From Thermoflavifilum aggregans (GTDB lineage Bacteria; Bacteroidota; Bacteroidia; Chitinophagales; Chitinophagaceae): a stretch of 64,000 nucleotides of DNA. Numbering within the stretch: the first letter of the stretch is position 1; every line of letters begins with the position of its first letter. Below are positions 1 through 64,000 of the stretch, piece by piece. A model generated the notes under the pieces. It was not told where the DNA came from, made no database searches, and saw only the letters and a program-made list of their open reading frames with translations. A program made the position numbers and the translations under genes. The stretch covers positions 1,488,001-1,552,000 of the forward strand of contig NZ_PGFG01000001.1 in the NCBI RefSeq assembly GCF_002797735.1, written 5' to 3'.

Positions 1-168
1 GCTAAGCCGGAAATAACCGGGCATGGAAGGGATGGGTTCTCTCACATCCTTGCCTTCGGTCACAAAAAGCGGAGCGATCAGCTGTGCGGGATGCAGCCTT
101 GTTTCCCGCACCATGCTGCGGATGGTGGCAGACTGCCTGAGAATACGGTAACGTTTGGATAAAATCAT
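1..168 (-). CDS. hemB: Porphobilinogen synthase (5-aminolevulinate dehydratase), N-terminal part, cut by window edge
   Basis: Reading from an ATG at 168 toward the window edge gives 56 residues in an open frame with no stop. They contain MVRETRL, APLFVTEG and REPIPSMPGYFRLS, which match the conserved N-terminal region of porphobilinogen synthase. This enzyme condenses two 5-aminolevulinate molecules to porphobilinogen in the cytoplasm. The metal-binding and active-site lysine regions lie outside the window. It starts 34 bases after hemF and is the last visible gene of the minus-strand haem operon. Confidence 0.9.
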   Translation of the reverse strand, partial: MILSKRYRILRQSATIRSMVRETRLHPAQLIAPLFVTEGKDVREPIPSMPGYFRLS

Positions 169-202
169 AAGCTCGTTTTTTATCAATCTGTAAATCACAT
201 TT

Positions 203-1150
203 TTACACCCATTGCCTGGGATGCTGGCAAACCTCCAGCAGAACTGCTTCTGGACTACCGGGTTCGGGCTGATACTGATATACCCATCGGGCCCGGGGTG
301 GAAGACTCATCAGGATGCTTTCGGTGCGGCCGCCGGTTTTCAGGCCAAACAGGGTTCCCCGATCGTGAATCAGATTAAATTCTACATACCGCCCGCGGCG
401 GATTTCCTGCCAATATTGTTCTTTTTCGCCATAGGGCATGTGTTTTCTGCGCTGAACGATGGGGAGATAAGCCGCTAAAAACGCCTCCTTTCCGGCCTGC
501 TGAAAGGCAAACAGCTGTTCCAGGCTTAGGTTAGCCCGCGTGTCTGCCGGCCGGATATAATCGTAAAACACACCCCCAATGCCGCGAGCCTCTCCATCCC
601 GATGAGCATTGCGGAAATAGGTATCGCATTCCTGCTTGAACATAGGGTATAAATCCTTCCCGAAGGGATCCATGGCTTGTTTCAAAGTCAGATGAAAATG
701 CCGGGCATCTTCTTCAAACAGATAGTAGGGCGTAAGATCAGAGCCCCCACCAATCCAGCAGTCGGCTACATTTCCATCTGCATCATACAATTCAAAATAG
801 CGCCAGTTGGCATGTACGGTTGGCACGTAGGGATTCAGCGGATGGATGACCAGCGACAGGCCGGCGGCAAATAAATAACGATGGGGTGTTTGCATGAGCT
901 GCCGCAGGCTTTCGGGCAATTCGCCATACACGGCCGATGTGTTTACTCCTCCTTTTTCGAACACCTTGCCGTTTTCCATGATGCGGGTGATGCCTCCACC
1001 GCCGGCAGGCCTTTCCCAGGTATCAGACCGGAAGGCGGCCTGCCCGTCTTCAGCTTCCAGAGCTTGACAAATTTCATTTTGCCAGTGCCTGATAGTAGAG
1101 GCCCACTGCTGGGCCTCGAGGCTTAGGGATACATGTGTATCAGTTAGCAT
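203..1150 (-). CDS. hemF: Oxygen-dependent coproporphyrinogen III oxidase
   Basis: Converts coproporphyrinogen III to protoporphyrinogen IX using molecular oxygen, in the cytoplasm. The 315-residue product has the family segments RPAGGGGITRIMENGKVFEKGGVN, split here as the glycine-rich RPAGGGG motif followed by VFEKGGVN, then the HANWRYFE and WIGGGSDLTPYYL segments and, toward the C-terminus, YVEFNLIHDRGTLFGL. I chose the ATG at 1150, whose product has the usual family length of about 300. The open frame runs upstream to 1372, but that would overlap hemE, and the extra 74 residues look unlike the family. An alternative ATG is at 1225. The 103-base gap to hemE is the widest in this operon. Presence of this form rather than only the radical-SAM HemN fits an organism that makes haem aerobically. 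Confidence 0.93.
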   Translation of the reverse strand: MLTDTHVSLSLEAQQWASTIRHWQNEICQALEAEDGQAAFRSDTWERPAGGGGITRIMENGKVFEKGGVNTSAVYGELPESLRQLMQTPHRYLFAAGLSLVIHPLNPYVPTVHANWRYFELYDADGNVADCWIGGGSDLTPYYLFEEDARHFHLTLKQAMDPFGKDLYPMFKQECDTYFRNAHRDGEARGIGGVFYDYIRPADTRANLSLEQLFAFQQAGKEAFLAAYLPIVQRRKHMPYGEKEQYWQEIRRGRYVEFNLIHDRGTLFGLKTGGRTESILMSLPPRARWVYQYQPEPGSPEAVLLEVCQHPRQWV

Positions 1151-1253
1151 ATCCACATTGCAAATTTCCAAAAACTTCGCTGGCTTTTTGGTTTGGCGTT
1201 TGTCAGACCTGCCTTCGGCAGGCATAGAGCTTTTCATCCAGACGGCTATCGGG

Positions 1254-2291
1254 TTAATCAATCCATGATTCGGAAAAACTTTGGACAGCCTGAACAAAGG
1301 CACGGGCATTTTCCACCGGCGTTTGGGGTAGGATGCCATGCCCGAGGTTGGCAATATATTTTTCCTTGCCAAAAGCCTGAATCATTCGGAACGTTTGCCG
1401 GCGGATGGTTGCCGGGTCGGTCAGTAAAACAACCGGATCCAGGTTGCCCTGCAATGTCAACTGGTGGTTGGTTGCCTTCCGGGCAAAGCCTGCGTCGGTT
1501 TGCCAGTCGATACCGATGGCTGCCGCACCGGAATGGCATAACGATGCCAGGCCGAACCAGGCGCCTTTAGGGAAAAGAATTACCGGGCAAAAGGCAGATA
1601 AAGAACGGGCGATTTGTTGCAGATAGGGTTCTGCAAACTGCCGGAACCCTTCGGGACCCAGCAGTCCGGCCCAGGAGTCAAACACCTGCACGCAGTGTAC
1701 GCCTGCCTTCACCTGGTGTTGCAGATAGGCAATCGTTACGCGGGTGATTTTTTCCAGCAGGGCATGCGCAGCATCCGGATAGCGATAGCAGAATGCCCGT
1801 GCCTGTTCAAATCCTGCGGATCCCTTGCCTTCCACCAGATAACACAATAACGTCCAGGGTGCGCCGGCAAAGCCAATCAACGGGACTCTGCCATTCAATT
1901 TTTCGAGTGTTGCCCGTATGCCTTGAAATACATAGCCCAGCGTATGCGTAACATCGGGCTCTTCGAGACGATTTACGTCTTCCGGTTTTTCAATCGGTTG
2001 ATGGATGACCGGACCGCGCCCTTCCTGCATATCGATATGGGCTCCCATTGCCTGCGGCACCACCAGGATGTCGGAAAACAATATGGCGGCATCTACACCC
2101 AGTTCATCCACCGGCAAACAGGTGATATCAGCTACCAGCTCTGGGGTCTGGCAGCGGGTAAAAAAATCATATTTCTCACGAAGCCGCTGATAGGATGGCA
2201 GAAAACGTCCGGCCTGCCGCATCATCCATACGGGTGGACGGTTTACCGGTTCTCCTTGAAGGCTTTTCAGTAGCAGATCGTTTTGTATCAT
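1254..2291 (-). CDS. hemE: Uroporphyrinogen decarboxylase
   Basis: Removes four carboxyl groups from uroporphyrinogen III to give coproporphyrinogen III. The 345-residue product carries the N-terminal signature RPPVWMMRQAGRFLPSYQ, with the substrate-binding arginines, then FSDILVVPQAMG, the GFAGAPWTLLCYLVEG segment and the C-terminal GHGILPQTPVENA signature. The frame extends to a TTG at 2297, but the ATG at 2291 gives the expected start just before the conserved region. It follows hemD by 20 bases, so co-transcription is likely. Confidence 0.95.
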   Translation of the reverse strand: MIQNDLLLKSLQGEPVNRPPVWMMRQAGRFLPSYQRLREKYDFFTRCQTPELVADITCLPVDELGVDAAILFSDILVVPQAMGAHIDMQEGRGPVIHQPIEKPEDVNRLEEPDVTHTLGYVFQGIRATLEKLNGRVPLIGFAGAPWTLLCYLVEGKGSAGFEQARAFCYRYPDAAHALLEKITRVTIAYLQHQVKAGVHCVQVFDSWAGLLGPEGFRQFAEPYLQQIARSLSAFCPVILFPKGAWFGLASLCHSGAAAIGIDWQTDAGFARKATNHQLTLQGNLDPVVLLTDPATIRRQTFRMIQAFGKEKYIANLGHGILPQTPVENARAFVQAVQSFSESWID

Positions 2292-2311
2292 AAGCAAGCG
2301 TAATTGCAGGT

Positions 2312-3037
2312 TTAACTGCCGGATGGCAGCCGGGGCTCAACGCCAAAATAAGCATATATCGTTTGCAGCAAAAAAGCTGTCTGCGGTTTGGGACTCACGA
2401 TTACTTGCGGTACATGATGTGCCAGTGCCCGGGCAGTGGTTTGTCCGATGGCAAAACAGGGCCTGGTTTCTGTCAGCCGGTTCAGGCTGAAAAAGCTTTC
2501 CACGCCGCTAGGGCTGAAAAAGGCATATCCATCATATATCGCATCCATACGTTTGGGAGCGAGCCGGGTTTCATACACCACTATTTCCCGGAAGTTGATG
2601 CCCTGCTGGCTGAGCCGTTGTGGCAGGGTATCGAGCCGGAGGTTTCCGCAGAAAAAGTACCACTCGGCTTGGTGATGTGAAGGCTGGGAAATGATCTGTT
2701 CGGCCAACAGAGTTGCATCGGGAGCGGTTATCAGATGAATTTCAGGCTGGTAGCGGAGCACAGCCGCTCGGGTTTCTCCGTCCAATGAAAAAACTGTCCA
2801 GGGTAGTTTCTCGCTGCCGGCTAATGGAAGCACGGCTTCCACGCCATGGGCACTTGTGAAAATGGCATGGATAGGACGTTGCAGGATTTCGTGAAGATAT
2901 CCGGCAATACGTGAAGGTTCCACCGGTCGGGTTTCAATGAAAGATTCACAGTGGATATCAAAGCCTTTTTGCCTGGCTTCCCCAAGCAGGTCCCGATGTA
3001 TCTCACGGGTAAACAACAGTCGAAACCGGGCTGTCAT
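2312..3037 (-). CDS. hemD: Uroporphyrinogen-III synthase
   Basis: Cyclises hydroxymethylbilane to uroporphyrinogen III with inversion of ring D. The family is poorly conserved in sequence. The call rests on the 241-residue length, the position between hemC and hemE, and recognisable pieces such as FTSAHGVEAV near residue 60, VVYETRL near 152 and FFSPSGVESFF near 173, ending with AIGQTTARAL. The start overlaps the hemC stop by four bases (ATGA), which indicates translational coupling. Confidence 0.88.
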   Translation of the reverse strand: MTARFRLLFTREIHRDLLGEARQKGFDIHCESFIETRPVEPSRIAGYLHEILQRPIHAIFTSAHGVEAVLPLAGSEKLPWTVFSLDGETRAAVLRYQPEIHLITAPDATLLAEQIISQPSHHQAEWYFFCGNLRLDTLPQRLSQQGINFREIVVYETRLAPKRMDAIYDGYAFFSPSGVESFFSLNRLTETRPCFAIGQTTARALAHHVPQVIVSPKPQTAFLLQTIYAYFGVEPRLPSGS

Positions 3038-4047
3038 AGGTCAAGATTCGGATTTGAAGAACGATGGCTGCTGCGCAACAAGTCTTTTGCTCCTCTGGAC
3101 AGCAAATTTTCAGCTGCTTCCCGAGCCATGTCATTAACCAGCTTATCGGCCTGTGAAACAATTTCCCGGCTTTGAAAGTTTTTTTTCAGTTCAATATCCA
3201 GCTTCCGGCTACCATCCGGACTGAGCACCTGAGCCGTGAAAATCACAGAAAATGTTTCCTCGGTTGATTCGCCTGCTGGCAATGCAGCCTCTATCCGGGC
3301 ATAGGCGCAGATGGGAGTAGAACATCCGCCCTCCATGGCTTGCAGAAATGCTCGCTCCATGTTTACACACAAAGCTGTATGCGGATCATTGAGCCGGACA
3401 GCGCAAAGTTCGCGCAGTTCTGCATCTTCTTCCCGCACAGCCACGGCGATGGCACCCTGGCCGGGAGCCGGTATTACCCAGGGAAGGGCAATCATTTTTT
3501 CGTCCGGCTGCAGGGAAATGGCCAGTCGTTCCAGCGCCGCATGAGCAAACAGCGCTCCTTGCCAGCTGCTTTCCCGGAATTTGCGGAGTCGTGTCGGAAT
3601 ATTGCCGCGAAGATCCACCACCTGATGATTCGGATAGCGGTGCAGCCAGGCTGCCCGCCGTCGGATGCTGCCAGTGGCAATGGTAGCCTGTACGCGCGCA
3701 TCTTCCAGCCAGGCCGTTTCCCGGCAGATCAGCACATCCTCTGCGGCCCCGCGCGGCAATATAGCTCCCAGACAGATACCTTTTGCTGGCTGTACCGGCA
3801 CATCTTTCAGCGAATGCACGGCCAGGTCAATATCACGTGCCAGCAAGGCCTGATCCAGATGACGGGTAAATACACCCTGCACACCCATAGCATAGAGCGG
3901 AGTGTGCTGATCACGGTCGCCCTGGCTTTCTACCGGCACCAGCACGCTTTTCAGTCCCTGCCGGGCAAGCAGTTCCTGAACCTGCGTGGCCTGCCACCTC
4001 GCCAGCTCACTGTTTCGGGTGCCAATGCGTAAAAGTTCAGGCATCAT
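3034..4047 (-). CDS. hemC: Hydroxymethylbilane synthase (porphobilinogen deaminase)
   Basis: Joins four porphobilinogen units into hydroxymethylbilane. The 337-residue product begins with RIGTRNSELARWQA, has DLAVHSLKDVP near residue 74, the ATGSIRRRA and VVDLRGNIPTRL segments, and GGCSTPI with Cys242 as the expected attachment site of the dipyrromethane cofactor. It is somewhat longer than the approximately 310 residues of the E. coli enzyme, mostly in the C-terminal domain. Two ATG codons are possible (4047 and 4044). It overlaps hemA upstream and hemD downstream by four bases each. Confidence 0.95.
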   Translation of the reverse strand: MMPELLRIGTRNSELARWQATQVQELLARQGLKSVLVPVESQGDRDQHTPLYAMGVQGVFTRHLDQALLARDIDLAVHSLKDVPVQPAKGICLGAILPRGAAEDVLICRETAWLEDARVQATIATGSIRRRAAWLHRYPNHQVVDLRGNIPTRLRKFRESSWQGALFAHAALERLAISLQPDEKMIALPWVIPAPGQGAIAVAVREEDAELRELCAVRLNDPHTALCVNMERAFLQAMEGGCSTPICAYARIEAALPAGESTEETFSVIFTAQVLSPDGSRKLDIELKKNFQSREIVSQADKLVNDMAREAAENLLSRGAKDLLRSSHRSSNPNLDL

Positions 4048-5336
4048 AACCGATCAGATGCAGAAGATGGAAATCCGGTTATAAAATTTTCGGCCGGGAA
4101 AAACGGAAGATCAAGTAATTCCTGGAGTGACTGAAGATATATTTCGGCTTGCTGGGGACTTTTTTTGCGAAGGTTGCAGGCTATCTGGTCAATGATTTTC
4201 TGGATGATGCGGGAGGAGAGCTGATCGTAGCTGAGATTTTCCTTAAGGTGCTGCATTTCCTGGTGGTGAATTTGCTCCAGCTTGTGTTTCAATGCCCGCA
4301 GCACCTCGGTATATCTGCGCATACGATACCAACACAGAAAATCATACTGGTGTTTCTCAATGATCGCCAGCGCTTCGGGCACAGCCTGCTGTCGTCGCTG
4401 AATGGTTTCATCCTTATAGCGGGAAAGCTCATCTACGTTTACTGTTTTCACATGTGCAAACCGGCGAACATCCGGATGCACATTTTCAGGAATGGAAAGA
4501 TCAATGACGATTTTCGGCTGCCCATCGGCAAAATGGGAAGGCAGCAATGTGGGACAGGAAGCATTGGTAGCCACCAGAATAATATCGGCCTGCCGGATCT
4601 GAACAGCCAGTTGGTCATAAGGTGCAAAATGAATCTGATGTTCGCGTGCAAAGGCTTCAGCAGTGTCGTTGGTTCGGTTCACCAGGGTAACCTGTGCGGG
4701 ATTCAGGTATTCAATCACGTTTTTGCAGGTACTGCGGCCTATTTTACCTGCACCTACCAATAAAATATGTTTGTGCGTGATATCGTCAACAGTCTGTAAC
4801 AACCATTGCACGGCAGCGAAGGAAACGGAAACCGTGCCTGCACTCAGGGCAGTTTCATTTTTAATTTGTTTGGAAGCCTGAATCACGGCATTCACCAGTC
4901 GTTCAGTAAAAGAACCCAGAAATCCTCTTTCCTTCGCAAAACGGGCTGCAGCCTTTACTTGGCCAATAATTTCATAATCTCCCAAAATCTGAGAATCCAG
5001 TCCGGCTCCTACCCGAAACAAATGATGCACGGCATCTTCGCCTGCATAAGTGTAAGCAATTTGTGCAAATAAATCTTTTCCACCACGGGAAACCTCTCCC
5101 ACCAATGCCATCAGAGAACCGGCATCAGGCGCAAAACCATAGATCTCGGTGCGGTTGCAGGTTGAAAGCACAAATAATTCAGAAAGATGCTTTTCTCTGG
5201 CAAGATCCAGAAGTTGCTGGTATTGAGAATGATTGATGGCATACAGGCTTCTGGTAGAAGTATCGCTGATGGTGTGATTGATTCCGCAACAGAAAAAATG
5301 CTCGAGAATTTTCCCGTTATGTGTTTTTTGGCTCAT
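4044..5336 (-). CDS. hemA: Glutamyl-tRNA reductase
   Basis: Reduces glutamyl-tRNA(Glu) to glutamate-1-semialdehyde, the first committed step of the C5 route to haem. The 430-residue product has the GINHTISDTSTRS N-terminal segment, the catalytic cysteine in STCNRTEIYG (Cys60), a Rossmann NADPH-binding motif VGAGKIGRS near residue 195, and the C-terminal dimerisation helix. It is the first gene of the minus-strand haem operon. Control of haem synthesis at this first enzyme is common, so the divergent region with hemH is the place to look for regulation. Confidence 0.95.
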   Translation of the reverse strand: MSQKTHNGKILEHFFCCGINHTISDTSTRSLYAINHSQYQQLLDLAREKHLSELFVLSTCNRTEIYGFAPDAGSLMALVGEVSRGGKDLFAQIAYTYAGEDAVHHLFRVGAGLDSQILGDYEIIGQVKAAARFAKERGFLGSFTERLVNAVIQASKQIKNETALSAGTVSVSFAAVQWLLQTVDDITHKHILLVGAGKIGRSTCKNVIEYLNPAQVTLVNRTNDTAEAFAREHQIHFAPYDQLAVQIRQADIILVATNASCPTLLPSHFADGQPKIVIDLSIPENVHPDVRRFAHVKTVNVDELSRYKDETIQRRQQAVPEALAIIEKHQYDFLCWYRMRRYTEVLRALKHKLEQIHHQEMQHLKENLSYDQLSSRIIQKIIDQIACNLRKKSPQQAEIYLQSLQELLDLPFFPAENFITGFPSSASDRL

Positions 5337-5361
5337 GCAACAATCTTCTGATCTCCTTGTG

Positions 5362-5369
5362 CAAAAATA
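5362..5369 (-). promoter_or_regulatory. Possible -7 element of the hemA operon
   Basis: On the minus strand the sequence TATTTTTG fits the Bacteroidota -7 consensus TAnnTTTG, 25 bases before the hemA ATG. No TTG is found 19 bases upstream, so the -33 half is missing or weak. Confidence 0.35.
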
Positions 5370-5498
5370 AAATCGTCTTTCAGATAAATCGGGTTTAACC
5401 TGTCATTACGCTGTCATTTCTCCTGAAATAAATGCAGCCGCCACTGCACGAGGCGGCAAAATGCAGGTAATTATCCGCGATTTTCGTTTCACAAATCA

Positions 5499-5528
5499 TT
5501 GAATCACCGGAATCGCATGTTAATTTCG
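5499..5528 (+). promoter_or_regulatory. Probable hemH promoter (TTG-N19-TAATTTCG)
   Basis: TTG at 5499-5501 is followed after exactly 19 bases by TAATTTCG, one mismatch from TAnnTTTG. The hemH ATG lies 20 bases after the box, predicting a leader of about 15 bases. The region is shared with the divergent hemA operon. Confidence 0.5.
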
Positions 5529-5548
5529 TGCGTAGAAACTTCTGATTT

Positions 5549-6628
5549 ATGGCCGACACATCTGTTACACGGGCAGTATTGCTGATGAATTTAGGTTCAC
5601 CATCGTCTCTGCGGGTGAAGGATGTAAAAACCTATTTGCATGAATTTCTGATGGATGAGCGGGTTATAGATTATCCGTATCTGTTCAGAAAACTGTTGGT
5701 TGATGGTATTATTGTGCCTTTTCGTGCGCCGTGTTCGGCTGAGGCTTACAGCCGCATTTGGTGGGAGGAAGGCTCACCGCTCGTTGTGATAACCAAACAA
5801 TTGGTTGCTGCACTGTCGGCCCGTGTGCGTGTGCCGGTGCAATGGTGCATGCGATATGGCACGCCCCGGCCCGATGTGGCCATGGATGAGCTTGTACAGC
5901 ATTATCCCAATCTTCAGGAAGTTTTGCTCATTCCGCTCTATCCTCATTATGCCATGTCATCCTATGAAACAGCCGTAGTGTATGCTCAGCACTGGCATCG
6001 CAAAAAACGCTATCCTTTTCGGTTATCTGTGCTGAAACCTTTTTATGATGATGCCGATTATATTCAAGTATTGAGTGCACATATCCGGAATTTTCTCAAA
6101 CCGGATCATCATTTGCTTTTCAGCTACCATGGCGTGCCTGAGCGGCATATTCGCAAATCAGATATTACAAAGCAACACTGTTTGCAGCAGTCGGATTGTT
6201 GTGATGTGCCTTCTGCTGCACATGCTTTTTGTTATCGCCATCAGGTGATCGTTACAACCAGGCTGGTGGCGCATCAGCTGGGGTTGGGAGCTAATCAATA
6301 TGAATTAAGTTTTCAATCCAGATTGGGAAGAGATCCCTGGTTAAAGCCATACACCGCCCAACGGCTGCAGGAATTGCCGGCTGAAGGAAAAAAGCGGCTG
6401 CTGGTGGTTTGTCCGGCATTCGTTTCGGATTGCCTGGAAACTTTGGAAGAAATTGATCAGGAAGGCAGGAAAACGTTTTTGGAAAATGGGGGTGAATCGT
6501 TTGAAATGATTCCCTGCCTGAATACCATTCCATCGTGGATAGCCTTGCTGCAGAAATGGATTGATCAGTTTGTATCAGGTGATCAGACGATGTTATGGAA
6601 TGCACAGCCAATCAAACAAGCGGTATAA
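5549..6628 (+). CDS. hemH: Ferrochelatase with a four-cysteine segment
   Basis: Inserts ferrous iron into protoporphyrin IX (or coproporphyrin in some bacteria). The 359-residue product starts with LLMNLGSPSS, contains the catalytic-histidine motif SYHGVPERH (His194), the SFQSRLG segment near 254 and VSDCLETLEEI with the conserved glutamate near 297. Between residues 211 and 228 it has four cysteines (Cys211, Cys217, Cys218, Cys228), an arrangement that could bind a metal or an iron-sulfur cluster; clusters are known in some bacterial ferrochelatases, but binding here is inference. It is divergent from the haem operon and completes the route. No membrane anchor is seen. Confidence 0.95.
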   Translation: MADTSVTRAVLLMNLGSPSSLRVKDVKTYLHEFLMDERVIDYPYLFRKLLVDGIIVPFRAPCSAEAYSRIWWEEGSPLVVITKQLVAALSARVRVPVQWCMRYGTPRPDVAMDELVQHYPNLQEVLLIPLYPHYAMSSYETAVVYAQHWHRKKRYPFRLSVLKPFYDDADYIQVLSAHIRNFLKPDHHLLFSYHGVPERHIRKSDITKQHCLQQSDCCDVPSAAHAFCYRHQVIVTTRLVAHQLGLGANQYELSFQSRLGRDPWLKPYTAQRLQELPAEGKKRLLVVCPAFVSDCLETLEEIDQEGRKTFLENGGESFEMIPCLNTIPSWIALLQKWIDQFVSGDQTMLWNAQPIKQAV

Positions 6629-6663
6629 AGCTGATTCCAGAAAGTGCGTGCCCAAGAGGGTGA

Positions 6664-7152
6664 TCAATATCTGATTTTATCTTCCATTTGTTCCCATTGA
6701 TGAAAAAGCGTTATTGCTTCATCCCGTCCCAGGCTGAGCATGGGGATAGCCCGTTTATCCAAAGGCTTTTGAATTTCTTCATAAATAAATGCATCATCAA
6801 ATTGAACCCGTGCAGCGTCTTCACGGGTGCAGGCAAAAATAATTCTGTTGGGTCGTGCCCAGTAAATGGCACCCAGACACATGGGGCAAGGTTCACAGGT
6901 GGTATATAAATCACAGCCGTGCAGCTGAAAATCATGCAGCTTTTTGCAGGCTTCGCGGATGGCTACTATTTCTGCATGAGCGGTTGGATCACGATCTATC
7001 AATACCCGGTTATATCCCCGTGCGATGATTTGCTGATCTTTTACAATTACGGCTCCAAATGGCCCACCAGCCCGCTTTTGCAGGCCTTCTCGCGCACAGG
7101 CAATGGCTTCTTTCATAAACTTTATGTCTGCTGTTTCCATAAGTACAATCAT
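6664..7152 (-). CDS. guaD: Guanine deaminase of the cytidine-deaminase fold
   Basis: Hydrolyses guanine to xanthine and ammonia. The 162-residue product has the zinc site of this superfamily: HAE (His59, Glu61) and CEPCPMC (Cys89, Cys92). The following CLGAIYWARP, the FDDAFIYEEI...KP segment and the aromatic C-terminus resemble Bacillus subtilis GuaD more than tRNA adenosine deaminase TadA. TadA remains the main alternative. The ATG at 7140 (METADIKF) is an equally plausible start. It converges with hemH and no other purine gene is nearby. Confidence 0.8.
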   Translation of the reverse strand: MIVLMETADIKFMKEAIACAREGLQKRAGGPFGAVIVKDQQIIARGYNRVLIDRDPTAHAEIVAIREACKKLHDFQLHGCDLYTTCEPCPMCLGAIYWARPNRIIFACTREDAARVQFDDAFIYEEIQKPLDKRAIPMLSLGRDEAITLFHQWEQMEDKIRY

Positions 7153-7266
7153 TGTGCAATGATACTTGAACGAAGCATTTCAATAGCGTAAAAATACAAA
7201 ACCCTTTCTGTTTGCGAGACCTGACGATAAATATGAAAAATCTCTGAAACTTATTGTAGTTTGCAT

Positions 7267-8436
7267 ATGCAAAGCATTTGGTATATGTCGCTGGCAATCA
7301 CTACTGACAAAGAAGTAGATATGTTGTTTGATCAGGCGATTGAGCAAATGCGCGAGGCTTTGCATTTGCCTTACTGGGCATGGGATATGCTGGTGTTGCT
7401 GCTGGCTGTATTACTTGGAATTTTGCTGAAAATATTCATCAGTTGGATCCTCAGGCGTACGGCCAATCGCGAGGCTCCGTTTTCATTTTATTTAACCGCT
7501 ATCCGTTATCTCGGACGACCTTTTGCCTATTTTCTACCACTGCTACTAGTGAGATTATCTCTTCCTTTTTTATACATGCCGCATGATTATCGGTATCCGG
7601 TTGGTAAAGTGCTTCAGATTGGTATTATCATCGTCGTTGCTTGGATTATTATCAATGGATTCCGTGTGGTGGAAGCTTATGTGGGTTACAAGTTTGATGT
7701 GCATGCGGCAGATAATTTCAAGGCTAGAAAGATTCATACCCAGTTGCAGTTTCTGCATCGTGTATTCAGTGTAGTTATTATTCTGCTAGCTATTGCTGCC
7801 ATATTGCTTAGTTTCAAAAGCGTACGCAACATCGGTACGGGGTTGCTAGCTGGCGTGGGTGTAAGCAGCATCATCATTGGTTTTGCTGCACAGAATATGT
7901 TATCCAATTTATTTGCTGGCCTGCAGATCGCTTTTGCACAGCCCATGCGAATAGATGATATTGTGGTTGTGGAAGGAGAATGGGGAACAATTGAAGAAAT
8001 TACGCTGACCTATGTGGTGGTGAAGATATGGGATTTGCGCCGGCTGGTGCTTCCCATCACGTATTTTACACAAAAACCTTTTCAAAACTGGTCGCGTACA
8101 TCCACTGATCTCATTGGTACTGTATTCATTTATGCCGATTATACTTTGCCTGTAGAGGCTATCCGCAGTGAGCTGGATCGTTTGCTGGAGCATCATCCGC
8201 TGTGGGATGGAAAAGTGAAGTCGGTCCAGGTGACCGATACAACGGAACATACCATGCAGATCCGGATTCTGGTGAGTGCTTCAGATTCCAGCAAAACTTT
8301 TGATCTGCGCTGCGATATCCGGGAAAAAATCATTCGTTTTTTACAGGAACAATATCCGCAATGCTTGCCTCGCGCACGTGCCGAACTCTATCCTTTGCCG
8401 GCTTCCGATAAGCCTGCTGAAAAATTGACACCCTAA
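7267..8436 (+). CDS. MscS-type mechanosensitive ion channel
   Basis: Small-conductance stretch-activated channel of the inner membrane. About 389 residues from the ATG at 7267. Hydrophobic segments near residues 42-62, 82-102, 115-135 and 165-185 precede the pore-lining helix, recognisable by the Gly/Ala-rich TGLLAGVGVSSIIIGFAAQN and the following NLFAGLQIAF. The beta domain has VVVEGEWGTIEEITLTYVVV, and the C-terminal alpha/beta domain follows. It belongs to the shorter MscS group with extra N-terminal helices. The start is uncertain: TTG 7261 and ATG 7285 or 7321 are also possible, and ATG 7321 would begin just before the first helix. Confidence 0.9.
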   Translation: MQSIWYMSLAITTDKEVDMLFDQAIEQMREALHLPYWAWDMLVLLLAVLLGILLKIFISWILRRTANREAPFSFYLTAIRYLGRPFAYFLPLLLVRLSLPFLYMPHDYRYPVGKVLQIGIIIVVAWIIINGFRVVEAYVGYKFDVHAADNFKARKIHTQLQFLHRVFSVVIILLAIAAILLSFKSVRNIGTGLLAGVGVSSIIIGFAAQNMLSNLFAGLQIAFAQPMRIDDIVVVEGEWGTIEEITLTYVVVKIWDLRRLVLPITYFTQKPFQNWSRTSTDLIGTVFIYADYTLPVEAIRSELDRLLEHHPLWDGKVKSVQVTDTTEHTMQIRILVSASDSSKTFDLRCDIREKIIRFLQEQYPQCLPRARAELYPLPASDKPAEKLTP

Positions 8437-8518
8437 CCGCTGCTGGCATGTGTTTTGACGACAACGTATGGACCTTCTCTGTTATTTCCTTTTTCTGGTT
8501 GGGTTAAAAACAGATCTT

Positions 8519-9619
8519 ATGAAACTCCATATTGCACAGGTTGCACCTTTGTACGAATCCGTGCCGCCCAAACTATATGGTGGAACGGAACGCATTGTGG
8601 CCTATCTGACAGATGCTTTGATTGCAAAAGGCCATCAGGTAACTTTGTTTGCCAGCGGAGATTCCCATACAAAGGCAGAACTGGTGAGCCATCTGGAAGA
8701 AGCTATTCGTTTAAATCCTGCTGTAAAAGACCCCATGGCTCATCATATCATTCAAATGGCAGATGTGGCAGCGCGTGCGCATGAGTTTGACATCATTCAT
8801 TTTCATACCGATTATCTGCATTTTCCATTGTCTGATCTGCTGCACAAACCACATGTAACTACCTTACACGGGCGATTGGATTTACCTGATCTGCCCTATG
8901 TTTACCGCCGTTTCGCCCATCAGCCGGTGATTTCTATTTCCTATTCCCAGCGCAAGCCACTGCCTTTCGCCCGCTGGGTAGGCAATGTATATCATGGTCT
9001 GCCAAAGGATTTGTATCGTCCGGGCAAAGGCGATGGAGGTTATGTGGCGTTTATCGGCAGAATATCCCCTGAAAAACGAGCTGATCTGGCTATTGAAATT
9101 GCAGCACAGGCTGGTTATCCGATTTATATTGCTGCCAAGATTGATAAGGCTGATGAAGAATATTTTGAAAAATCCATCAGACATTTATTTGACCTGCCGC
9201 ATGTGCATTATATCGGTGAAATCGGTGATGCTGATAAAAACGAATTTTTGGAAAAAGCAAAAGCGTTGCTGTTCCCTATTGACTGGCCTGAACCATTTGG
9301 CCTGGTGATGATTGAAGCTATGGCATGCGGTACACCTGTGATCGCATTTAACCGGGGTTCAGTGCCGGAAGTTATTGATCATGGAGTAACCGGATTTATT
9401 GTGCATCATGTAGAGGAAGCCGTGGAAGCTTTACGAAATATAAATTCACTGGATCGCACACAAATCAGGCGGGTGTTTGAATCCCGCTTTACTTCCGATA
9501 TCATGGCTGAAAATTACCTGCAAATCTATCATCAGCTGTGCGGACACAAGCCATCAGAACGCAGGGTATTCCCGGCATCGGCACAGCCGGAAAAAAATTT
9601 TCAGCTGCAATCAGCCTGA
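8519..9619 (+). CDS. Family 4 glycosyltransferase
   Basis: GT-B fold retaining glycosyltransferase, 366 residues. The N-terminal part has HIAQVAPLYESVPPKLYGGTER, with the GGTE turn typical of GT4, and the C-terminal half has FIGRISPEKR and the donor-binding EPFGLVMIEAMACGTPVIA (the E-x7-E motif). The ATG at 8519 is chosen over the upstream one at 8468, whose extra 17 residues do not fit the family. It is followed by a GH133-like debranching enzyme after 63 bases. This pairing suggests a shared role in alpha-glucan or oligosaccharide metabolism, but the acceptor is unknown. Confidence 0.88.
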   Translation: MKLHIAQVAPLYESVPPKLYGGTERIVAYLTDALIAKGHQVTLFASGDSHTKAELVSHLEEAIRLNPAVKDPMAHHIIQMADVAARAHEFDIIHFHTDYLHFPLSDLLHKPHVTTLHGRLDLPDLPYVYRRFAHQPVISISYSQRKPLPFARWVGNVYHGLPKDLYRPGKGDGGYVAFIGRISPEKRADLAIEIAAQAGYPIYIAAKIDKADEEYFEKSIRHLFDLPHVHYIGEIGDADKNEFLEKAKALLFPIDWPEPFGLVMIEAMACGTPVIAFNRGSVPEVIDHGVTGFIVHHVEEAVEALRNINSLDRTQIRRVFESRFTSDIMAENYLQIYHQLCGHKPSERRVFPASAQPEKNFQLQSA

Positions 9620-9682
9620 TGCGAACAGCATCTCGCTATTCACCAAAACTTTTAACGGATTGCAGAATCTGAAACGGAAGTT

Positions 9683-11890
9683 ATGAATCGGGTAGAAAAA
9701 AATCTGGTCAACAAACAGGAAACAGCAAGCAAATATGCCATCCTGGCTGCTACTACATATGCCGACGATCGCGTGAAAGTATTGAACCGCACTGATACTT
9801 TCGGCATTTTTGATCGTTGGGGAGATATTTTACCATTGCCCGACGGCATTCATGGTCTGTACCATCGGGATACCCGATACATTCATCATCTCCAGCTGCA
9901 ATTGAACGATACCCGCCCCTTGTTGCTCAGCTCTACTGTCCGGGAAGAAAATGAGAGTTTGTCTGTGGATCTCACCAATCAGGAACTGCGCGACGAAGCG
10001 GGTTATCGGATCCCCAAGGGCTCCATTCACATTCGCCGCAGTCAGTTTATCCGGAATGGTATTTTTTATGAAAAGCTCGAGTTCATGAATTATCATCATC
10101 AGGTCTGCAGCCTGGTGTGTATGCTTTCGTTCAGCGCTGATTTCAGGGATATTTTTGAGGTGCGTGGCCTGAAGCGGCAGGCCAGGGGGAAGCTTCTGGC
10201 GCCATTTTCGCCGGAACCGAATCAGCTTATTCTGGGATATGAGGGTCTGGATAAGATTCGCCGGTATGCCATCATTGATTTTGAAAAAAATGTGCCCCAT
10301 CTGCGGCTGCAGGAGCCCTTGGCAGCAGTGTTTCCATTGACCCTGCAACCCGGCCGGCAACATGTTCTGGAATATAACATTTCTTTCCGCGAGGATTCCC
10401 TGCAAAGAATCGGCACCGATCATGGGGAAGCTCTCAAACACCTGCAATTGCAGCTGCAGGAGGTACGGGAAAGTTTTCCTGAAATTTTCACTTCCAATGA
10501 ACAGTTTAACAACTGGGTAAATCGTTCCAAAACCGATTTGGTATCTCTTACGGCCACCACGCCCTACGGAAAATATCCGTATGCGGGTGTGCCGTGGTAC
10601 AATACGGCTTTCGGGAGGGACGGATTGATTACCGCCTATGAAACGTTGTGGCTGCTTCCGGAATTATCCAGGGATGTATTGTTTTTTCTGGCGGCGCATC
10701 AGGCCGATGCCACTGATAAAGCCACAGAGGCTGAGCCGGGTAAGATCCTGCATGAGATGCGGCATGGGGAAATGGTGAATTTGCACGAGGTACCTTTTCA
10801 GCGTTACTATGGTACCATTGATGCTACGCCGCTATTTGTAATGCTGGCCGGAGCTTATTATGAACGTACAGCCGATATGGCTGCCGTGCAGAAACTCTGG
10901 CCGCATATACAGCGTGCCATGGAATGGATTGTGCAGTATGGGGATCGTGATGGAGATGGTTTTCTGGAATATTTTTCCCAAAATCAACATGGCCTTTCCA
11001 ATCAAGGCTGGAAAGATTCGTTTGATGCCATCATGCATGCCGATGGGAGGCTGGCGCGGGCACCTATTGCTCTGTGTGAGGTGCAGGGTTATGCCTACGC
11101 TGCTTTTCAGTCGGCCGCCCGGCTGGCGCATCTGATGCAGCAACCGCATCTGGCTGAAACATGGGAGAACAAAGCCACGCAACTGAAAAAACAATTCAAT
11201 GAACGCTTCTGGGATGATGCATTACAGGCCTATGTGCTGGCATTGGATGCTGAAAAGAAGCCCTGCAGGGTCATGAGTTCTAATGCCGGACAGGTGCTTT
11301 TTACAGGCATTGCTGATCCGGAAAAGGCAGCTGTGCTCGCAAAGCGGCTTTTGCAGCCTGATATGTTCAGCGGCTGGGGCATTCGCACCCTGTCAAGCAA
11401 GGAAGTGCGCTACAATCCTATGTCATATCACAATGGTTCGGTATGGCCGCACGATGTGGCGCTTATTGCCAACGGGCTGGCGCGCTATGGCTACCAGCAG
11501 CAGATGCTGGCCTTGCTGACTGGATTGTTTGATGCTTCCTTATTTATTGAGCTGCAACGGCTGCCGGAACTGTTCTGCGGATTTGAGCGACGTAAGGGAG
11601 AAGGGCCCACAGCCTATCCTGTGGCTTGTTCTCCTCAGGCATGGTCGGTAGCAGCCGTCTTTCTGCTTATCCAATCGATGTTGCATATTGAAATTCACGC
11701 GCCTGCCAGGCGTTTGTATTTCCATAAACCTGTACTCCCAGAATACCTGAATTATGTGCGGATTCAGCATCTGCCCCTTAGCTATCAACAGTGGTGCAGC
11801 TTTACGGTGTACCGCTACCAGGCCAATGACGCCGTGGGTATTCAGTTTTTGGAAAAACCGGAAGACTGGGAAGTGATTATCGTGCAGTAA
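9683..11890 (+). CDS. Amylo-alpha-1,6-glucosidase / glycogen-debranching family protein
   Basis: 735 residues. The N-terminal beta domain (about 1-260) has DTFGIFDRWGDI and GLYHRDTRYIHHL, typical of the GDE_N_bis module. The rest is an (alpha/alpha)6 barrel of the MGH-like clan, with PYAGVPWYNTAFGRDGLITAYE near residue 305 carrying the conserved aspartate, and YNPMSYHNGSVWPHDVALIA near 575. The family is annotated as alpha-1,6-glucosidase, but many members have no tested substrate. No signal peptide is seen, so it is probably cytoplasmic. It probably forms a unit with the preceding glycosyltransferase. Confidence 0.85.
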   Translation: MNRVEKNLVNKQETASKYAILAATTYADDRVKVLNRTDTFGIFDRWGDILPLPDGIHGLYHRDTRYIHHLQLQLNDTRPLLLSSTVREENESLSVDLTNQELRDEAGYRIPKGSIHIRRSQFIRNGIFYEKLEFMNYHHQVCSLVCMLSFSADFRDIFEVRGLKRQARGKLLAPFSPEPNQLILGYEGLDKIRRYAIIDFEKNVPHLRLQEPLAAVFPLTLQPGRQHVLEYNISFREDSLQRIGTDHGEALKHLQLQLQEVRESFPEIFTSNEQFNNWVNRSKTDLVSLTATTPYGKYPYAGVPWYNTAFGRDGLITAYETLWLLPELSRDVLFFLAAHQADATDKATEAEPGKILHEMRHGEMVNLHEVPFQRYYGTIDATPLFVMLAGAYYERTADMAAVQKLWPHIQRAMEWIVQYGDRDGDGFLEYFSQNQHGLSNQGWKDSFDAIMHADGRLARAPIALCEVQGYAYAAFQSAARLAHLMQQPHLAETWENKATQLKKQFNERFWDDALQAYVLALDAEKKPCRVMSSNAGQVLFTGIADPEKAAVLAKRLLQPDMFSGWGIRTLSSKEVRYNPMSYHNGSVWPHDVALIANGLARYGYQQQMLALLTGLFDASLFIELQRLPELFCGFERRKGEGPTAYPVACSPQAWSVAAVFLLIQSMLHIEIHAPARRLYFHKPVLPEYLNYVRIQHLPLSYQQWCSFTVYRYQANDAVGIQFLEKPEDWEVIIVQ

Positions 11891-11980
11891 ATAAACCTTC
11901 GTTACAACGAAAATTGACAATTTCATAACCACATTTCCTGTGTAGTACGTTTATTTTGCTAAACTTAAAATGGAAATCCG

Positions 11981-13066
11981 ATGAGCTTATTATTTGAACC
12001 TTTTTCAAGCAGAGGTTTGCAGATTCGCAATCGCATGATGGTTTCACCGATGTGTCAGTATTCCAGCGAGGATGGGTTTGCCAACGACTGGCATCTGGTG
12101 CATCTGGGCAGCAGGGCGGTAGGTGGCGCCGGCATTGTTTGCACGGAAGCCACGGCTGTATCTCCAGAAGGACGTATTTCTCCGCAGGATCTGGGTATCT
12201 GGAAAGATGAGCATATTCCCGGACTCAGGCGGATCACAGATTTCATCAAAGCGCAGGGCGCAGTGCCTGCCATCCAGCTGGCCCATGCGGGTCGCAAAGC
12301 CAGTACGGCACGCCCTTGGGAAGGTGGCCATCAGCTTGCTCCTGAAAACGGAGGCTGGCAAACCGTAGCACCCAGCGCCATCCCATTCAGGGAAGGGGAA
12401 AGACCTCCGCTGGCATTGGATGAAAAAGGCATTGAAAAAGTCATAAACGATTTTGTGGATGCTGCCAAACGGGCATACAAAGCAGGTTTTCAGGTCATTG
12501 AACTGCATGCAGCCCATGGTTATTTGTTGCACGAGTTTTTCTCGCCGCTCAGCAATCATCGCACCGATGCCTATGGTGGCCCGCGGGAGAACCGCGCCCG
12601 GCTCCTGCTTCAGGTTACGGAGGCTGTTAGGCAGGTGTGGCCTGATGAATATCCTTTGTTTGTGCGGCTGTCATGCACCGATTGGGTGGAAGATGGTGTG
12701 CAGATAGAAGATTGTGTGTGGCTGGCAAAAGAGCTGAAAGCCAGAGGAGTGGATCTGATTGATTGTTCTTCAGGCGGACTGGTGCCGTATGCACAGGTGC
12801 CTGCAGAGCCTGGTTATCAGGTGCCTTTTGCGGAGCGCATCCGCAGCGAAGCCGGTATAGCTACTGGAGCCGTAGGCCTGATCACGGAAGCCCGGCAGGC
12901 AGAGGAAATTTTGCAAAACCAACAGGCAGATCTGATTATCATGGCCCGGCAAATGTTGCGTGATCCGTATTTTGCCTTGCATGCCGCTATTGAGATGGGA
13001 AAAGATATTCCCTGGCCTGCACAATACCTGCGTGCCAAACCCCAACTCAAACCAGCTCAGGCCTGA
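11981..13066 (+). CDS. NADPH dehydrogenase of the old yellow enzyme family (YqjM/NamA type)
   Basis: FMN-dependent ene-reductase that uses NADPH to reduce the C=C bond of alpha,beta-unsaturated carbonyls. The 361-residue TIM barrel has Cys25 in VSPMCQYSS, the redox-tuning cysteine of the YqjM (thermophilic-like) class, substrate-anchoring His176 and His179 in ELHAAHGYLLHEFFSP, QLAHAGRKAS near residue 99, and the flavin-phosphate region near residues 300-330. Stand-alone gene with a good terminator 55 bases downstream. The physiological substrate is not predictable. Confidence 0.93.
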   Translation: MSLLFEPFSSRGLQIRNRMMVSPMCQYSSEDGFANDWHLVHLGSRAVGGAGIVCTEATAVSPEGRISPQDLGIWKDEHIPGLRRITDFIKAQGAVPAIQLAHAGRKASTARPWEGGHQLAPENGGWQTVAPSAIPFREGERPPLALDEKGIEKVINDFVDAAKRAYKAGFQVIELHAAHGYLLHEFFSPLSNHRTDAYGGPRENRARLLLQVTEAVRQVWPDEYPLFVRLSCTDWVEDGVQIEDCVWLAKELKARGVDLIDCSSGGLVPYAQVPAEPGYQVPFAERIRSEAGIATGAVGLITEARQAEEILQNQQADLIIMARQMLRDPYFALHAAIEMGKDIPWPAQYLRAKPQLKPAQA

Positions 13067-13120
13067 ATGCAAAAATCCATTCTTTCTTATTGGCGCATCT
13101 GATAGCTGATTTCTTTCTTT

Positions 13121-13150
13121 CCCCGAAAGTTTTTCGGGGATTTTTTTTAA
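13121..13150 (+). terminator. Rho-independent terminator of the old yellow enzyme gene
   Basis: An eight-base stem, CCCCGAAA paired with TTTCGGGG, with a three-base loop, is followed directly by ATTTTTTTT. Confidence 0.9.
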
Positions 13151-13378
13151 TATTTTACAAGCATCGTTGGAAGGATGCGCTGAAACCACATGTCATGCTG
13201 TAAACACTCAGCTCTTTATCTGCAACGAACAGTGAAAAATAAGATCTGCTTAAAGCCCATGTCTTTTCAAATCTATGCATGTAAACGGAGAACGATTATC
13301 ATCAATCTATACATTGAAATGATTTGTTGCAGTTGGTATAATCGGGAACGGAAGAAAAGCTGAAGCGAGATGGGAGAG

Positions 13379-13451
13379 TGATCCCGCTGGGATTCGAACC
13401 CAGGGCCCCAACATTAAAAGTGTTGTGCTCTACCAGCTGAGCTACGAGATC
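13379..13451 (-). tRNA. tRNA-Lys (anticodon TTT)
   Basis: On the minus strand a 73-base cloverleaf can be drawn. Acceptor arms GATCTCG and CGGGATC pair with one G-T pair, the D arm is GCTC...GAGC, the anticodon stem is CAACA/TGTTG around loop CTTTTAA (anticodon TTT), and the T arm contains GGTTCGAATCC. The discriminator base is A. CCA is not encoded; the next bases are CTC. Confidence 0.97.
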
Positions 13452-13556
13452 AACCAAACAAAGCGGCTGCAAAAATAGCAATATTTCCCTAAAAACATGA
13501 TTTACATGTTTACATTTCCGACAAAAAATTTCCACGTGGCTTTGCAGGGTCATTTT

Positions 13557-13564
13557 TATTTTTG
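13557..13564 (+). promoter_or_regulatory. -7 element of the SDR gene
   Basis: TATTTTTG fits TAnnTTTG and ends 18 bases before the chosen ATG. A TTG at 19 bases is not present. Confidence 0.45.
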
Positions 13565-13582
13565 CCTGCAGTTTATCAAATC

Positions 13583-14401
13583 ATGAGAACACAAGCAGAT
13601 CAGCAGGTTGTAGCCATTACAGGTGGCAGTTCAGGCATAGGCCGGGCATTGGCCTTGCATTATTATGCGTTGGGTGCGCGGGTGGCGGTGTGTGCGCGTC
13701 ATGCACAGACCCTGCAGGAACTGCAGGGAGTGGTTGGAGATACATCGAGGTTGCTGACCGTTAGAGCCGATGTGGCCAATGAGGAAGATTGCCGGAGATT
13801 TGTGGAAGAGATTATTGCCCGTTATGGCCGGCTGGATATTCTCATTTGCAATGCGGGCTTGTCGATGCGTGCACTGTTTGCCGATCTGCAGGATCTGCGT
13901 CCCATTCAGCAACTTATGCAGGTGAATTTCTGGGGAGCTGTGTATTGTATTCATTATGCCCTGCCTTATCTTTTGCAAAGCAAGGGAGTGATAGCGGGTA
14001 TGTCGTCCATAGCCGGTTACCGCGGGCTGCCAGGTCGTACGGGATATTCAGCTTCCAAATTTGCATTGCAGGGCTTCCTGGAATCGCTGCGCACGGAATT
14101 GTTGCATACGGGCGTACATGTGATGTGGATTTGTCCGGGATTTACGGCTTCCAATATCCGGCAAACTGCCCTGAATGCAAAGGGCGAACAACAAGGTGAG
14201 ACTCCCTTGGATGAAAGCAAACTCATGCCGGCTGAAAAGGTTGCTGCGCTCGCAGAACGGGCCATTACCCGCCGCAAACGTACACTGGTGCTTACCACAC
14301 AGGGTAAGCTCACCGTATGGGTGAATCGTTTGTTTCCCACACTTGCCGATCGGCTCGTTTACAATCATTTCCGCAAAGAACCCGGCTCACCATTGAAATA
14401 A
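13583..14401 (+). CDS. Short-chain dehydrogenase/reductase
   Basis: NAD(P)-dependent oxidoreductase, 272 residues. The cofactor motif TGGSSGIG is near residue 13, then a CNAGLS motif, the catalytic serine in GMSSIAGYRGLPGRTGYSASK and the YxxxK pair. The LESLRTELLHTGVHVMWICPGF segment is typical of classical SDRs. The ATG at 13583 is preferred to the TTG at 13562, because the -7 box overlaps that TTG. Substrate unknown. A membrane-associated 3-ketosphinganine-reductase-like role is possible in this phylum but not supported by specific residues. Confidence 0.88.
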   Translation: MRTQADQQVVAITGGSSGIGRALALHYYALGARVAVCARHAQTLQELQGVVGDTSRLLTVRADVANEEDCRRFVEEIIARYGRLDILICNAGLSMRALFADLQDLRPIQQLMQVNFWGAVYCIHYALPYLLQSKGVIAGMSSIAGYRGLPGRTGYSASKFALQGFLESLRTELLHTGVHVMWICPGFTASNIRQTALNAKGEQQGETPLDESKLMPAEKVAALAERAITRRKRTLVLTTQGKLTVWVNRLFPTLADRLVYNHFRKEPGSPLK

Positions 14402-14481
14402 CTATATGGGTGGACAATTTCACAGCAAATATGTATCGCAACTTCAGGCAATTTATCTGCCTGTGAGCCGTTGCCTTTGCT

Positions 14482-14489
14482 TACTTTTG
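14482..14489 (+). promoter_or_regulatory. -7 element of the SAM hydrolase gene
   Basis: TACTTTTG is a full match to TAnnTTTG and ends 28 bases before the ATG at 14518. Confidence 0.45.
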
Positions 14490-14517
14490 CGCATCACGCA
14501 ATAGGGTGCACGAGTCC

Positions 14518-15351
14518 ATGAACATCATCACACTTACTTCCGACATGGGGATGCAGGATTATCTGGTGGCGGGTATCAAGGGATGCCTCCTGCCGCAATT
14601 TCCCGATTGTCAGCTGGTAGATATCACCCATCAGATTGAACCTTTGAATTTATTGCAGGCGGCCTATGTGGTAAAAAATGCATGGAAACATTTTCCGCAG
14701 GAAACTTTTCATTTGTTGCTTGTGGATCTTTTCTATCAGCAATCTCCCCGTTATATTATGGCTTTTCATGAAGGGCAATATTTCTGTGGTGCTGACAACG
14801 GCCTTTTGCCCATGATTCTGGATCAGCAGCCGCAGCAAATCCTGGAATTAAGCCGCAACAATCACAGCATGCAAATTTTTGATGTGGTACAGCTCTTCGC
14901 AAAAGCTATCCGGCATTTACTCAACGGACATGCAATCAACGAAATCGGTGAACCATTGTCTCATCTAACAGTCCTGGAAAATTATCAGCCCCGCCTGGGT
15001 GATGAATGGATAGAAGCCCAGATTATTTTTATTGATCATTATGAAAATGTAATTGTGAATCTCACCCGCGAGCAGTTTGAAGCTCACCGGAAAGGAAGGA
15101 AATTTAAAATCTGCTTCAGGCACGATGAATATATCACGGAAATCCACGAACAATATGCCGATGTGCGACCGGGCGAAAAGCTGGCCTTCTTCAATGCAGG
15201 AGGCTATCTGGAAATTGCCATCAACAGGGGAAATGCTGCCGGCTTGCTTGGTTTGCAAAGTCTGCGCATAAGACCCGATAGCCATCGCCCTCCCGGAAGC
15301 ATGCAAAAAAATTTATTTTATCAATCAATAAAAATTATTTTTGAGCCCTGA
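14518..15351 (+). CDS. S-adenosyl-L-methionine hydrolase (SAM hydroxide adenosyltransferase, DUF62 family)
   Basis: Members hydrolyse SAM to adenosine and methionine and share a fold with fluorinase and chlorinase. The 277-residue product has the N-terminal TLTSDMG (the conserved aspartate), GADNGLLPMI near residue 100, and IIFIDHYENVIVNLT near residue 173, with the conserved aspartate and asparagine. No halogenase-specific insertion is apparent. The frame opens at a GTG (14506), but the ATG at 14518 fits the family N-terminus. Physiological role unclear. Confidence 0.88.
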   Translation: MNIITLTSDMGMQDYLVAGIKGCLLPQFPDCQLVDITHQIEPLNLLQAAYVVKNAWKHFPQETFHLLLVDLFYQQSPRYIMAFHEGQYFCGADNGLLPMILDQQPQQILELSRNNHSMQIFDVVQLFAKAIRHLLNGHAINEIGEPLSHLTVLENYQPRLGDEWIEAQIIFIDHYENVIVNLTREQFEAHRKGRKFKICFRHDEYITEIHEQYADVRPGEKLAFFNAGGYLEIAINRGNAAGLLGLQSLRIRPDSHRPPGSMQKNLFYQSIKIIFEP

Positions 15352-15538
15352 TCTTTATCTTCAATCATGCTGCGATTCTGCATCACAGATTTTAAAAACT
15401 TGTTAATCAACAGATGAGAGGGATGAAAACAGGATGTAGAAAACAAAATAATTTAACCGGACAATAGTAAGCACAACCGGATCATATATCTATCCATACA
15501 CAGAGATCATTCCATGAAAGATAAAAATATGCATACAC

Positions 15539-18500
15539 ATGAAGATTGATTTCAGAAAAGCCAATCTGATTACCGGCTGGATCGTTTGTATCATTGCCTG
15601 TATCGTGTATCTGATGACACGCGAAGCCACCGTAAGCTTCTGGGATTGCGGTGAATTTGTACCCAGCGCATATAAACTGGAAATTTCCCATCCGCCCGGA
15701 GCACCTTTGTTTATTTTGCTGGGCAGGTTATTCATCATTTTGCTGCACAGCACACCCCAGAATGCTGCTTATCACATGAATGCCCTGGCTTCCATCAGCA
15801 GCGGACTTACCATCATGTTTCTGTTCTGGACTATTACCCATCTGGCCCGCCGCATGGTGGAAAAAAGAGGTGAAGAACTTACCGAAGGTAAAAAGATATT
15901 GATTTTAGGTGCAGGTGCAGTGGGTGCACTGGCTTTTACATTTTCTGATTCATTCTGGTTTTCGGCCGTTGAATCGATTGTGTTTGGAGTTTCTCCGCTG
16001 TTTATCGCCATGGCTTTCTGGGCTATTCTGAAATGGGAAGAAGTAGCCGATCAGCCTTATGCCGATCGCTGGATTATCCTGATAGCCTACATCATCGGAC
16101 TGTCCATTGGTGTGCATTTGCTGAGTATCTTATCTATTCCAGCAGTGGTGATGACCTATTATTACCGCAAGTTCAAACCCAATGTCAAAAAAACAATCCT
16201 GGCTTTTCTCATTGCCTGTGCGTTGACAGGTTTTGTACAAATTGTGCTGATTCAGGATACCGTAAAACTGATCGGTGCATTTGATTTGTTGTTCGTCAAC
16301 GGCCTGGGATTGCCATTCAATTCAGGTTCCATCACCTGTATTGTGCTGATTGCAGCAGGCATCACAGCGGGTTTGATTTATGCCTATCGCAGAAAAAAAT
16401 ATTATCTGCATCTTGCTTTGCTGAGCCTGAGTTTTATTTTAATTGGCTACAGCACTTATTTCGTAATCCTGATCCGCGCCAATGCCTATCCTCCTATTGA
16501 CATGCAGAATGTCACCAATCCTATTACACTGGTATCTTATCTCGATCGCAGCCAGTATGGTACCTGGCCTATTATTTATGGTCCTGATTTTACTGCACAA
16601 CCTATAGGTACCAAGGTCATTGGTAATGTGTATAAAAAAGATACAGCTACCGGCCGGTATATAGTTGTTGGTAAAAAACTGAAAGCAGTTTACAATTCTG
16701 ATGATGAACATTTGTTTCCACGCGTATGGGATAATGATAATTCGCAGGGACATGTATCTTTTTATCAGCATGAATTAGGATTGGCCAAAGGTGAAAAGCC
16801 TACTTTTGGAGATGCAGTTTATTTCTTCTTCCGGGATCAGTTGTGGTGGATGTATTTCCGTTATCTGCTCTGGAATTATGCTGGTCGCCAAAATGATATT
16901 CAGGGTATATATCCTGATAATACCCGCGATGGTAACTGGATTACAGGCATATCTTTTATTGACAATTGGCGACTGGGTGATCAGAGCAAAATGCCCGACA
17001 GCCTGAAGCATAACAAAGCGCATAATAAATTATACATGTTGCCTTTGTTGCTTGGCATCATCGGATTGATTTATCAGTATAAAAGAAGCAGGCATGAGTT
17101 TTATGTAGTGTTTTTGTTGTTTTTCTTTACAGGCATTGCTATTGTAATTTATCTGAATCAGGGACTTCCGCAGCCTCGTGAACGTGATTATTCGTACGTA
17201 GGTTCATTCTATGCATTTGCTATATGGATTGGACTGGGCGTGATTGGTTTATATGATTTAATCAGCAAGCATGCACAACCTAAAGCCGGATATGCAGCCT
17301 TGCTTTCTGTAGCATGTTTGGGGGTTCCCATACTAATGGCTTCACAAGAGTGGGACGATCATGATCGCTCCCAAAAAACATTGGCGCGTGATATTGCAAA
17401 AGATTATCTCAATTCTTGTGCACATAATGCCATATTATTTACCGGTGGGGATAATGATACATACCCACTCTGGTATGCGCAGGAAGTAGAAAATGTGCGA
17501 CCTGATATCCGCATTATTATCACAACTTTGCTGGGTACTGATTGGTTTATTGATGATCTGCGCAGAAAAATCAATGAAAGTGATCCCGTTCCTTTCAGCT
17601 GGAGTCCTGATAAATATCAGGGTGATAAACGCGATTATGTGTATTATTTCAATCCGGGAAATATTCCGGAGGATAAATATTTCAACATTGAAGATGTCAT
17701 GCAGTTTATCGGAAGCGATAATCAGCAGGATCAGGTGCAGATGGACAATGGGCAATGGATTAATTATCTTCCCACCAAACATCTTTACATCCCTGTTGAT
17801 AAACAAACTGTACTGCAAAATGGTACTGTTCCACCGGAGGATAGCAGTTATATTGTGCCGGAGGTGAAATTTACCATCAACAACAATGTGCTGATGAAAA
17901 ATGATCTGGCAGAACTCAATATCATTGCAGCCAATCACTGGAAACGGCCGATTTATTTCACTTCTCCTTATCTGAGTTTGGGATTGAATGATTATCTGGA
18001 AATTGACGGATTGACGTACCGGCTGGTGCCCTACAGAAAATCGGACAGCGCAGGCTTGTTTGGCAATTTGAATGTGAACATTCCGTTCATGTATGATAAT
18101 CTGATGCACAAATTTGTATTTGGTGGTGCACAGATTCCCGGTACCTATTTCGATGAAACCAACCGGCGCGAACTGCAGCTGATCCGTTCGGCATTTACCC
18201 AGCTGGCCATAGCCCTGGCGCTGCATCAGAAAAAAGACAGTGCGCTTCAGGTATTGCATTACATGGATAAAAATATCCTACCAGAAAACTTTCCGTATGG
18301 ATATACATCCCCGGGCAATATTCATGATTTGTACAGCACACAAACAGCCTACGCCTATTATCTCGCCGGCGATACCACACGTGCCAACCAGATTGTACAG
18401 GATGTGATGCGCGATTGTGAGCAGCAGCTTAACTACTACGCTTCACTCGGAAGCAAACTTAGTGGCGATTTGCAGCAGGATGAACAATCGGCAACCTATA

Positions 18501-18583
18501 TCATACAGCAGTTGCAGGAAATGAAACATCAGTTTGCAACTTCACAAATGCCGGCAGCCAAAGATAGTGCTGTGGGGAAATAG
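15539..18583 (+). CDS. DUF2723 / GT117-type integral membrane glycosyltransferase-like protein (copy 1)
   Basis: 1014 residues. The N-terminal half has about ten hydrophobic helices and the family signature TREATVSFWDCGEF...AYKLEISHPPGAPLF near residues 26-55, with acidic residues in the first loop as in GT-C enzymes. The C-terminal half is soluble, probably periplasmic, and contains TGGDNDTYPLWYAQEVE. The related eukaryotic protein TMEM260 is a protein O-mannosyltransferase, so a role in O-glycosylation of exported proteins is a reasonable inference. A paralogue with the same architecture lies at 45168-48236 on the other strand. Transcribed alone; 188 bases separate it from the SAM hydrolase. 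Confidence 0.85.
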   Translation: MKIDFRKANLITGWIVCIIACIVYLMTREATVSFWDCGEFVPSAYKLEISHPPGAPLFILLGRLFIILLHSTPQNAAYHMNALASISSGLTIMFLFWTITHLARRMVEKRGEELTEGKKILILGAGAVGALAFTFSDSFWFSAVESIVFGVSPLFIAMAFWAILKWEEVADQPYADRWIILIAYIIGLSIGVHLLSILSIPAVVMTYYYRKFKPNVKKTILAFLIACALTGFVQIVLIQDTVKLIGAFDLLFVNGLGLPFNSGSITCIVLIAAGITAGLIYAYRRKKYYLHLALLSLSFILIGYSTYFVILIRANAYPPIDMQNVTNPITLVSYLDRSQYGTWPIIYGPDFTAQPIGTKVIGNVYKKDTATGRYIVVGKKLKAVYNSDDEHLFPRVWDNDNSQGHVSFYQHELGLAKGEKPTFGDAVYFFFRDQLWWMYFRYLLWNYAGRQNDIQGIYPDNTRDGNWITGISFIDNWRLGDQSKMPDSLKHNKAHNKLYMLPLLLGIIGLIYQYKRSRHEFYVVFLLFFFTGIAIVIYLNQGLPQPRERDYSYVGSFYAFAIWIGLGVIGLYDLISKHAQPKAGYAALLSVACLGVPILMASQEWDDHDRSQKTLARDIAKDYLNSCAHNAILFTGGDNDTYPLWYAQEVENVRPDIRIIITTLLGTDWFIDDLRRKINESDPVPFSWSPDKYQGDKRDYVYYFNPGNIPEDKYFNIEDVMQFIGSDNQQDQVQMDNGQWINYLPTKHLYIPVDKQTVLQNGTVPPEDSSYIVPEVKFTINNNVLMKNDLAELNIIAANHWKRPIYFTSPYLSLGLNDYLEIDGLTYRLVPYRKSDSAGLFGNLNVNIPFMYDNLMHKFVFGGAQIPGTYFDETNRRELQLIRSAFTQLAIALALHQKKDSALQVLHYMDKNILPENFPYGYTSPGNIHDLYSTQTAYAYYLAGDTTRANQIVQDVMRDCEQQLNYYASLGSKLSGDLQQDEQSATYIIQQLQEMKHQFATSQMPAAKDSAVGK

Positions 18584-19175
18584 CAATTATGTTAAAAAAT
18601 AGGAGTTCATCATTTATCCTCTGGGTGATGTTCATTTTTTAAATATAAAAAATGAAACGAACGATCAGGTATTATCGGATTATGTGGCTTAAGTATGATT
18701 TGTTTGCAGGCTCAATATTGACTTGCACCTAATTGGGATTAAAAAGGTAGATGTGACAGCAATATATTGATATTTGTTTTAGATTTTTTTCTTTATTATG
18801 TTATTTATTGGGTGAAACATCTTCTGCTGGAACAAAATAGGGCATCTTTTTTATAAAATTCTATTAAAATTAGTAAATATTCATGTAAGCATGGATTATG
18901 ATCCATGGCAGTTGTTTTTTTACCTGGTCATCACTTTTAGAATCTTTTTGTACACAATATCCCATAGGAAAGTTTCCTTTCAACTCTTTATCGGCTAAAA
19001 ATTTATTATCATTATTAGATTTTGTCTAATCATATAAAACTTGGTGGTATACTTTGATATATTTTAAGGAATTATGAGTGATTTTTATCTGATTTTTATC
19101 TTTCCCAACTTGCACGATCCTTTTTATTAAGGACATGATTTGCTTTCTATCGTATAGATTTTGTAAATTTATTTC
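18584..19175. other. AT-rich gap of 592 bases without a convincing gene
   Basis: Much more AT-rich than its flanks. It holds a hairpin at 18631-18656 and an inverted repeat CATGGAT-TATG-ATCCATG at 18890-18907. On the minus strand one reading frame, interrupted by a single TAG at 19026-19028, runs from an ATG near 19136 to 18870 and gives about 36 plus 51 polar residues of unknown family. That may be chance in AT-rich DNA or a decayed gene. Confidence 0.5.
18631..18656 (+). terminator. AT-rich hairpin after the DUF2723 gene
   Basis: TTCATTTTTT and AAAAAATGAA form a ten-base stem with a six-base loop, 48 bases after the stop codon. There is no GC core and no T-run follows, so terminator function is uncertain. 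Confidence 0.35.
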
Positions 19176-19757
19176 GTGAAAGCAATTCGTACAGACACAA
19201 TTTCTGATGAAGAAATTCTTCAACGGTATCGGCAGGACCATAACCAGGACTGGATCGGTATTTTGTTCGAACGATATGTACACCTGGTGATGGGCATGTG
19301 TTTAAAATACCTGAAAAATCTGGAAGATGCAAGGGATGCAACCCAGCAGATTTTTTTAAAGGTGATGCGTGAAGCCGATCATACTCCCATTCGTTATTTC
19401 AAAGGATGGCTGTATCAGGTTACCAAAAATTATTGCTTAATGCAGCTCAGAAGCAAGCAGGCGCAGGACAGGCTTTCAGAACCGGAAGATGAAAATCAAC
19501 CCGTGGTGATGCCTGAAGATGAAGAATATGTGCAGATGAAAAATGTGCAGCTTGAACTGCTGGAAGAAGCTCTTCAGCAGCTGAATACGCCACAGCAAAC
19601 CTGTATCCGTCTGTTTTACCTGGAAAAACATTCGTATCAGGAAATAGCAGAGATGACAGGTTATACATTGATGCAGGTGAAAAGTTATATTCAGAATGGT
19701 AAACGCAATTTACGCATCATGCTGGAGAAAAAACAAAAACAACTCAACAATGGATAA
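19176..19757 (+). CDS. ECF-type RNA polymerase sigma factor
   Basis: 193 residues with region 2 (FERYVHLVMGMCLKYLKN, then EDARDATQQIFLKVM) and region 4 (LNTPQQTCIRLFYLEKHSYQEIAEMTGYTLMQVKSYIQNGKRNL, a helix-turn-helix). Only a GTG at 19176 provides a start upstream of region 2. The stop overlaps the next gene's start by eight bases; that gene encodes a membrane protein with a zinc-finger-like motif, the expected anti-sigma partner. The signal is unknown. Confidence 0.92.
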   Translation: MKAIRTDTISDEEILQRYRQDHNQDWIGILFERYVHLVMGMCLKYLKNLEDARDATQQIFLKVMREADHTPIRYFKGWLYQVTKNYCLMQLRSKQAQDRLSEPEDENQPVVMPEDEEYVQMKNVQLELLEEALQQLNTPQQTCIRLFYLEKHSYQEIAEMTGYTLMQVKSYIQNGKRNLRIMLEKKQKQLNNG

Positions 19758-20109
19758 AACTGTTTCACATATATTCGATTCCACACATTGCCTGAGTCCG
19801 GCAGAGATGATAGATTATGTGCGCGGTAATCTTTCTGCCGAAGAACGATATCGGGTTGAAGCGCATTTAAACAGCTGTTCATTCTGCAGTGATGCTGTGG
19901 ATGGATTGACGCATATCCAGGATCCTGACGGGTTTTCACTGGCTCTGCAACACATGCATCATCATTTCAAAAAACAACTTCAGGAAAAGCATAAATTTTT
20001 TATGAAATCTTATCGGACACAACTCTATCTGGTTCTCATTATTATCGTAATTCTTGCCATTTTGCTCTTCGCTTTTTATCTGGTGCATTTTACCATCCTT
20101 AGGCATTAA
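19750..20109 (+). CDS. Probable membrane anti-sigma factor with zf-HC2-like motif
   Basis: 119 residues from the ATG at 19750, which overlaps the sigma gene. The N-terminal part has VEAHLNSCSFCSDAVDG (His-x3-Cys-x2-Cys), the zinc-associated anti-sigma signature, and a single transmembrane helix near residues 89-109 (LYLVLIIIVILAILLFAFYL). Only about ten residues follow the helix, so no periplasmic sensor is visible. Signal input would have to come through the membrane segment or another protein. Confidence 0.82.
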   Translation: MDKTVSHIFDSTHCLSPAEMIDYVRGNLSAEERYRVEAHLNSCSFCSDAVDGLTHIQDPDGFSLALQHMHHHFKKQLQEKHKFFMKSYRTQLYLVLIIIVILAILLFAFYLVHFTILRH

Positions 20110-20293
20110 GTTTTTCAGCTACCTGTTTGCTGATAAAGTAGGAAATATCTCTTTTTTCGTTTATCGCCGGGGATGGCTGTTTCAGCCGTGCAATTCTCAC
20201 AGTTGAAAGAAAAAAATAATGTCAGAAAATATGAAAATCATGCTTAAAGATTGACGAATTCATTGTTATTTTGCTGCGTAATTTTTTACCATC

Positions 20294-21427
20294 ATGGTCA
20301 TTGGAATTTGCAAAGAGCCGGAAGGAGAAAATCGGGTATCCTGTTTGCCTGATGTGGTCAGGCAGCTGGTTCAGCTCGGGCAGGAAGTATGGATTGTATC
20401 GGGTGCAGGGGAAAGAGCCTATGCTTCGGATGCCGATTACAAGGCTGTGGGGGCGCATCTGGCTGATGAGAAAGAAGTGTGTCAGCGTGCAGATATGTTA
20501 TGCAGGATGCATTTCCCCGAAGACGATGCTTTGATTGCAGAGGCCCGGGAGAAAACCATTTGGGTTGGCATGTATCAGCCTTTGTATCATGCGGCTGAAA
20601 TGCAAAAAATGGCAAACAGAGGCATGACGGTATGCAGCCTGGATGCCATTCCACGCACTACCCGGGCCCAGAGCATGGATGTATTGAGTTCTCAGGCCAA
20701 TATAGCCGGTTACAAGGCTGTGATTCTGGCAGCTGCACATTATCCGCATTACTTCCCCATGCTGATGACGGCAGCCGGTAGTATTCAGCCGGCGAAGGTA
20801 CTGGTATTGGGCGCTGGTGTGGCCGGATTGCAGGCCATTGCCACAGCGCGCAGGCTGGGCGCTGTGGTGGAAGCATTTGATACCCGCCCGGCCGTAAAGG
20901 AAGAGGTTATGAGCTTGGGTGCAAAATTTATTGAAGTGGAAGGAGCTGCCGATCCGTCGGCTGCCGGTGGTTATGCAGTTGAACAATCTGCCGATTACCA
21001 GCGACGGCAGAAAGAAAAAATAGCGGCTACCATTGCCAAAGCCGATATCGTAATTACTACGGCTCAGATACCGGGTAAACGGGCTCCTCTGCTGGTGACA
21101 CGGGAGATGGTGGAAAGCATGCGTGCAGGATCCGTAATCGTGGATCTGGCTGCTTCAACAGGCGGAAACACGGAACTGACGCGGAACGGAGAAACTATTG
21201 TGCATCATGGAGTCACAATTATCGGCAATTCCAACCTACCTTCTACCGTTCCTGCTGACGCCAGCAAATTGTATGGCCGCAATCTGCTGCATTTTCTGCA
21301 ATTGCTGATCAGCAAGGATGGACGGTTGCAATTCAATTTTGAAGATGATATTGTATCGGCAGCATGTGTGGTGTACGAAGGTAAAATCCGCGATACACGC
21401 ATCCTGCAAACCGTACAGCAGGCGTAA
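20294..21427 (+). CDS. pntAA: NAD(P) transhydrogenase alpha subunit, NAD(H)-binding part
   Basis: Cytosolic domain I of proton-translocating transhydrogenase, which moves hydride from NADH to NADP using the proton gradient. The 377-residue product has the N-terminal GICKEPEGENRVSCLPD (alanine dehydrogenase-like), SLDAIPRTTRAQSMDVLSSQAN near residue 115, and the nucleotide-binding VLGAGVAGLQAIATARRLGAVVEAFD near 173. It is one of three separate genes, as in alphaproteobacteria and Bacteroidota, rather than the fused E. coli PntA. Confidence 0.95.
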   Translation: MVIGICKEPEGENRVSCLPDVVRQLVQLGQEVWIVSGAGERAYASDADYKAVGAHLADEKEVCQRADMLCRMHFPEDDALIAEAREKTIWVGMYQPLYHAAEMQKMANRGMTVCSLDAIPRTTRAQSMDVLSSQANIAGYKAVILAAAHYPHYFPMLMTAAGSIQPAKVLVLGAGVAGLQAIATARRLGAVVEAFDTRPAVKEEVMSLGAKFIEVEGAADPSAAGGYAVEQSADYQRRQKEKIAATIAKADIVITTAQIPGKRAPLLVTREMVESMRAGSVIVDLAASTGGNTELTRNGETIVHHGVTIIGNSNLPSTVPADASKLYGRNLLHFLQLLISKDGRLQFNFEDDIVSAACVVYEGKIRDTRILQTVQQA

Positions 21428-21448
21428 ACTTTCAGTTCAGTTATAAAG

Positions 21449-21799
21449 ATGCAGATCATGGGAAGTCTTTTGCAGTTTTTGCACGATCATCTGGAAATGG
21501 CCTATATCGTAGTGCTCTCCGTATTTCTTGGAGTGGAGGTCATTTCACGCGTACCATCCGTGTTGCATACTCCGCTGATGAGCGGAGCCAATGCGATTCA
21601 CGGCGTCGTTATCATCGGCGCTATCATCGTGATGGGCCAGGCCAGTCCGGATAATTATTTTGCTCTCATCATCGGCTTTCTGGCCGTAATTGTGGGCACC
21701 TTGAATGTAGTAGGTGGGTTTGTGGTCACGGATCGTATGTTGGATATGTTCCGTACCCGCAAGAAAAAAACCGATCTTCAGGAAAACCGCAATGGATAA
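21449..21799 (+). CDS. pntAB: NAD(P) transhydrogenase alpha subunit, membrane part
   Basis: 116 residues with three to four hydrophobic segments (about 17-35, 50-68, 72-95) and the family pieces FLGVEVISRVPSVLHTPLMSG and ANAIHGVVIIGAI. It supplies the alpha-side part of proton-channel domain II. An internal ATG at 21458 is also possible. It lies 21 bases after pntAA. Confidence 0.94.
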   Translation: MQIMGSLLQFLHDHLEMAYIVVLSVFLGVEVISRVPSVLHTPLMSGANAIHGVVIIGAIIVMGQASPDNYFALIIGFLAVIVGTLNVVGGFVVTDRMLDMFRTRKKKTDLQENRNG

Positions 21800-21829
21800 A
21801 TCATTTTGTTATTAAATGCCAAACAAGTT

Positions 21830-23263
21830 ATGGGTCTTGCTGTACTTTCCCTGTGTTATCTGATTGGTTCCGTTACATTTATTGTCGGCCTGAAAATGCT
21901 TTCCCATCCGCGTACAGCCCGTCGGGGTAATCTGGTAGCGGCTGCCGGGATGGGCATTGCTATCGTGGGTACCATTTTTCTTTATCAAACCGAAGACGGA
22001 ACACGTCTGCATAATTACGGATGGATTTTTTCCGGATTGATCATTGGTGGTATTATCGGGACGGTATTGGCACGCAAGGTGAAAATGACGGCCATGCCGG
22101 AGATGGTGAGTTTGTTTAACGGTATGGGTGGACTCTGTGCAGCGCTGATTTCGGTGAATGAATTTGAACATCTCACCCATGCGGATCCTTTGCTGTTTGT
22201 GGCTGCAGCCTTGTTTTCGGGGCAGAATTTGTTGCTGCATGTATTTATTATTCTGGCCGGGCTGGTGATTGGAAGCATTTCATTTTCCGGAAGCATGATT
22301 GCGTTGGGCAAGCTGGCCGGGAAAATTGGGGTATGGCGTTTTCAGGGTCAGCAGGTGTTGAATATTTCGGTGCTGGTGATCACGTTGTTGCTTGCTGTGG
22401 GTTTACTTACGCAGGACGCATTTTTTAACGGCTGGGTTTTCGGGCTCATCATGTTGCTGGCACTGGTGTACGGAATTTTGTTTGTAATGCCCATTGGAGG
22501 TGCAGATATGCCGGTAGTGATTTCTGTGCTGAACTCCTGTACGGGTATCGCAGCAGCCTGTGGTGGATTTTTATATGATAATCAGGTGATGCTCACCGGT
22601 GGTATTCTGGTAGGTTCTGCTGGTGCTATTCTCACCGTGCTGATGTGCAAAGCCATGAATCGTTCCCTGAAGAATGTGTTGCTGGGATCGTTTGGTGGCG
22701 TGAAATCCGGACAGGCCGCGCAGGCGCAGCAGAGTTACAAGGAAATAACAGTAAGCGATGCGGCAGTAGTACTAGCTTATGCCAAGAAAGTGATGATTGT
22801 ACCGGGTTATGGATTGGCTGTTGCACAGGCCCAACACACTTGCCATGAACTGGAAAAACTGTTGGAAGAAAGAGGAGTGGAAGTAAAATATGCGATTCAT
22901 CCGGTAGCTGGGCGTATGCCGGGGCACATGAATGTATTGCTTGCCGAAGCAGATGTCCCGTACGAAAAACTGCTGGAAATGGAACAGGCCAACAGTGAAT
23001 TTGAAACTACGGATGCAGTATTGGTATTGGGAGCCAATGATGTGGTGAATCCCGCTGCCAAAGAAGATCCCGGAAGTCCCATTTACGGTATGCCCGTGCT
23101 GGAGGTGGAAAAAGCAGGTACCATCATTGTCAACAAACGCAGCATGAAACCCGGTTATGCAGGTATTGAAAATATGCTGTTTTATCGTCCCAAAACAGCC
23201 ATGTTGTTTGGTGATGCCAAACAAACCCTGCAACAGCTGATACAAGCTATCAAGGAATTATAG
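21830..23263 (+). CDS. pntB: NAD(P) transhydrogenase beta subunit
   Basis: 477 residues from the ATG at 21830 (a TTG at 21806 would add eight). The N-terminal half has about eight to nine membrane helices, including EMVSLFNGMGGLCAALIS. The C-terminal NADP(H)-binding domain III has IVPGYGLAVAQAQH, YAIHPVAGRMPGHMNVLLAEA and LGANDVVNPAA. It forms the proton-translocating enzyme with PntAA and PntAB; all three genes lie within 3 kb with short gaps. Confidence 0.95.
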   Translation: MGLAVLSLCYLIGSVTFIVGLKMLSHPRTARRGNLVAAAGMGIAIVGTIFLYQTEDGTRLHNYGWIFSGLIIGGIIGTVLARKVKMTAMPEMVSLFNGMGGLCAALISVNEFEHLTHADPLLFVAAALFSGQNLLLHVFIILAGLVIGSISFSGSMIALGKLAGKIGVWRFQGQQVLNISVLVITLLLAVGLLTQDAFFNGWVFGLIMLLALVYGILFVMPIGGADMPVVISVLNSCTGIAAACGGFLYDNQVMLTGGILVGSAGAILTVLMCKAMNRSLKNVLLGSFGGVKSGQAAQAQQSYKEITVSDAAVVLAYAKKVMIVPGYGLAVAQAQHTCHELEKLLEERGVEVKYAIHPVAGRMPGHMNVLLAEADVPYEKLLEMEQANSEFETTDAVLVLGANDVVNPAAKEDPGSPIYGMPVLEVEKAGTIIVNKRSMKPGYAGIENMLFYRPKTAMLFGDAKQTLQQLIQAIKEL

Positions 23264-23457
23264 TTGGTGTATTTGCTGTTTGCATTGTTGGTTTGAACTC
23301 TACGAAACATCCGTATTTCGTTTTTTATGTAGCATTTCTTTTTTAAAATTTTATTTGCATTTTTCAAAAACTTCTTAATTTAGGCTTAACATTATAAGCG
23401 TGCATTTGCCAGATGGCAAGTATTGAATGTATATTTCCATAACCCATACCCACTACC

Positions 23458-24036
23458 ATGGCATGCCCAGCGAATATTCTATCCTTGTGGCAACATATGA
23501 ATGATGAGGAAGGGGAGAAGGCATATCGAATGATATTTGACTATTATTACGATCGGCTTTTGCGTTTTGCTATTTGTTATGTGTCGGTTCGTGAAGAAGC
23601 AGAAGAAATTGTCCTGGATGTTTTTTTGAATATCTGGTTGCATCGGGAGAGATTAAGAAAAATAAAATCTCCTGATACTTACCTGTTTATATCTGTCAGA
23701 AACCGTTGTTTAAATTACCTCCGTCATTTTTCACACCTGCATGTTCGTTCTGTGGATAACCAGCAATCTGGCCTTGAGCTTGCTGATCGGACCGATCCAC
23801 AGAAAGAAATGGAACGGAAACAATTGCATCGTGTATTGGATGAAGCCATTGCACAACTTCCCTTTCAGTGTAGAATGGTATTTCGGCTTATCAGGGAAGA
23901 ACGCATGACTTACAAGGAAGTTGCAGAAATTCTTCAGATTTCCGTACGTACTGTCGAGACACAGATTCAACGTGCCATGCAGAAGCTGCGCGCAAGTCTG
24001 CATGAGCAGATGTCTGAATTCAAAGCCCGGAAATAA
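23458..24036 (+). CDS. ECF sigma factor of the SusC-associated type
   Basis: 192 residues with sigma regions 2 (FDYYYDRLLRFAICYVSVREEAEEIVLDVFLNIW) and 4 (LPFQCRMVFRLIREERMTYKEVAEILQISVRTVETQIQRAM). This form, widespread in Bacteroidota, is encoded beside a FecR anti-sigma and a SusC with an STN domain, exactly as here. It would direct transcription of the downstream locus when FecR releases it. Confidence 0.93.
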   Translation: MACPANILSLWQHMNDEEGEKAYRMIFDYYYDRLLRFAICYVSVREEAEEIVLDVFLNIWLHRERLRKIKSPDTYLFISVRNRCLNYLRHFSHLHVRSVDNQQSGLELADRTDPQKEMERKQLHRVLDEAIAQLPFQCRMVFRLIREERMTYKEVAEILQISVRTVETQIQRAMQKLRASLHEQMSEFKARK

Positions 24037-24136
24037 TTTTTTCCTTTCTGTCCGGAATTTTTTCCTTTTTCGTGTCTATTCAGATGGTATTCATCCGATA
24101 AAGTCGGAAACCATTGATGATTTAACCGGGATAAAA

Positions 24137-25261
24137 GTGAACGAATCTAGATTAAACGAGCTGATTATCAAATATTTGAATCAGACAGCTACGGCGGAAG
24201 AGTTGAAAGAGCTGCATACATGGTTGCTTGCCCATCCTTCATTTCAACTTGAGATGCAGCTACTGGAAGATTACTGGCAGACAGATAGCTTAAAGAATGC
24301 TGATCTGGATCAGGGTTATGCACGATTGCAAGAAAAAATTCACCAGTCTGAGAGGCGAAGCAGATCAGTTTCGCAGGCAGGTAATCACGCCAGTCCTTTC
24401 CATGAAATCCGTTATCTATTGTTGCATCCGATGAAGTGGGTAGCTGCCTTTCTACTTTTGCTACTGATGGCCGGAGGTATGTATAAGTTCTGGCGTACTC
24501 ATCATAACACGGATAACCAACCACCCAAAAGTTGGGAAATTGTTTATGATCAGCCGGGTATGAAATCCAGGTTGATATTGCCCGATAGTACGGAAGTATG
24601 GCTCAACGGAGATACCCGTTTGTATTATTCCCGTCAATTTGGCCGCGAAACACGCGAGGTATGGTTGTCGGGTGAAGCTTATTTTAAGGTCAAACATGAC
24701 CCAAGTAAAGCATTTATCATACACACTACCAAGATGAATATCAGGGTGCTGGGAACAGAATTTAATGTGAAATGTTATCCGGATGATCCCTTATATGAAA
24801 CATCCCTGATTAACGGTGCCATTCTGGTTACCCTGAAGGATAGGCCAGAAGATAGAATTATCCTCAAACCCAAGGAAAAACTGGTGATTTTCAATGATCA
24901 GGTTTTACTCCAAAAACATGAAGGTTCTCAACCTGTTCCACCGACACTTGCTGAAAAGCCTTCCAGCAAATTATGGGTTACAGATATCCATTATTTCTCT
25001 TCCCAGGATAGTGTGCTGATAGAAACCGGGTGGATAGAAGGCAAGCTTGTATTCCGGGATGAAAATTTTTCGGAGCTGGCCAAAAGGTTCGAACGCTGGT
25101 ATGGATATCATTTTCGGTTTATGGATGATAGTGTGAAGCAATATCATTTTACAGGCATATTTGAACATGAAACACTCGAACAGGCATTAAAGGCTTTGCA
25201 GATAGCAGAAAAATTTCATTTTCAGATTCAAAATCAAGATAGTACTGTAGTAATTTATTAA
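24137..25261 (+). CDS. FecR-type anti-sigma factor with DUF4974 domain
   Basis: 374 residues. The N-terminal cytoplasmic part (1-95) has ELIIKYLNQTATAEELKELHTWL. A transmembrane helix is near 98-118 (WVAAFLLLLLMAGGMY). The FecR domain follows (LPDSTEVWLNGDTRLYYSRQF, REVWLSGEAYFKV, and NIRVLGTEFNVKCY), and DUF4974 closes the protein (FSELAKRFERWYGYHFRF). The open frame extends upstream into the sigma gene, but no ATG exists after the sigma stop. GTG at 24137 gives the usual N-terminus. It should bind the sigma factor and receive the signal from the SusC STN domain. Confidence 0.9.
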   Translation: MNESRLNELIIKYLNQTATAEELKELHTWLLAHPSFQLEMQLLEDYWQTDSLKNADLDQGYARLQEKIHQSERRSRSVSQAGNHASPFHEIRYLLLHPMKWVAAFLLLLLMAGGMYKFWRTHHNTDNQPPKSWEIVYDQPGMKSRLILPDSTEVWLNGDTRLYYSRQFGRETREVWLSGEAYFKVKHDPSKAFIIHTTKMNIRVLGTEFNVKCYPDDPLYETSLINGAILVTLKDRPEDRIILKPKEKLVIFNDQVLLQKHEGSQPVPPTLAEKPSSKLWVTDIHYFSSQDSVLIETGWIEGKLVFRDENFSELAKRFERWYGYHFRFMDDSVKQYHFTGIFEHETLEQALKALQIAEKFHFQIQNQDSTVVIY

Positions 25262-25332
25262 GTAAAAAATATTTATGGTTTAACCTAAAAATTTAGCAGC
25301 TATGTATAGGTATACGTAAATACAAGAAAAAA

Positions 25333-25352
25333 GGGAGTGCCGACACACTCCC
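25333..25352 (+). repeat. GC-rich hairpin in the susC leader
   Basis: GGGAGTG and CACTCCC form a seven-base stem with a six-base loop, 72 bases after fecR and 76 before susC. An A-run follows rather than a T-run, so an mRNA structure or processing site is as likely as a terminator. Confidence 0.45.
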
Positions 25353-25428
25353 CGAAAAAACCGAAAGTTTCATAACGCTCAACCTCATAACGAGGAATAA
25401 GCATTATTTCATCATTCAACCCAAAGTT

Positions 25429-28400
25429 ATGGAAAAAATCTTTTTTCTGAAAAAGTTTTCATCATGCCATTGCTGCATTAATTTACTCTTATTTATGAAA
25501 CTGACATGTACTTTCCTGTTACTGGCATGTCTGCAGGTGAATGCCCATCATGTATATTCGCAGGAAAGACTCACACTCGACTTACACAACATCAAGTTAA
25601 AAAAGGCACTTTCAATTATTGAAAAAAACAGCAATTATCGTTTCCTTTACAGCGACAGAAAAATTCCGGAAGATGCACAGGTAAATATTGAAGCCAGAGA
25701 TGCGGGAATTACTGATGTGCTTCATCAGATCTTGGATCCGTACCATCTTTCTTACAAGGAGTTGCCTGATCATCTTATTGTTATAGGTGAGGAAGGTGCG
25801 ATAGATCAGGAGATCCATGTGAGAGGCAGGGTTACAGATCAGTCCAGTCATCAGCCTCTGGTTGGGGTTACCATTAAAAGCAAATATGGTAATCAAGGGG
25901 CCATTACCGATATCAATGGGAATTATGAGATTGTGGTGCCTGATACAGCTACGTTGGTAGTATCGTTCATTGGATATGAAACGGTTGAAATTCCTGTAAA
26001 TGGACGTGCAGAAATCAACATAGCCCTGAAGGCAACCAATCAGAGTTTAAATGAAGTAGTTGTGATCGGGTATGGTGCACGCCAGCGCAAAGATTTAACA
26101 GGTTCCATAGCGAGCATCGACTCAAAAGAAATTGAAAAAAGCACGGCAGTAAATCCTGAACTGGCTATGCAGGGACGGATGGCTGGAGTGTATGTTTCCA
26201 CCCCCAGTGGTAATCCGTTTGACAGACCCACCATTCGAATCCGTGGTGTTTCCACGTTTGGGTATGCCGATCCGTTGATTGTCATTGATGGAGTCCCTGT
26301 GATAGAAGGAGGTGCCAGCAGCGGATATGCAGGAGATCAGGATATTCGGGGGCCGATTGATATCATGACACTCATCAATCCGGATGATATCGAATCAATT
26401 TCGGTGCTGAAAGATGCTTCAGCCGCTGCTATTTACGGAGTAAGGGCATCGAACGGGGTAATTCTTATTACCACCAAACATGGCCAGCAGGGTACGCCAA
26501 GGGTGCGATTCAGTGGATACAAGGGGATTCAGAACGCTGCCAAAACCCTTAAGCTGTTGAATACCCAGCAATATGTGAATTTATACACGGAAGCATACAA
26601 GAATAATCCTTTTGCTCCTCCGTTACCCAGTGTGTTTGATCCAAACAGCCCGGATTACCTCGGCAATAATGGTACCTATGACTGGCAAAAAGCCATTCTG
26701 AATCATAATGCAGATTTACAGGATTATAACATTAGTGTATCTGGAGGAAATCCCAGCACAACCTATTATTTTTCCACAGGCTATAGCCGGGTGGAGGGCA
26801 CGCTCAAGGCTGCCAATCTGGAACGATACACAGTGGCCGCCAATGTTACAAGCAAGATTTCAAAAATTTTCGAAGCAGGCATTAACAACCGTATAGGTTT
26901 CGAACGTGCATTAAACAATACCAATGGCGATTTGTGGAATGAATCAACTGCTCCACCGTGGCAACCCCTGTATGATCCAACCAATAAATACGGCTACGCA
27001 CCAGCAGCCGCAGTAACATTTATACCCAATCCTGACCTGCAGGCGCCCATTTCGGGAACACGTCCCGTGTATCTGAATCCAGTACCCCTTTACATTATTG
27101 ACTCAATTAAACTGCTGTGGGGGCCCGCTACCCGCAGCAACCCACTTGGGCTGGAGGCTACCAATACGCCTACCAATACTTTTTTACGTGAGCTTGGCAG
27201 TGCTTTCCTGCAAATTCAGCCGATTGAAGGATTGAAATTTAAAGGTACTGTGAGTGTGGATTATTATTTTAATCTACGAAGCTTATGGACAGCGTTTGAT
27301 AGTTATATCTTCAGTCAAACACCTGGCAATCCTTATTCCAACAACGATGGAACCTCCAAAGGTAGTTATGGAGAGCGACAACAACGGAATATCAATTTGA
27401 TTCAGGAGTTCACTGCTGAATATACTCATCAGTTCGGCCAGCATTATATAGATCTGTTATTTGATGGTACAAATCAATGGCAAAAATGGAGTTATACCGA
27501 CGTTAGTACCGGACAGGTAAATTCCGCAGATCCCAACCAACGGAACGTGGCAAATCTCTTCCCTTGGGTAAGTGGCTTTACAGGATTCAAGCCCCAACAA
27601 CTATTGGGCTATATGGGCAGACTAAGCTATAAGTTTGGAGAAAAATATTACCTCGATGCTACTTTACGCCGCGATGGATCATCTGTATTTGCCCCTGGTC
27701 ATCGCTGGGGTTGGTTCCCATCCTTTGCGGTGGCATGGCGTGTCACGCAGGAACGTTTCTGGAAAGCACCTAATTGGTTAAATGACCTGAAAATTCGTGG
27801 AGGTTGGGGCCAGTTAGGCAATAAGGAAACTACGCAGGGGTTTGCCTATCTATCAGTAGTATCAACTACGCCTGATTATGCCCTGGGATCTGGAAATGGG
27901 GATGCTATAGGTACACAGGTGACAGGTGCCGCTTTACCCAATTTCCCCAATTTCAGTTTAAGCTGGGAAAGAGTGCAAACCACAAATATTGGTTTCGATG
28001 CTCTCCTGTTCCGCAATTCCTTAAGTCTTACTGTAGAATATTATGATCGGTTAACCAAAGGCATCATACAAAGTGTTTCATTGCCACCTAATACAGGCAT
28101 TCAATATCCAACTGATCTGAATATTGGTAAAGTAAGTAACAAGGGAATTGAAGTTACTGCGAACTATCAAAAACAGTTTGGGAAAGTTGATTTCAACATC
28201 GGTGGCAACTTCACCTCCAATAAAAATAGGGTGGTATCACTTTACAACCATCAACCCATCTACGCCGCCGGTGGTCGTGTGCAGGAAGGATATCCTATTG
28301 GCTACATCTATGGATATAAGGTGGCGGGTATTTTCCAGAATTATGATCAGATCCGCCAGTGGAGAGCCACACATGCAGACGTAACCATCGGACAAAGCCT

Positions 28401-29016
28401 CAGCGATACCAGTACCGGTTATCATTATCAGCCTGGCGACATGTATTTTCAGGATATCAACAGCAACCCCCCACCAGGAAAATTTGAAAAACCCGGCCCC
28501 GACAGCCTGATCAATGATAACGATCGCACCTATTTAGGCTCAACCATACCCAGCTTTTATTATGGATTCAATGTAGGCGTGGCATTCAAAGGATTTGATT
28601 TCAGTGCATTCTTTCAGGGTATCGGAGGTGTGAAAAAATACAATGAAGTGCGTGCTGCCGGTGAGGCAATGTCAGATAGCAAGGGAGCCAACCAGTGGGC
28701 TTCAGTGATGAATCGGTGGACGCCTGATCATCCTTCTGCAACCATGCCTCGTGCTGTAATCAATGATCCTGCAGGGTCTACCCGTTTCTCCAGCAGGTGG
28801 ATTGAAAATGCTGGTTTCATGCGGGTAAAAAACATACAGCTGGGATATACATTTAATCGTCGTATGCTGGAGAAATTAGGCTTTATCGAGAGCCTGCGCA
28901 TCTATCTGAGTGCTGTAAATCTATACACATTTACCCAGTGGACAGGCTATGATCCTGAAAATGACAGAAATCCGCCTGCTAGACAATTTCTTGTCGGTGT
29001 AAACGCACAATTTTAA
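25429..29016 (+). CDS. susC: SusC/RagA-family TonB-dependent outer-membrane transporter with STN signalling domain
   Basis: 1195 residues. A signal peptide ends near residue 45. An STN (secretin/TonB N-terminal) domain covers about 48-115 (LTLDLHNIKLKKALSIIE), followed by a CarboxypepD_reg-like domain from about 130 (RGRVTDQSSHQPLVGVTI). The TonB box-like NEVVVIGYG is near 208, the plug (LTGSIASIDSKE, IRGVSTFGYADPLIVIDGVPV, LKDASAAAIYGVRASNGVILITTK) near 220-350, and the rest is a beta barrel. It imports oligosaccharides with SusD. The STN domain and adjacent FecR/sigma genes indicate trans-envelope signalling. The start at 25429 places several basic residues and a hydrophobic stretch as expected; a later ATG at 25495 is possible. 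Confidence 0.95.
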   Translation: MEKIFFLKKFSSCHCCINLLLFMKLTCTFLLLACLQVNAHHVYSQERLTLDLHNIKLKKALSIIEKNSNYRFLYSDRKIPEDAQVNIEARDAGITDVLHQILDPYHLSYKELPDHLIVIGEEGAIDQEIHVRGRVTDQSSHQPLVGVTIKSKYGNQGAITDINGNYEIVVPDTATLVVSFIGYETVEIPVNGRAEINIALKATNQSLNEVVVIGYGARQRKDLTGSIASIDSKEIEKSTAVNPELAMQGRMAGVYVSTPSGNPFDRPTIRIRGVSTFGYADPLIVIDGVPVIEGGASSGYAGDQDIRGPIDIMTLINPDDIESISVLKDASAAAIYGVRASNGVILITTKHGQQGTPRVRFSGYKGIQNAAKTLKLLNTQQYVNLYTEAYKNNPFAPPLPSVFDPNSPDYLGNNGTYDWQKAILNHNADLQDYNISVSGGNPSTTYYFSTGYSRVEGTLKAANLERYTVAANVTSKISKIFEAGINNRIGFERALNNTNGDLWNESTAPPWQPLYDPTNKYGYAPAAAVTFIPNPDLQAPISGTRPVYLNPVPLYIIDSIKLLWGPATRSNPLGLEATNTPTNTFLRELGSAFLQIQPIEGLKFKGTVSVDYYFNLRSLWTAFDSYIFSQTPGNPYSNNDGTSKGSYGERQQRNINLIQEFTAEYTHQFGQHYIDLLFDGTNQWQKWSYTDVSTGQVNSADPNQRNVANLFPWVSGFTGFKPQQLLGYMGRLSYKFGEKYYLDATLRRDGSSVFAPGHRWGWFPSFAVAWRVTQERFWKAPNWLNDLKIRGGWGQLGNKETTQGFAYLSVVSTTPDYALGSGNGDAIGTQVTGAALPNFPNFSLSWERVQTTNIGFDALLFRNSLSLTVEYYDRLTKGIIQSVSLPPNTGIQYPTDLNIGKVSNKGIEVTANYQKQFGKVDFNIGGNFTSNKNRVVSLYNHQPIYAAGGRVQEGYPIGYIYGYKVAGIFQNYDQIRQWRATHADVTIGQSLSDTSTGYHYQPGDMYFQDINSNPPPGKFEKPGPDSLINDNDRTYLGSTIPSFYYGFNVGVAFKGFDFSAFFQGIGGVKKYNEVRAAGEAMSDSKGANQWASVMNRWTPDHPSATMPRAVINDPAGSTRFSSRWIENAGFMRVKNIQLGYTFNRRMLEKLGFIESLRIYLSAVNLYTFTQWTGYDPENDRNPPARQFLVGVNAQF

Positions 29017-29034
29017 TCATTAAAACGATTTCCA

Positions 29035-30552
29035 ATGAAAAAGTTTATGTCAATAGCCATTGGCTTGTGTTTGATGAATATCATCTGGAGCTGCAATGAA
29101 AGCAAACTGAATGTGGCTCCGACAGGCCCTACGGAGAATGATTATTTCTCCACGCAAGATGAATTTCAACGAGCGGTATATGGCGTGTATGCTAAACTGA
29201 GTGATTTATACTGGTATAATGCAGGGGGTTTTGTTACTCCCATCTGGTATTTGCCCGGAGATGATATTACTGTGGGTGCCAACAGTACATACGAAACTTT
29301 TGGCAGCATTCAGCCCAGTGATGGGCAGCTTAATTATTTTTATACTGCCTGTTACCAGCTCATTGCCCGTGCCAATGTGGTATTACAAAAAATCCGGGAA
29401 GTAGAGCCCGGAATATACACCGATGCAAATCTGAAAAATTACAATTATGGTGAGGCTCTGTTTCTTCGTGCATTGATGTATTACTATTTGTGGAATGTAT
29501 TTGGAACTGCTCCTTTGGATACTGTACGGGTGACCACTACCGATCAGATTTATCCGCCGAGTACCAAAGGTACAGAGTTGCTTGACCAGGCTATCAAAGA
29601 TCTTACAGAAGCAGCTACCCTGCTGCCCAAGCAGTGGGATAATGCCAACCGGGGAAGAGTTACGGCCAATGGAGCCTATGGTTTGCTGGGGAAATGCCTG
29701 GTTTTCAGGGCTACTGTCAATAAAAGCACGGCCGACTATCAGGCAGCTATTCAGGCTTTTAACCAGATTGATACAAGCATCACTCATCTGGTACCCAATT
29801 TTGCAGACAATTTTTCTCCTAATACAGAAAATAATGCCGAGTCATTGTTTGAATTTCAGGCCAGTCAACCTTCTGGATTTGATAATGTGTGGTTGCCCAA
29901 TGATTTTGACAATGCTGTAGGGAGTATGTCGACATACTGGGGTTTTTACAGCAACAGCTTTGCACAATTTGGCCAACCACCTTTCATTGCTACAGATAAA
30001 TTGCTTTATTCCTTTGATCCGCAGGACCCCAGGCTTCCGCTTACCATTGATACTACAAAAGGAGATGTGTTCCTGCATCGGGCCTTTCTTAAATATGTAA
30101 CACCCGATAAGCTTACTCAGTCAGGAGTAGGATCAGCAAATAATCCACGTATTCTTCGTTATGCGGATGTGTTGCTGCTCAAGGCTGAAGCCATCCTTCA
30201 GTCGGGTGGATCCACCAAAGATGCAATTGATCTGATCAATGAAGTGCGGACACGCGCCCGTAATATGAGTAACACCGGGCAACCTGCAAATTATAATGAT
30301 CTGGTGACGGATAAGAATCAGATTATGCAATGGATTATGAAAGAACGGTTGATTGAGCTGGCAGGTGAGGGGCAAAGGTGGTGGGATCTTCGCCGGTGGG
30401 CCCTTGCTGGCATAATTACACTGGATAATGCATTTTTTAGTTCTGCGATACCTGATGCTATGTCGTTTCAGTCGCCTAAACACCTGAATTTTCCGATTCC
30501 ATCTTCTGAAGTGGATGTGAATCCGAATATTGTTCAGAATCCTGGTTATTAA
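29035..30552 (+). CDS. susD: SusD/RagB-family glycan-binding lipoprotein
   Basis: 505 residues. A lipoprotein signal ends at the cysteine in IIWSCNES (near residue 20). TPR-like helices and the C-terminal family pieces follow, including ILRYADVLLLKAEAILQSGG, IDLINEVRTRAR and MKERLIELAGEGQRWWDLRRW. It sits on the outer-membrane surface and closes over the SusC barrel to capture glycan. It starts 18 bases after susC. Confidence 0.95.
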   Translation: MKKFMSIAIGLCLMNIIWSCNESKLNVAPTGPTENDYFSTQDEFQRAVYGVYAKLSDLYWYNAGGFVTPIWYLPGDDITVGANSTYETFGSIQPSDGQLNYFYTACYQLIARANVVLQKIREVEPGIYTDANLKNYNYGEALFLRALMYYYLWNVFGTAPLDTVRVTTTDQIYPPSTKGTELLDQAIKDLTEAATLLPKQWDNANRGRVTANGAYGLLGKCLVFRATVNKSTADYQAAIQAFNQIDTSITHLVPNFADNFSPNTENNAESLFEFQASQPSGFDNVWLPNDFDNAVGSMSTYWGFYSNSFAQFGQPPFIATDKLLYSFDPQDPRLPLTIDTTKGDVFLHRAFLKYVTPDKLTQSGVGSANNPRILRYADVLLLKAEAILQSGGSTKDAIDLINEVRTRARNMSNTGQPANYNDLVTDKNQIMQWIMKERLIELAGEGQRWWDLRRWALAGIITLDNAFFSSAIPDAMSFQSPKHLNFPIPSSEVDVNPNIVQNPGY

Positions 30553-30580
30553 ATGTACAACTGTGTAAGTCGCATAGCCC

Positions 30581-30606
30581 CGAAGCTTCTTGTCCAGGAA
30601 GCTTCG
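30581..30606 (+). terminator. Hairpin after susD
   Basis: CGAAGCTTC and GAAGCTTCG form a nine-base stem with an eight-base loop 28 bases after the susD stop, followed by the moderately T-rich TTATTTC. Confidence 0.6.
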
Positions 30607-30861
30607 TTATTTCATCATGCCTGAAATATTATATAACTAAAAAATTATAACATATGAAACACAATTTTCACTGATACTTGTATGCATTCCTGCTGCTCAT
30701 TCTTAGAGAGACCAGGGGTTTAAGCATTTTACCATACACACACTTAAACATTCAATTCTGCATATGAAAAATTAAAAATCAATGGATTTTGTTACACATA
30801 TGAGATGCATCAGTGGGTTTCAATGGTTTTATGCACAATCATAAGGAGTTAAGTCAGACAC

Positions 30862-30883
30862 GGGCTTCCTGTCCAGGAGGCCC
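30862..30883 (+). terminator. Second hairpin, upstream of GH30
   Basis: GGGCTTCC and GGAGGCCC (one G-T pair) form a stem around TGTCCA, followed after CCTG by TTTTGTTT. The core differs from the first hairpin at only two of sixteen bases. It ends about 50 bases before the GH30 ATG. Confidence 0.55.
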
Positions 30884-30933
30884 CCTGTTTTGTTTAACAG
30901 AAAAAAATTTGTTGTATTTAAATCCATACAATC

Positions 30934-32577
30934 ATGAAAAACTTGATTTTGATATTGGGTATGATACCACTCATTTGTCATGGCTGCAAGAAAAATACTT
31001 CATCGTCTAATCATCCGCCGGTTGTGCAGCAGGTAACGGTACAACTGCTTGCAGACAGCCCTGCATTTACCTTTCAGTTTGTGGCTACAGCAACAGATCA
31101 GGACTTACAGTCTTTAAGTTATATCTGGGATTTTGGCGATGGAACGGTAAAGCAAGGCGGTTCGCAACAGACCCATCGTTTTAATCCGGGAAGCAATTAT
31201 ACGGTTCAGGTGAAAGCTACGGATGGACAATTGACCTCTGCTCCCTATTCGGTGCAGGTGTCCACACAAACCACGCAGATAAATATTGATTTAAATCAAA
31301 GTTATCAGACTATAACCGGTTTTGGTGGATTTGGTATGCAAAATCAAACATGGACCAATGGGCCATTTGCAGATCAACGATATATCAATGACCTGTTGAA
31401 TGACCTGGGATTATCCATGATTCGAGTGGATCTGCCATTCAATTTTGAATTGCATCCCGGTTATTTCAACATAGATACACCCGCGGCTGACCGTCAGCCC
31501 CTGAATGTATATTTTCCTTTTTTACAGGCCATGCAGCAGGCAGGTGTTAAAATCATTGCATCTGTATGGAGCCCGCCAGCATGGATGAAGTCAAACGGAA
31601 GAATTGATAATGGTACAGGTAATCAGGCGTCAGCACCGGATTACAATCCTAATCCCGGGCCAAATGACAATGAATTAAGGCTGGATATGTATGATGATTT
31701 TGCGCACATGTGTGCCGTGTATGTACAGGTGTTAAAACAACACGGCATTGATTTGTATGCTTTGAGTATCCAGAATGAACCCCGCTTTTCCGAATGGTAT
31801 GAATCCTGTGTATATGATGGACAGGCTTTGCATAATTTGTTGAAAATTGTGGGTGATACTTTTCAACAAAGAGGTTATCAAACCAAATTGTTTATACCTG
31901 AAGATATTGGATGGCTGGATGGTATCAAAAAGATAGTGATGCCCTCTCTGCAGGACCCTGCTACCTTACCTTATGTGGGTGCAATAGCCGTACATGGATA
32001 TGCATTTGATGGCGTTACAGCTAATTCGCCCGATGCCCAGACCTGGAAAACCATGTACAGCTGGGGGGCACCTTATGGCATTCCCTTGTGGATGACAGAA
32101 ACTTCGGGGTTTTCAGATGATTGGAATGGTGCTATGCAACTCGCCAATGCTATGTATATCGCTTTGCAGTACGGAAATATTTCAGCATGGTTATTCTGGA
32201 CAATCAGTACATCTCAGATAGATGCCTACAGCCTTATGGATGTGAATGGGAATAAAAGTTTAAGATATTATGTATCCAAAAATTTTTATAAATACATCAG
32301 ACCTGGATATATACGTGCTGATGCATCAGCATCCGATACCAGTACACATATTTATCCACTTGTATTTAAAGATCCGCTGGCACAACATATTACTATTGTA
32401 CTTATCAATGATGGGAAAGATCAGGCTGTTGAACTTAATGGAAATGGATTGCCGGTTCAATTTGTTCAATATATTACCAGTGCTACTCAGAAATTTGATT
32501 CAATCGGTTTGGTCAATGTTCGGCAAGCTATACTTTTACCAGCTTCCAGTGTAACTACATTGTATGGCAGCTATTGA
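30934..32577 (+). CDS. Lipoprotein glycoside hydrolase family 30 with PKD-like domain
   Basis: 547 residues. A lipoprotein signal ends at the cysteine in LICHGCKK (residue 18). A PKD-like domain spans about 30-110 (YIWDFGDGT). A (beta/alpha)8 barrel of GH30 type follows, from TITGFGGFGMQNQTW near 125, with SVWSPPAWMKSNG near 210. The acid/base is Glu282 in SIQNEPRF and the nucleophile Glu389 in WMTETSGF. The C-terminal beta domain closes the protein. Family members are retaining endo- or exo-hydrolases on xylan, beta-1,6-glucan or related chains; the subfamily is not assigned here. Expected on the cell surface or facing the periplasm. Confidence 0.88.
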   Translation: MKNLILILGMIPLICHGCKKNTSSSNHPPVVQQVTVQLLADSPAFTFQFVATATDQDLQSLSYIWDFGDGTVKQGGSQQTHRFNPGSNYTVQVKATDGQLTSAPYSVQVSTQTTQINIDLNQSYQTITGFGGFGMQNQTWTNGPFADQRYINDLLNDLGLSMIRVDLPFNFELHPGYFNIDTPAADRQPLNVYFPFLQAMQQAGVKIIASVWSPPAWMKSNGRIDNGTGNQASAPDYNPNPGPNDNELRLDMYDDFAHMCAVYVQVLKQHGIDLYALSIQNEPRFSEWYESCVYDGQALHNLLKIVGDTFQQRGYQTKLFIPEDIGWLDGIKKIVMPSLQDPATLPYVGAIAVHGYAFDGVTANSPDAQTWKTMYSWGAPYGIPLWMTETSGFSDDWNGAMQLANAMYIALQYGNISAWLFWTISTSQIDAYSLMDVNGNKSLRYYVSKNFYKYIRPGYIRADASASDTSTHIYPLVFKDPLAQHITIVLINDGKDQAVELNGNGLPVQFVQYITSATQKFDSIGLVNVRQAILLPASSVTTLYGSY

Positions 32578-32644
32578 AAATGAATACTATGATATTAACC
32601 CAGTAAATCATATAAAAATAAGTCTTTGACAAAATTAGATTATC

Positions 32645-34921
32645 ATGAAGTTAAAAATGTTGTTTATTCTCCGTACGATCTGGATTTATATTTGTCTATT
32701 TTGTTTACCTTTTTCTTTTTTGCTATTTAGCTTTTCTGAAACCGCACAAAGTCAGCCCCTTGCCGCACGCATAAGCATGTACCAAGGTAAACCTGCGATC
32801 TGGATTAACGATGAGCCTGTTTATCCGATGATTTATGCACTTCCTGATGTACCGGGTGGACGTTGGGCGTGGTATGAAATTCCCAGGCATACCATTCAAA
32901 CATTTTGTGAGCAGGGCATAAGGATATATCAGGTTGATATATTTTTTGATCAATTATGGAGAAAGGATGGTACCTTCTCAATAGATACTCTGAAAAGGCA
33001 GATTAGAGGAGTTTTGTCTGTTTGTCCCAAGGCTGCAATTATGCTTCGGTTTCATGTAAATGCGCCTAAATGGTGGATTACGGAACACCCAGGAGAAAAT
33101 ACACTTTATGCAGATATTAAACCTCAGCCTGATTACAGTTGGGGAATACAGCGCATTATTGAAGATGATGTGGAAGAGCCAACTAGACCCAGCCTGGCCT
33201 CTGATTTATGGAAAAAGGAGGCAGGGGATAGATTAAAACAAATGTTGCATTTGCTTGCCCGCACACCCGAAGGGAATTCCTTAATCGGTATTCAGATAGC
33301 TTGTGGAGTCTATGGAGAATGGCATTACTGGGGATTTAATAACCATGAGCCTGATACCAGCAAGCCTATGAAAATATATTTTCAAAACTGGTTAAGGAAT
33401 AAATATCATGATGTGAAAAACTTGAGATTTGCATGGCATGATCCACATATTGATTTTGATCAGGTTACAGTTCCTGGTTTGTATGAACGCAAACATACAA
33501 CAGCAGGTATTTTCCGAGATCCTCAGCAGGAGCAAAAAATAATTGACTATTATGAGGCTCAGCATCAAGTGGTTGCCGATGATATTTTGTATTTCTGCAA
33601 AATTGTAAAGGATAACTGGCCACGCCCCATCATTACTGGTGCGTTTTATGGATACTTTTTTGCTGTATTCGGAAGGGAAGCCGCAGGTGGACATTTGGCT
33701 GTTGAACGGGTTTTAAGCTCACCCTATATTGATTTTCTTGCGGGACCAAGAACCTATTACCCGAATGCTGAAGCAGCAGGCGATCCCTATCGTTCGAGGA
33801 GTCTTATCTTATCATGCTTGTTACACCAAAAACTTTGGCTTGATGAAATGGATGATCAACCCCATCTGCTTAGCTGGAAAGATTCTTCGTACATGCAAAG
33901 CGTTAGAGAAGCCACAGCTACCACACTTCGCAACATATCGTTTACTCTGACAAAGGGAATGGGATTCTGGTTTTATGATTTCGGGCCTTCCGGATTTAAC
34001 GGCGGTCCAAGATTGACAAACCATGGGGTGGTTGGCTGGTGGGATGACCCTTACGTGATGCAGATGATTGGGAAGTTCAAAAAATTTGCAGAACAACAAT
34101 ATCAGAAACCCTATCACAGCGATGCCGATGTATTGCTGGTGTTTGATACACGTACTTTTTATTACATGGGAAGTGACAAAACGCAAACCTTTCTCACCCA
34201 TTTTGCAGATAACTGGCTGCCTCTGGCTGTTTTCAGAAGCGGTGCAGTTCATGATGTAATACATATTGACGATCTCCCACTTTTGGATCTTACTCCATAT
34301 AAGGTAGTGATATTCGTAAACACCTTTGTCCTGAATGATAAACAAAAACAATTTATTCATGATCATGTAGAAAAAGACCATCGGCATGTGGTGTGGATTT
34401 ATGCACCGGGATACTGCAATGGCACATATCTTTCAGATAGCCTGATTTCTGATGTGGTACACATGCACATTGATAAAGTGAAAAATGAAAAACCAGTAAC
34501 AGTCCAGATTGATTCGTCCATTGTTCCTGGTCTACAGTTTTCTGTGTGGAGTACACCTGTGGATCCTGCATTTTACGTAAATGATCATGAGGCGAAATCA
34601 ATAGGCTCTTATTTGCATACGAATCTAACAGCATTTGCTGTAAGGAATTTTCCTGACTTTACCTCCTGGTATGTTTCTCTACCGTTTGATGATGTTCGCC
34701 TGGTGCAATACATTTTTCAAAAGGCTGGTGTACATTTCTATAATAAATCTGGCGACGATATTTTTTATGCAGCCAGCGGTTTACTGGTTATACACACAAA
34801 AACAGGAGGCCATCAAACCATCTCCCTTAAAAATGGAAGGGTGGTGAATATCAATCTTTCACCTTTATCTACAAACATACTAGATGCGGAAACCGGTGAA
34901 ATAGTATTTTCAAACTTTTAA
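32645..34921 (+). CDS. Secreted GH42-like (clan GH-A) beta-galactosidase-type hydrolase
   Basis: 758 residues with a signal peptide (hydrophobic about 8-33, cleaved after TAQSQ). The catalytic barrel contains PVYPMIYALPDVPGG near 60. The probable acid/base is Glu225 in GVYGEWHYWGF and the probable nucleophile Glu401 in KLWLDEMDD. A middle domain (about 500-620, VLLVFDTRTFYYMG) resembles the trimerisation (class I glutamine amidotransferase-like) domain of GH42, and a small beta domain ends the chain. Similarity to characterised GH42 looks distant, so the substrate may not be a beta-galactoside. It is three bases upstream of the deacetylase gene. Confidence 0.7.
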   Translation: MKLKMLFILRTIWIYICLFCLPFSFLLFSFSETAQSQPLAARISMYQGKPAIWINDEPVYPMIYALPDVPGGRWAWYEIPRHTIQTFCEQGIRIYQVDIFFDQLWRKDGTFSIDTLKRQIRGVLSVCPKAAIMLRFHVNAPKWWITEHPGENTLYADIKPQPDYSWGIQRIIEDDVEEPTRPSLASDLWKKEAGDRLKQMLHLLARTPEGNSLIGIQIACGVYGEWHYWGFNNHEPDTSKPMKIYFQNWLRNKYHDVKNLRFAWHDPHIDFDQVTVPGLYERKHTTAGIFRDPQQEQKIIDYYEAQHQVVADDILYFCKIVKDNWPRPIITGAFYGYFFAVFGREAAGGHLAVERVLSSPYIDFLAGPRTYYPNAEAAGDPYRSRSLILSCLLHQKLWLDEMDDQPHLLSWKDSSYMQSVREATATTLRNISFTLTKGMGFWFYDFGPSGFNGGPRLTNHGVVGWWDDPYVMQMIGKFKKFAEQQYQKPYHSDADVLLVFDTRTFYYMGSDKTQTFLTHFADNWLPLAVFRSGAVHDVIHIDDLPLLDLTPYKVVIFVNTFVLNDKQKQFIHDHVEKDHRHVVWIYAPGYCNGTYLSDSLISDVVHMHIDKVKNEKPVTVQIDSSIVPGLQFSVWSTPVDPAFYVNDHEAKSIGSYLHTNLTAFAVRNFPDFTSWYVSLPFDDVRLVQYIFQKAGVHFYNKSGDDIFYAASGLLVIHTKTGGHQTISLKNGRVVNINLSPLSTNILDAETGEIVFSNF

Positions 34922-34924
34922 GCT

Positions 34925-35818
34925 ATGTTTATTTTTCTCTATCGTTCATCTTTACATTGCAGCAGAATATATTGTATGCTGATTTTTTCTATTTTATGCA
35001 TAAGATTACCTCTTTCTGCACAACATAAACAATCTGTTTATTTGCTTGTAAGGGGTGATGATATGGGAATTACCCACGCTACCAATGTGGCCTGCATGGA
35101 AGCGTATGAAAGAGGATGGATGAAAAGTGTTGAAGTAATTGTGCCGGCTCCATGGTTTCCCGAAGCTGTGCGCATGCTGCGTGCTCATCCGGATCTCGAT
35201 GTAGGTGTTCATCTGGCATTGACAAGTGAATGGGACAACATCAAATGGCGCCCGCTAACCTGCGCGCCCTCTTTAACAGATTCGGCAGGATATTTTTTTC
35301 CCGTGATATGGCCAAATGAATACTATGATTCCTCAAGTGCTCTGATCAAACATCCCTGGAAACTGGATGAAGTAGCACAAGAGCTTGATCGTCAGATCAC
35401 ACTAGCCCAGCAGACTATTCCGCAGCTTTCTCATGTGAGTTATCATATGGGTTGTAATGATATGAATCCTGCTGTGCAACGTGTAATTGATAGCTTGGCA
35501 AAATTGCATGGATTATATGTGAACATGTCCGAAGTGCAATCGGTGAGCTACTCAGGGCCTCATCGTACATTCACAGAAAAAATTCATAGCTTTATCCGAA
35601 TGATTCAACAATTAAAACCTGGTATTTATTTGTTTCTTGATCATCCTTCCTTAAATAACAATGAAATGAAGGCCGTTCATATGAAAGGATATGAAGACGT
35701 AGCGGAAGATCGGCAAGGAGTCACAGATTTGTTTACAAATAAGCAGGTGTATAAGACGCTGCAAGCATCAGGTATTGAGCTGATTGATTATAAATGGTTA
35801 AAAGCCCATCAGCAGTAG
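34925..35818 (+). CDS. YdjC/ChbG-family carbohydrate deacetylase, secreted
   Basis: 297 residues with a signal peptide (hydrophobic 15-32, SAQ cleavage). The metal motif RGDDMGITHATN follows, then DVGVHLALTSEWDNIKWRP with the conserved histidine, and SHVSYHMGCNDM with a further histidine. ChbG removes acetyl groups from N-acetylated chito-oligosaccharides. The target here is unknown, but secretion and position in the locus argue for a sugar deacetylase acting in the periplasm or outside. The short overlap-like spacing (three bases) to the GH42-like gene suggests tight co-expression. Confidence 0.82.
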   Translation: MFIFLYRSSLHCSRIYCMLIFSILCIRLPLSAQHKQSVYLLVRGDDMGITHATNVACMEAYERGWMKSVEVIVPAPWFPEAVRMLRAHPDLDVGVHLALTSEWDNIKWRPLTCAPSLTDSAGYFFPVIWPNEYYDSSSALIKHPWKLDEVAQELDRQITLAQQTIPQLSHVSYHMGCNDMNPAVQRVIDSLAKLHGLYVNMSEVQSVSYSGPHRTFTEKIHSFIRMIQQLKPGIYLFLDHPSLNNNEMKAVHMKGYEDVAEDRQGVTDLFTNKQVYKTLQASGIELIDYKWLKAHQQ

Positions 35819-35852
35819 AAAAAGTTGTTTTATATAATTGCTATCTTGTATC

Positions 35853-38069
35853 ATGATTCAAAATACAACCATCGGTAAACAGGTATATCGAACCATTCAT
35901 TTTATTGCTATCTGGCTTTTGTTAAGTGTTTGTTACGTTGCCTGTCGTCATCAGAGGATGCAGGATCATGACTGGCCTGTGTATCATGGCAGTAAAGACA
36001 ATGCACATTATAGCCCTCTCAAGCAGATTGATACACAGAACGTACAGCAATTGCGTGTTGCCTGGGTTTTTCACACAGGCGATGCTGATACCGCCAACCA
36101 TTCACAAATTGAATGTAACCCCATAGTGGTTAATGGCACTTTATATGCTACTTCACCTCAGCTTAAGGTATTTGCCCTGGATGCCGCCACCGGTAAACTG
36201 AAATGGATGTTTAACCCCATGGATAGTTTGCCGGCTGATAAAAAATCATTTTTCATTTTAAACATCAACCGGGGTGTAACCTACTGGACAGATCATCGGG
36301 GTGATGAGAGAATATTTTTTGTGGCCGGATCTTATCTGTATGCGCTGGATGCAAAATCAGGGAAACCTGTTTTATCATTTGGCAACCAGGGGAGGGTGGA
36401 TCTCCATGATGGGCTTGGTAGAGATGTGTCTGATTTATTCATTACAGCCACTTCGCCTGGCATCATATATCATGATTTGCTGATTATGGGCAGCAGGGTT
36501 GATGAAGGGCCTGCGGCAGCCCCCGGTCATATCCGGGCGTATGATGTGAGAACAGGCAAAATCAAGTGGATTTTCTATACCATTCCTCAGCCCGGCGAAA
36601 CAGGTTATGATAGCTGGAAAGATCCGGATGCATGGAAACATATTGGTGGTGCAAACGACTGGTCGGGTTTTTCCATGGATGAAAAGCGACGCATTGTATA
36701 TGCTTCTTTAGGTTCGGCTTCTTTTGATTTTTATGGTGGGAAACGTTTGGGTAACAATCTGTTTGCAGATTGCATATTGGCTCTGGATGCAGCTACCGGT
36801 AAACTGTTATGGTATTATCAAACTACACATCATGATGTGTGGGATGGTGATTTACCCACACCACCTACACTGGTGAGTATTCAGCGAAATGGGAAAACTA
36901 TAAATGCCCTTGCACAGCCTACAAAGAGGGGATATTTGTTTTTGTTTGACCGGTTGAACGGTAAATCTTTATATCCTGTTCGCGAAATACCAGTGCCCCA
37001 AAAGTCTGATCTAGAGGGAGAAGTATTATCGCCCACACAGCCTATTCCTGTAGCTCCCGCACCTTTTGGCATGCAACATCTTCAGCGGTATGCTGTCAAT
37101 CCTTTTTTACCGGAATCTTCCCGGAGGTCAGTTCTGGAAAGATGGAAGCAACTTGATTCGCCTCAGCTGTTTGCACCGCCTTCGCTACGAGGCATTGTAT
37201 TGTTGCCTGGCGGCATGGACGGTGGTGCAGAATGGGGCGGAGCTGCCTATGATCCCGAAACGCATTGGCTTTATGTGAACAGCAATAGGATGGCATGGAT
37301 TATTCAGATGATTCCGCTCAGACATCCATCAGCCGCAGTTTCCCATCGCACCTATCCGGAGGCCGGAAAGCAGTTGTATCAGCAATATTGCATGAGCTGT
37401 CATGGCGCTGACCGAAAGGGCGGACAAAATTATCCTTCCTTGTTGCAAGTAAATCTGAAATACGACACCACCCGTTTTTATGCTTTGCTGAACAGCGGAC
37501 GAAGAATGATGCCCTCGTTCAGTCGTCTGACAACCGATGAAAAACGGGCACTCGCAAGCTTCATTCTCCAGATTCGGGCATTGCAGTCCAAACCTTATGT
37601 AGCCAGGGATACACAGGCCGATCCTTACCTGAATTTACCTTACACAATCAATGGTTACACCAAATTTCTGAGTCCGGAAGGATGGTCTGCTATTCCGCCT
37701 CCATGGGGCCAACTCACAGCTTATAATTTGCAAACCGGACAGATTGAATGGCAGATTCCTTTAGGCTATTATCCCTACATGAAGGATAAGGATACTCTTA
37801 CGGGAGCCGAAAACTATGGTGGAGCCGTGGTAACGAAAGGTGGCTTGCTTTTTATTGCTGCAACACCTGATGGGAAAATACGTGCATTTCACAAACGTAC
37901 CGGAAAGCTGCTATGGCAGGCCGATTTGCCGGCACCTGCTTTTGCTACCCCGGCTGTGTACAGTTGTGACGGAAAAGAATATGTGGTGGTGGCCTGTGGC
38001 GGAGGAAAGCTGGGTACCGCATCTGGCGATGCTTATGTGGCCTTTGCATTACCTGATTCGATACAATGA
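35853..38069 (+). CDS. PQQ-dependent dehydrogenase (glucose dehydrogenase-like) with inserted cytochrome c domain
   Basis: 738 residues from the ATG at 35853 (the upstream TTG is unlikely). A lipoprotein-like signal ends near CYVACRHQ. An eight-bladed quinoprotein propeller has HYSPLKQIDTQNVQQLRVAW near 55, repeated LDAATGKLKW-type blade motifs and HHDVWDGDLPTPPTL near 320. A cytochrome c domain interrupts it at about 500-585, with CMSCHG (Cys513, Cys516, His517) and a methionine ligand candidate in RRMMPSF near 551. The propeller then resumes (WGQLTAYNLQTGQIEWQIPLG). The family oxidises aldoses to lactones, passing electrons through PQQ, here directly to its own haem. Substrate and the final acceptor are inference. 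Confidence 0.85.
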   Translation: MIQNTTIGKQVYRTIHFIAIWLLLSVCYVACRHQRMQDHDWPVYHGSKDNAHYSPLKQIDTQNVQQLRVAWVFHTGDADTANHSQIECNPIVVNGTLYATSPQLKVFALDAATGKLKWMFNPMDSLPADKKSFFILNINRGVTYWTDHRGDERIFFVAGSYLYALDAKSGKPVLSFGNQGRVDLHDGLGRDVSDLFITATSPGIIYHDLLIMGSRVDEGPAAAPGHIRAYDVRTGKIKWIFYTIPQPGETGYDSWKDPDAWKHIGGANDWSGFSMDEKRRIVYASLGSASFDFYGGKRLGNNLFADCILALDAATGKLLWYYQTTHHDVWDGDLPTPPTLVSIQRNGKTINALAQPTKRGYLFLFDRLNGKSLYPVREIPVPQKSDLEGEVLSPTQPIPVAPAPFGMQHLQRYAVNPFLPESSRRSVLERWKQLDSPQLFAPPSLRGIVLLPGGMDGGAEWGGAAYDPETHWLYVNSNRMAWIIQMIPLRHPSAAVSHRTYPEAGKQLYQQYCMSCHGADRKGGQNYPSLLQVNLKYDTTRFYALLNSGRRMMPSFSRLTTDEKRALASFILQIRALQSKPYVARDTQADPYLNLPYTINGYTKFLSPEGWSAIPPPWGQLTAYNLQTGQIEWQIPLGYYPYMKDKDTLTGAENYGGAVVTKGGLLFIAATPDGKIRAFHKRTGKLLWQADLPAPAFATPAVYSCDGKEYVVVACGGGKLGTASGDAYVAFALPDSIQ

Positions 38070-38081
38070 AAACATGATGGT

Positions 38082-39218
38082 ATGAAAAGAAGAGATTTTA
38101 TTGCACAATTCAGCATGACCGTTGTGGCTGCAGGAGTTGCACCTGCCTGTCTTTCAGATATTGTACCTGCCATGAACAAGCTTCCCCGCTGGCGGGGTTT
38201 TAATCTGCTTGATTTCTTTTCACCCGATCCGGCACATCGTGTGCAGCACACAACTGATGAACATCTGAAATGGATGCGCGACTGGGGATTTGATTTTATT
38301 CGTCTGCCCATTGCTTATCCGTATTATTTGCACATTGATCGCACAAAAAATATTTCACCGGAAGATGTATATCATATCAATGATCAGGCGGTAGAAGAAA
38401 TCGTTCGTCTGGTGGATAAAGCCAATCAATACGGATTGCATGTAAGCGTCAACCTGCACCGGGCTCCGGGTTACTGTATCAATGCAGGTTTTCATGAGCC
38501 CTTTAATCTTTGGAAAGATGAAGTGGCACAACAGGCATTTTATTTTCACTGGAACATGTGGGCTAGACAATTCAAAGATCGATCAGCCAAACAGGTGAGC
38601 TTTGATTTAATCAATGAGCCTGCTATGCGCGAAGATATGAATGACCAGCATTCACCTGCAACTGCCTTACCCGGTGAATTATACCGCAAAATAATTGTGG
38701 GAGCTGCACATGCTATCTGGAAAGAAAATCCGTCGCGTATCATCCTGGCTGATGGCAATCATGTAGGTAACGATATCATTCCTGAAATTGAAGATCTGAA
38801 CATTGCACAAAGCTGCCGGGGCTATTATCCGCATGCGATATCCCATTACAAGGCGCCATGGGCCAACAAAGATCCTGAACACATGCCTGTGCCCGTGTGG
38901 CCGGGACAGATTGGCAATCAATATTTTGATCGCCATAAGCTGGAGAAATATTATCAGCCCTGGATCCAACTGGTGCAAAAAGGCATTGGTGTGCATTGCG
39001 GCGAATGCGGCTGCTGGAATCAAACACCGCATTCTGTGTTCCTGAGCTGGTTTGGAGATGTACTGGATATTCTCACAGCTGCAGGTATTGGTTATGCACT
39101 CTGGAATTTTATCGGTGATTTTGGTGTGCTCAATTCAGGTCGGAGTGATGTGCAGTATGAAAACTGGTATGGATATCAGCTGGATCGCCAGTTGCTGGAA
39201 TTGCTGATGAAACATTAA
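38082..39218 (+). CDS. Glycoside hydrolase family 5, exported
   Basis: 378 residues. The N-terminus MKRRDFIAQFSM and the following hydrophobic stretch look like a Tat or lipoprotein-type signal (cysteine near 23). RGFNLLDFF and FDFIRLPIAYPYY lead into the barrel, LHVSVNLHRAPGYC contains the conserved histidine-arginine region, the acid/base is Glu179 in DLINEPAM, and the nucleophile is Glu308 in VHCGECGCW. The barrel ends with GYALWNFIGDFG. A retaining endo- or exo-glucanase/mannanase-type activity is likely. It starts 12 bases after the PQQ dehydrogenase. Confidence 0.88.
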   Translation: MKRRDFIAQFSMTVVAAGVAPACLSDIVPAMNKLPRWRGFNLLDFFSPDPAHRVQHTTDEHLKWMRDWGFDFIRLPIAYPYYLHIDRTKNISPEDVYHINDQAVEEIVRLVDKANQYGLHVSVNLHRAPGYCINAGFHEPFNLWKDEVAQQAFYFHWNMWARQFKDRSAKQVSFDLINEPAMREDMNDQHSPATALPGELYRKIIVGAAHAIWKENPSRIILADGNHVGNDIIPEIEDLNIAQSCRGYYPHAISHYKAPWANKDPEHMPVPVWPGQIGNQYFDRHKLEKYYQPWIQLVQKGIGVHCGECGCWNQTPHSVFLSWFGDVLDILTAAGIGYALWNFIGDFGVLNSGRSDVQYENWYGYQLDRQLLELLMKH

Positions 39219-39261
39219 AGTTGCTATTCTTTCTGATGGAAATATAAACTTGTTTTCAGTG

Positions 39262-40749
39262 ATGTATACATATAGGAATTCGCAAGCATATAGGCACGCA
39301 GGAAAGTTTATCGGGATGTTTGTTTTTTTGTCAAGTTTATGTTTTAACTTTTTATTTTCCTTAATCGAAACTTATGCACAGCCTGCAGGAAAGGTTGAGC
39401 GGCTGCGTGTGTCAGACAATCATCGGTATCTGGTTTATGCAGATGGAAGTCCTTTTTTCTGGTTGGGCGATACTGCATGGGAATTGTTTCACCGGTTGAA
39501 CCGGGATAGCTGCCTGTTGTATCTGGACAATCGGGCGAATAAAGGTTTTACAGTCATCCAGGCTGTGATACTGGCGGAGTTGGATGGTTTGCATACACCC
39601 AATGCAGAGGGGCATATACCATTGATTCATGATGATCCTACGCAACCCAATGAAGCCTATTTTCAGGATGTGGACTGGGTAATTCAGCAGGCTGCCAAAA
39701 GAGGTTTGTACATGGCTATATTACCTACCTGGGGAGATAAGGTATATACCGATCGATGGGGAATAGGGCCTGAGATTTTTAATTCGCGCAATGCATACCA
39801 GTATGGTTATTTTTTAGGGAAACGATATCGCCATCAATGGAATATTATCTGGATTCTGGGCGGAGACAGAAATCCACGCAATGAACGAGATGTGGACACC
39901 TGGCGGGCATTGGCAAAAGGTATTGAAGACGGTGTAGGTGATGAGGATAGTTGCCTGATGAGTTTTCATCCCCAGCCTAATGATGCAGGTGGATCGGCGG
40001 CATGGTTTCATAAAGATGCGTGGCTTGATTTTAACATGCTGCAAACGGGACATTGCAAGGATGATCCCGTGTATCGGCAAGTGATATATGATTATGGGTT
40101 AACACCTGTAAAACCTGTACTGGACGGTGAATCGTTGTATGAAGATCATCCGGTTTGTTTTCAGCCTGATAAATTTGGATTTTCTACTGCTGCAGATGTA
40201 AGGAAAAAATTTTACTGGGATTTATTTTCTGGTGCATTTGGGATCACCTATGGATGCCATGATATTTGGCAGTTTTACAGTTCCGCACATGTGGGCATCA
40301 ATCATCCGCAGCGGTACTGGTATGAAGCGCTGGATTTACCGGGATCATTTCAGGCAGCAATCGTGAAAAAACTGATGTTGTCCAGGCCTTTAGTGAGTCG
40401 TGTACCTGCTGAAGATGTATTGATGGGAGATACATTGAGTGGTGCAGATCATATCGTTGCCACACGTGATGCAGATAGCAATTATATGATGGTGTATACC
40501 CCTACAGGGAAATCATTTTCAGTAAACTTATCGGTATTGAGAGCACGTCAGATCAGATGCTGGTGGTTTGATCCTCGCAATGGGGAAGCGAAAGAGATAG
40601 GAGAGCAAACGAAGCCAGAGATCTATTATGCCCAACCGCCATCATCCGGATACGGGAATGATTGGGTGCTTGTTATAGATAATGCTGATGCTGATTTTCC
40701 ACCTCCGGGAACATCACCGTTAAAAAAGGTGAATGACCAAACAGAGTAA
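39262..40749 (+). CDS. DUF4038 (GH140/apiosidase-like) glycoside hydrolase
   Basis: 495 residues from the ATG at 39262. Signal peptide to about AYAQPAG (hydrophobic about 16-38). The DUF4038 barrel has FFWLGDTAWELFHRLNR near 66, GFTVIQAVIL, NIIWILGGDRNPR near 200 and PVKPVLDGESLYED near 290, containing the probable catalytic acidic residues. The C-terminal beta domain (WWFDPRNGEAKEIG) matches the putative collagen-binding domain usually found behind DUF4038. The characterised relative is an apiosidase acting on rhamnogalacturonan II, but many DUF4038 proteins have other or unknown targets. Confidence 0.82.
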   Translation: MYTYRNSQAYRHAGKFIGMFVFLSSLCFNFLFSLIETYAQPAGKVERLRVSDNHRYLVYADGSPFFWLGDTAWELFHRLNRDSCLLYLDNRANKGFTVIQAVILAELDGLHTPNAEGHIPLIHDDPTQPNEAYFQDVDWVIQQAAKRGLYMAILPTWGDKVYTDRWGIGPEIFNSRNAYQYGYFLGKRYRHQWNIIWILGGDRNPRNERDVDTWRALAKGIEDGVGDEDSCLMSFHPQPNDAGGSAAWFHKDAWLDFNMLQTGHCKDDPVYRQVIYDYGLTPVKPVLDGESLYEDHPVCFQPDKFGFSTAADVRKKFYWDLFSGAFGITYGCHDIWQFYSSAHVGINHPQRYWYEALDLPGSFQAAIVKKLMLSRPLVSRVPAEDVLMGDTLSGADHIVATRDADSNYMMVYTPTGKSFSVNLSVLRARQIRCWWFDPRNGEAKEIGEQTKPEIYYAQPPSSGYGNDWVLVIDNADADFPPPGTSPLKKVNDQTE

Positions 40750-40845
40750 AATGTGATTTATATGCCTGAACACATGTAATAAGCATACGTGATTGCTGAT
40801 GTTTAAACATGTAAGTTTTATGTATCTTTTTAAAATAGTTATGCC

Positions 40846-42510
40846 ATGTATCGTTATTTGTTCTTTTGTTTTTTATGCCTGATATTGTCTTATCAGGGAG
40901 ATACACAAACTACATTTTCTGAGAACACGGGTAAATATGGTGAATTTCTGCAGCAACTTGTATCCATGATTCAAAAAGATGCACCTCTTCAAACATACCA
41001 GGTAGAGGGAAAGAAATATGATCTGTTTGTAGAATGGCTGCGCGACCATGTATATGTATTGCAGGCCATGAAATATTTTTCTCCGCATGTGCGATCGGGT
41101 GTGGAATTATTTCTTGATCAGCAGACACCACAGGGATTCTTTTATGATTACATATATCCGATTGATGATGGAGTCAATAACCGGCTCAATTTTTTTGATC
41201 GGAAATACACAAAGGTATTTCCTGGTGAAAAGCTTCAGATGCATAGATTGCCCGTAGAAGCAGATGTTGAATACCTTGCGGTACAGGGTGTATATCATAT
41301 CTGGCAGGCAACCGGCGATACGTTGTTCATAAAACAATACCTGCCCGTTTTACGCAAAGCCATGACAGAGGTGATGACCGATCCGGTTCGCTGGTCAAGG
41401 AAATATCAGCTGGTGAAAAGGGGATATACAATTGACACTTGGGATTTTCAGGCGTTGCCCATGTCGATAGAAGAATTTCATCGGCGATACGGAGATCCTT
41501 CGCAGGGTATTATGAATGTGTGTGATACTACACCGATGGGGATTATGCATGGGGACAACAGCGGATACTTTGATGCTTCTCGTAAACTATCTGCTTTATA
41601 TGCAATTACAGGAGATAGTGCTGAAGCACATATCTGGCAACTGCAGGCCGAATTGCTTCGTGCAAGGGCCAATACATATTGCTGGAATGGGAAATATTAC
41701 AAACATTTTGTGCCTGATGATCCTGTGCCTGATTATTTGCACATCGATGAAGCGCATACCCTCAGCCTTTCCAATGCTTATGATATCAACCGCGGATTGC
41801 CAACAGAGCTGATGGCAGAGAGTATTATCCAAACCTATCAGGATTTGTATCAGCGTGTAAAAGATTCCTGCATAGCAGAATGGTTTGGCATTTATCCGGC
41901 TTATGCACCCGAATACGCAGGAGCTAAACCAGGTACTTATGTGAATGGTGGCATTCTTACAGTTGTAGCCGGTGAACTTGCCAGGGCTGCCTTTCAGCAT
42001 GGCTATGAAAGTTATGGAGTGGATATTCTGAATCGCTTGATGCAACTCAGTGAAAAAAACAATCATTATCTGTATGCCGTTTATCGGCCTGATGGCACTC
42101 CTGATGGTGGAATGCCCGATGCATGGGCACAGGCAGCCGTAGTGAGTGCGTTGATTGAAGGCCTTGCCGGCGTGGTAGATGCTTCAGCCTTGTTTCAGCA
42201 GATAGAGCTTTCTCCGCGATGGATGGCAACGGGCCTAAAACAAGCAACCGTGCAGGTAAGCTATCCTGCTTCGGGAAAAACATTTGGCTACTCCTGGCTT
42301 TATGACGACCGCCACCGGAAAATTGAACTCAGCTTGAAAGGTGATGCCCGGCGGGTAAAGGCAAGGATCTGGCTGCCTGCCGAGGCGGTGGACCGGGCTT
42401 CTGCTTTTGTGAACCAGCAACGGGTGCCGGCACATCTGGAATGGGTAAGACAAAGCCCTTACCTGGTGTTTACCTGCCCCGGGAATGCTACCCTGCAGGT
42501 GAAATGGTAA
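40846..42510 (+). CDS. Secreted six-hairpin glycosidase-like protein, family unassigned
   Basis: 554 residues with a signal peptide (residues 1-20). The body is rich in helical pairs typical of an (alpha/alpha)6 barrel: VEWLRDHVYVLQAMKYF, VEADVEYLAVQGVYHIWQATGD, TIDTWDFQALPMSIEEF, GDNSGYFDASRKLSALYAITGD and DGGMPDAWAQAAVVSALIEG. The last 90 residues look like a beta domain. Conserved-looking acidic sites are in DTWDFQ (near 190) and PDGGMPDAW (near 425). I do not recognise a specific GH family; debranching-like (GH133), GH63-like and GH78-like superfamily members have similar layouts. It is the last gene of the locus. Confidence 0.6.
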   Translation: MYRYLFFCFLCLILSYQGDTQTTFSENTGKYGEFLQQLVSMIQKDAPLQTYQVEGKKYDLFVEWLRDHVYVLQAMKYFSPHVRSGVELFLDQQTPQGFFYDYIYPIDDGVNNRLNFFDRKYTKVFPGEKLQMHRLPVEADVEYLAVQGVYHIWQATGDTLFIKQYLPVLRKAMTEVMTDPVRWSRKYQLVKRGYTIDTWDFQALPMSIEEFHRRYGDPSQGIMNVCDTTPMGIMHGDNSGYFDASRKLSALYAITGDSAEAHIWQLQAELLRARANTYCWNGKYYKHFVPDDPVPDYLHIDEAHTLSLSNAYDINRGLPTELMAESIIQTYQDLYQRVKDSCIAEWFGIYPAYAPEYAGAKPGTYVNGGILTVVAGELARAAFQHGYESYGVDILNRLMQLSEKNNHYLYAVYRPDGTPDGGMPDAWAQAAVVSALIEGLAGVVDASALFQQIELSPRWMATGLKQATVQVSYPASGKTFGYSWLYDDRHRKIELSLKGDARRVKARIWLPAEAVDRASAFVNQQRVPAHLEWVRQSPYLVFTCPGNATLQVKW

Positions 42511-42524
42511 ATAACCAATACATA

Positions 42525-42554
42525 TTGCAGTTTCGAATATTCTCTGTACCTTTG
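42525..42554 (+). promoter_or_regulatory. Consensus Bacteroidota promoter of rpmE2 (TTG-N19-TACCTTTG)
   Basis: TTG at 42525-42527 and TACCTTTG at 42547-42554 are separated by exactly 19 bases, a perfect match to TTG-N19-TAnnTTTG. The rpmE2 ATG follows 19 bases later. Confidence 0.8.
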
Positions 42555-42573
42555 CTGTCCAAATTAATTACTC

Positions 42574-42876
42574 ATGAAAGAAGGTATTCATCCGCAGGAT
42601 TATCGGTTTGTGGTATTCAAGGATATGTCGAACGGGTATAGCTTTCTGAGCCGTTCCACTGCACAATCCAAAGAAACTATCGTATGGGAGGATGGTAAGG
42701 AGTATCCTTTGGTGAAGGTGGAAATATCCAATACTTCACATCCTTTCTTCACCGGTAAGAAAGTGCTGGTGGATACCACGGGACGTATTGAAAAATTCCG
42801 CAAGCGTTATCAGAAAGCGGATCAATCCCCAGCTTCTGAAGAAGCCGAAAAGCCCAAAGCTGCACCTAAAAAATAA
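42574..42876 (+). CDS. rpmE2: 50S ribosomal protein L31 type B
   Basis: 100 residues. [23 protein letters not shown] and the [28 protein letters not shown] segment identify L31. The zinc-binding cysteines of type A L31 are absent, which defines type B (the form that dispenses with zinc). The last 20 residues are a charged Glu/Lys/Ala/Pro tail beyond the conserved domain. It has its own strong promoter and terminator, so it is independent of the carbohydrate locus. Confidence 0.95.
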
Positions 42877-42886
42877 AACCTGCAAG

Positions 42887-42911
42887 AGCCTGTGTACATC
42901 ACAGGCTTTTG
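42887..42911 (+). terminator. Rho-independent terminator of rpmE2
   Basis: AGCCTGTG and CACAGGCT form a perfect eight-base stem around TACAT, followed by TTTGTATTTTT. It is intertwined with the promoter of the next gene. Confidence 0.85.
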
Positions 42912-42919
42912 TATTTTTG
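42890..42919 (+). promoter_or_regulatory. Promoter of the GlmU-like gene, overlapping the terminator
   Basis: CTG at 42890-42892 (inside the terminator stem), 19 bases, then TATTTTTG at 42912-42919, which matches TAnnTTTG. The ATG at 42925 lies five bases after the box, so the transcript should be leaderless or nearly so. Confidence 0.6.
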
Positions 42920-42924
42920 CCCCG

Positions 42925-44160
42925 ATGAATATCCTCCTATTTGATGATCCTTCTGTTCGTCAGCAGCTGTATCCTCTTTCGCTGACGCGAAGCATAGCCG
43001 ATTTTCGCGTGGGAATCCTTACCCTGCGGGAAAAATGGTCATATGTATCGGGAGGTCTGCCTGTCCATATCTGCACCGAACCTTATCTGCAGGCTTTGTA
43101 TCCTCTTCCTGGTAAGCCGGATGATTTCACAGTCATTGCTTCGCATCTATTGCCTGACGAAGATTTCTGGCATGCTGTGGACCGATTGGCTCCGGGTGAG
43201 GGATTGTTCACACCAGGCGGTGATCTGATTGCTTTCCGCGAAAAAGACATTACACCAGTAGATATCTGTTCCAGGCTTCATGCTGCTGCATATGCTGATA
43301 CGCTGAAACATATTGCCTACAGCCAACGCTTGCATGCACTCCATTCACTAACGGATGTGTTTACGTACAATGGAAGGGAGATTCAGCGCGATTGGCAATT
43401 GTTATTCGGGTCGGCAAGTAAAAATATGCAACAGGGCGAGTGGATAAAATCCACCGTCATTGGCAAACATCCGGTGTATGCGGGACCGCATGCGCGGGTT
43501 CTGGCCAGTATCATCAATACAGAAGCCGGGCCCGTGTTTATTGATGAAGGTGTCGAAATCATGGAAGGCACTACCATTCGCGGTCCGGTAGCTATTTGCC
43601 GGAATGCGGTCATCAAGATGGGTACACGCATATACGGAGCTACTACCATTGGTCCTTCTTGTACAATTGGCGGAGAGGTAAAGAATGCAGTGATATTTGG
43701 CTATTCCAACAAGGCTCATGAAGGTTATCTGGGCGATAGTGTGGTGGGTGAATGGTGCAATCTGGGAGCCAACACCAACAGTTCCAATATCAAGAACAAC
43801 GCCGGTACCGTACGCATCTGGAATCAGGCTGTGCAGGCTTATGTGCCGGCAGGTAAAAAATGCGGCGTGTTGATGGGTGATTTTTCCCGTTGCGGCATCG
43901 GGACCATGCTTAATACAGGCACAGTGATTGGTGTTTCCTGCAACATCTTTGGTGGTGATTTTCCACCCAAGCATATTCCTTCGTTCAGCTGGGGCGGAGC
44001 AGATCGCTGGATGCAGTATGATCTGCAAAAAGCCCTGCAGGATGCCGATGCCTGGATGCAGCTCAAACAGCAATCGCTATCAGAAGTACAACGTCAGATA
44101 TTCTCTCATTTGTATCATCATCATTTATCTGGATTACCTGTACAGTCAAAAGTATCATGA
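42925..44160 (+). CDS. GlmU-family sugar nucleotidyltransferase with left-handed beta-helix domain
   Basis: 411 residues. The N-terminal NILLFDD...LYPLSLTRSIADFRVGILTLREKW is characteristic of the Bacteroidota GlmU-like family. The C-terminal half is a hexapeptide-repeat beta-helix (VFIDEGVEIMEGTTIRGPVAIC, then IKMGTRIYGATTIGPSCTIGG, and LGANTNSSNIKNN). These proteins are annotated as UDP-N-acetylglucosamine diphosphorylase/glucosamine-1-phosphate N-acetyltransferase and may supply UDP-GlcNAc for cell wall. The ATG at 42925 is set by the promoter box and the family N-terminus; the GTG at 42892 would lie inside the terminator. It overlaps tpiA by four bases. Confidence 0.85.
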   Translation: MNILLFDDPSVRQQLYPLSLTRSIADFRVGILTLREKWSYVSGGLPVHICTEPYLQALYPLPGKPDDFTVIASHLLPDEDFWHAVDRLAPGEGLFTPGGDLIAFREKDITPVDICSRLHAAAYADTLKHIAYSQRLHALHSLTDVFTYNGREIQRDWQLLFGSASKNMQQGEWIKSTVIGKHPVYAGPHARVLASIINTEAGPVFIDEGVEIMEGTTIRGPVAICRNAVIKMGTRIYGATTIGPSCTIGGEVKNAVIFGYSNKAHEGYLGDSVVGEWCNLGANTNSSNIKNNAGTVRIWNQAVQAYVPAGKKCGVLMGDFSRCGIGTMLNTGTVIGVSCNIFGGDFPPKHIPSFSWGGADRWMQYDLQKALQDADAWMQLKQQSLSEVQRQIFSHLYHHHLSGLPVQSKVS

Positions 44161-44942
44161 GAAAACAAATTGTTGCCGGAAACTGGAAAATGCACGGAAC
44201 CCTTGATGAGGTGCAATTGCTCGCTGATCAACTACACGCTGCAACATTTCATTTGCAGCATCATCAGGAAATAGTTATTTGTCCGCCTTTCGTTTATTTG
44301 ATGATGTTGCGCGAACGTTTTCGTGATCGCAGGGAATTTCATATCGGTGCACAAAATTGTTATACAGAACCATCCGGTGCTTTTACAGGTGAAGTTGCTG
44401 CACCAATGTTATCGTCTATAGGTGTGGAATATGTAATCATTGGCCATTCCGAGCGACGCCAATATTTTCATGAAACACACGACATGCTGGCCCGAAAAAT
44501 AAATATCGCCCTGCAATCAGGATTAAAGCCCATCTTTTGTTGCGGTGAACCGCTTGATATCAGGCAGCAGCAGGCACAAAATGCCTATGTAGAAAAACAA
44601 TTGCAGGAAAGTTTGTTTCATTTATCAGAAGAACAACTCCGGCAGGTAGTGATTGCCTATGAACCGGTGTGGGCCATTGGTACGGGGGTAAATGCTACGG
44701 CACAACAGGCGCAGGAGATGCATGCTTTTATCCGCAACGCGATAGCTACTCGTTATCATGCAGCCCTTGCAAATGATATTACCATTCTGTATGGCGGAAG
44801 TGTAAAAGCCTCCAATGCAGCCGAGCTCTTTGCCTGTCCTGATGTGGACGGTGGATTGGTGGGGGGTGCTTCGCTGAAGGCTGAAGAATTTACTCGGATA
44901 GTGGAAGCGCTGGCTGTCAAGCAAACCAATCGTGGATTGTAG
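44157..44942 (+). CDS. tpiA: Triosephosphate isomerase
   Basis: Interconverts dihydroxyacetone phosphate and glyceraldehyde-3-phosphate. The 261-residue TIM barrel has the active-site lysine in AGNWKMHG (Lys12), IGHSERRQYF with the catalytic histidine, AYEPVWAIGTG with the catalytic glutamate, and the phosphate-binding LYGGSVK and VDGGLVGGASL. The start overlaps the previous stop (ATGA), so it is translationally coupled to the GlmU-like gene. Confidence 0.97.
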   Translation: MRKQIVAGNWKMHGTLDEVQLLADQLHAATFHLQHHQEIVICPPFVYLMMLRERFRDRREFHIGAQNCYTEPSGAFTGEVAAPMLSSIGVEYVIIGHSERRQYFHETHDMLARKINIALQSGLKPIFCCGEPLDIRQQQAQNAYVEKQLQESLFHLSEEQLRQVVIAYEPVWAIGTGVNATAQQAQEMHAFIRNAIATRYHAALANDITILYGGSVKASNAAELFACPDVDGGLVGGASLKAEEFTRIVEALAVKQTNRGL

Positions 44943-45167
44943 ATGGCTTAACAGGATTTATTTACATTTTCGTATAGCTTTTCAATTTTTTTATGGGATA
45001 ATCGAATGAACGATTGCATGTCGTTTTGTTTTCAGCCTCATACATTTCACCACACACAAAATTAACTTGTGATAAGGTTGAATAATTGCTGATGGTTATG
45101 CTGATAAAAAACATCGGAGTTTTTTTACTTCCCATGTTTTCATCAAAAAGCATATCCGAGCAGTTAT

Positions 45168-48100
45168 TTATTCCTCATCTTCTTCCAACAGTTTGTGTTC
45201 CAGGCTATCATTCCGGAATGATTTCTCCCAAAGCTGCAGTTGCTGGATAATCATTTCCGCACGTTGTTTATCATCGGCTAGGTCATTGGTAAGAAGAGGG
45301 CCGAGTGCTTGATAGTATTGTATCTGCTGCTGGCAATCGCGTATCACATCCCTGCTGATGGTATGTGCAAGCAGGCTGTCGCCCGCCAGATAGCTGGCAT
45401 ACGCAAGTTGCAGAGATGATATGTTGTGCACATTACCGGATGAGGTATAGCCGTAAGGCACGTCTTCCGGCAACATGTGTTTGTTGAGATGATGCATAAG
45501 TTGCAAGGCGCTGTCTTTTTTACCTGCGAAAGCCAATGCCTGTGCTTCTCTGGCGAAGGCATTTCGAATATTAAGCAGCATGCCGCGGTTGGTTTCATCG
45601 AAATAAGTACCTGGCCGATCAGCTCCGCCAAAGCCAAACCGATGCAACATGGTAGCATACATAGACGATGCGTATAGCGTATCGGTTTCGCCCATGGCGG
45701 CAGATGCTGGCTTTTCTACGGGGACCAGCCGATATACCATGCCTTCATTATGCAGATATTGATTTAATCCCAGTTGATTACCGGGGAATGGACTGGTAAA
45801 ATAAATAGGTCTGTTCCAATGATTGGCCGCTATGATATTAAGCACCATCAGATCATTCTTGAACAGGATATTGGTTTGCAGGGTAAACTGCAAAGCTGAA
45901 ACGATCCTGGCACTATCGCTTAATGGCACGGTGCCATTCTTCAGCACGGTTGCTTTATCAACCGGTACATACAGATTTTTTGCAGGCAGGAAATTGATGC
46001 GTTCACCAGTATATTGATCCTGTAACTGATCTTTCGGATCATCGCTGCCCATGAAATGCAATACTTCCTCCAGATTGAAATACTGATCCTTTGGCATTTG
46101 AGCCAATTCAAAATAACGGATATAATTTCTGCGGTCACCAAAATATTGTTCAGGCTGCCAGATCATGGGCACAGCATCTGCATCATTTACCTTGTAACGC
46201 AATTGATTGATATACCAATCAACTCCCAATAAACTTAAATTCACCACACGCACATCAGTGCGAATGCCTTCCACTTCCTGTGCATACCACAGCGGATAAG
46301 TATCGTTATCACCTGAAGTAAACAGAATAGCATTAGGTGCACAGGATTCCAGATAATCTTTTGCTACATCGCGTGGCAAGGTTTTTTGTGAACGATCATG
46401 ATCGTCCCATTCCTGAAAGCCCATTAGCACGGGCACAGCCAGCAAACAAATCACCGATGCGGTAACAGCCGATAAATTTGCTTTTTGTTTCCAAACAGCA
46501 AGTAATTTTTCATATACCCACAGCACACCCAATCCAATCCAAATAGCAAAGGCATAAAAAGAACCTACGTATGCATAATCACGTTCGCGTGGCTGTGGGC
46601 CGGCCTGATTGAGATAAATCACAATAGCCAAACCGGTAAAAAAGAACAACAGCAGTACTACAATGAAATCTGTTAACCTGCGGTTTAGATGAAAAAACAA
46701 TCCAATCAAACCCAGTATCAATGGTAAGGCAAACAGGCGGTTATGTGCCTGATTATGTTTCAAACTATCAGGCATTTTGCTTTGATCGCCCAGGCGCCAG
46801 TTGTCCAGAAAGGGTATTCCGGTGATCCAGTTGCCGTCGCGCGGATTACCCAATCCCTGAATATCATTTTGCCTTCCACTGAAATTCCACAGGAAATAAC
46901 GCATATACATCCATCCCACCTGATAGCCTAAAAACCACTTGATATTATCAATGAAATCGGGCTGTTCATTGGGAGCCAGGCCCAGCCAGTCGCGATAAAA
47001 ATCTACATGATGCTGGGAATTGTTATTATCCCAAACACGCGGGAACAGATGCATATCGGAGCTGGCATAGGTATATTTGATTTTTCTGCCTACAATTTCA
47101 TAACGATCTTTTCCTTTTTCATAAATATAGCCCGTTTCTTTGATGCCGGTCGGTTGGGCAGTAAAATAAGGGCCATACAGAATAGGCCAGTCGCCATATT
47201 GTTCGCGGTCCAGATAACCCAGCAGGGAGATGGGATTATCTACATTATACATGTCAATGGCCGGATTGGCATTGGAACGGATCAGGGTAGTAAAATAAGT
47301 AGCATAACCGAACATCAGAAAAGCAAAACACCACAAGCCAAGGTGCAAAAGATATTTTTGTTTTCTTTTTGTCCAGATGATACCGGCAGCAATACATGCA
47401 GCCAGCAATATTATGAAGAAATAAGAACCGGAATTGAAAGGCAAGTGCAAATTATTTACGAAAAAGATATCGAACCATGCAGCCAGCTTTACACTATAGC
47501 GAATTACAAAAGTTTGCACAAAACCGGTAAGCAAACAACCCACCACAAAAGCCCAGAATATACCCCGGCGGCTGATGGGATACCGTTGCAAATAATATAT
47601 CATGACTACAGCTGGAATCACCAGCAAACAAAGCAAATGTACACCGATGGATAAGCCCATGAGGTAAAAGGTTAAAACGATCCACCGGTCTGCATCCGGG
47701 TCGTGGCGGGATGCGGCTTCATCCCATTTGATCATTGTCCAGAATACCAGTGCCGTGAACAAGGAAGAAAGTCCATACACTTCGCCCTCCACGGCTGAAA
47801 ACCAGAAGGAATCGGAAAAGGTATAAGCCAGAGCTCCCACAACACCGGCACCCATAATAACAATGATTTGTGCAGTTGATGGCTGTTGTTGCTGATTGAT
47901 CAGGAGTCGTTTGGCAAAATAGGTGATGGTCCAGAATAAAAACAAAATGGTAAAACCACTGGCCAGGGCCGAAAGCAGGTTTACATCCAATGCAGCTGTG
48001 GTACTGGGATGCACGGCATTGAGGCTGCCGCTGAAAAGAATAATAAATAAACGGCCGAGTAAGATGAAAAGCGGAGCCCCCGGCGGATGCGGGATCTGCA

Positions 48101-48236
48101 ACTTGTAAGCACAGGAAATAAATTCACCGCAATCCCAGAAACTGCCTGTGGCTTCGCGGGTTAGGATATATACGATTGAGGCAAAGATGCACACGATCCA
48201 GCCTGTGATAAGGTTGATGCGTTTGTACGTTGCCAT
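45168..48236 (-). CDS. DUF2723 / GT117-type integral membrane glycosyltransferase-like protein (copy 2)
   Basis: 1022 residues and the same architecture as the protein at 15539-18583: TREATGSFWDCGEF...AYKLQIPHPPGAPLF near residues 25-53, about ten membrane helices, then a soluble C-terminal half with TSGDNDTYPLWYAQEVE. Long stretches match the paralogue almost residue for residue, e.g. the HDRSQKTL segment and GTYFDETNR. The C-terminus differs and ends in an acidic run. Proposed role: O-glycosylation of exported proteins (inference from TMEM260). It converges with tpiA. Confidence 0.85.
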   Translation of the reverse strand: MATYKRINLITGWIVCIFASIVYILTREATGSFWDCGEFISCAYKLQIPHPPGAPLFILLGRLFIILFSGSLNAVHPSTTAALDVNLLSALASGFTILFLFWTITYFAKRLLINQQQQPSTAQIIVIMGAGVVGALAYTFSDSFWFSAVEGEVYGLSSLFTALVFWTMIKWDEAASRHDPDADRWIVLTFYLMGLSIGVHLLCLLVIPAVVMIYYLQRYPISRRGIFWAFVVGCLLTGFVQTFVIRYSVKLAAWFDIFFVNNLHLPFNSGSYFFIILLAACIAAGIIWTKRKQKYLLHLGLWCFAFLMFGYATYFTTLIRSNANPAIDMYNVDNPISLLGYLDREQYGDWPILYGPYFTAQPTGIKETGYIYEKGKDRYEIVGRKIKYTYASSDMHLFPRVWDNNNSQHHVDFYRDWLGLAPNEQPDFIDNIKWFLGYQVGWMYMRYFLWNFSGRQNDIQGLGNPRDGNWITGIPFLDNWRLGDQSKMPDSLKHNQAHNRLFALPLILGLIGLFFHLNRRLTDFIVVLLLFFFTGLAIVIYLNQAGPQPRERDYAYVGSFYAFAIWIGLGVLWVYEKLLAVWKQKANLSAVTASVICLLAVPVLMGFQEWDDHDRSQKTLPRDVAKDYLESCAPNAILFTSGDNDTYPLWYAQEVEGIRTDVRVVNLSLLGVDWYINQLRYKVNDADAVPMIWQPEQYFGDRRNYIRYFELAQMPKDQYFNLEEVLHFMGSDDPKDQLQDQYTGERINFLPAKNLYVPVDKATVLKNGTVPLSDSARIVSALQFTLQTNILFKNDLMVLNIIAANHWNRPIYFTSPFPGNQLGLNQYLHNEGMVYRLVPVEKPASAAMGETDTLYASSMYATMLHRFGFGGADRPGTYFDETNRGMLLNIRNAFAREAQALAFAGKKDSALQLMHHLNKHMLPEDVPYGYTSSGNVHNISSLQLAYASYLAGDSLLAHTISRDVIRDCQQQIQYYQALGPLLTNDLADDKQRAEMIIQQLQLWEKSFRNDSLEHKLLEEDEE

Positions 48237-48261
48237 AAGGATGATTTATGCGGGAAGATAA

Positions 48262-48269
48262 CAAAAATA
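48262..48269 (-). promoter_or_regulatory. -7 element of DUF2723 copy 2
   Basis: On the minus strand TATTTTTG fits TAnnTTTG and ends 25 bases before the ATG. The -33 TTG is not present at 19 bases. Confidence 0.4.
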
Positions 48270-48398
48270 GAAAATAAACAGGTTGAATTTGTGGTTTTCA
48301 ATGATCATATGCTGAAACCTGTATATGAGCATGAAATAAAATAAGCAAATGGCCCTGATCCGAAATCTATGACGGATGATTAAAACAGACAGGTAGCA

Positions 48399-48950
48399 TT
48401 ATGGATGATGCAACGACGAAAATGTTTTCTGATAATTCTCTATGCTTTTGCGGATCACATCGAAAGCCACATCTTTATTCTGAAATTCTTCCACCACCAC
48501 TGTTTTATGTTCCAAAGCCTTGTATTCTTCGAAGAAATGACGCAGTTCATTGATGAAATGTGCGGGCAGCTGGTCAATATCGTCAATGTGATTGATGCTT
48601 ACATCATCAGCTGCTACTGCTATAATTTTATCATCGGCCTCACCGTTGTCAATCATCTGCATGACGCCAATCACTTTTGCACGCACCACACACAGCGGCT
48701 GCATATCAATTTGTGAAAGTACTAGGATGTCGAGCGGATCATGATCTTCACCCAGTGATTGAGCAATGAATCCGTAGTTGGCCGGATAATACACCGAGGA
48801 ATACAACACCCGATCCAGCTTCAGCAAACCACTATCCTTGTCGAGTTCATATTTTGCACGTGAACCTTTGGGTATTTCAATAATACTGGTTACGATTTCA
48901 GGAGCCTGATTACCAATTGCAATATCATGCCAAGGATGTGCTGCCATCAT
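48399..48950 (-). CDS. ppa: Inorganic pyrophosphatase, family I
   Basis: Hydrolyses pyrophosphate to phosphate in the cytoplasm. The 183-residue product has the family motifs [25 protein letters not shown] and the metal-binding [11 protein letters not shown], followed by [10 protein letters not shown]. The start may be the second ATG (48947). It begins four bases after the stop of the upstream lipoprotein gene, so both probably share the promoter at 49419-49448. Confidence 0.95.
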
Positions 48951-48953
48951 CTA

Positions 48954-49403
48954 TTAAGGATTTGAAGTATCGGCTGGTGGAAGAATTTGTTCGGTACCGC
49001 TGGAATCGGGAACGGGCAACTGATGTGCGAAACGGATTTTCCATTCACCTGCTTCCAGCACCAAAGGAAATGTTTCTGTGGTGTGGGCTGTTTTATTCAG
49101 ATAAGTAACATAACCTGAGTCACCCTGTATGAATACTTTCTGCACCACAATTTCAGATTGTTGAATCTTTTTTTTGCCTTGCGGCGTGCTTTCTGCAATG
49201 CTGGCTACCAGGTCAATCATTTCATAACTATCCTTGGTAGCATAATATTTAGCTGAATCATAATGGGCATGTTGCAGGGCATACATGAATGAGCTGGCAA
49301 CTTCATCTGGTTTCATGGATTTATGAGCGTGACAACCCCAGCTACATATCCCGATAAGCCAGAACAAACCTGCATAAACACATGCAACACCTGCTGTTTT
49401 CAT
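48954..49403 (-). CDS. Putative DUF4878-like lipoprotein
   Basis: 149 residues. The N-terminus is a lipoprotein signal with the cysteine in CSWGCHAH near residue 24. The mature part, with PDEVASSFMYALQHAHYDSAKYYATKDS near 35 and GDSGYVTYLNKT... WKIRFAHQ, resembles the small NTF2-like fold of DUF4878. Function unknown. The ATG at 49403 is chosen because the ATG at 49421 would lie inside the promoter box. It is cotranscribed with ppa. Confidence 0.75.
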   Translation of the reverse strand: MKTAGVACVYAGLFWLIGICSWGCHAHKSMKPDEVASSFMYALQHAHYDSAKYYATKDSYEMIDLVASIAESTPQGKKKIQQSEIVVQKVFIQGDSGYVTYLNKTAHTTETFPLVLEAGEWKIRFAHQLPVPDSSGTEQILPPADTSNP

Positions 49404-49418
49404 GGTGAAATTGATGAA

Positions 49419-49448
49419 CAAAAATACACGGAAAGGCCTAATTCACAA
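49419..49448 (-). promoter_or_regulatory. Consensus Bacteroidota promoter of the lipoprotein-ppa unit
   Basis: On the minus strand TTG (49446-49448), exactly 19 bases, then TATTTTTG (49419-49426), a perfect match to TTG-N19-TAnnTTTG, ending 15 bases before the ATG at 49403. Confidence 0.8.
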
Positions 49449-49486
49449 AAACAAAGCGCTGAATATGAAGTCAACACTGTGTGTGG

Positions 49487-50482
49487 TCACGACTGGCTTT
49501 TTCGGTTGTTTTCGGATGATGATTGTTGCTCCTGCCGGGCCTGATCGTTTTCATAAGCCCGGATGATGGCCTTCACCAGCCGATGACGCACCACGTCTTC
49601 TTCATTCAATTCCAGGTGTCCGATACCTTCGATGTGTTTCAGGATGCGGATGGCCTTTTGCAAACCTGATTTCTGGTTGCTTGGTAAATCAATTTGCGTG
49701 AGATCACCGGTGATGATGGCTTTAGCCGAAGGGCCTATGCGGGTGAGAAACATTTTCAGCTGCAGATCGGTAGCATTCTGGGCTTCATCCAGGATAATGA
49801 AGGAGTGGTCGAGCGTACGGCCCCGCATATAGGCCAATGGCGCAATTTCAATGATGCGGTTGGCCATGTAATAGCTCAGCTTATCGGCGGGAATCATGTC
49901 GTCCAGCGCATCGTAGAGCGGGCGCAGATAAGGATCTACCTTTTCTTTCAGGTCACCTGGCAGAAATCCCAGGCTTTCGCCGGCTTCCACGGCCGGGCGG
50001 GTAAGGACGATTTTTTTGACCAGCTTGTTTTTCAGGGCACGTACGGCCAGTGCTACTGCTGTATAGGTTTTTCCCGTACCTGCCGGGCCAATGGCAAACA
50101 CAATATCTTGCTCGTCGGCCATGCGCACCAGCTTGCGTTGATTAGGTGTACGGGCTTTGACGATGCGGCCATTGGGACCAAACACCAGAATGTCTTCCGG
50201 ATTGCGATCACTGAAAATATCTACTCCCTCTTCATCATCGAGCAACTGCTGAAAATAATGATCGCTCAGATGACCGTTGCGTTCCAGATATTTAACCACT
50301 TGTGTGATTTTTTCTCTGGCCAGGGCAATTTCTTCCGGTGCGCCTGAGAGCTTGATTTGGGTTCCCCGTGATAAAATTTTCAATAAAGGGAAACGTTTTT
50401 TTAGGATATCTAATTTTCCGTTGTTAACCCCAAAAAACTCAATGGGGTTGATGTTTTCAAGGTTAATGATTGTTTCTGTCAA
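49487..50482 (-). CDS. phoH: PhoH-family ATPase (PhoH-like protein), TTG start
   Basis: 331 residues from TTG at 50482. An N-terminal KH-like region (ILSRGTQIKLSGAPEEI) precedes the ATPase core with Walker A GPAGTGKT and Walker B FIILDEAQN, and LTRPAVEAGESLGFLPGD between them. PhoH proteins are RNA-associated ATPases of uncertain role. No ATG is available. TTG 50482 has AGGAGA six bases upstream and gives the usual family N-terminus (MTETIINLENINPIEFFG). An earlier TTG at 50509 is less likely. The strong Shine-Dalgarno match is unusual for this phylum. Confidence 0.93.
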   Translation of the reverse strand: MTETIINLENINPIEFFGVNNGKLDILKKRFPLLKILSRGTQIKLSGAPEEIALAREKITQVVKYLERNGHLSDHYFQQLLDDEEGVDIFSDRNPEDILVFGPNGRIVKARTPNQRKLVRMADEQDIVFAIGPAGTGKTYTAVALAVRALKNKLVKKIVLTRPAVEAGESLGFLPGDLKEKVDPYLRPLYDALDDMIPADKLSYYMANRIIEIAPLAYMRGRTLDHSFIILDEAQNATDLQLKMFLTRIGPSAKAIITGDLTQIDLPSNQKSGLQKAIRILKHIEGIGHLELNEEDVVRHRLVKAIIRAYENDQARQEQQSSSENNRKSQS

Positions 50483-50514
50483 AGTTGAATCTCCTTTTTT
50501 AGCATCCAATCAGC

Positions 50515-50522
50515 CAAATTTA
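50515..50522 (-). promoter_or_regulatory. -7 element of phoH
   Basis: On the minus strand TAAATTTG fits TAnnTTTG and lies 32 bases before the TTG start at 50482. No -33 TTG at 19 bases. Confidence 0.4.
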
Positions 50523-50697
50523 AAAAGAATTTTTAAAAATATATCAGCAATATACCCGGATATCTGGTAGTTTGTAACTTAAATGAGTACTTTCCCTAAT
50601 TTTACTGCAAAGTTCAAAAAATAGCTGTAAAGCTTTTGTAAATTTTGGTCTATACTTGTTCTGGTCTTTTGAAGTATTGAGCATTATCAGATATTAA

Positions 50698-51117
50698 ATG
50701 CATGGCATGGCCCAATATCCGTTAAAGAGAATTTTTTTGATTGACGATGACCCCATTCATCAGCAGATAGCGGTGTTAATGCTTCAGAAAGCAGAAGTGG
50801 TAGAAGAAGTAACCGGTTTCCAAGAGGCACAGGCAGCGTTGGACTATATCCGGGCACATGCGGCAGAGCCAGAGGCATTGCCGGAAGTAATTCTGCTGGA
50901 TTTAAACATGCCGGTAATGGATGGATGGGCATTTCTTGATGCATTTGAGCAAATGCGCGATGGATTGCTTGCTTCTGTACGGATTTTCATTTATACATCA
51001 TCCATCAATTATCACGACAGGCTGCGGGCACATCAATATCCCAGCGTTACGGGTTATCTTGTGAAGCCTTTATCGAAAGAAGATATTCAACGCATTGCCA
51101 ACATTGCTCATTCCTGA
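50698..51117 (+). CDS. Single-domain response regulator
   Basis: 139 residues, CheY-like receiver only. FLIDDDPIHQQI supplies the acidic pocket, LLDLNMPVMDGW holds the phosphorylated aspartate, YTSS the conserved Thr/Ser position and YLVKPLS the lysine. No output domain and no histidine kinase are seen nearby. An ATG at 50707 is an alternative start. Partner and role unknown. Confidence 0.93.
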   Translation: MHGMAQYPLKRIFLIDDDPIHQQIAVLMLQKAEVVEEVTGFQEAQAALDYIRAHAAEPEALPEVILLDLNMPVMDGWAFLDAFEQMRDGLLASVRIFIYTSSINYHDRLRAHQYPSVTGYLVKPLSKEDIQRIANIAHS

Positions 51118-51131
51118 AAGGTTATGTTTGC

Positions 51132-51791
51132 TTACAGCACATGTTTCAACAGATGAATGGCCTGTGCGGGATCAGCAGCCCGGAACACACTGCTGCCCGC
51201 CACCAGCACATCGGCACCGGCACGCAAAATATCAGCCGCATTTTGCAGATCCACGCCGCCATCTACTTCGATTTTAGCGAGTGAGCCAGTTTTGAGAATC
51301 AATTCCTTTGCTTCCCGGATCTTGTGCAGGCTGTGCGGAATAAAGGCCTGCCCGCCAAATCCCGGATTTACACTCATAATCAGTACAATATCTATCAGGT
51401 GCACAATATCTTTCAGCACATCTACCGGTGTATGTGGGTTTAAAGCCACGCCGGCCTGCATACCCAGCTGATGAATATATTCCACATAGCGATGCAGATG
51501 TACACTGGCTTCATAATGCAGGATCAGGTGATGCACACCCAACTGGTGAAATACATCAATATATCTTTCCGGCTGCACAATCATGAGATGTACATCCATA
51601 GGCTTTTGGCAAAGCCTGGCCACACTTTCCACTACCGGCATACCGAAACTAATATTGGGTACAAACATACCATCCATGATATCCAGATGCAGCCAGTCGG
51701 CTTCGCTTTTGTTCACCTGTTCCACGGCTTCGGCCAGATGCAGAAAATCGGCTGCAAGTAAAGATGGTGCTATAAAAACGGGTCTGTCCAA
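51132..51791 (-). CDS. rpe: Ribulose-phosphate 3-epimerase, TTG start
   Basis: Interconverts ribulose-5-phosphate and xylulose-5-phosphate. The 219-residue TIM barrel has IAPSLLAADF, HLDIMDGMFVPNISFG (metal histidine and aspartate), MDVHLMI, MSVNPGFGGQAF and EVDGGVD. The conserved IAPSLLAADF begins at residue 6, so the TTG at 51791 must be the start; no in-frame ATG precedes it. It starts 19 bases after the TPR gene. Confidence 0.95.
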   Translation of the reverse strand: MDRPVFIAPSLLAADFLHLAEAVEQVNKSEADWLHLDIMDGMFVPNISFGMPVVESVARLCQKPMDVHLMIVQPERYIDVFHQLGVHHLILHYEASVHLHRYVEYIHQLGMQAGVALNPHTPVDVLKDIVHLIDIVLIMSVNPGFGGQAFIPHSLHKIREAKELILKTGSLAKIEVDGGVDLQNAADILRAGADVLVAGSSVFRAADPAQAIHLLKHVL

Positions 51792-51810
51792 GGGAATCAG
51801 TTTTTAAGGT

Positions 51811-52857
51811 TTAGGGTTGTTTGCCCAGTCTTTGCAAAGCCTGCCGGGCATCTTCAGCTTTTTTATTGAATACCAGTGAACGGCGGTAATCCTGCATAGC
51901 TCGTACTGTATCGCCCATTTTTTCCCAGCAGCTGCCGCGCAGAAAATATACCCGGTCATTGGTAGGTGCCATGCGTTGTGCCAGGTTCAGAATAGTCAGT
52001 CCTTTATGGAACGCATGTTGCTGCAGATAAATTTTTGCAAGCAACAAATAGGCATCCGTGTAAAATGCATCCACATTGATGCAATGATTCAATAATGAAA
52101 TAGCCTGCCCGGGTTGATGAATTTTTTCATAAAATGCTGCCTGTGCATAAATCGGTTCAGCTGCAGTGGTATCTACTTTTTCGGCACGGCGGTACCAGCT
52201 CAGGCATTGCGGATTGCCTGAGGCAGCCAGCAAATCACCCATGGCCATGATGGCTTCATAGTTGTCGGGCGAACGTTTAATGGCTTCCCCCATCGAAGCT
52301 ATGGCAGCAGCCGTATCGCCCATGGCCTGGTAAACCCTCGATTGCAAGCCGTTGATTTCAGCCACCGGCGGATACATTTTGCTTGTTCGCTCCAGTACCC
52401 GAAGCGCTTCAGTATAGGAGCCTGCATGATAAAGTGCATTGGCATATTCCATCTGATATACCAGGCTCTGGCTTTTGAGCTCCACTGCCCGCCGCAAGTA
52501 TGTAATAGCTTTTTGCAGGCTGTCCTGTTGAAAATACAACTCACCGAGCTGAAAATTGTATTGGGCTTCCATAGGACGTAATTGCAGAGCCTTTCGGATA
52601 TCCATACCGGCCAGTTTGAATTGCTGGATATTGGCCAGTTCCTGGGAACGATGGGCATATAATTCGGGATTGTCAGGGGAAGAAGCAATGGAATCCGTAA
52701 TCTGACCTACTTTTCCTTGATGCAACACGGCCTGCTCCTCTGCAGTATATTTTTCTTCTGTATGATGACAGCCTGTTTCCCCAAATCCAGCCACCCACAT
52801 CAGCCAGCATAATACTACAATGCGGGAATAGCAGCTATTTGTTTTTCGTTTTATCAT
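51811..52857 (-). CDS. TPR-repeat lipoprotein
   Basis: 348 residues. The lipoprotein signal (MIKRKTN, hydrophobic stretch, cysteine in GETGCHH near residue 30) is followed by about seven tetratricopeptide repeats from about residue 70 to 330, e.g. AQYNFQLGELYFQQDSLQKAITYLRRAVEL. The open frame extends to 53022, but the added 55 residues are not protein-like and overlap the -7 box. Probably a scaffold in the outer-membrane lumenal side; partner unknown. Cotranscribed with rpe. Confidence 0.88.
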   Translation of the reverse strand: MIKRKTNSCYSRIVVLCWLMWVAGFGETGCHHTEEKYTAEEQAVLHQGKVGQITDSIASSPDNPELYAHRSQELANIQQFKLAGMDIRKALQLRPMEAQYNFQLGELYFQQDSLQKAITYLRRAVELKSQSLVYQMEYANALYHAGSYTEALRVLERTSKMYPPVAEINGLQSRVYQAMGDTAAAIASMGEAIKRSPDNYEAIMAMGDLLAASGNPQCLSWYRRAEKVDTTAAEPIYAQAAFYEKIHQPGQAISLLNHCINVDAFYTDAYLLLAKIYLQQHAFHKGLTILNLAQRMAPTNDRVYFLRGSCWEKMGDTVRAMQDYRRSLVFNKKAEDARQALQRLGKQP

Positions 52858-52862
52858 GGACA

Positions 52863-52870
52863 CAAATCTA
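52863..52870 (-). promoter_or_regulatory. -7 element of the TPR-rpe unit
   Basis: On the minus strand TAGATTTG matches TAnnTTTG and ends five bases before the ATG at 52857, implying a leaderless or nearly leaderless mRNA. The -33 TTG is not visible. Confidence 0.5.
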
Positions 52871-53006
52871 AGTAGAAAATCGGGCTGCTTTTCATCTAAC
52901 TGTTTTATCCCAATGTTGTGAAGATATACCAGCAACAGGGACTTTTCTGCATAGGCCGATTGAAAGGCTGGATCAGCTATGGTACGTGTTTTTGGTGATT
53001 GTGTTT

Positions 53007-53014
53007 TATCTTTG
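53007..53014 (+). promoter_or_regulatory. -7 element of the HD-domain gene
   Basis: TATCTTTG matches TAnnTTTG, 26 bases before the ATG at 53041. The -33 half is not clear. Confidence 0.45.
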
Positions 53015-53040
53015 ATTTTCATCCCGAAAAAATTTGTGTT

Positions 53041-53640
53041 ATGTCAAGAAAGCTGGGAAGAACTGTGTTTGGACGTCCGGAAGATGTAGGTAAGGTTATG
53101 ACGCTGGAAGAGGGAATGCAGTTGTTGAAGCAATGGGTTGAAAATCCGCGTTTGCAGCTTCATATGCGGCAGGTAGCCTATCTGATGAAATGCTGGGCTG
53201 CCGGACATTTGCAGTTGAATGAACAGGATCAGCATCGCTGGTATATGGCCGGTTTGCTGCACGATGCCGACTGGGAAAAATGGCCGGATGAACATTGTGG
53301 TCGTATTGTAGAAGAACTGGAAAAACGCCATCAGGATCCGGAAATCATCCACGCCATTGCTTCTCACGGTCCGCATCATTTTGGTGTAATGCCCGTCAGT
53401 CCGATGGATAAAATGCTGTATGTATTTGATGAGCTTTCAGGATTGATCCATGCTTATTCGTTGATGCGGCCTGAAGGATATGTGGGCATGGAAGTCAAAG
53501 GCGTGATGAAAAGATTCAGGGAAAAGAAATTTGCTGCCAATGTATCGCGTGAGGAAATACTCGAAGCTTGTGAAATAGCTGGCTTGTCGTTGGAAGATGT
53601 AATTGCATTTATCATTCCCCGTCAAGCACAGGTGGCTTGA
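53041..53640 (+). CDS. HD-domain hydrolase-like protein
   Basis: 199 residues from the ATG at 53041. The HD metal motif is in GLLHDADWEKWPDEH near residue 80, with an upstream histidine in LHMRQVAYLMK and a later IASHGPHH. This matches small predicted metal-dependent phosphohydrolases of the HD superfamily, with no defined substrate. The upstream TTG at 52999 would lie before the promoter box. Confidence 0.85.
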   Translation: MSRKLGRTVFGRPEDVGKVMTLEEGMQLLKQWVENPRLQLHMRQVAYLMKCWAAGHLQLNEQDQHRWYMAGLLHDADWEKWPDEHCGRIVEELEKRHQDPEIIHAIASHGPHHFGVMPVSPMDKMLYVFDELSGLIHAYSLMRPEGYVGMEVKGVMKRFREKKFAANVSREEILEACEIAGLSLEDVIAFIIPRQAQVA

Positions 53641-53642
53641 TT

Positions 53643-54047
53643 TCAGCTATGCTGAGCATGCAGGTGAACCGGCAGGATGATATTTGCATAGGTGATTTGT
53701 CCATTCTGGCCAAGAATCCCGATCAAATAATAGGTTGGATCACCTTTGGGGTTGTTATCTACAAATTCGAAATGCGAGTTATTGGTTGTTATCTGCAATT
53801 CTCCGATGGCGCACAGCTGATGGCTATCTGTCCCTGAATAAATACGAAAAGCTGCTACCTGCGACAAGTCACCAGTATAGGTAAACGAAAGATGCACGGC
53901 ATTTCCCTGTGCGTATCCGGTAAACTGGCTGATGGGTGTAGTTTCTGTCTGTACGGTTGGCTGTTGCGGTACAGCAAAATGATCATCTATTTTTGAACAA
54001 GCCTGCAGGGCAATCAGCAGAAACGAAATGGTAATTATTTTTTGCAT
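53643..54047 (-). CDS. Small hypothetical lipoprotein
   Basis: 134 residues. MQKIITISFLLIALQAC is a lipoprotein signal with Cys17. The remainder has features of a single fibronectin-type or immunoglobulin-like beta sandwich (alternating hydrophobic strands, GNAVHLSFTYTGDLSQVAAFRIYSG). No family is recognised. The ATG at 54047 is preferred to 54071 because it begins the signal peptide. It converges with the HD gene, whose stop is two bases away. Confidence 0.7.
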   Translation of the reverse strand: MQKIITISFLLIALQACSKIDDHFAVPQQPTVQTETTPISQFTGYAQGNAVHLSFTYTGDLSQVAAFRIYSGTDSHQLCAIGELQITTNNSHFEFVDNNPKGDPTYYLIGILGQNGQITYANIILPVHLHAQHS

Positions 54048-54231
54048 AACACATCCTTTGTGATGAAACAAATCCGCTTTTGCATGTGCGGCGGTTTTTC
54101 ACAGGATGTGTCGGTTTTGATAGATGCAAACTTACGGGATGGCAAAGAGTGAAATAAAGGCAAATTGGTAAACGAGGGGTCCCGGTTAGGGAAAGACGGG
54201 CTATTGGAAGGAAGACGGCTGACTATCTGGA

Positions 54232-57200
54232 TTATCGCAGCAAAGTGAGAACGCCTTTCTTAAACATGACCGGGCCATTGGGTGTTTCACGGTATTTCAC
54301 CCACCAGGCGTAGCCACCGGCATCGCAGGGGGCACCATGGAAAGTACCATCCCATCCCTGTGTCCAGTCGTGCGTCACAAACAAGAGTTGTCCCCAGCGA
54401 TTAAAGATGCGCAATTCGAAGTCGAATACCTGATGCAGCACTTTGGGCCTAAATACATCGTTGTGCCCGTCGTTATTGGGTGTGAAAGCATTCGGCATGA
54501 TGATATCACCCACGCAGTTGGCTGCAGGCTGCAGTGACACCGTGTCGGACGCAATGCCACAGATATTAAATGCCTGCACGCGGTATAAGCCGGGCTGGGT
54601 AGCGGTATAGCTGGGGCCGTAGGTGCCATCCTGCCAGCGGTAGCCTTCTGCATGCTCGCCAATGGCACGCAACAGCAGACGATCACCCGTGCAGATCAGG
54701 CTGTCATCGGCCAGGATTTGCACAGTCGGTAAGAATCCACGGGTAACTTTTACGGTATCTATTCGGGTGTAATTGCAAACAGCTCCGTTAATCAAAACTG
54801 TATACAAGCCGGGTGTGTCAACCGTGATGCGTGGTGTGGTTGCACCTGTACTCCACATATAGGCTATGGCATCGGGTGAAGACACGTCGAGCTGCAGGAT
54901 TTGGTTGGGGCAGAGGGTGGCTTCAGGATTCAGCCTGGGCAGGGTATTGGCCAGCAAATTCACCTGAATGGTATCAATTCGCAGGCAAAATCCGTTTGAG
55001 CTGATCACCCAGTATGTACCGGGCGATGACACACTCAGGCTGTCGGCATTTGAATGATCATTCCATTGATAGGAATAATTTTCACCGGTCAGTGAATATG
55101 CGTGAAGCGTGATTCGTTGACCTTCACACACATTTACCTGTTTTTCCAGGCTCAGCCGGGGTAGGGAGCGTACATGCAGATGCACGGAATCTACTGCACT
55201 GCAGCCAAAGGCATTGATGACCTGTACCCGATATACTCCTCCGTCTGATTCGGATGGCAGTGCCAAAGTAATTTGTCGGGTTGTATCACCCGTGCTCCAC
55301 CGGTAGTATACGCCGTCTCCACCTGCATCCAGGGTGATGGGTTGATTTTCGCAAGTACTGGTATCGTGGGTCAGCCGCAAGTTGGGCAGGGGTAAGGCTT
55401 TCAGATGAATAGTATCTGACTGGCTGCATCCCCAGGCATTGGTAACCCTAACCCAGTATTTCAAATCCATATTTACCTGTACCCGGATGCTGTCGCTATT
55501 TTCTCCGGTATTCCACAGCAGGCCAAAAGCCTGTTCGCTGGCGCCTGTAGACTGAGATGGACCTTCCCTATGAACCCATAAGTTTACCCATGATCCCTGG
55601 CATACGGCCGTATCACCCGCCACCTGAATGATGGGCAGCGGGTTGACAGTGAGCTGCATGGTATCGCTGGCGGCACAACCCGAGCTACTGGTGACTTTCA
55701 CCCAATAGGAGCCCGCGGTATCCACCGAGATAGATGGTGAAGATTGTCCGGTATTCCACAAGTAGGTAGCACCTGGATTGCCTGCATCCAGCGTGAGGCT
55801 TTCTCCCTGGCAGATGGCGGTATCTGGGCCGAGATTGACGATGGGCAGCGGGTTGACGGTGAGCTGCAGGGTATCGGTGGCGGCACAACCCGAGCTACTG
55901 GTGACCTTCACCCAATACTTACCTTCAGTTTTAATGGTTATTTGCTGGGTGGTGTCGCCTGTATTCCACAAGTAGGTGGCACCTGGGCCTGCGTTGAGCG
56001 TGAGGCTTTCTCCTTGGCAGATGGCGGTATCTGGACCAAGGTTAACAACAGGCAGCGGGTTGACGGTGAGCTGCAGGGTATCGGTGGCGGCGCAACCCAA
56101 GCTACTGGTGACTTTTACCCAATACTTACCCGCGGTATCGACCGAGATAGATGGTGAAATTTGTCCGGTATTCCACAAGTAGGTAGCACCTGGATTGCCT
56201 GCGTTCAGCGTGAGACTTTCTCCCTGGCAGATGGCGGTGTCCGGGCCGAGATTGATGATAGGCAGCGGGTTGACAGTGAGCTGCAGGGTATCGGTGGCGG
56301 CACAACCCGAGCTACTGGTGACCTTCACCCAATACTTACCTTCAGTTTTAATGGTTATTTGCTGGGTGGTGTCGCCTGTATTCCACACGTAGGTGGCACC
56401 TGGATTGCCTGCATCCAACACTAATCTTTCTCCCTGGCAGATGGCGGTGTCCGGGCCGAGATTGACGATGGGCAGCGGCTTGACGGTGAGCTGCAGGGTA
56501 TCGGTGGCGGCACAACCCGAGCTACTGGTGACTTTTACCCAATACTTACCTTCAGTTTTAATGGTTATTTGCTGGGTGGTGTCGCCAGTATTCCACAAGT
56601 ACGTTGACCCTGGATTGGCTGCGTTGAGCGTGAGGCTTTCTCCCTGGCAGATGGCGGTATCTGGGCCGAGATTGATGATGGGCAGTGGGTTGACAGTGAG
56701 CTGCAGGGTATCGGTGGCGGCACAACCCGAGCTACTGGTGACTTTCACCCAATAGGAGCCCGCGGTATCCACCGAGATAGATGGTGAAGTTTGTCCGGTA
56801 TTCCACAAGTAGGTGGCACCTGGATTGCCTGCATCCAACACTAATCTTTCTCCCTGGCAGATGGCGGTATCCGGGCCGAGGTTGACAACAGGCAATGGGT
56901 TGACAGTGAGCTGCAGGGTATCGGTGGCGGCACAACCCGAGCTACTGGTGACTTTCACCCAATAGGAGCCCGCGGTATCCACCGAGATAGATGGTGAAGT
57001 TTGTCCGGTATTCCACAAGTAGGTGGCACCTGGATTGCCTGCATCCAACACTAATCTTTCTCCCTGGCAGATGGCGGTATCCGGGCCGAGGTTGACAACA
57101 GGCAATGGGTTGACAGTGAGCTGCATGGTATCGGTGGCGGCACAACCCGAGCTACTGGTGACCTTCACCCAATAGGAGCCCGCGGTATCCACCGAGATAG

Positions 57201-60078
57201 ATGGTGAAGTTTGTCCGGTATTCCACAAGTAGGTAGCACCTGGATTGCCTGCATCCAGCGTGAGGCTTTCTCCCTGGCAGATGGCGGTATCCGGGCCGAG
57301 GTTGACGATGGGCAGCGGGTTGACAGTGAGCTGCAGGGTATCGCTGGCAGCGCAACCCGAGCTACTGGTGACTTTCACCCAATAGGAGTTTGCGGTTTCA
57401 ATGGTTATTTGCTGGGTGGTGTCGCCTGTATTCCACAAGTAGGTGGCACCTGGGCCTGCGTTGAGCGTGAGGCTTTCTCCCTGGCAGATGGCGGTATCCG
57501 GGCCGAGGTTGACGATGGGCAGTGGGTTGACGGTGAGCTGCAGGGTATCGCTGGCGGCACAACCCGAGCTACTGGTGACTTTCACCCAATAGGAGCCTGC
57601 GGTATCGACCGAGATAGATGGTGAAGATTGTCCGGTATTCCACAAGTAGGTAGCACCTGGGCCTGCGTTGAGCGTGAGGCTTTCTCCCTGGCAGATGGCG
57701 GTATCTGGCCCGAGGTCAACAACAGGCAGCGGCTTGACGGTGAGCTGCATGGTATCGCTGGCGGCGCAACCCAAGCTACTGGTGACTTTCACCCAATAGG
57801 AGCCTGCGGTATCGACCGAGATAGATGGTGAAGTTTGTCCGGTATTCCACAAGTAGGTGGCACCTGGGCCTGCGTTGAGCGTGAGACTTTCTCCCTGGCA
57901 GATGGCGGTATCCGGGCCGAGGTCAACAACAGGCAGCGGGTTGACGGTAAGCTGCATGGTATCGCTGGCGGCACAACCCGAGCTACTGGTGACCTTCACC
58001 CAATAGGAGCCTGCGGTATCCACCGAGATAGATGGCGAAGATTGTCCGGTATTCCACACGTAGGTAGCACCTGGGCCTGCGTTCAACGTGAGGCTTTCTC
58101 CCTGGCAGATGGCGGTATCCGGGCCGAGGTTGACGATGGGCAGTGGGTTGACGGTGAGCTGCAGGGTATCGCTGGCGGAACAACCCGAGCTGCTGGTGAC
58201 TTTCACCCAATAGGAGCCTGCGGTATCGACCGAGATAGATGGTGAAGTTTGTCCGGTATTCCACAAGTAGGTAGCACCTGGGCCTGCGTTGAGCGTGAGA
58301 CTTTCTCCCTGGCAGATGGCGGTATCCGGGCCGAGGTTGACGATAGGAGGAGCATGAAACGTTACCTGAATGGTGTCGTAGATTTCTCCGCAGGCCGGAC
58401 TGGTTACTTTGACCCAATATTTACCGGTAGAGCTTACCCGAATGGTGGATGTTGTATCATTGGTACTCCATAAATACGTAAGTCCGGGAGGTGGAGTGCC
58501 CCGAAACGGGGAGAGAGTAAGGGTATCGCCCTCGCATGCATCGGTATCAGCACCCAGATTCACGGATGAAGGATCAAAGACCGTAACCAGCGAAGAATCA
58601 GTGGCGGTGCAGGTTCCCGCTGCTCCGGATGATAGACTAGCAGTTACATAATATTTTGTTGTAACAGAGGGATGCACTGTAATGCTGGATGTGGTGTCGC
58701 CTGTACTCCATAAGTAGCTTGTATAGCCTTCTTGAGCACGGAGGGTAGCAGAGCTGCCTGCGCAAATTACCGTATCTCCCGGATGGACTACTGGTGAACG
58801 CAGCACCAGCAAATGCACCATGTTGGAAGGCGAGTTGCAGGTGGAATAGCTGATCTGTCCCTGTTCAGCAGCCAGGAAACGATAATATCGCGTATCCGAA
58901 GTATCGGTGGAGGGAATGATATACAGCGAATCGGTTGCGCCGGCAATATTGGTCCAGTTCACCCCATCCATGCTAACCTGCCATTGATAGGTGGGATGAG
59001 CAAAATATCCGGGCGTAACCGAAGCAAAAATGGTATCGGGATTGCCGGAGCAAATGGTATCGCTGCTTTGGTCGCTGTTGTGCAGATAGGCAATGAGGGT
59101 GGGGCCGCAATAGGTAAATTCGATATCATCAATGGCAAGATCATTCCCGCAACCCCCGGGAGCATTATTTCGTATGACCAGTTTTACGCTATCCAAGCCT
59201 ATCGGAGTTCGGAATCCGAAACCATATCGCTGCCAAGTGGGACTATCCACAATCTGTCCGGAACCGTTGGTGGTCAGCTTCATGGAGACGTCATTGGTAT
59301 TTACACTATCTATGACTTTATTCGTTAACGGGTTCACGACCAAAAAGGTAACATTGGGAAAGATGGTTCCCCCCGAGCAAATGCTTTGTAGCACTTGTTT
59401 ACCATCCACATTTAAAAGCCATGCACTAAATGAATATTGAGCTCCTTGGCATAGGCCTTTAATCGTTCGCGTGTAAAATATTCCAGGTGTCCAAGCGGCA
59501 TTTACCAGAAGCATCCCGCCATTTGGATTTCCGGTATGATCTTTCATATTTACCCATTCACATCTTCCATTAATAGTGTTTGCGGTAATGACATAAGAGT
59601 TATCATACAACCAAAAGCTATCGTTTTGAGGTGGTTGAGGGTTACACGGAACGGGTGGAAATGTATCGTATTGGTAGCTTATAAATGCCGGCGGATTCAA
59701 TCGACGTCTGGCAGTATCATTGGGCAAAGTGCCGAAATCTTCAAACAAAAACGGTGAGGATGCCTTGGTACCCGCACAATCGGTGGAAGGACAATACACG
59801 ACATGGACCTTATATTGGTAGGTACTACCATTGTACGTTGCGCGTACAGTGATGTAACCTGTGTCAGTAAACTGAACCGTTACACTCCGGGTCGTTTTAT
59901 TGCTAGTTAGGAAAATAGAATTTGGAATATTCCACTGTACATTGGTGGAATTGCCGGCCTTTGACAGATCGAAAGTAGCAAAGGTGTTTTGGCAAACCGT
60001 TTTAGGGCCAACGATTTGTGCGTCAGCTATCTGCCACCAGGCACTGATAATCATGATGAAGATCAATGGCTTCCTCAT
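54232..60078 (-). CDS. Giant secreted repeat protein with gliding-motility type C-terminal (type B) T9SS sorting domain
   Basis: 1948 residues. A signal peptide ends near residue 20 (ADAQ). About 21-335 is a non-repeated N-terminal region containing PKD/Ig-like strands and, around 95-320, a carbohydrate-binding-like jelly roll (GGMLLVNAAWTPGIFYTRTIKGLCQG). Thirteen near-identical 69/70-residue Ig-like repeats cover 579-1482, preceded and followed by diverged copies. The last 95 residues (MPNAFTPNNDGHNDVF, FNRWGQLLF) are the CHU_C-type sorting domain used by the type IX secretion system. A long cell-surface adhesin or structural filament is the most likely role. Transcribed alone on the minus strand. 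Confidence 0.9.
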   Translation of the reverse strand: MRKPLIFIMIISAWWQIADAQIVGPKTVCQNTFATFDLSKAGNSTNVQWNIPNSIFLTSNKTTRSVTVQFTDTGYITVRATYNGSTYQYKVHVVYCPSTDCAGTKASSPFLFEDFGTLPNDTARRRLNPPAFISYQYDTFPPVPCNPQPPQNDSFWLYDNSYVITANTINGRCEWVNMKDHTGNPNGGMLLVNAAWTPGIFYTRTIKGLCQGAQYSFSAWLLNVDGKQVLQSICSGGTIFPNVTFLVVNPLTNKVIDSVNTNDVSMKLTTNGSGQIVDSPTWQRYGFGFRTPIGLDSVKLVIRNNAPGGCGNDLAIDDIEFTYCGPTLIAYLHNSDQSSDTICSGNPDTIFASVTPGYFAHPTYQWQVSMDGVNWTNIAGATDSLYIIPSTDTSDTRYYRFLAAEQGQISYSTCNSPSNMVHLLVLRSPVVHPGDTVICAGSSATLRAQEGYTSYLWSTGDTTSSITVHPSVTTKYYVTASLSSGAAGTCTATDSSLVTVFDPSSVNLGADTDACEGDTLTLSPFRGTPPPGLTYLWSTNDTTSTIRVSSTGKYWVKVTSPACGEIYDTIQVTFHAPPIVNLGPDTAICQGESLTLNAGPGATYLWNTGQTSPSISVDTAGSYWVKVTSSSGCSASDTLQLTVNPLPIVNLGPDTAICQGESLTLNAGPGATYVWNTGQSSPSISVDTAGSYWVKVTSSSGCAASDTMQLTVNPLPVVDLGPDTAICQGESLTLNAGPGATYLWNTGQTSPSISVDTAGSYWVKVTSSLGCAASDTMQLTVKPLPVVDLGPDTAICQGESLTLNAGPGATYLWNTGQSSPSISVDTAGSYWVKVTSSSGCAASDTLQLTVNPLPIVNLGPDTAICQGESLTLNAGPGATYLWNTGDTTQQITIETANSYWVKVTSSSGCAASDTLQLTVNPLPIVNLGPDTAICQGESLTLDAGNPGATYLWNTGQTSPSISVDTAGSYWVKVTSSSGCAATDTMQLTVNPLPVVNLGPDTAICQGERLVLDAGNPGATYLWNTGQTSPSISVDTAGSYWVKVTSSSGCAATDTLQLTVNPLPVVNLGPDTAICQGERLVLDAGNPGATYLWNTGQTSPSISVDTAGSYWVKVTSSSGCAATDTLQLTVNPLPIINLGPDTAICQGESLTLNAANPGSTYLWNTGDTTQQITIKTEGKYWVKVTSSSGCAATDTLQLTVKPLPIVNLGPDTAICQGERLVLDAGNPGATYVWNTGDTTQQITIKTEGKYWVKVTSSSGCAATDTLQLTVNPLPIINLGPDTAICQGESLTLNAGNPGATYLWNTGQISPSISVDTAGKYWVKVTSSLGCAATDTLQLTVNPLPVVNLGPDTAICQGESLTLNAGPGATYLWNTGDTTQQITIKTEGKYWVKVTSSSGCAATDTLQLTVNPLPIVNLGPDTAICQGESLTLDAGNPGATYLWNTGQSSPSISVDTAGSYWVKVTSSSGCAASDTMQLTVNPLPIIQVAGDTAVCQGSWVNLWVHREGPSQSTGASEQAFGLLWNTGENSDSIRVQVNMDLKYWVRVTNAWGCSQSDTIHLKALPLPNLRLTHDTSTCENQPITLDAGGDGVYYRWSTGDTTRQITLALPSESDGGVYRVQVINAFGCSAVDSVHLHVRSLPRLSLEKQVNVCEGQRITLHAYSLTGENYSYQWNDHSNADSLSVSSPGTYWVISSNGFCLRIDTIQVNLLANTLPRLNPEATLCPNQILQLDVSSPDAIAYMWSTGATTPRITVDTPGLYTVLINGAVCNYTRIDTVKVTRGFLPTVQILADDSLICTGDRLLLRAIGEHAEGYRWQDGTYGPSYTATQPGLYRVQAFNICGIASDTVSLQPAANCVGDIIMPNAFTPNNDGHNDVFRPKVLHQVFDFELRIFNRWGQLLFVTHDWTQGWDGTFHGAPCDAGGYAWWVKYRETPNGPVMFKKGVLTLLR
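55633..58344 (-). repeat. Tandem array of 13 coding repeats of 207/210 bases
   Basis: Encodes 904 residues. Six units are 69 residues (1-5 and 12) and seven are 70 (6-11 and 13), the difference being one asparagine in AGNPG versus AGPG. Each unit begins with [IV][IV]xLGPDTAICQGE and ends with QLTV[NK]PLP. Units 7 and 8 (about 56680-57099) are identical in protein and over at least 200 bases of DNA. Confidence 0.97.
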
Positions 60079-60191
60079 GGTTTTTCATGGATATGGTCCA
60101 TATGGAATTTATGCTGCCTGACGTTTCAGGTCAGGCCGAGTCAGCCATTCATCTTAAAAAATTGTAGAACCTGTTTTGCATAACTCCTATT

Positions 60192-61502
60192 TTATGTTTT
60201 TAAAATACTTGTGGCAATTTCATTTCCGCTGGCAAGGGCCGATTCTACCGTGCCCCATGGAGGATGGGCATAATAAGCTTCCCCGGCGAAGTATAACCGA
60301 TGAGGGAAAAAGGCCTGAAGTTGTTTGATAAGGGTTTGATGTCCGGGTACCGGATAACTGTAACTTCCGCAGGCAAATGGGTCTAAATACCAATCAAATA
60401 TAAAATATTTTAACAATTCCTTTTGTAAAATTTTGGCGGGTAAACCGGATATCTGTACAAGTGATTGAATAACAGCATCTTTTTGAATAACCGGCCATGT
60501 ATTACCAGATGGAAGAGGTCCTCCTTTCCAGCCTGTGAGTACGGGCCAATCATTTGGATAGGCTGTCCACCAGGTAGGCACGGGCGCCTGGCTGATCAGG
60601 AAGCCCATATCCGGAGCAAAGCGTGATGCCCACCAGGGATGTTTCCACAGGGTAATGATTTTGGTGGCCGTTCCGTAGCCCAATTGCTGCATAACCTGGA
60701 TGATGCGGTCTTCTCCGGGTTCTATGGAAATGCCTTTATGACCGTATTTTTGGAAAGTACCCGGCGGCAAGGTGATGACCACCCGATCTGCCATATACGT
60801 TAGGATCTTTTGCCGGAAATGAGCCTTCACCTGGACGAAGGCAGGGGATGATAAGGAAACCTGCCTGACCGGATGGGCATAAAGCAATTTTCCGCCCGCC
60901 TGTTGAAATTGGGCTACCATGCCATAAATCATGGCCCCATAGCCTGAAGCCTGCAGATGCGGTGCCCGGCCTATCCGATAATTGGGCCCCTCTTCTTGTT
61001 CCCATTCGTCGCGCAGGGCAAGCATGCTAACCCGTTCCGGGTCGGCTGCATCATAACCCATGGCAAAGCGTAACAGCTCCTGTCGGAAATCCGCGTAGGA
61101 TTCTCCGGGAAAATAGGTGTTCAGAAAAGCATGAAGCGTGGTATCGTGCCTGAGGCCGGCGAGGATTTCATGAAATTTCTTCCATGCCGCTTCCCGAGAA
61201 GGAGAGGGAGAAGATGCATCCGGAAGCAATCGGATGGTTTTTCCTGTTACTGCAGAGACAGATAAGTGTAATTTCTCTACCCATCTGAAGGTATGAGGCA
61301 GGCGCCCATGGATAAATTCAGCACCGGCCTCCAGGTTATATCCAGTTTGCTTGTCGGTGAATGTATGGATACGGCCACCCGCGCGGTTTCGGGCTTCGAG
61401 TATCAATACTTTTTGTCCGGCTTCCGCAAGCCTTACACCACATTGCAGGCCCGATGCTCCGACACCTACAATGAGTGTATCCCATTTGGCAGATATTCCC
61501 AT
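60192..61502 (-). CDS. Flavin-containing amine oxidoreductase
   Basis: 436 residues from the ATG at 61502. The FAD-binding VGVGASGLQCGVRLAEAGQKVLILEARNRAGGRIHT-type N-terminal region comprises the GxGxxG motif, the acidic strand end (LEAR) and GGR. A central ITLPPGTF follows and the C-terminal FAD region LYFAGEAYYAHPPWGTVESAL closes the fold, as in monoamine oxidase-like enzymes. It oxidises an amine or another substrate with oxygen or another acceptor; the substrate is unknown. The upstream GTG (61532) would lie upstream of the promoter box. Confidence 0.88.
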   Translation of the reverse strand: MGISAKWDTLIVGVGASGLQCGVRLAEAGQKVLILEARNRAGGRIHTFTDKQTGYNLEAGAEFIHGRLPHTFRWVEKLHLSVSAVTGKTIRLLPDASSPSPSREAAWKKFHEILAGLRHDTTLHAFLNTYFPGESYADFRQELLRFAMGYDAADPERVSMLALRDEWEQEEGPNYRIGRAPHLQASGYGAMIYGMVAQFQQAGGKLLYAHPVRQVSLSSPAFVQVKAHFRQKILTYMADRVVITLPPGTFQKYGHKGISIEPGEDRIIQVMQQLGYGTATKIITLWKHPWWASRFAPDMGFLISQAPVPTWWTAYPNDWPVLTGWKGGPLPSGNTWPVIQKDAVIQSLVQISGLPAKILQKELLKYFIFDWYLDPFACGSYSYPVPGHQTLIKQLQAFFPHRLYFAGEAYYAHPPWGTVESALASGNEIATSILKT

Positions 61503-61507
61503 CCGCC

Positions 61508-61537
61508 CAAAATTACAATAGCAGAGCTTCACTCCAG
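61508..61537 (-). promoter_or_regulatory. Promoter of the amine oxidoreductase gene
   Basis: On the minus strand CTG (61535-61537), 19 bases, then TAATTTTG (61508-61515), a full match to TAnnTTTG. The ATG at 61502 follows five bases later, implying a leaderless transcript. Confidence 0.55.
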
Positions 61538-61762
61538 CCAGATTCGTCCCTTCAGCCGGATATCTGCAGAGGATGCAGCTATCCAGACATCAAACCAGCC
61601 GGGTTCGAGCTGATTTATAAAGACTTCATTTTTGTTATCAAACCCATTGAAATATTTTACTGTAAAAAATCAATCCATCCCTCATGATAGATTGTCTGGG
61701 TGGAAAGAGTTGATGCCCTGGCTGTCAGTACAATACCGAGCAGAAATACTTTCCTAACACAT
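61529..61762 (-). pseudogene. Remnant of a GH3 beta-glucosidase-type gene (both ends, middle deleted)
   Basis: On the minus strand, from about 61758 to 61657, one frame reads a signal peptide-like stretch (VRKVFLLGIVLTARAST) then TIYHEGWIDF, like the N-terminus of Bacteroidota GH3 proteins. A second frame, from about 61665 to 61529, reads TVKYFNGFDNKNEVFINQ then EPGWFDVWIAASSADIRLKG and a stop. It matches the fibronectin-type C-terminal end of GH3 enzymes. The catalytic barrel between them is absent. The start is also damaged (an ATG TGT TAG at 61762). It lies between GH88 and the amine oxidase. Confidence 0.6.
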
Positions 61763-61771
61763 GGTTTTGGG

Positions 61772-62971
61772 TTAAAAGAAAAAATCGGGTCTCTCTGGAT
61801 GCGTATATCTCCACAATGCCTGCAGCAGATAATAATCTGCATAGATCAGCGGCACATCCATTTCCCGGTGATGATGGGCATCGCCGGTTGCATGTTTCAG
61901 TAAAAAATATGTGTGAGTGTTGTTTATATTCAGATAGGCTGGCGAACACAAGCTTTGCAGCAGGTTCATTGCCCATTGCTGATAATAGGCAGCTTTTTTA
62001 GCAGGTACATAACGTTTCAATTCCAGCAGGGCCGAAGCTGCAATAGCGGCTGCAGAAGCATCCTTTAGCTGTTTCAGGCTATCGGGTGCATTGAAATCCC
62101 ATGGTGGAATATGATCAGGAATCACAGCGATGTGACGGATAAAATAATCGGCTGCTTTTTGTGCATAAAACAGGTAACGTTTGTTTTGGGTATAACGGTA
62201 AGCCACCGTGAGTCCATAAATGGCCCAGGCCTGCCCGCGTGACCAGCAGCTGCTATCGGCATATCCCTGCCAGGTTTTGCGCGCCAGCAGGGAGCCGGAA
62301 GCCGGGTCGTAATCCAGCACGTGAAAGGTACTGAAATCTTTCCGGAAACGGTATCGCAAATCGTGGTTGATGTGCGATACCGCTATCCGGTAAAAACTGC
62401 TGTCGCCGGTGAGGGCTGTGGCACGGAAAAGCAGCTCCAGATTCATCAGGTTGTCCACGATCACCGGATAATGCCAGGGACCTCCATCCCAGGATTTGAT
62501 TTCACCCACCTGCGGATGAAAACGTTGGCTAAGCGAATGCGCTGCACGAATCAGCACTTCACGAAATTCAGCCTGATGGGTAGTCTGATAGGCTTTTTCA
62601 AACGGAATGCCCACCATAAAACCCAGATCGTGGGTAGTGGTAAGGGTATCGTCGGCCGATAGGGGAAGGGTATAGGCAAGGGCTTGCTGTTGCCAGTAAG
62701 GATTATGTGTGAATGCATGCAAATACCACAATTTACCCGGAAAAAAACCAGCTGTCCAGCCGTGGATATTCACCTCAACGGGCTGACCGCTTGCCGTCAG
62801 GCTGTGCAGGAACCGCAAGCTATCCCGATGCACAGCGAAATATGCCTTTGTTTGTTGCTCAGCCAGCTGCACCACCCGATTGACGGGCAAGGTATCGGAT
62901 GCGGAGAGCTGATTGATAAATCCGGCATGTGCGTGGCTGAAGATCCAGCAGAAAAGGATGAGCAACCGCAT
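61772..62971 (-). CDS. GH88 unsaturated glucuronyl hydrolase
   Basis: Removes the unsaturated uronic acid left by polysaccharide lyases from oligosaccharides. The 399-residue product has a signal peptide (residues 1-17), then an (alpha/alpha)6 barrel with NIHGWTAGFFPGKLWYL, TTHDLGFM (catalytic aspartate region), IVDNLMNLELLF with the second aspartate and SSCWSRGQAWAIYGL. The ATG at 62971 is chosen over the TTG at 62989, which overlaps the -7 box. It is divergent from a LacI-type regulator that probably controls it. Confidence 0.92.
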   Translation of the reverse strand: MRLLILFCWIFSHAHAGFINQLSASDTLPVNRVVQLAEQQTKAYFAVHRDSLRFLHSLTASGQPVEVNIHGWTAGFFPGKLWYLHAFTHNPYWQQQALAYTLPLSADDTLTTTHDLGFMVGIPFEKAYQTTHQAEFREVLIRAAHSLSQRFHPQVGEIKSWDGGPWHYPVIVDNLMNLELLFRATALTGDSSFYRIAVSHINHDLRYRFRKDFSTFHVLDYDPASGSLLARKTWQGYADSSCWSRGQAWAIYGLTVAYRYTQNKRYLFYAQKAADYFIRHIAVIPDHIPPWDFNAPDSLKQLKDASAAAIAASALLELKRYVPAKKAAYYQQWAMNLLQSLCSPAYLNINNTHTYFLLKHATGDAHHHREMDVPLIYADYYLLQALWRYTHPERPDFFF

Positions 62972-62986
62972 GTTTTTCAGTTTGGA

Positions 62987-63017
62987 CAAAGATGCCCGAA
63001 ATGGATAAAAACTGCAA
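62987..63017 (-). promoter_or_regulatory. Possible GH88 promoter (TTG-N20-CATCTTTG)
   Basis: On the minus strand TTG at 63015-63017, 20 bases, then CATCTTTG at 62987-62994, one mismatch from TAnnTTTG, ending 15 bases before the ATG. Confidence 0.4.
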
Positions 63018-63027
63018 GTGTTTTTTG

Positions 63028-63041
63028 TGCAATCGTTTTCG
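63028..63041. promoter_or_regulatory. Putative LacI/PurR-family operator
   Basis: TGCAATCGTTTTCG matches the classical TGNAANCGNTTNCA operator at nine of ten fixed positions. It lies just upstream of the GH88 promoter and between it and the divergent LacI-type gene, a typical place for repression of both. Confidence 0.6.
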
Positions 63042-63084
63042 TAAATGAGGTCAATATGAATGATATTTTTTGTATTTTTCGCTT

Positions 63085-64000
63085 ATGGCAGAGAAAATAG
63101 ATTTGAAACGCATTGCCCGTGAATTAAATCTGGCCGTATCTACCGTATCGCGTGCATTGCGCGACAGTTATGAGATCAGCGAGGAAACCAAACAGAAGGT
63201 TTTTGCACTGGCCCAACAGCTGAATTATGAGCCCAATCCTTATGCCAGCAGCCTTAGGCGCCAGAAAAGCAAAACCATTGGAGTGGTATTGCCTGAACTG
63301 CCCAATAATTTTTTCACACATGTGGTGAATGGCATTGAATGGGTGGCCCGGCAAAAGGGGTATCATGTGTTGATTTACATCACGCATGAACAGGTAGAAC
63401 AGGAAATTTCCCTGATCCGTCATCTGCAGAGCGGACGTGTAGATGGTGTATTGGCTTCTGTATGTGCCGGCACCCAGGATATTGCGCATTTTCGCAGTTT
63501 GCAGCAGCATGGAATTCCGCTGGTATTTTTCGATAGGGTTTGTGAGGATAGCGGTTTCCCGACCGTTACTACCAATGATTATGAAGCCAGTTACAACGCC
63601 ACGGTGCATCTGATTCAGCAAGGCTGCAGGCATTTGTATCATTTAACCCTACCTCTGCATTTATCCATCGCCCGAAAAAGATTGCAAGGTTTTCTGGATG
63701 CCTTGCGGCAATATCAGTTGCCGATAGAAGCATCAACGGTACTGATTGCAAAGGATATAGATCAGTTTTACGACCAGCTTGAACAATTGCTTTGCAGTGC
63801 GCAGCCACCCGACGGTATTTTTGCTGCCGTAGAAAAACTAGTGCTGCAGGTATATCATATTTGCCAGAAACGGCACATCTGCATTCCGCATCAGCTGAAG
63901 GTACTCGCCTTTTCGAACCTGGAAACTGCTCCCCTGTTGGCACCTCCGCTTACCACCATCACCCAACCAGCTTTTGAAATCGGGAAAAAAGCCGCCGAAC
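63085..64000 (+). CDS. LacI-family transcriptional regulator, cut by window end
   Basis: Open frame of 305 residues from the ATG at 63085 to the window end, with no stop reached. The N-terminal helix-turn-helix (LKRIARELNLAVSTVSRAL) and hinge (LNYEPNPYASSLRRQKSKTIGVVLPEL) are typical of LacI proteins, followed by the periplasmic-binding-protein-like effector domain (NNFFTHVVNGIEWVARQKGYHVLI, DGVLASVC, IPLVFFDR, DGIFAAVE). The effector is probably a sugar or oligosaccharide linked to the divergent GH88 gene. About 30 residues of the usual length are missing. Confidence 0.93.
   Translation, partial: MAEKIDLKRIARELNLAVSTVSRALRDSYEISEETKQKVFALAQQLNYEPNPYASSLRRQKSKTIGVVLPELPNNFFTHVVNGIEWVARQKGYHVLIYITHEQVEQEISLIRHLQSGRVDGVLASVCAGTQDIAHFRSLQQHGIPLVFFDRVCEDSGFPTVTTNDYEASYNATVHLIQQGCRHLYHLTLPLHLSIARKRLQGFLDALRQYQLPIEASTVLIAKDIDQFYDQLEQLLCSAQPPDGIFAAVEKLVLQVYHICQKRHICIPHQLKVLAFSNLETAPLLAPPLTTITQPAFEIGKKAAE

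What the first reader, a model, noticed from the sequence alone, without database searches (positions are those of the whole stretch)
61529..61762. GH3 gene reduced to its first and last few dozen codons
A signal peptide and GH3-like start (TIYHEGWIDF) are followed within about ten bases, in another frame, by a GH3-like C-terminal end (EPGWFDVWIAASSADIRL, stop). The parts are in the right order, so a single large internal deletion of some 2 kb is the simplest explanation. It sits beside GH88 and suggests that this uronic-acid locus once had a beta-glucosidase-type partner.
Basis: partly seen in the sequence, partly recalled or inferred. Interest (0 to 1): 0.5.

Follow-up and report, generated by a model that had tools for sequence, protein, structure and literature searches.

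The report
Decayed GH3 sugar-enzyme gene remnant
In this bacterium a gene for a family 3 sugar-cutting enzyme has shrunk to its two ends while three of four sister genomes still carry it whole; it is an ordinary example of a bacterium losing a gene.

Summary
On the minus strand between a GH88 gene and a flavin amine oxidase gene (AO) lie pieces of the start (up to codon 35) and the last 26 codons of a GH3 gene, in order and in different frames. Three of four congeners (G001, G002, G004) have a complete 783-791 aa GH3 at this place; the fourth, G003, has neither gene nor trace. G000 has no other close copy (best paralogue 39%). The C piece matches intact genes at E 1e-17, the N piece at best 6e-8 (45.5 bits; 0 of 1000 shuffles reach that). 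By G004 numbering 728 codons (2184 nt) are gone and 56 nt of very AT-rich DNA of unknown origin sit at the join, so this is a deletion with filler, not a clean cut; no usual start codon remains in frame after GH88. It is a pseudogene; the lost enzyme was probably an exo-glycosidase acting after GH88 (inference). Side result: in G004 the intact GH3 looks exchanged with the G001 lineage and is followed by a 7.5-kb low-GC island with restriction-type genes and a second copy of the GH3 tail. Ordinary gene loss, low interest.

The parts
61666..61762 (-). 5' remnant of the GH3 gene: hydrophobic leader-like stretch plus TIYHEGWIDF (the latter matches codons ~24-35 of G004 GH3); no ATG, GTG or TTG in frame after the GH88 stop
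   Evidence: blastn match 61700-61667 to intact GH3 of G004, G001, G002
61610..61665 (-). 56-nt filler at the deletion join, 23% G+C, source not found (its first ~15 nt may be diverged GH3 codons)
61529..61609 (-). 3' remnant of the GH3 gene, 26 codons LEPGWFDVWIAASSADIRLKGRIWLE and stop; overlaps the GTG (61532-61530) at which the AO frame can open
61772..62989 (-). GH88-type unsaturated glucuronyl hydrolase gene, open frame of 405 codons, upstream neighbour
   Evidence: Pfam PF07470, 20 bits, below its cut-off 26.6; 3wiw, E 1.7e-76
60192..61532 (-). flavin amine oxidase gene, downstream neighbour
   Evidence: PF01593
63070..64000 (+). divergent regulator gene, LacI-type (name from recall; runs off the window)
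   Evidence: present in all 5 genus genomes

Best explanation
It is the in-place pseudogene of a GH3 exo-glycosidase that used to stand between GH88 and the amine oxidase. An internal deletion removed codons 36 to 763 (about 2.18 kb, by G004 numbering) and left 56 nt of unrelated-looking AT-rich DNA at the join, which shifts the frame; the start codon is gone too. It makes no enzyme now. Shown: both ends, their order, the intact gene at this place in three congeners, no other close copy in the genome. Inferred: that one main deletion did it, that the enzyme was secreted, and that it trimmed sugars after GH88 had removed an unsaturated uronic acid.
For: Ends match intact GH3 orthologues (C piece 77.9 bits, N piece 45.5 bits; best of 1000 shuffles 41.0). 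Order GH88-GH3-AO in G001 and G002, GH88-GH3-insert-AO in G004. G000 is one contig, 100% complete, and its best match to this GH3 is 39% identical. The intact G004 protein has PF00933, PF01915 and PF14310. A 21-base stretch across the remnant's end and stop is identical in the GH3-tail copy beside AO of G004, so this GH3 end is native to the G000/G004 lineage. GH88 and GH3 act in one series in a Bacteroides intestinalis xanthan-oligosaccharide locus (PMC10881899, passages).
Against: G003 has GH88 and AO side by side with no GH3 trace (18.4 bits), so the gene may have come late to part of the genus. AO itself is poorly conserved (G000 to G002 46%, to G003 50% aa), so that flank is a weaker anchor than GH88. 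The N piece taken against G004 or G001 alone (35.6 and 32.8 bits) is within reach of a few shuffles. The filler has no known source. Outside the genus close GH88-GH3 linkage is uncommon: 3 of 78 other loci (36 of the 80 loci have cut flanks).
Confidence: 0.94

Rival explanations
1. Assembly or sequencing artefact: the GH3 gene is whole in the cell and the assembler dropped it.
For: No reads could be examined and only one assembly of this genome was at hand.
Against: One contig at 100% completeness; the join holds 56 nt that match GH3 of no congener, and the start codon is also missing, which a dropped stretch alone would not give.
Confidence: 0.03
2. The deletion is the scar of an island that once sat in or beside the GH3 tail, as in G004, and left together with most of the gene; the AT-rich filler is what remains of it.
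For: In G004 an insert of about 7.5 kb, 36% G+C, lies between the intact GH3 and AO, flanked by two copies of the GH3 tail (29 nt identical). The filler is 23% G+C; 1% of 9135 sampled 56-nt windows are as low.
Against: The filler shows no real match to the G004 locus (best within the filler 26 nt at 77%, E 2.2) nor to the listed phage and plasmid rows (best listed E 2 and 0.5; 5 of 56 and 5 of 19 records shown).
Confidence: 0.12
3. The two pieces are chance resemblances in an ordinary intergenic region.
For: Each piece is short, Pfam does not call either, and a few shuffles reach the N-piece scores against G001 and G004.
Against: C piece E 1e-17 and N piece E 6e-8 to the gene that fills this interval in three congeners, at the correct ends and in the correct order.
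Confidence: 0.005

Closest known systems
Intact GH3 of Thermoflavifilum thermophilum DSM 14807 (G004) and of congeners G001 and G002
   Same: same place after GH88; the pieces are 78-91% identical at nucleotide level to its first and last codons
   Different: 783-791 codons and intact; in G004 followed by an insert of about 7.5 kb
Bacterial pseudogenes in general (PMC522871 and PMC2916853; seen only as search listing with the start of the abstract)
   Same: broken gene left in place in a dense genome
   Different: here only the two ends survive, with a filler of unknown source at the join
GH88 and GH3 of the Bacteroides intestinalis xanthan-oligosaccharide locus (PMC10881899, passages)
   Same: GH88 and GH3 in one locus, acting one after the other
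   Different: that locus also has GH5, GH92, a lyase-esterase and TonB-dependent transporters; here only the regulator, GH88 and GH3 were seen together, and the substrate is unknown

Membership tests
Pseudogene of GH3 | homology of the surviving parts to a GH3 gene | tested here: met
   C piece 77.9 bits, N piece 45.5 bits to G002 (35.6 and 32.8 to G004 and G001); best of 1000 shuffles 41.0
Pseudogene of GH3 | intact orthologue at the same place in relatives | tested here: met
   3 of 4 congeners; G003 lacks it
Pseudogene of GH3 | no reading frame for the enzyme and no intact copy elsewhere | tested here: met
   frame change, stop and no in-frame start; best other GH3 in G000 39% identical
Functional GH3 enzyme | GH3 N- and C-terminal catalytic domains | tested here: not met
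   these domains, 121-394 and 434-671 of the G004 protein, lie wholly in the missing codons 36-763
GH88 (neighbour) | similarity to a solved GH88 / unsaturated glucuronyl hydrolase | tested here: met
   3wiw E 1.7e-76; but Pfam GH88 scores 20 bits, below its cut-off 26.6
GH88 (neighbour) | hydrolysis of unsaturated glucuronyl oligosaccharides | not testable with these tools
   needs an enzyme assay

The most novel reading that the evidence does not exclude
The GH3 tail beside the amine oxidase is a recurrent exchange spot in Thermoflavifilum: islands with restriction-type genes and foreign GH3 copies enter there by recombination in the GH3 tail, and the departure of one destroyed the G000 gene, the AT-rich filler being its scar.
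Probability: 0.12. Interest if true: 0.35.

Novelty: new member of a known kind. Interest (0 to 1): 0.15.

Why it matters
Little beyond annotation: it explains the short interval between GH88 and the amine oxidase, shows that this lineage lost a sugar-cutting gene that three sister genomes keep, and warns that GH88 here should not be read as part of a complete pathway. The apparent exchange of GH3 in T. thermophilum next to a restriction-type island is a small case of how such loci turn over.

Tried and rejected
Pfam on the two typed pieces gave 0 families, so comparison with orthologues was used. A DNA search of 61400-62100 in plasmids gave no match. The filler with 12 flanking nt was searched in the five genus genomes (besides itself the best rows are G001 E 0.014 and 0.048 and G004 E 0.049, in G000 E 0.59), five of these places were looked at (short matches with no common source, judged chance), and in phages (56 records at E up to 10, 5 listed, best listed E 2) and plasmids (19 records, 5 listed, best listed E 0.5). 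A six-term paper search on glycoside hydrolase remnants in Bacteroidetes found 0 papers holding all terms; 14 papers name Thermoflavifilum (listing only, none opened). Of the 16 papers one was opened, as passages. Wide GH88-GH3 linkage was tested and is weak: a GH88 match at E up to 1e-15 in 5 of 80 loci, 2 of them Thermoflavifilum. In one search, 38 genomes outside the genus have a GH3 at E up to 1e-220; by eye 7 of these (G247, G190, G008, G006, G105, G227, G032) have a GH88 homologue about 4-26 kb away on the same contig, a lower bound since one search does not list all matches. I made no family tree and predicted no structure.

Full report
What is there. On the minus strand the order is GH88 (62989-61772), a 239-nt interval, then a flavin amine oxidase, AO (61532-60192), with a divergent LacI-type regulator upstream of GH88 (the name LacI is from recall). 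The interval reads, in one frame, a hydrophobic leader and TIYHEGWIDF (61695-61666) and after two more codons a stop (61659-61657), and in another frame KYFNGFDNKNEVFINQ followed by LEPGWFDVWIAASSADIRLKGRIWLE and a stop at 61531-61529.

Relatives. The genome (G000) is one contig of 2.84 Mb; the held genus has four other genomes. G004 matches the contig length and place of Thermoflavifilum thermophilum DSM 14807, with a GH3 100% identical, and G002 matches the contig length of the Thermoflavifilum MAG HOG52, so the window belongs to genus Thermoflavifilum, family Chitinophagaceae; the species was not determined. GH88 and an AO-type gene occur in the same order in all five, though AO is poorly conserved (G000 to G004 82%, G001 62%, G003 50%, G002 46% aa). 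G001, G002 and G004 have a complete GH3 of 791, 783 and 789 aa right after GH88. G003, the most divergent by regulator and GH88, has only 142 nt between GH88 and AO. A protein search with the G004 GH3 finds no close copy elsewhere in G000 or G003; the best are 39% identical. The G004 protein carries PF00933, PF01915 and PF14310; its nearest solved relatives are called beta-xylosidase (7zb3, E 4e-147) and xylosidase (8c7f), then several beta-glucosidases; its eight NCBIfam matches are all below cut-off.

Remnant test. With the three intact genes as database the G000 interval gives a C-terminal match of 75 nt at 83% (G004, 77.9 bits) and an N-terminal match of 32 nt at 91% (G002, 45.5 bits; G004 35.6, G001 32.8), at the right ends and in order. 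Of 1000 dinucleotide-preserving shuffles 3 reach 32.8 bits and the best 41.0; the G003 interval reaches 18.4. In G004 numbering codon 35 is the last matched on one side and codon 764 the first on the other, so 728 codons (2184 nt) are replaced by 56 nt (61665-61610); 56 is not a multiple of three, hence the frame change. An alignment hints that up to ~15 nt of the filler could be diverged codons with a small gap; this is weak. The filler has 23% G+C against 46% for the window, and 1% of 9135 sampled 56-nt windows are as low. Its source was not found. No ATG, GTG or TTG stands in the N-piece frame between the GH88 stop and the N-frame stop; an upstream in-frame ATG (61842) lies inside GH88.

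What it did. GH88 here is closest among solved structures to 3wiw, labelled family 88 (E 1.7e-76), though Pfam's GH88 model scores it below cut-off (20 against 26.6 bits). In a reviewed Bacteroides intestinalis locus GH88, GH92 and GH3 act one after another on xanthan oligosaccharides (PMC10881899, passages). By analogy the lost GH3 would have trimmed sugars exposed by GH88; this is inference and the substrate is open. The tight linkage was seen in this genus; elsewhere it is uncommon: 3 of 78 non-Thermoflavifilum loci have a GH88 match within the held flanks (36 of the 80 loci have cut flanks), and 7 of 38 family genomes have the two within about 4-26 kb, by eye (a lower bound).

Side result in G004. 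In 150-column windows G004-G001 identity is 53-83% in GH88 and 80-93% from the GH88/GH3 border through GH3, while G004-G002 is 66-86% in GH88 and 71-86% in GH3. Over whole genes G004-G001 identity is 86.4% for GH3, 78.3% for the regulator and 70.0% for GH88, against G004-G002 77.5, 79.9 and 71.8; fourfold sites agree at 220 of 369 (GH3), 44 of 114 (regulator) and 62 of 126 (GH88), the last difference being modest. From the stop of G004 GH3 the next bases equal those of G001 for 11 nt; then come a fragment like the neighbouring large repeat-protein gene (82% to G001), a stretch with an N6 methylase (MAD2-like, below cut-off), a DUF5655 gene, a Methylase_S gene (MAD5-like, below cut-off) and an SH3-domain gene, and a second copy of the GH3 tail, identical to the first for 29 nt and then like G000 into AO. 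The 7550 bases taken as the insert have 36% G+C, against 53% in GH3. G004 therefore probably took GH3 from the G001 lineage, its native GH3 surviving only as that tail; this is inference. Whether G004's ancestor already had the G000 deletion cannot be told, since no filler was seen in G004.

Verdict. It is ordinary gene decay; the filler and the exchange in G004 are its only unusual points.

Noticed in passing
L047:5872-13433 (T. thermophilum, G004): A low-GC insert of about 7.5 kb between GH3 and the amine oxidase with an N6 methylase (MAD2-like, below cut-off), DUF5655, a Methylase_S gene (MAD5-like, below cut-off) and an SH3-domain gene, flanked by two copies of the GH3 tail: a candidate restriction or defence island.
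   Followed up: partly
L047:3410-5868: GH3 of T. thermophilum looks exchanged with the G001 lineage: identity to G001 is 53-83% in GH88 windows and 80-93% in GH3 windows.
   Followed up: partly
window 54232-60078, minus strand: A 1948-aa repeat protein with many near-identical units of about 70 residues; a fragment of such a gene lies after GH3 in G004 (L047:5872-6054).
   Followed up: no
L051, L052: The GH88 relatives at 53% identity in G011 and G246 sit by other genes (in each locus one frame reads like a sulfatase, by eye), not by GH3 in the stretch held.
   Followed up: no
G163:C6:15585-16703 and G007:C20:43782-44900: GH88 homologues in open frames of about 1120 aa, suggesting a fusion of GH88 with another large domain.
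   Followed up: no
window 60192-61532 and its counterparts: The amine oxidase downstream differs strongly between congeners (46-82% aa to G000) while the regulator is 76-95%, as if that position had been replaced more than once.
   Followed up: no
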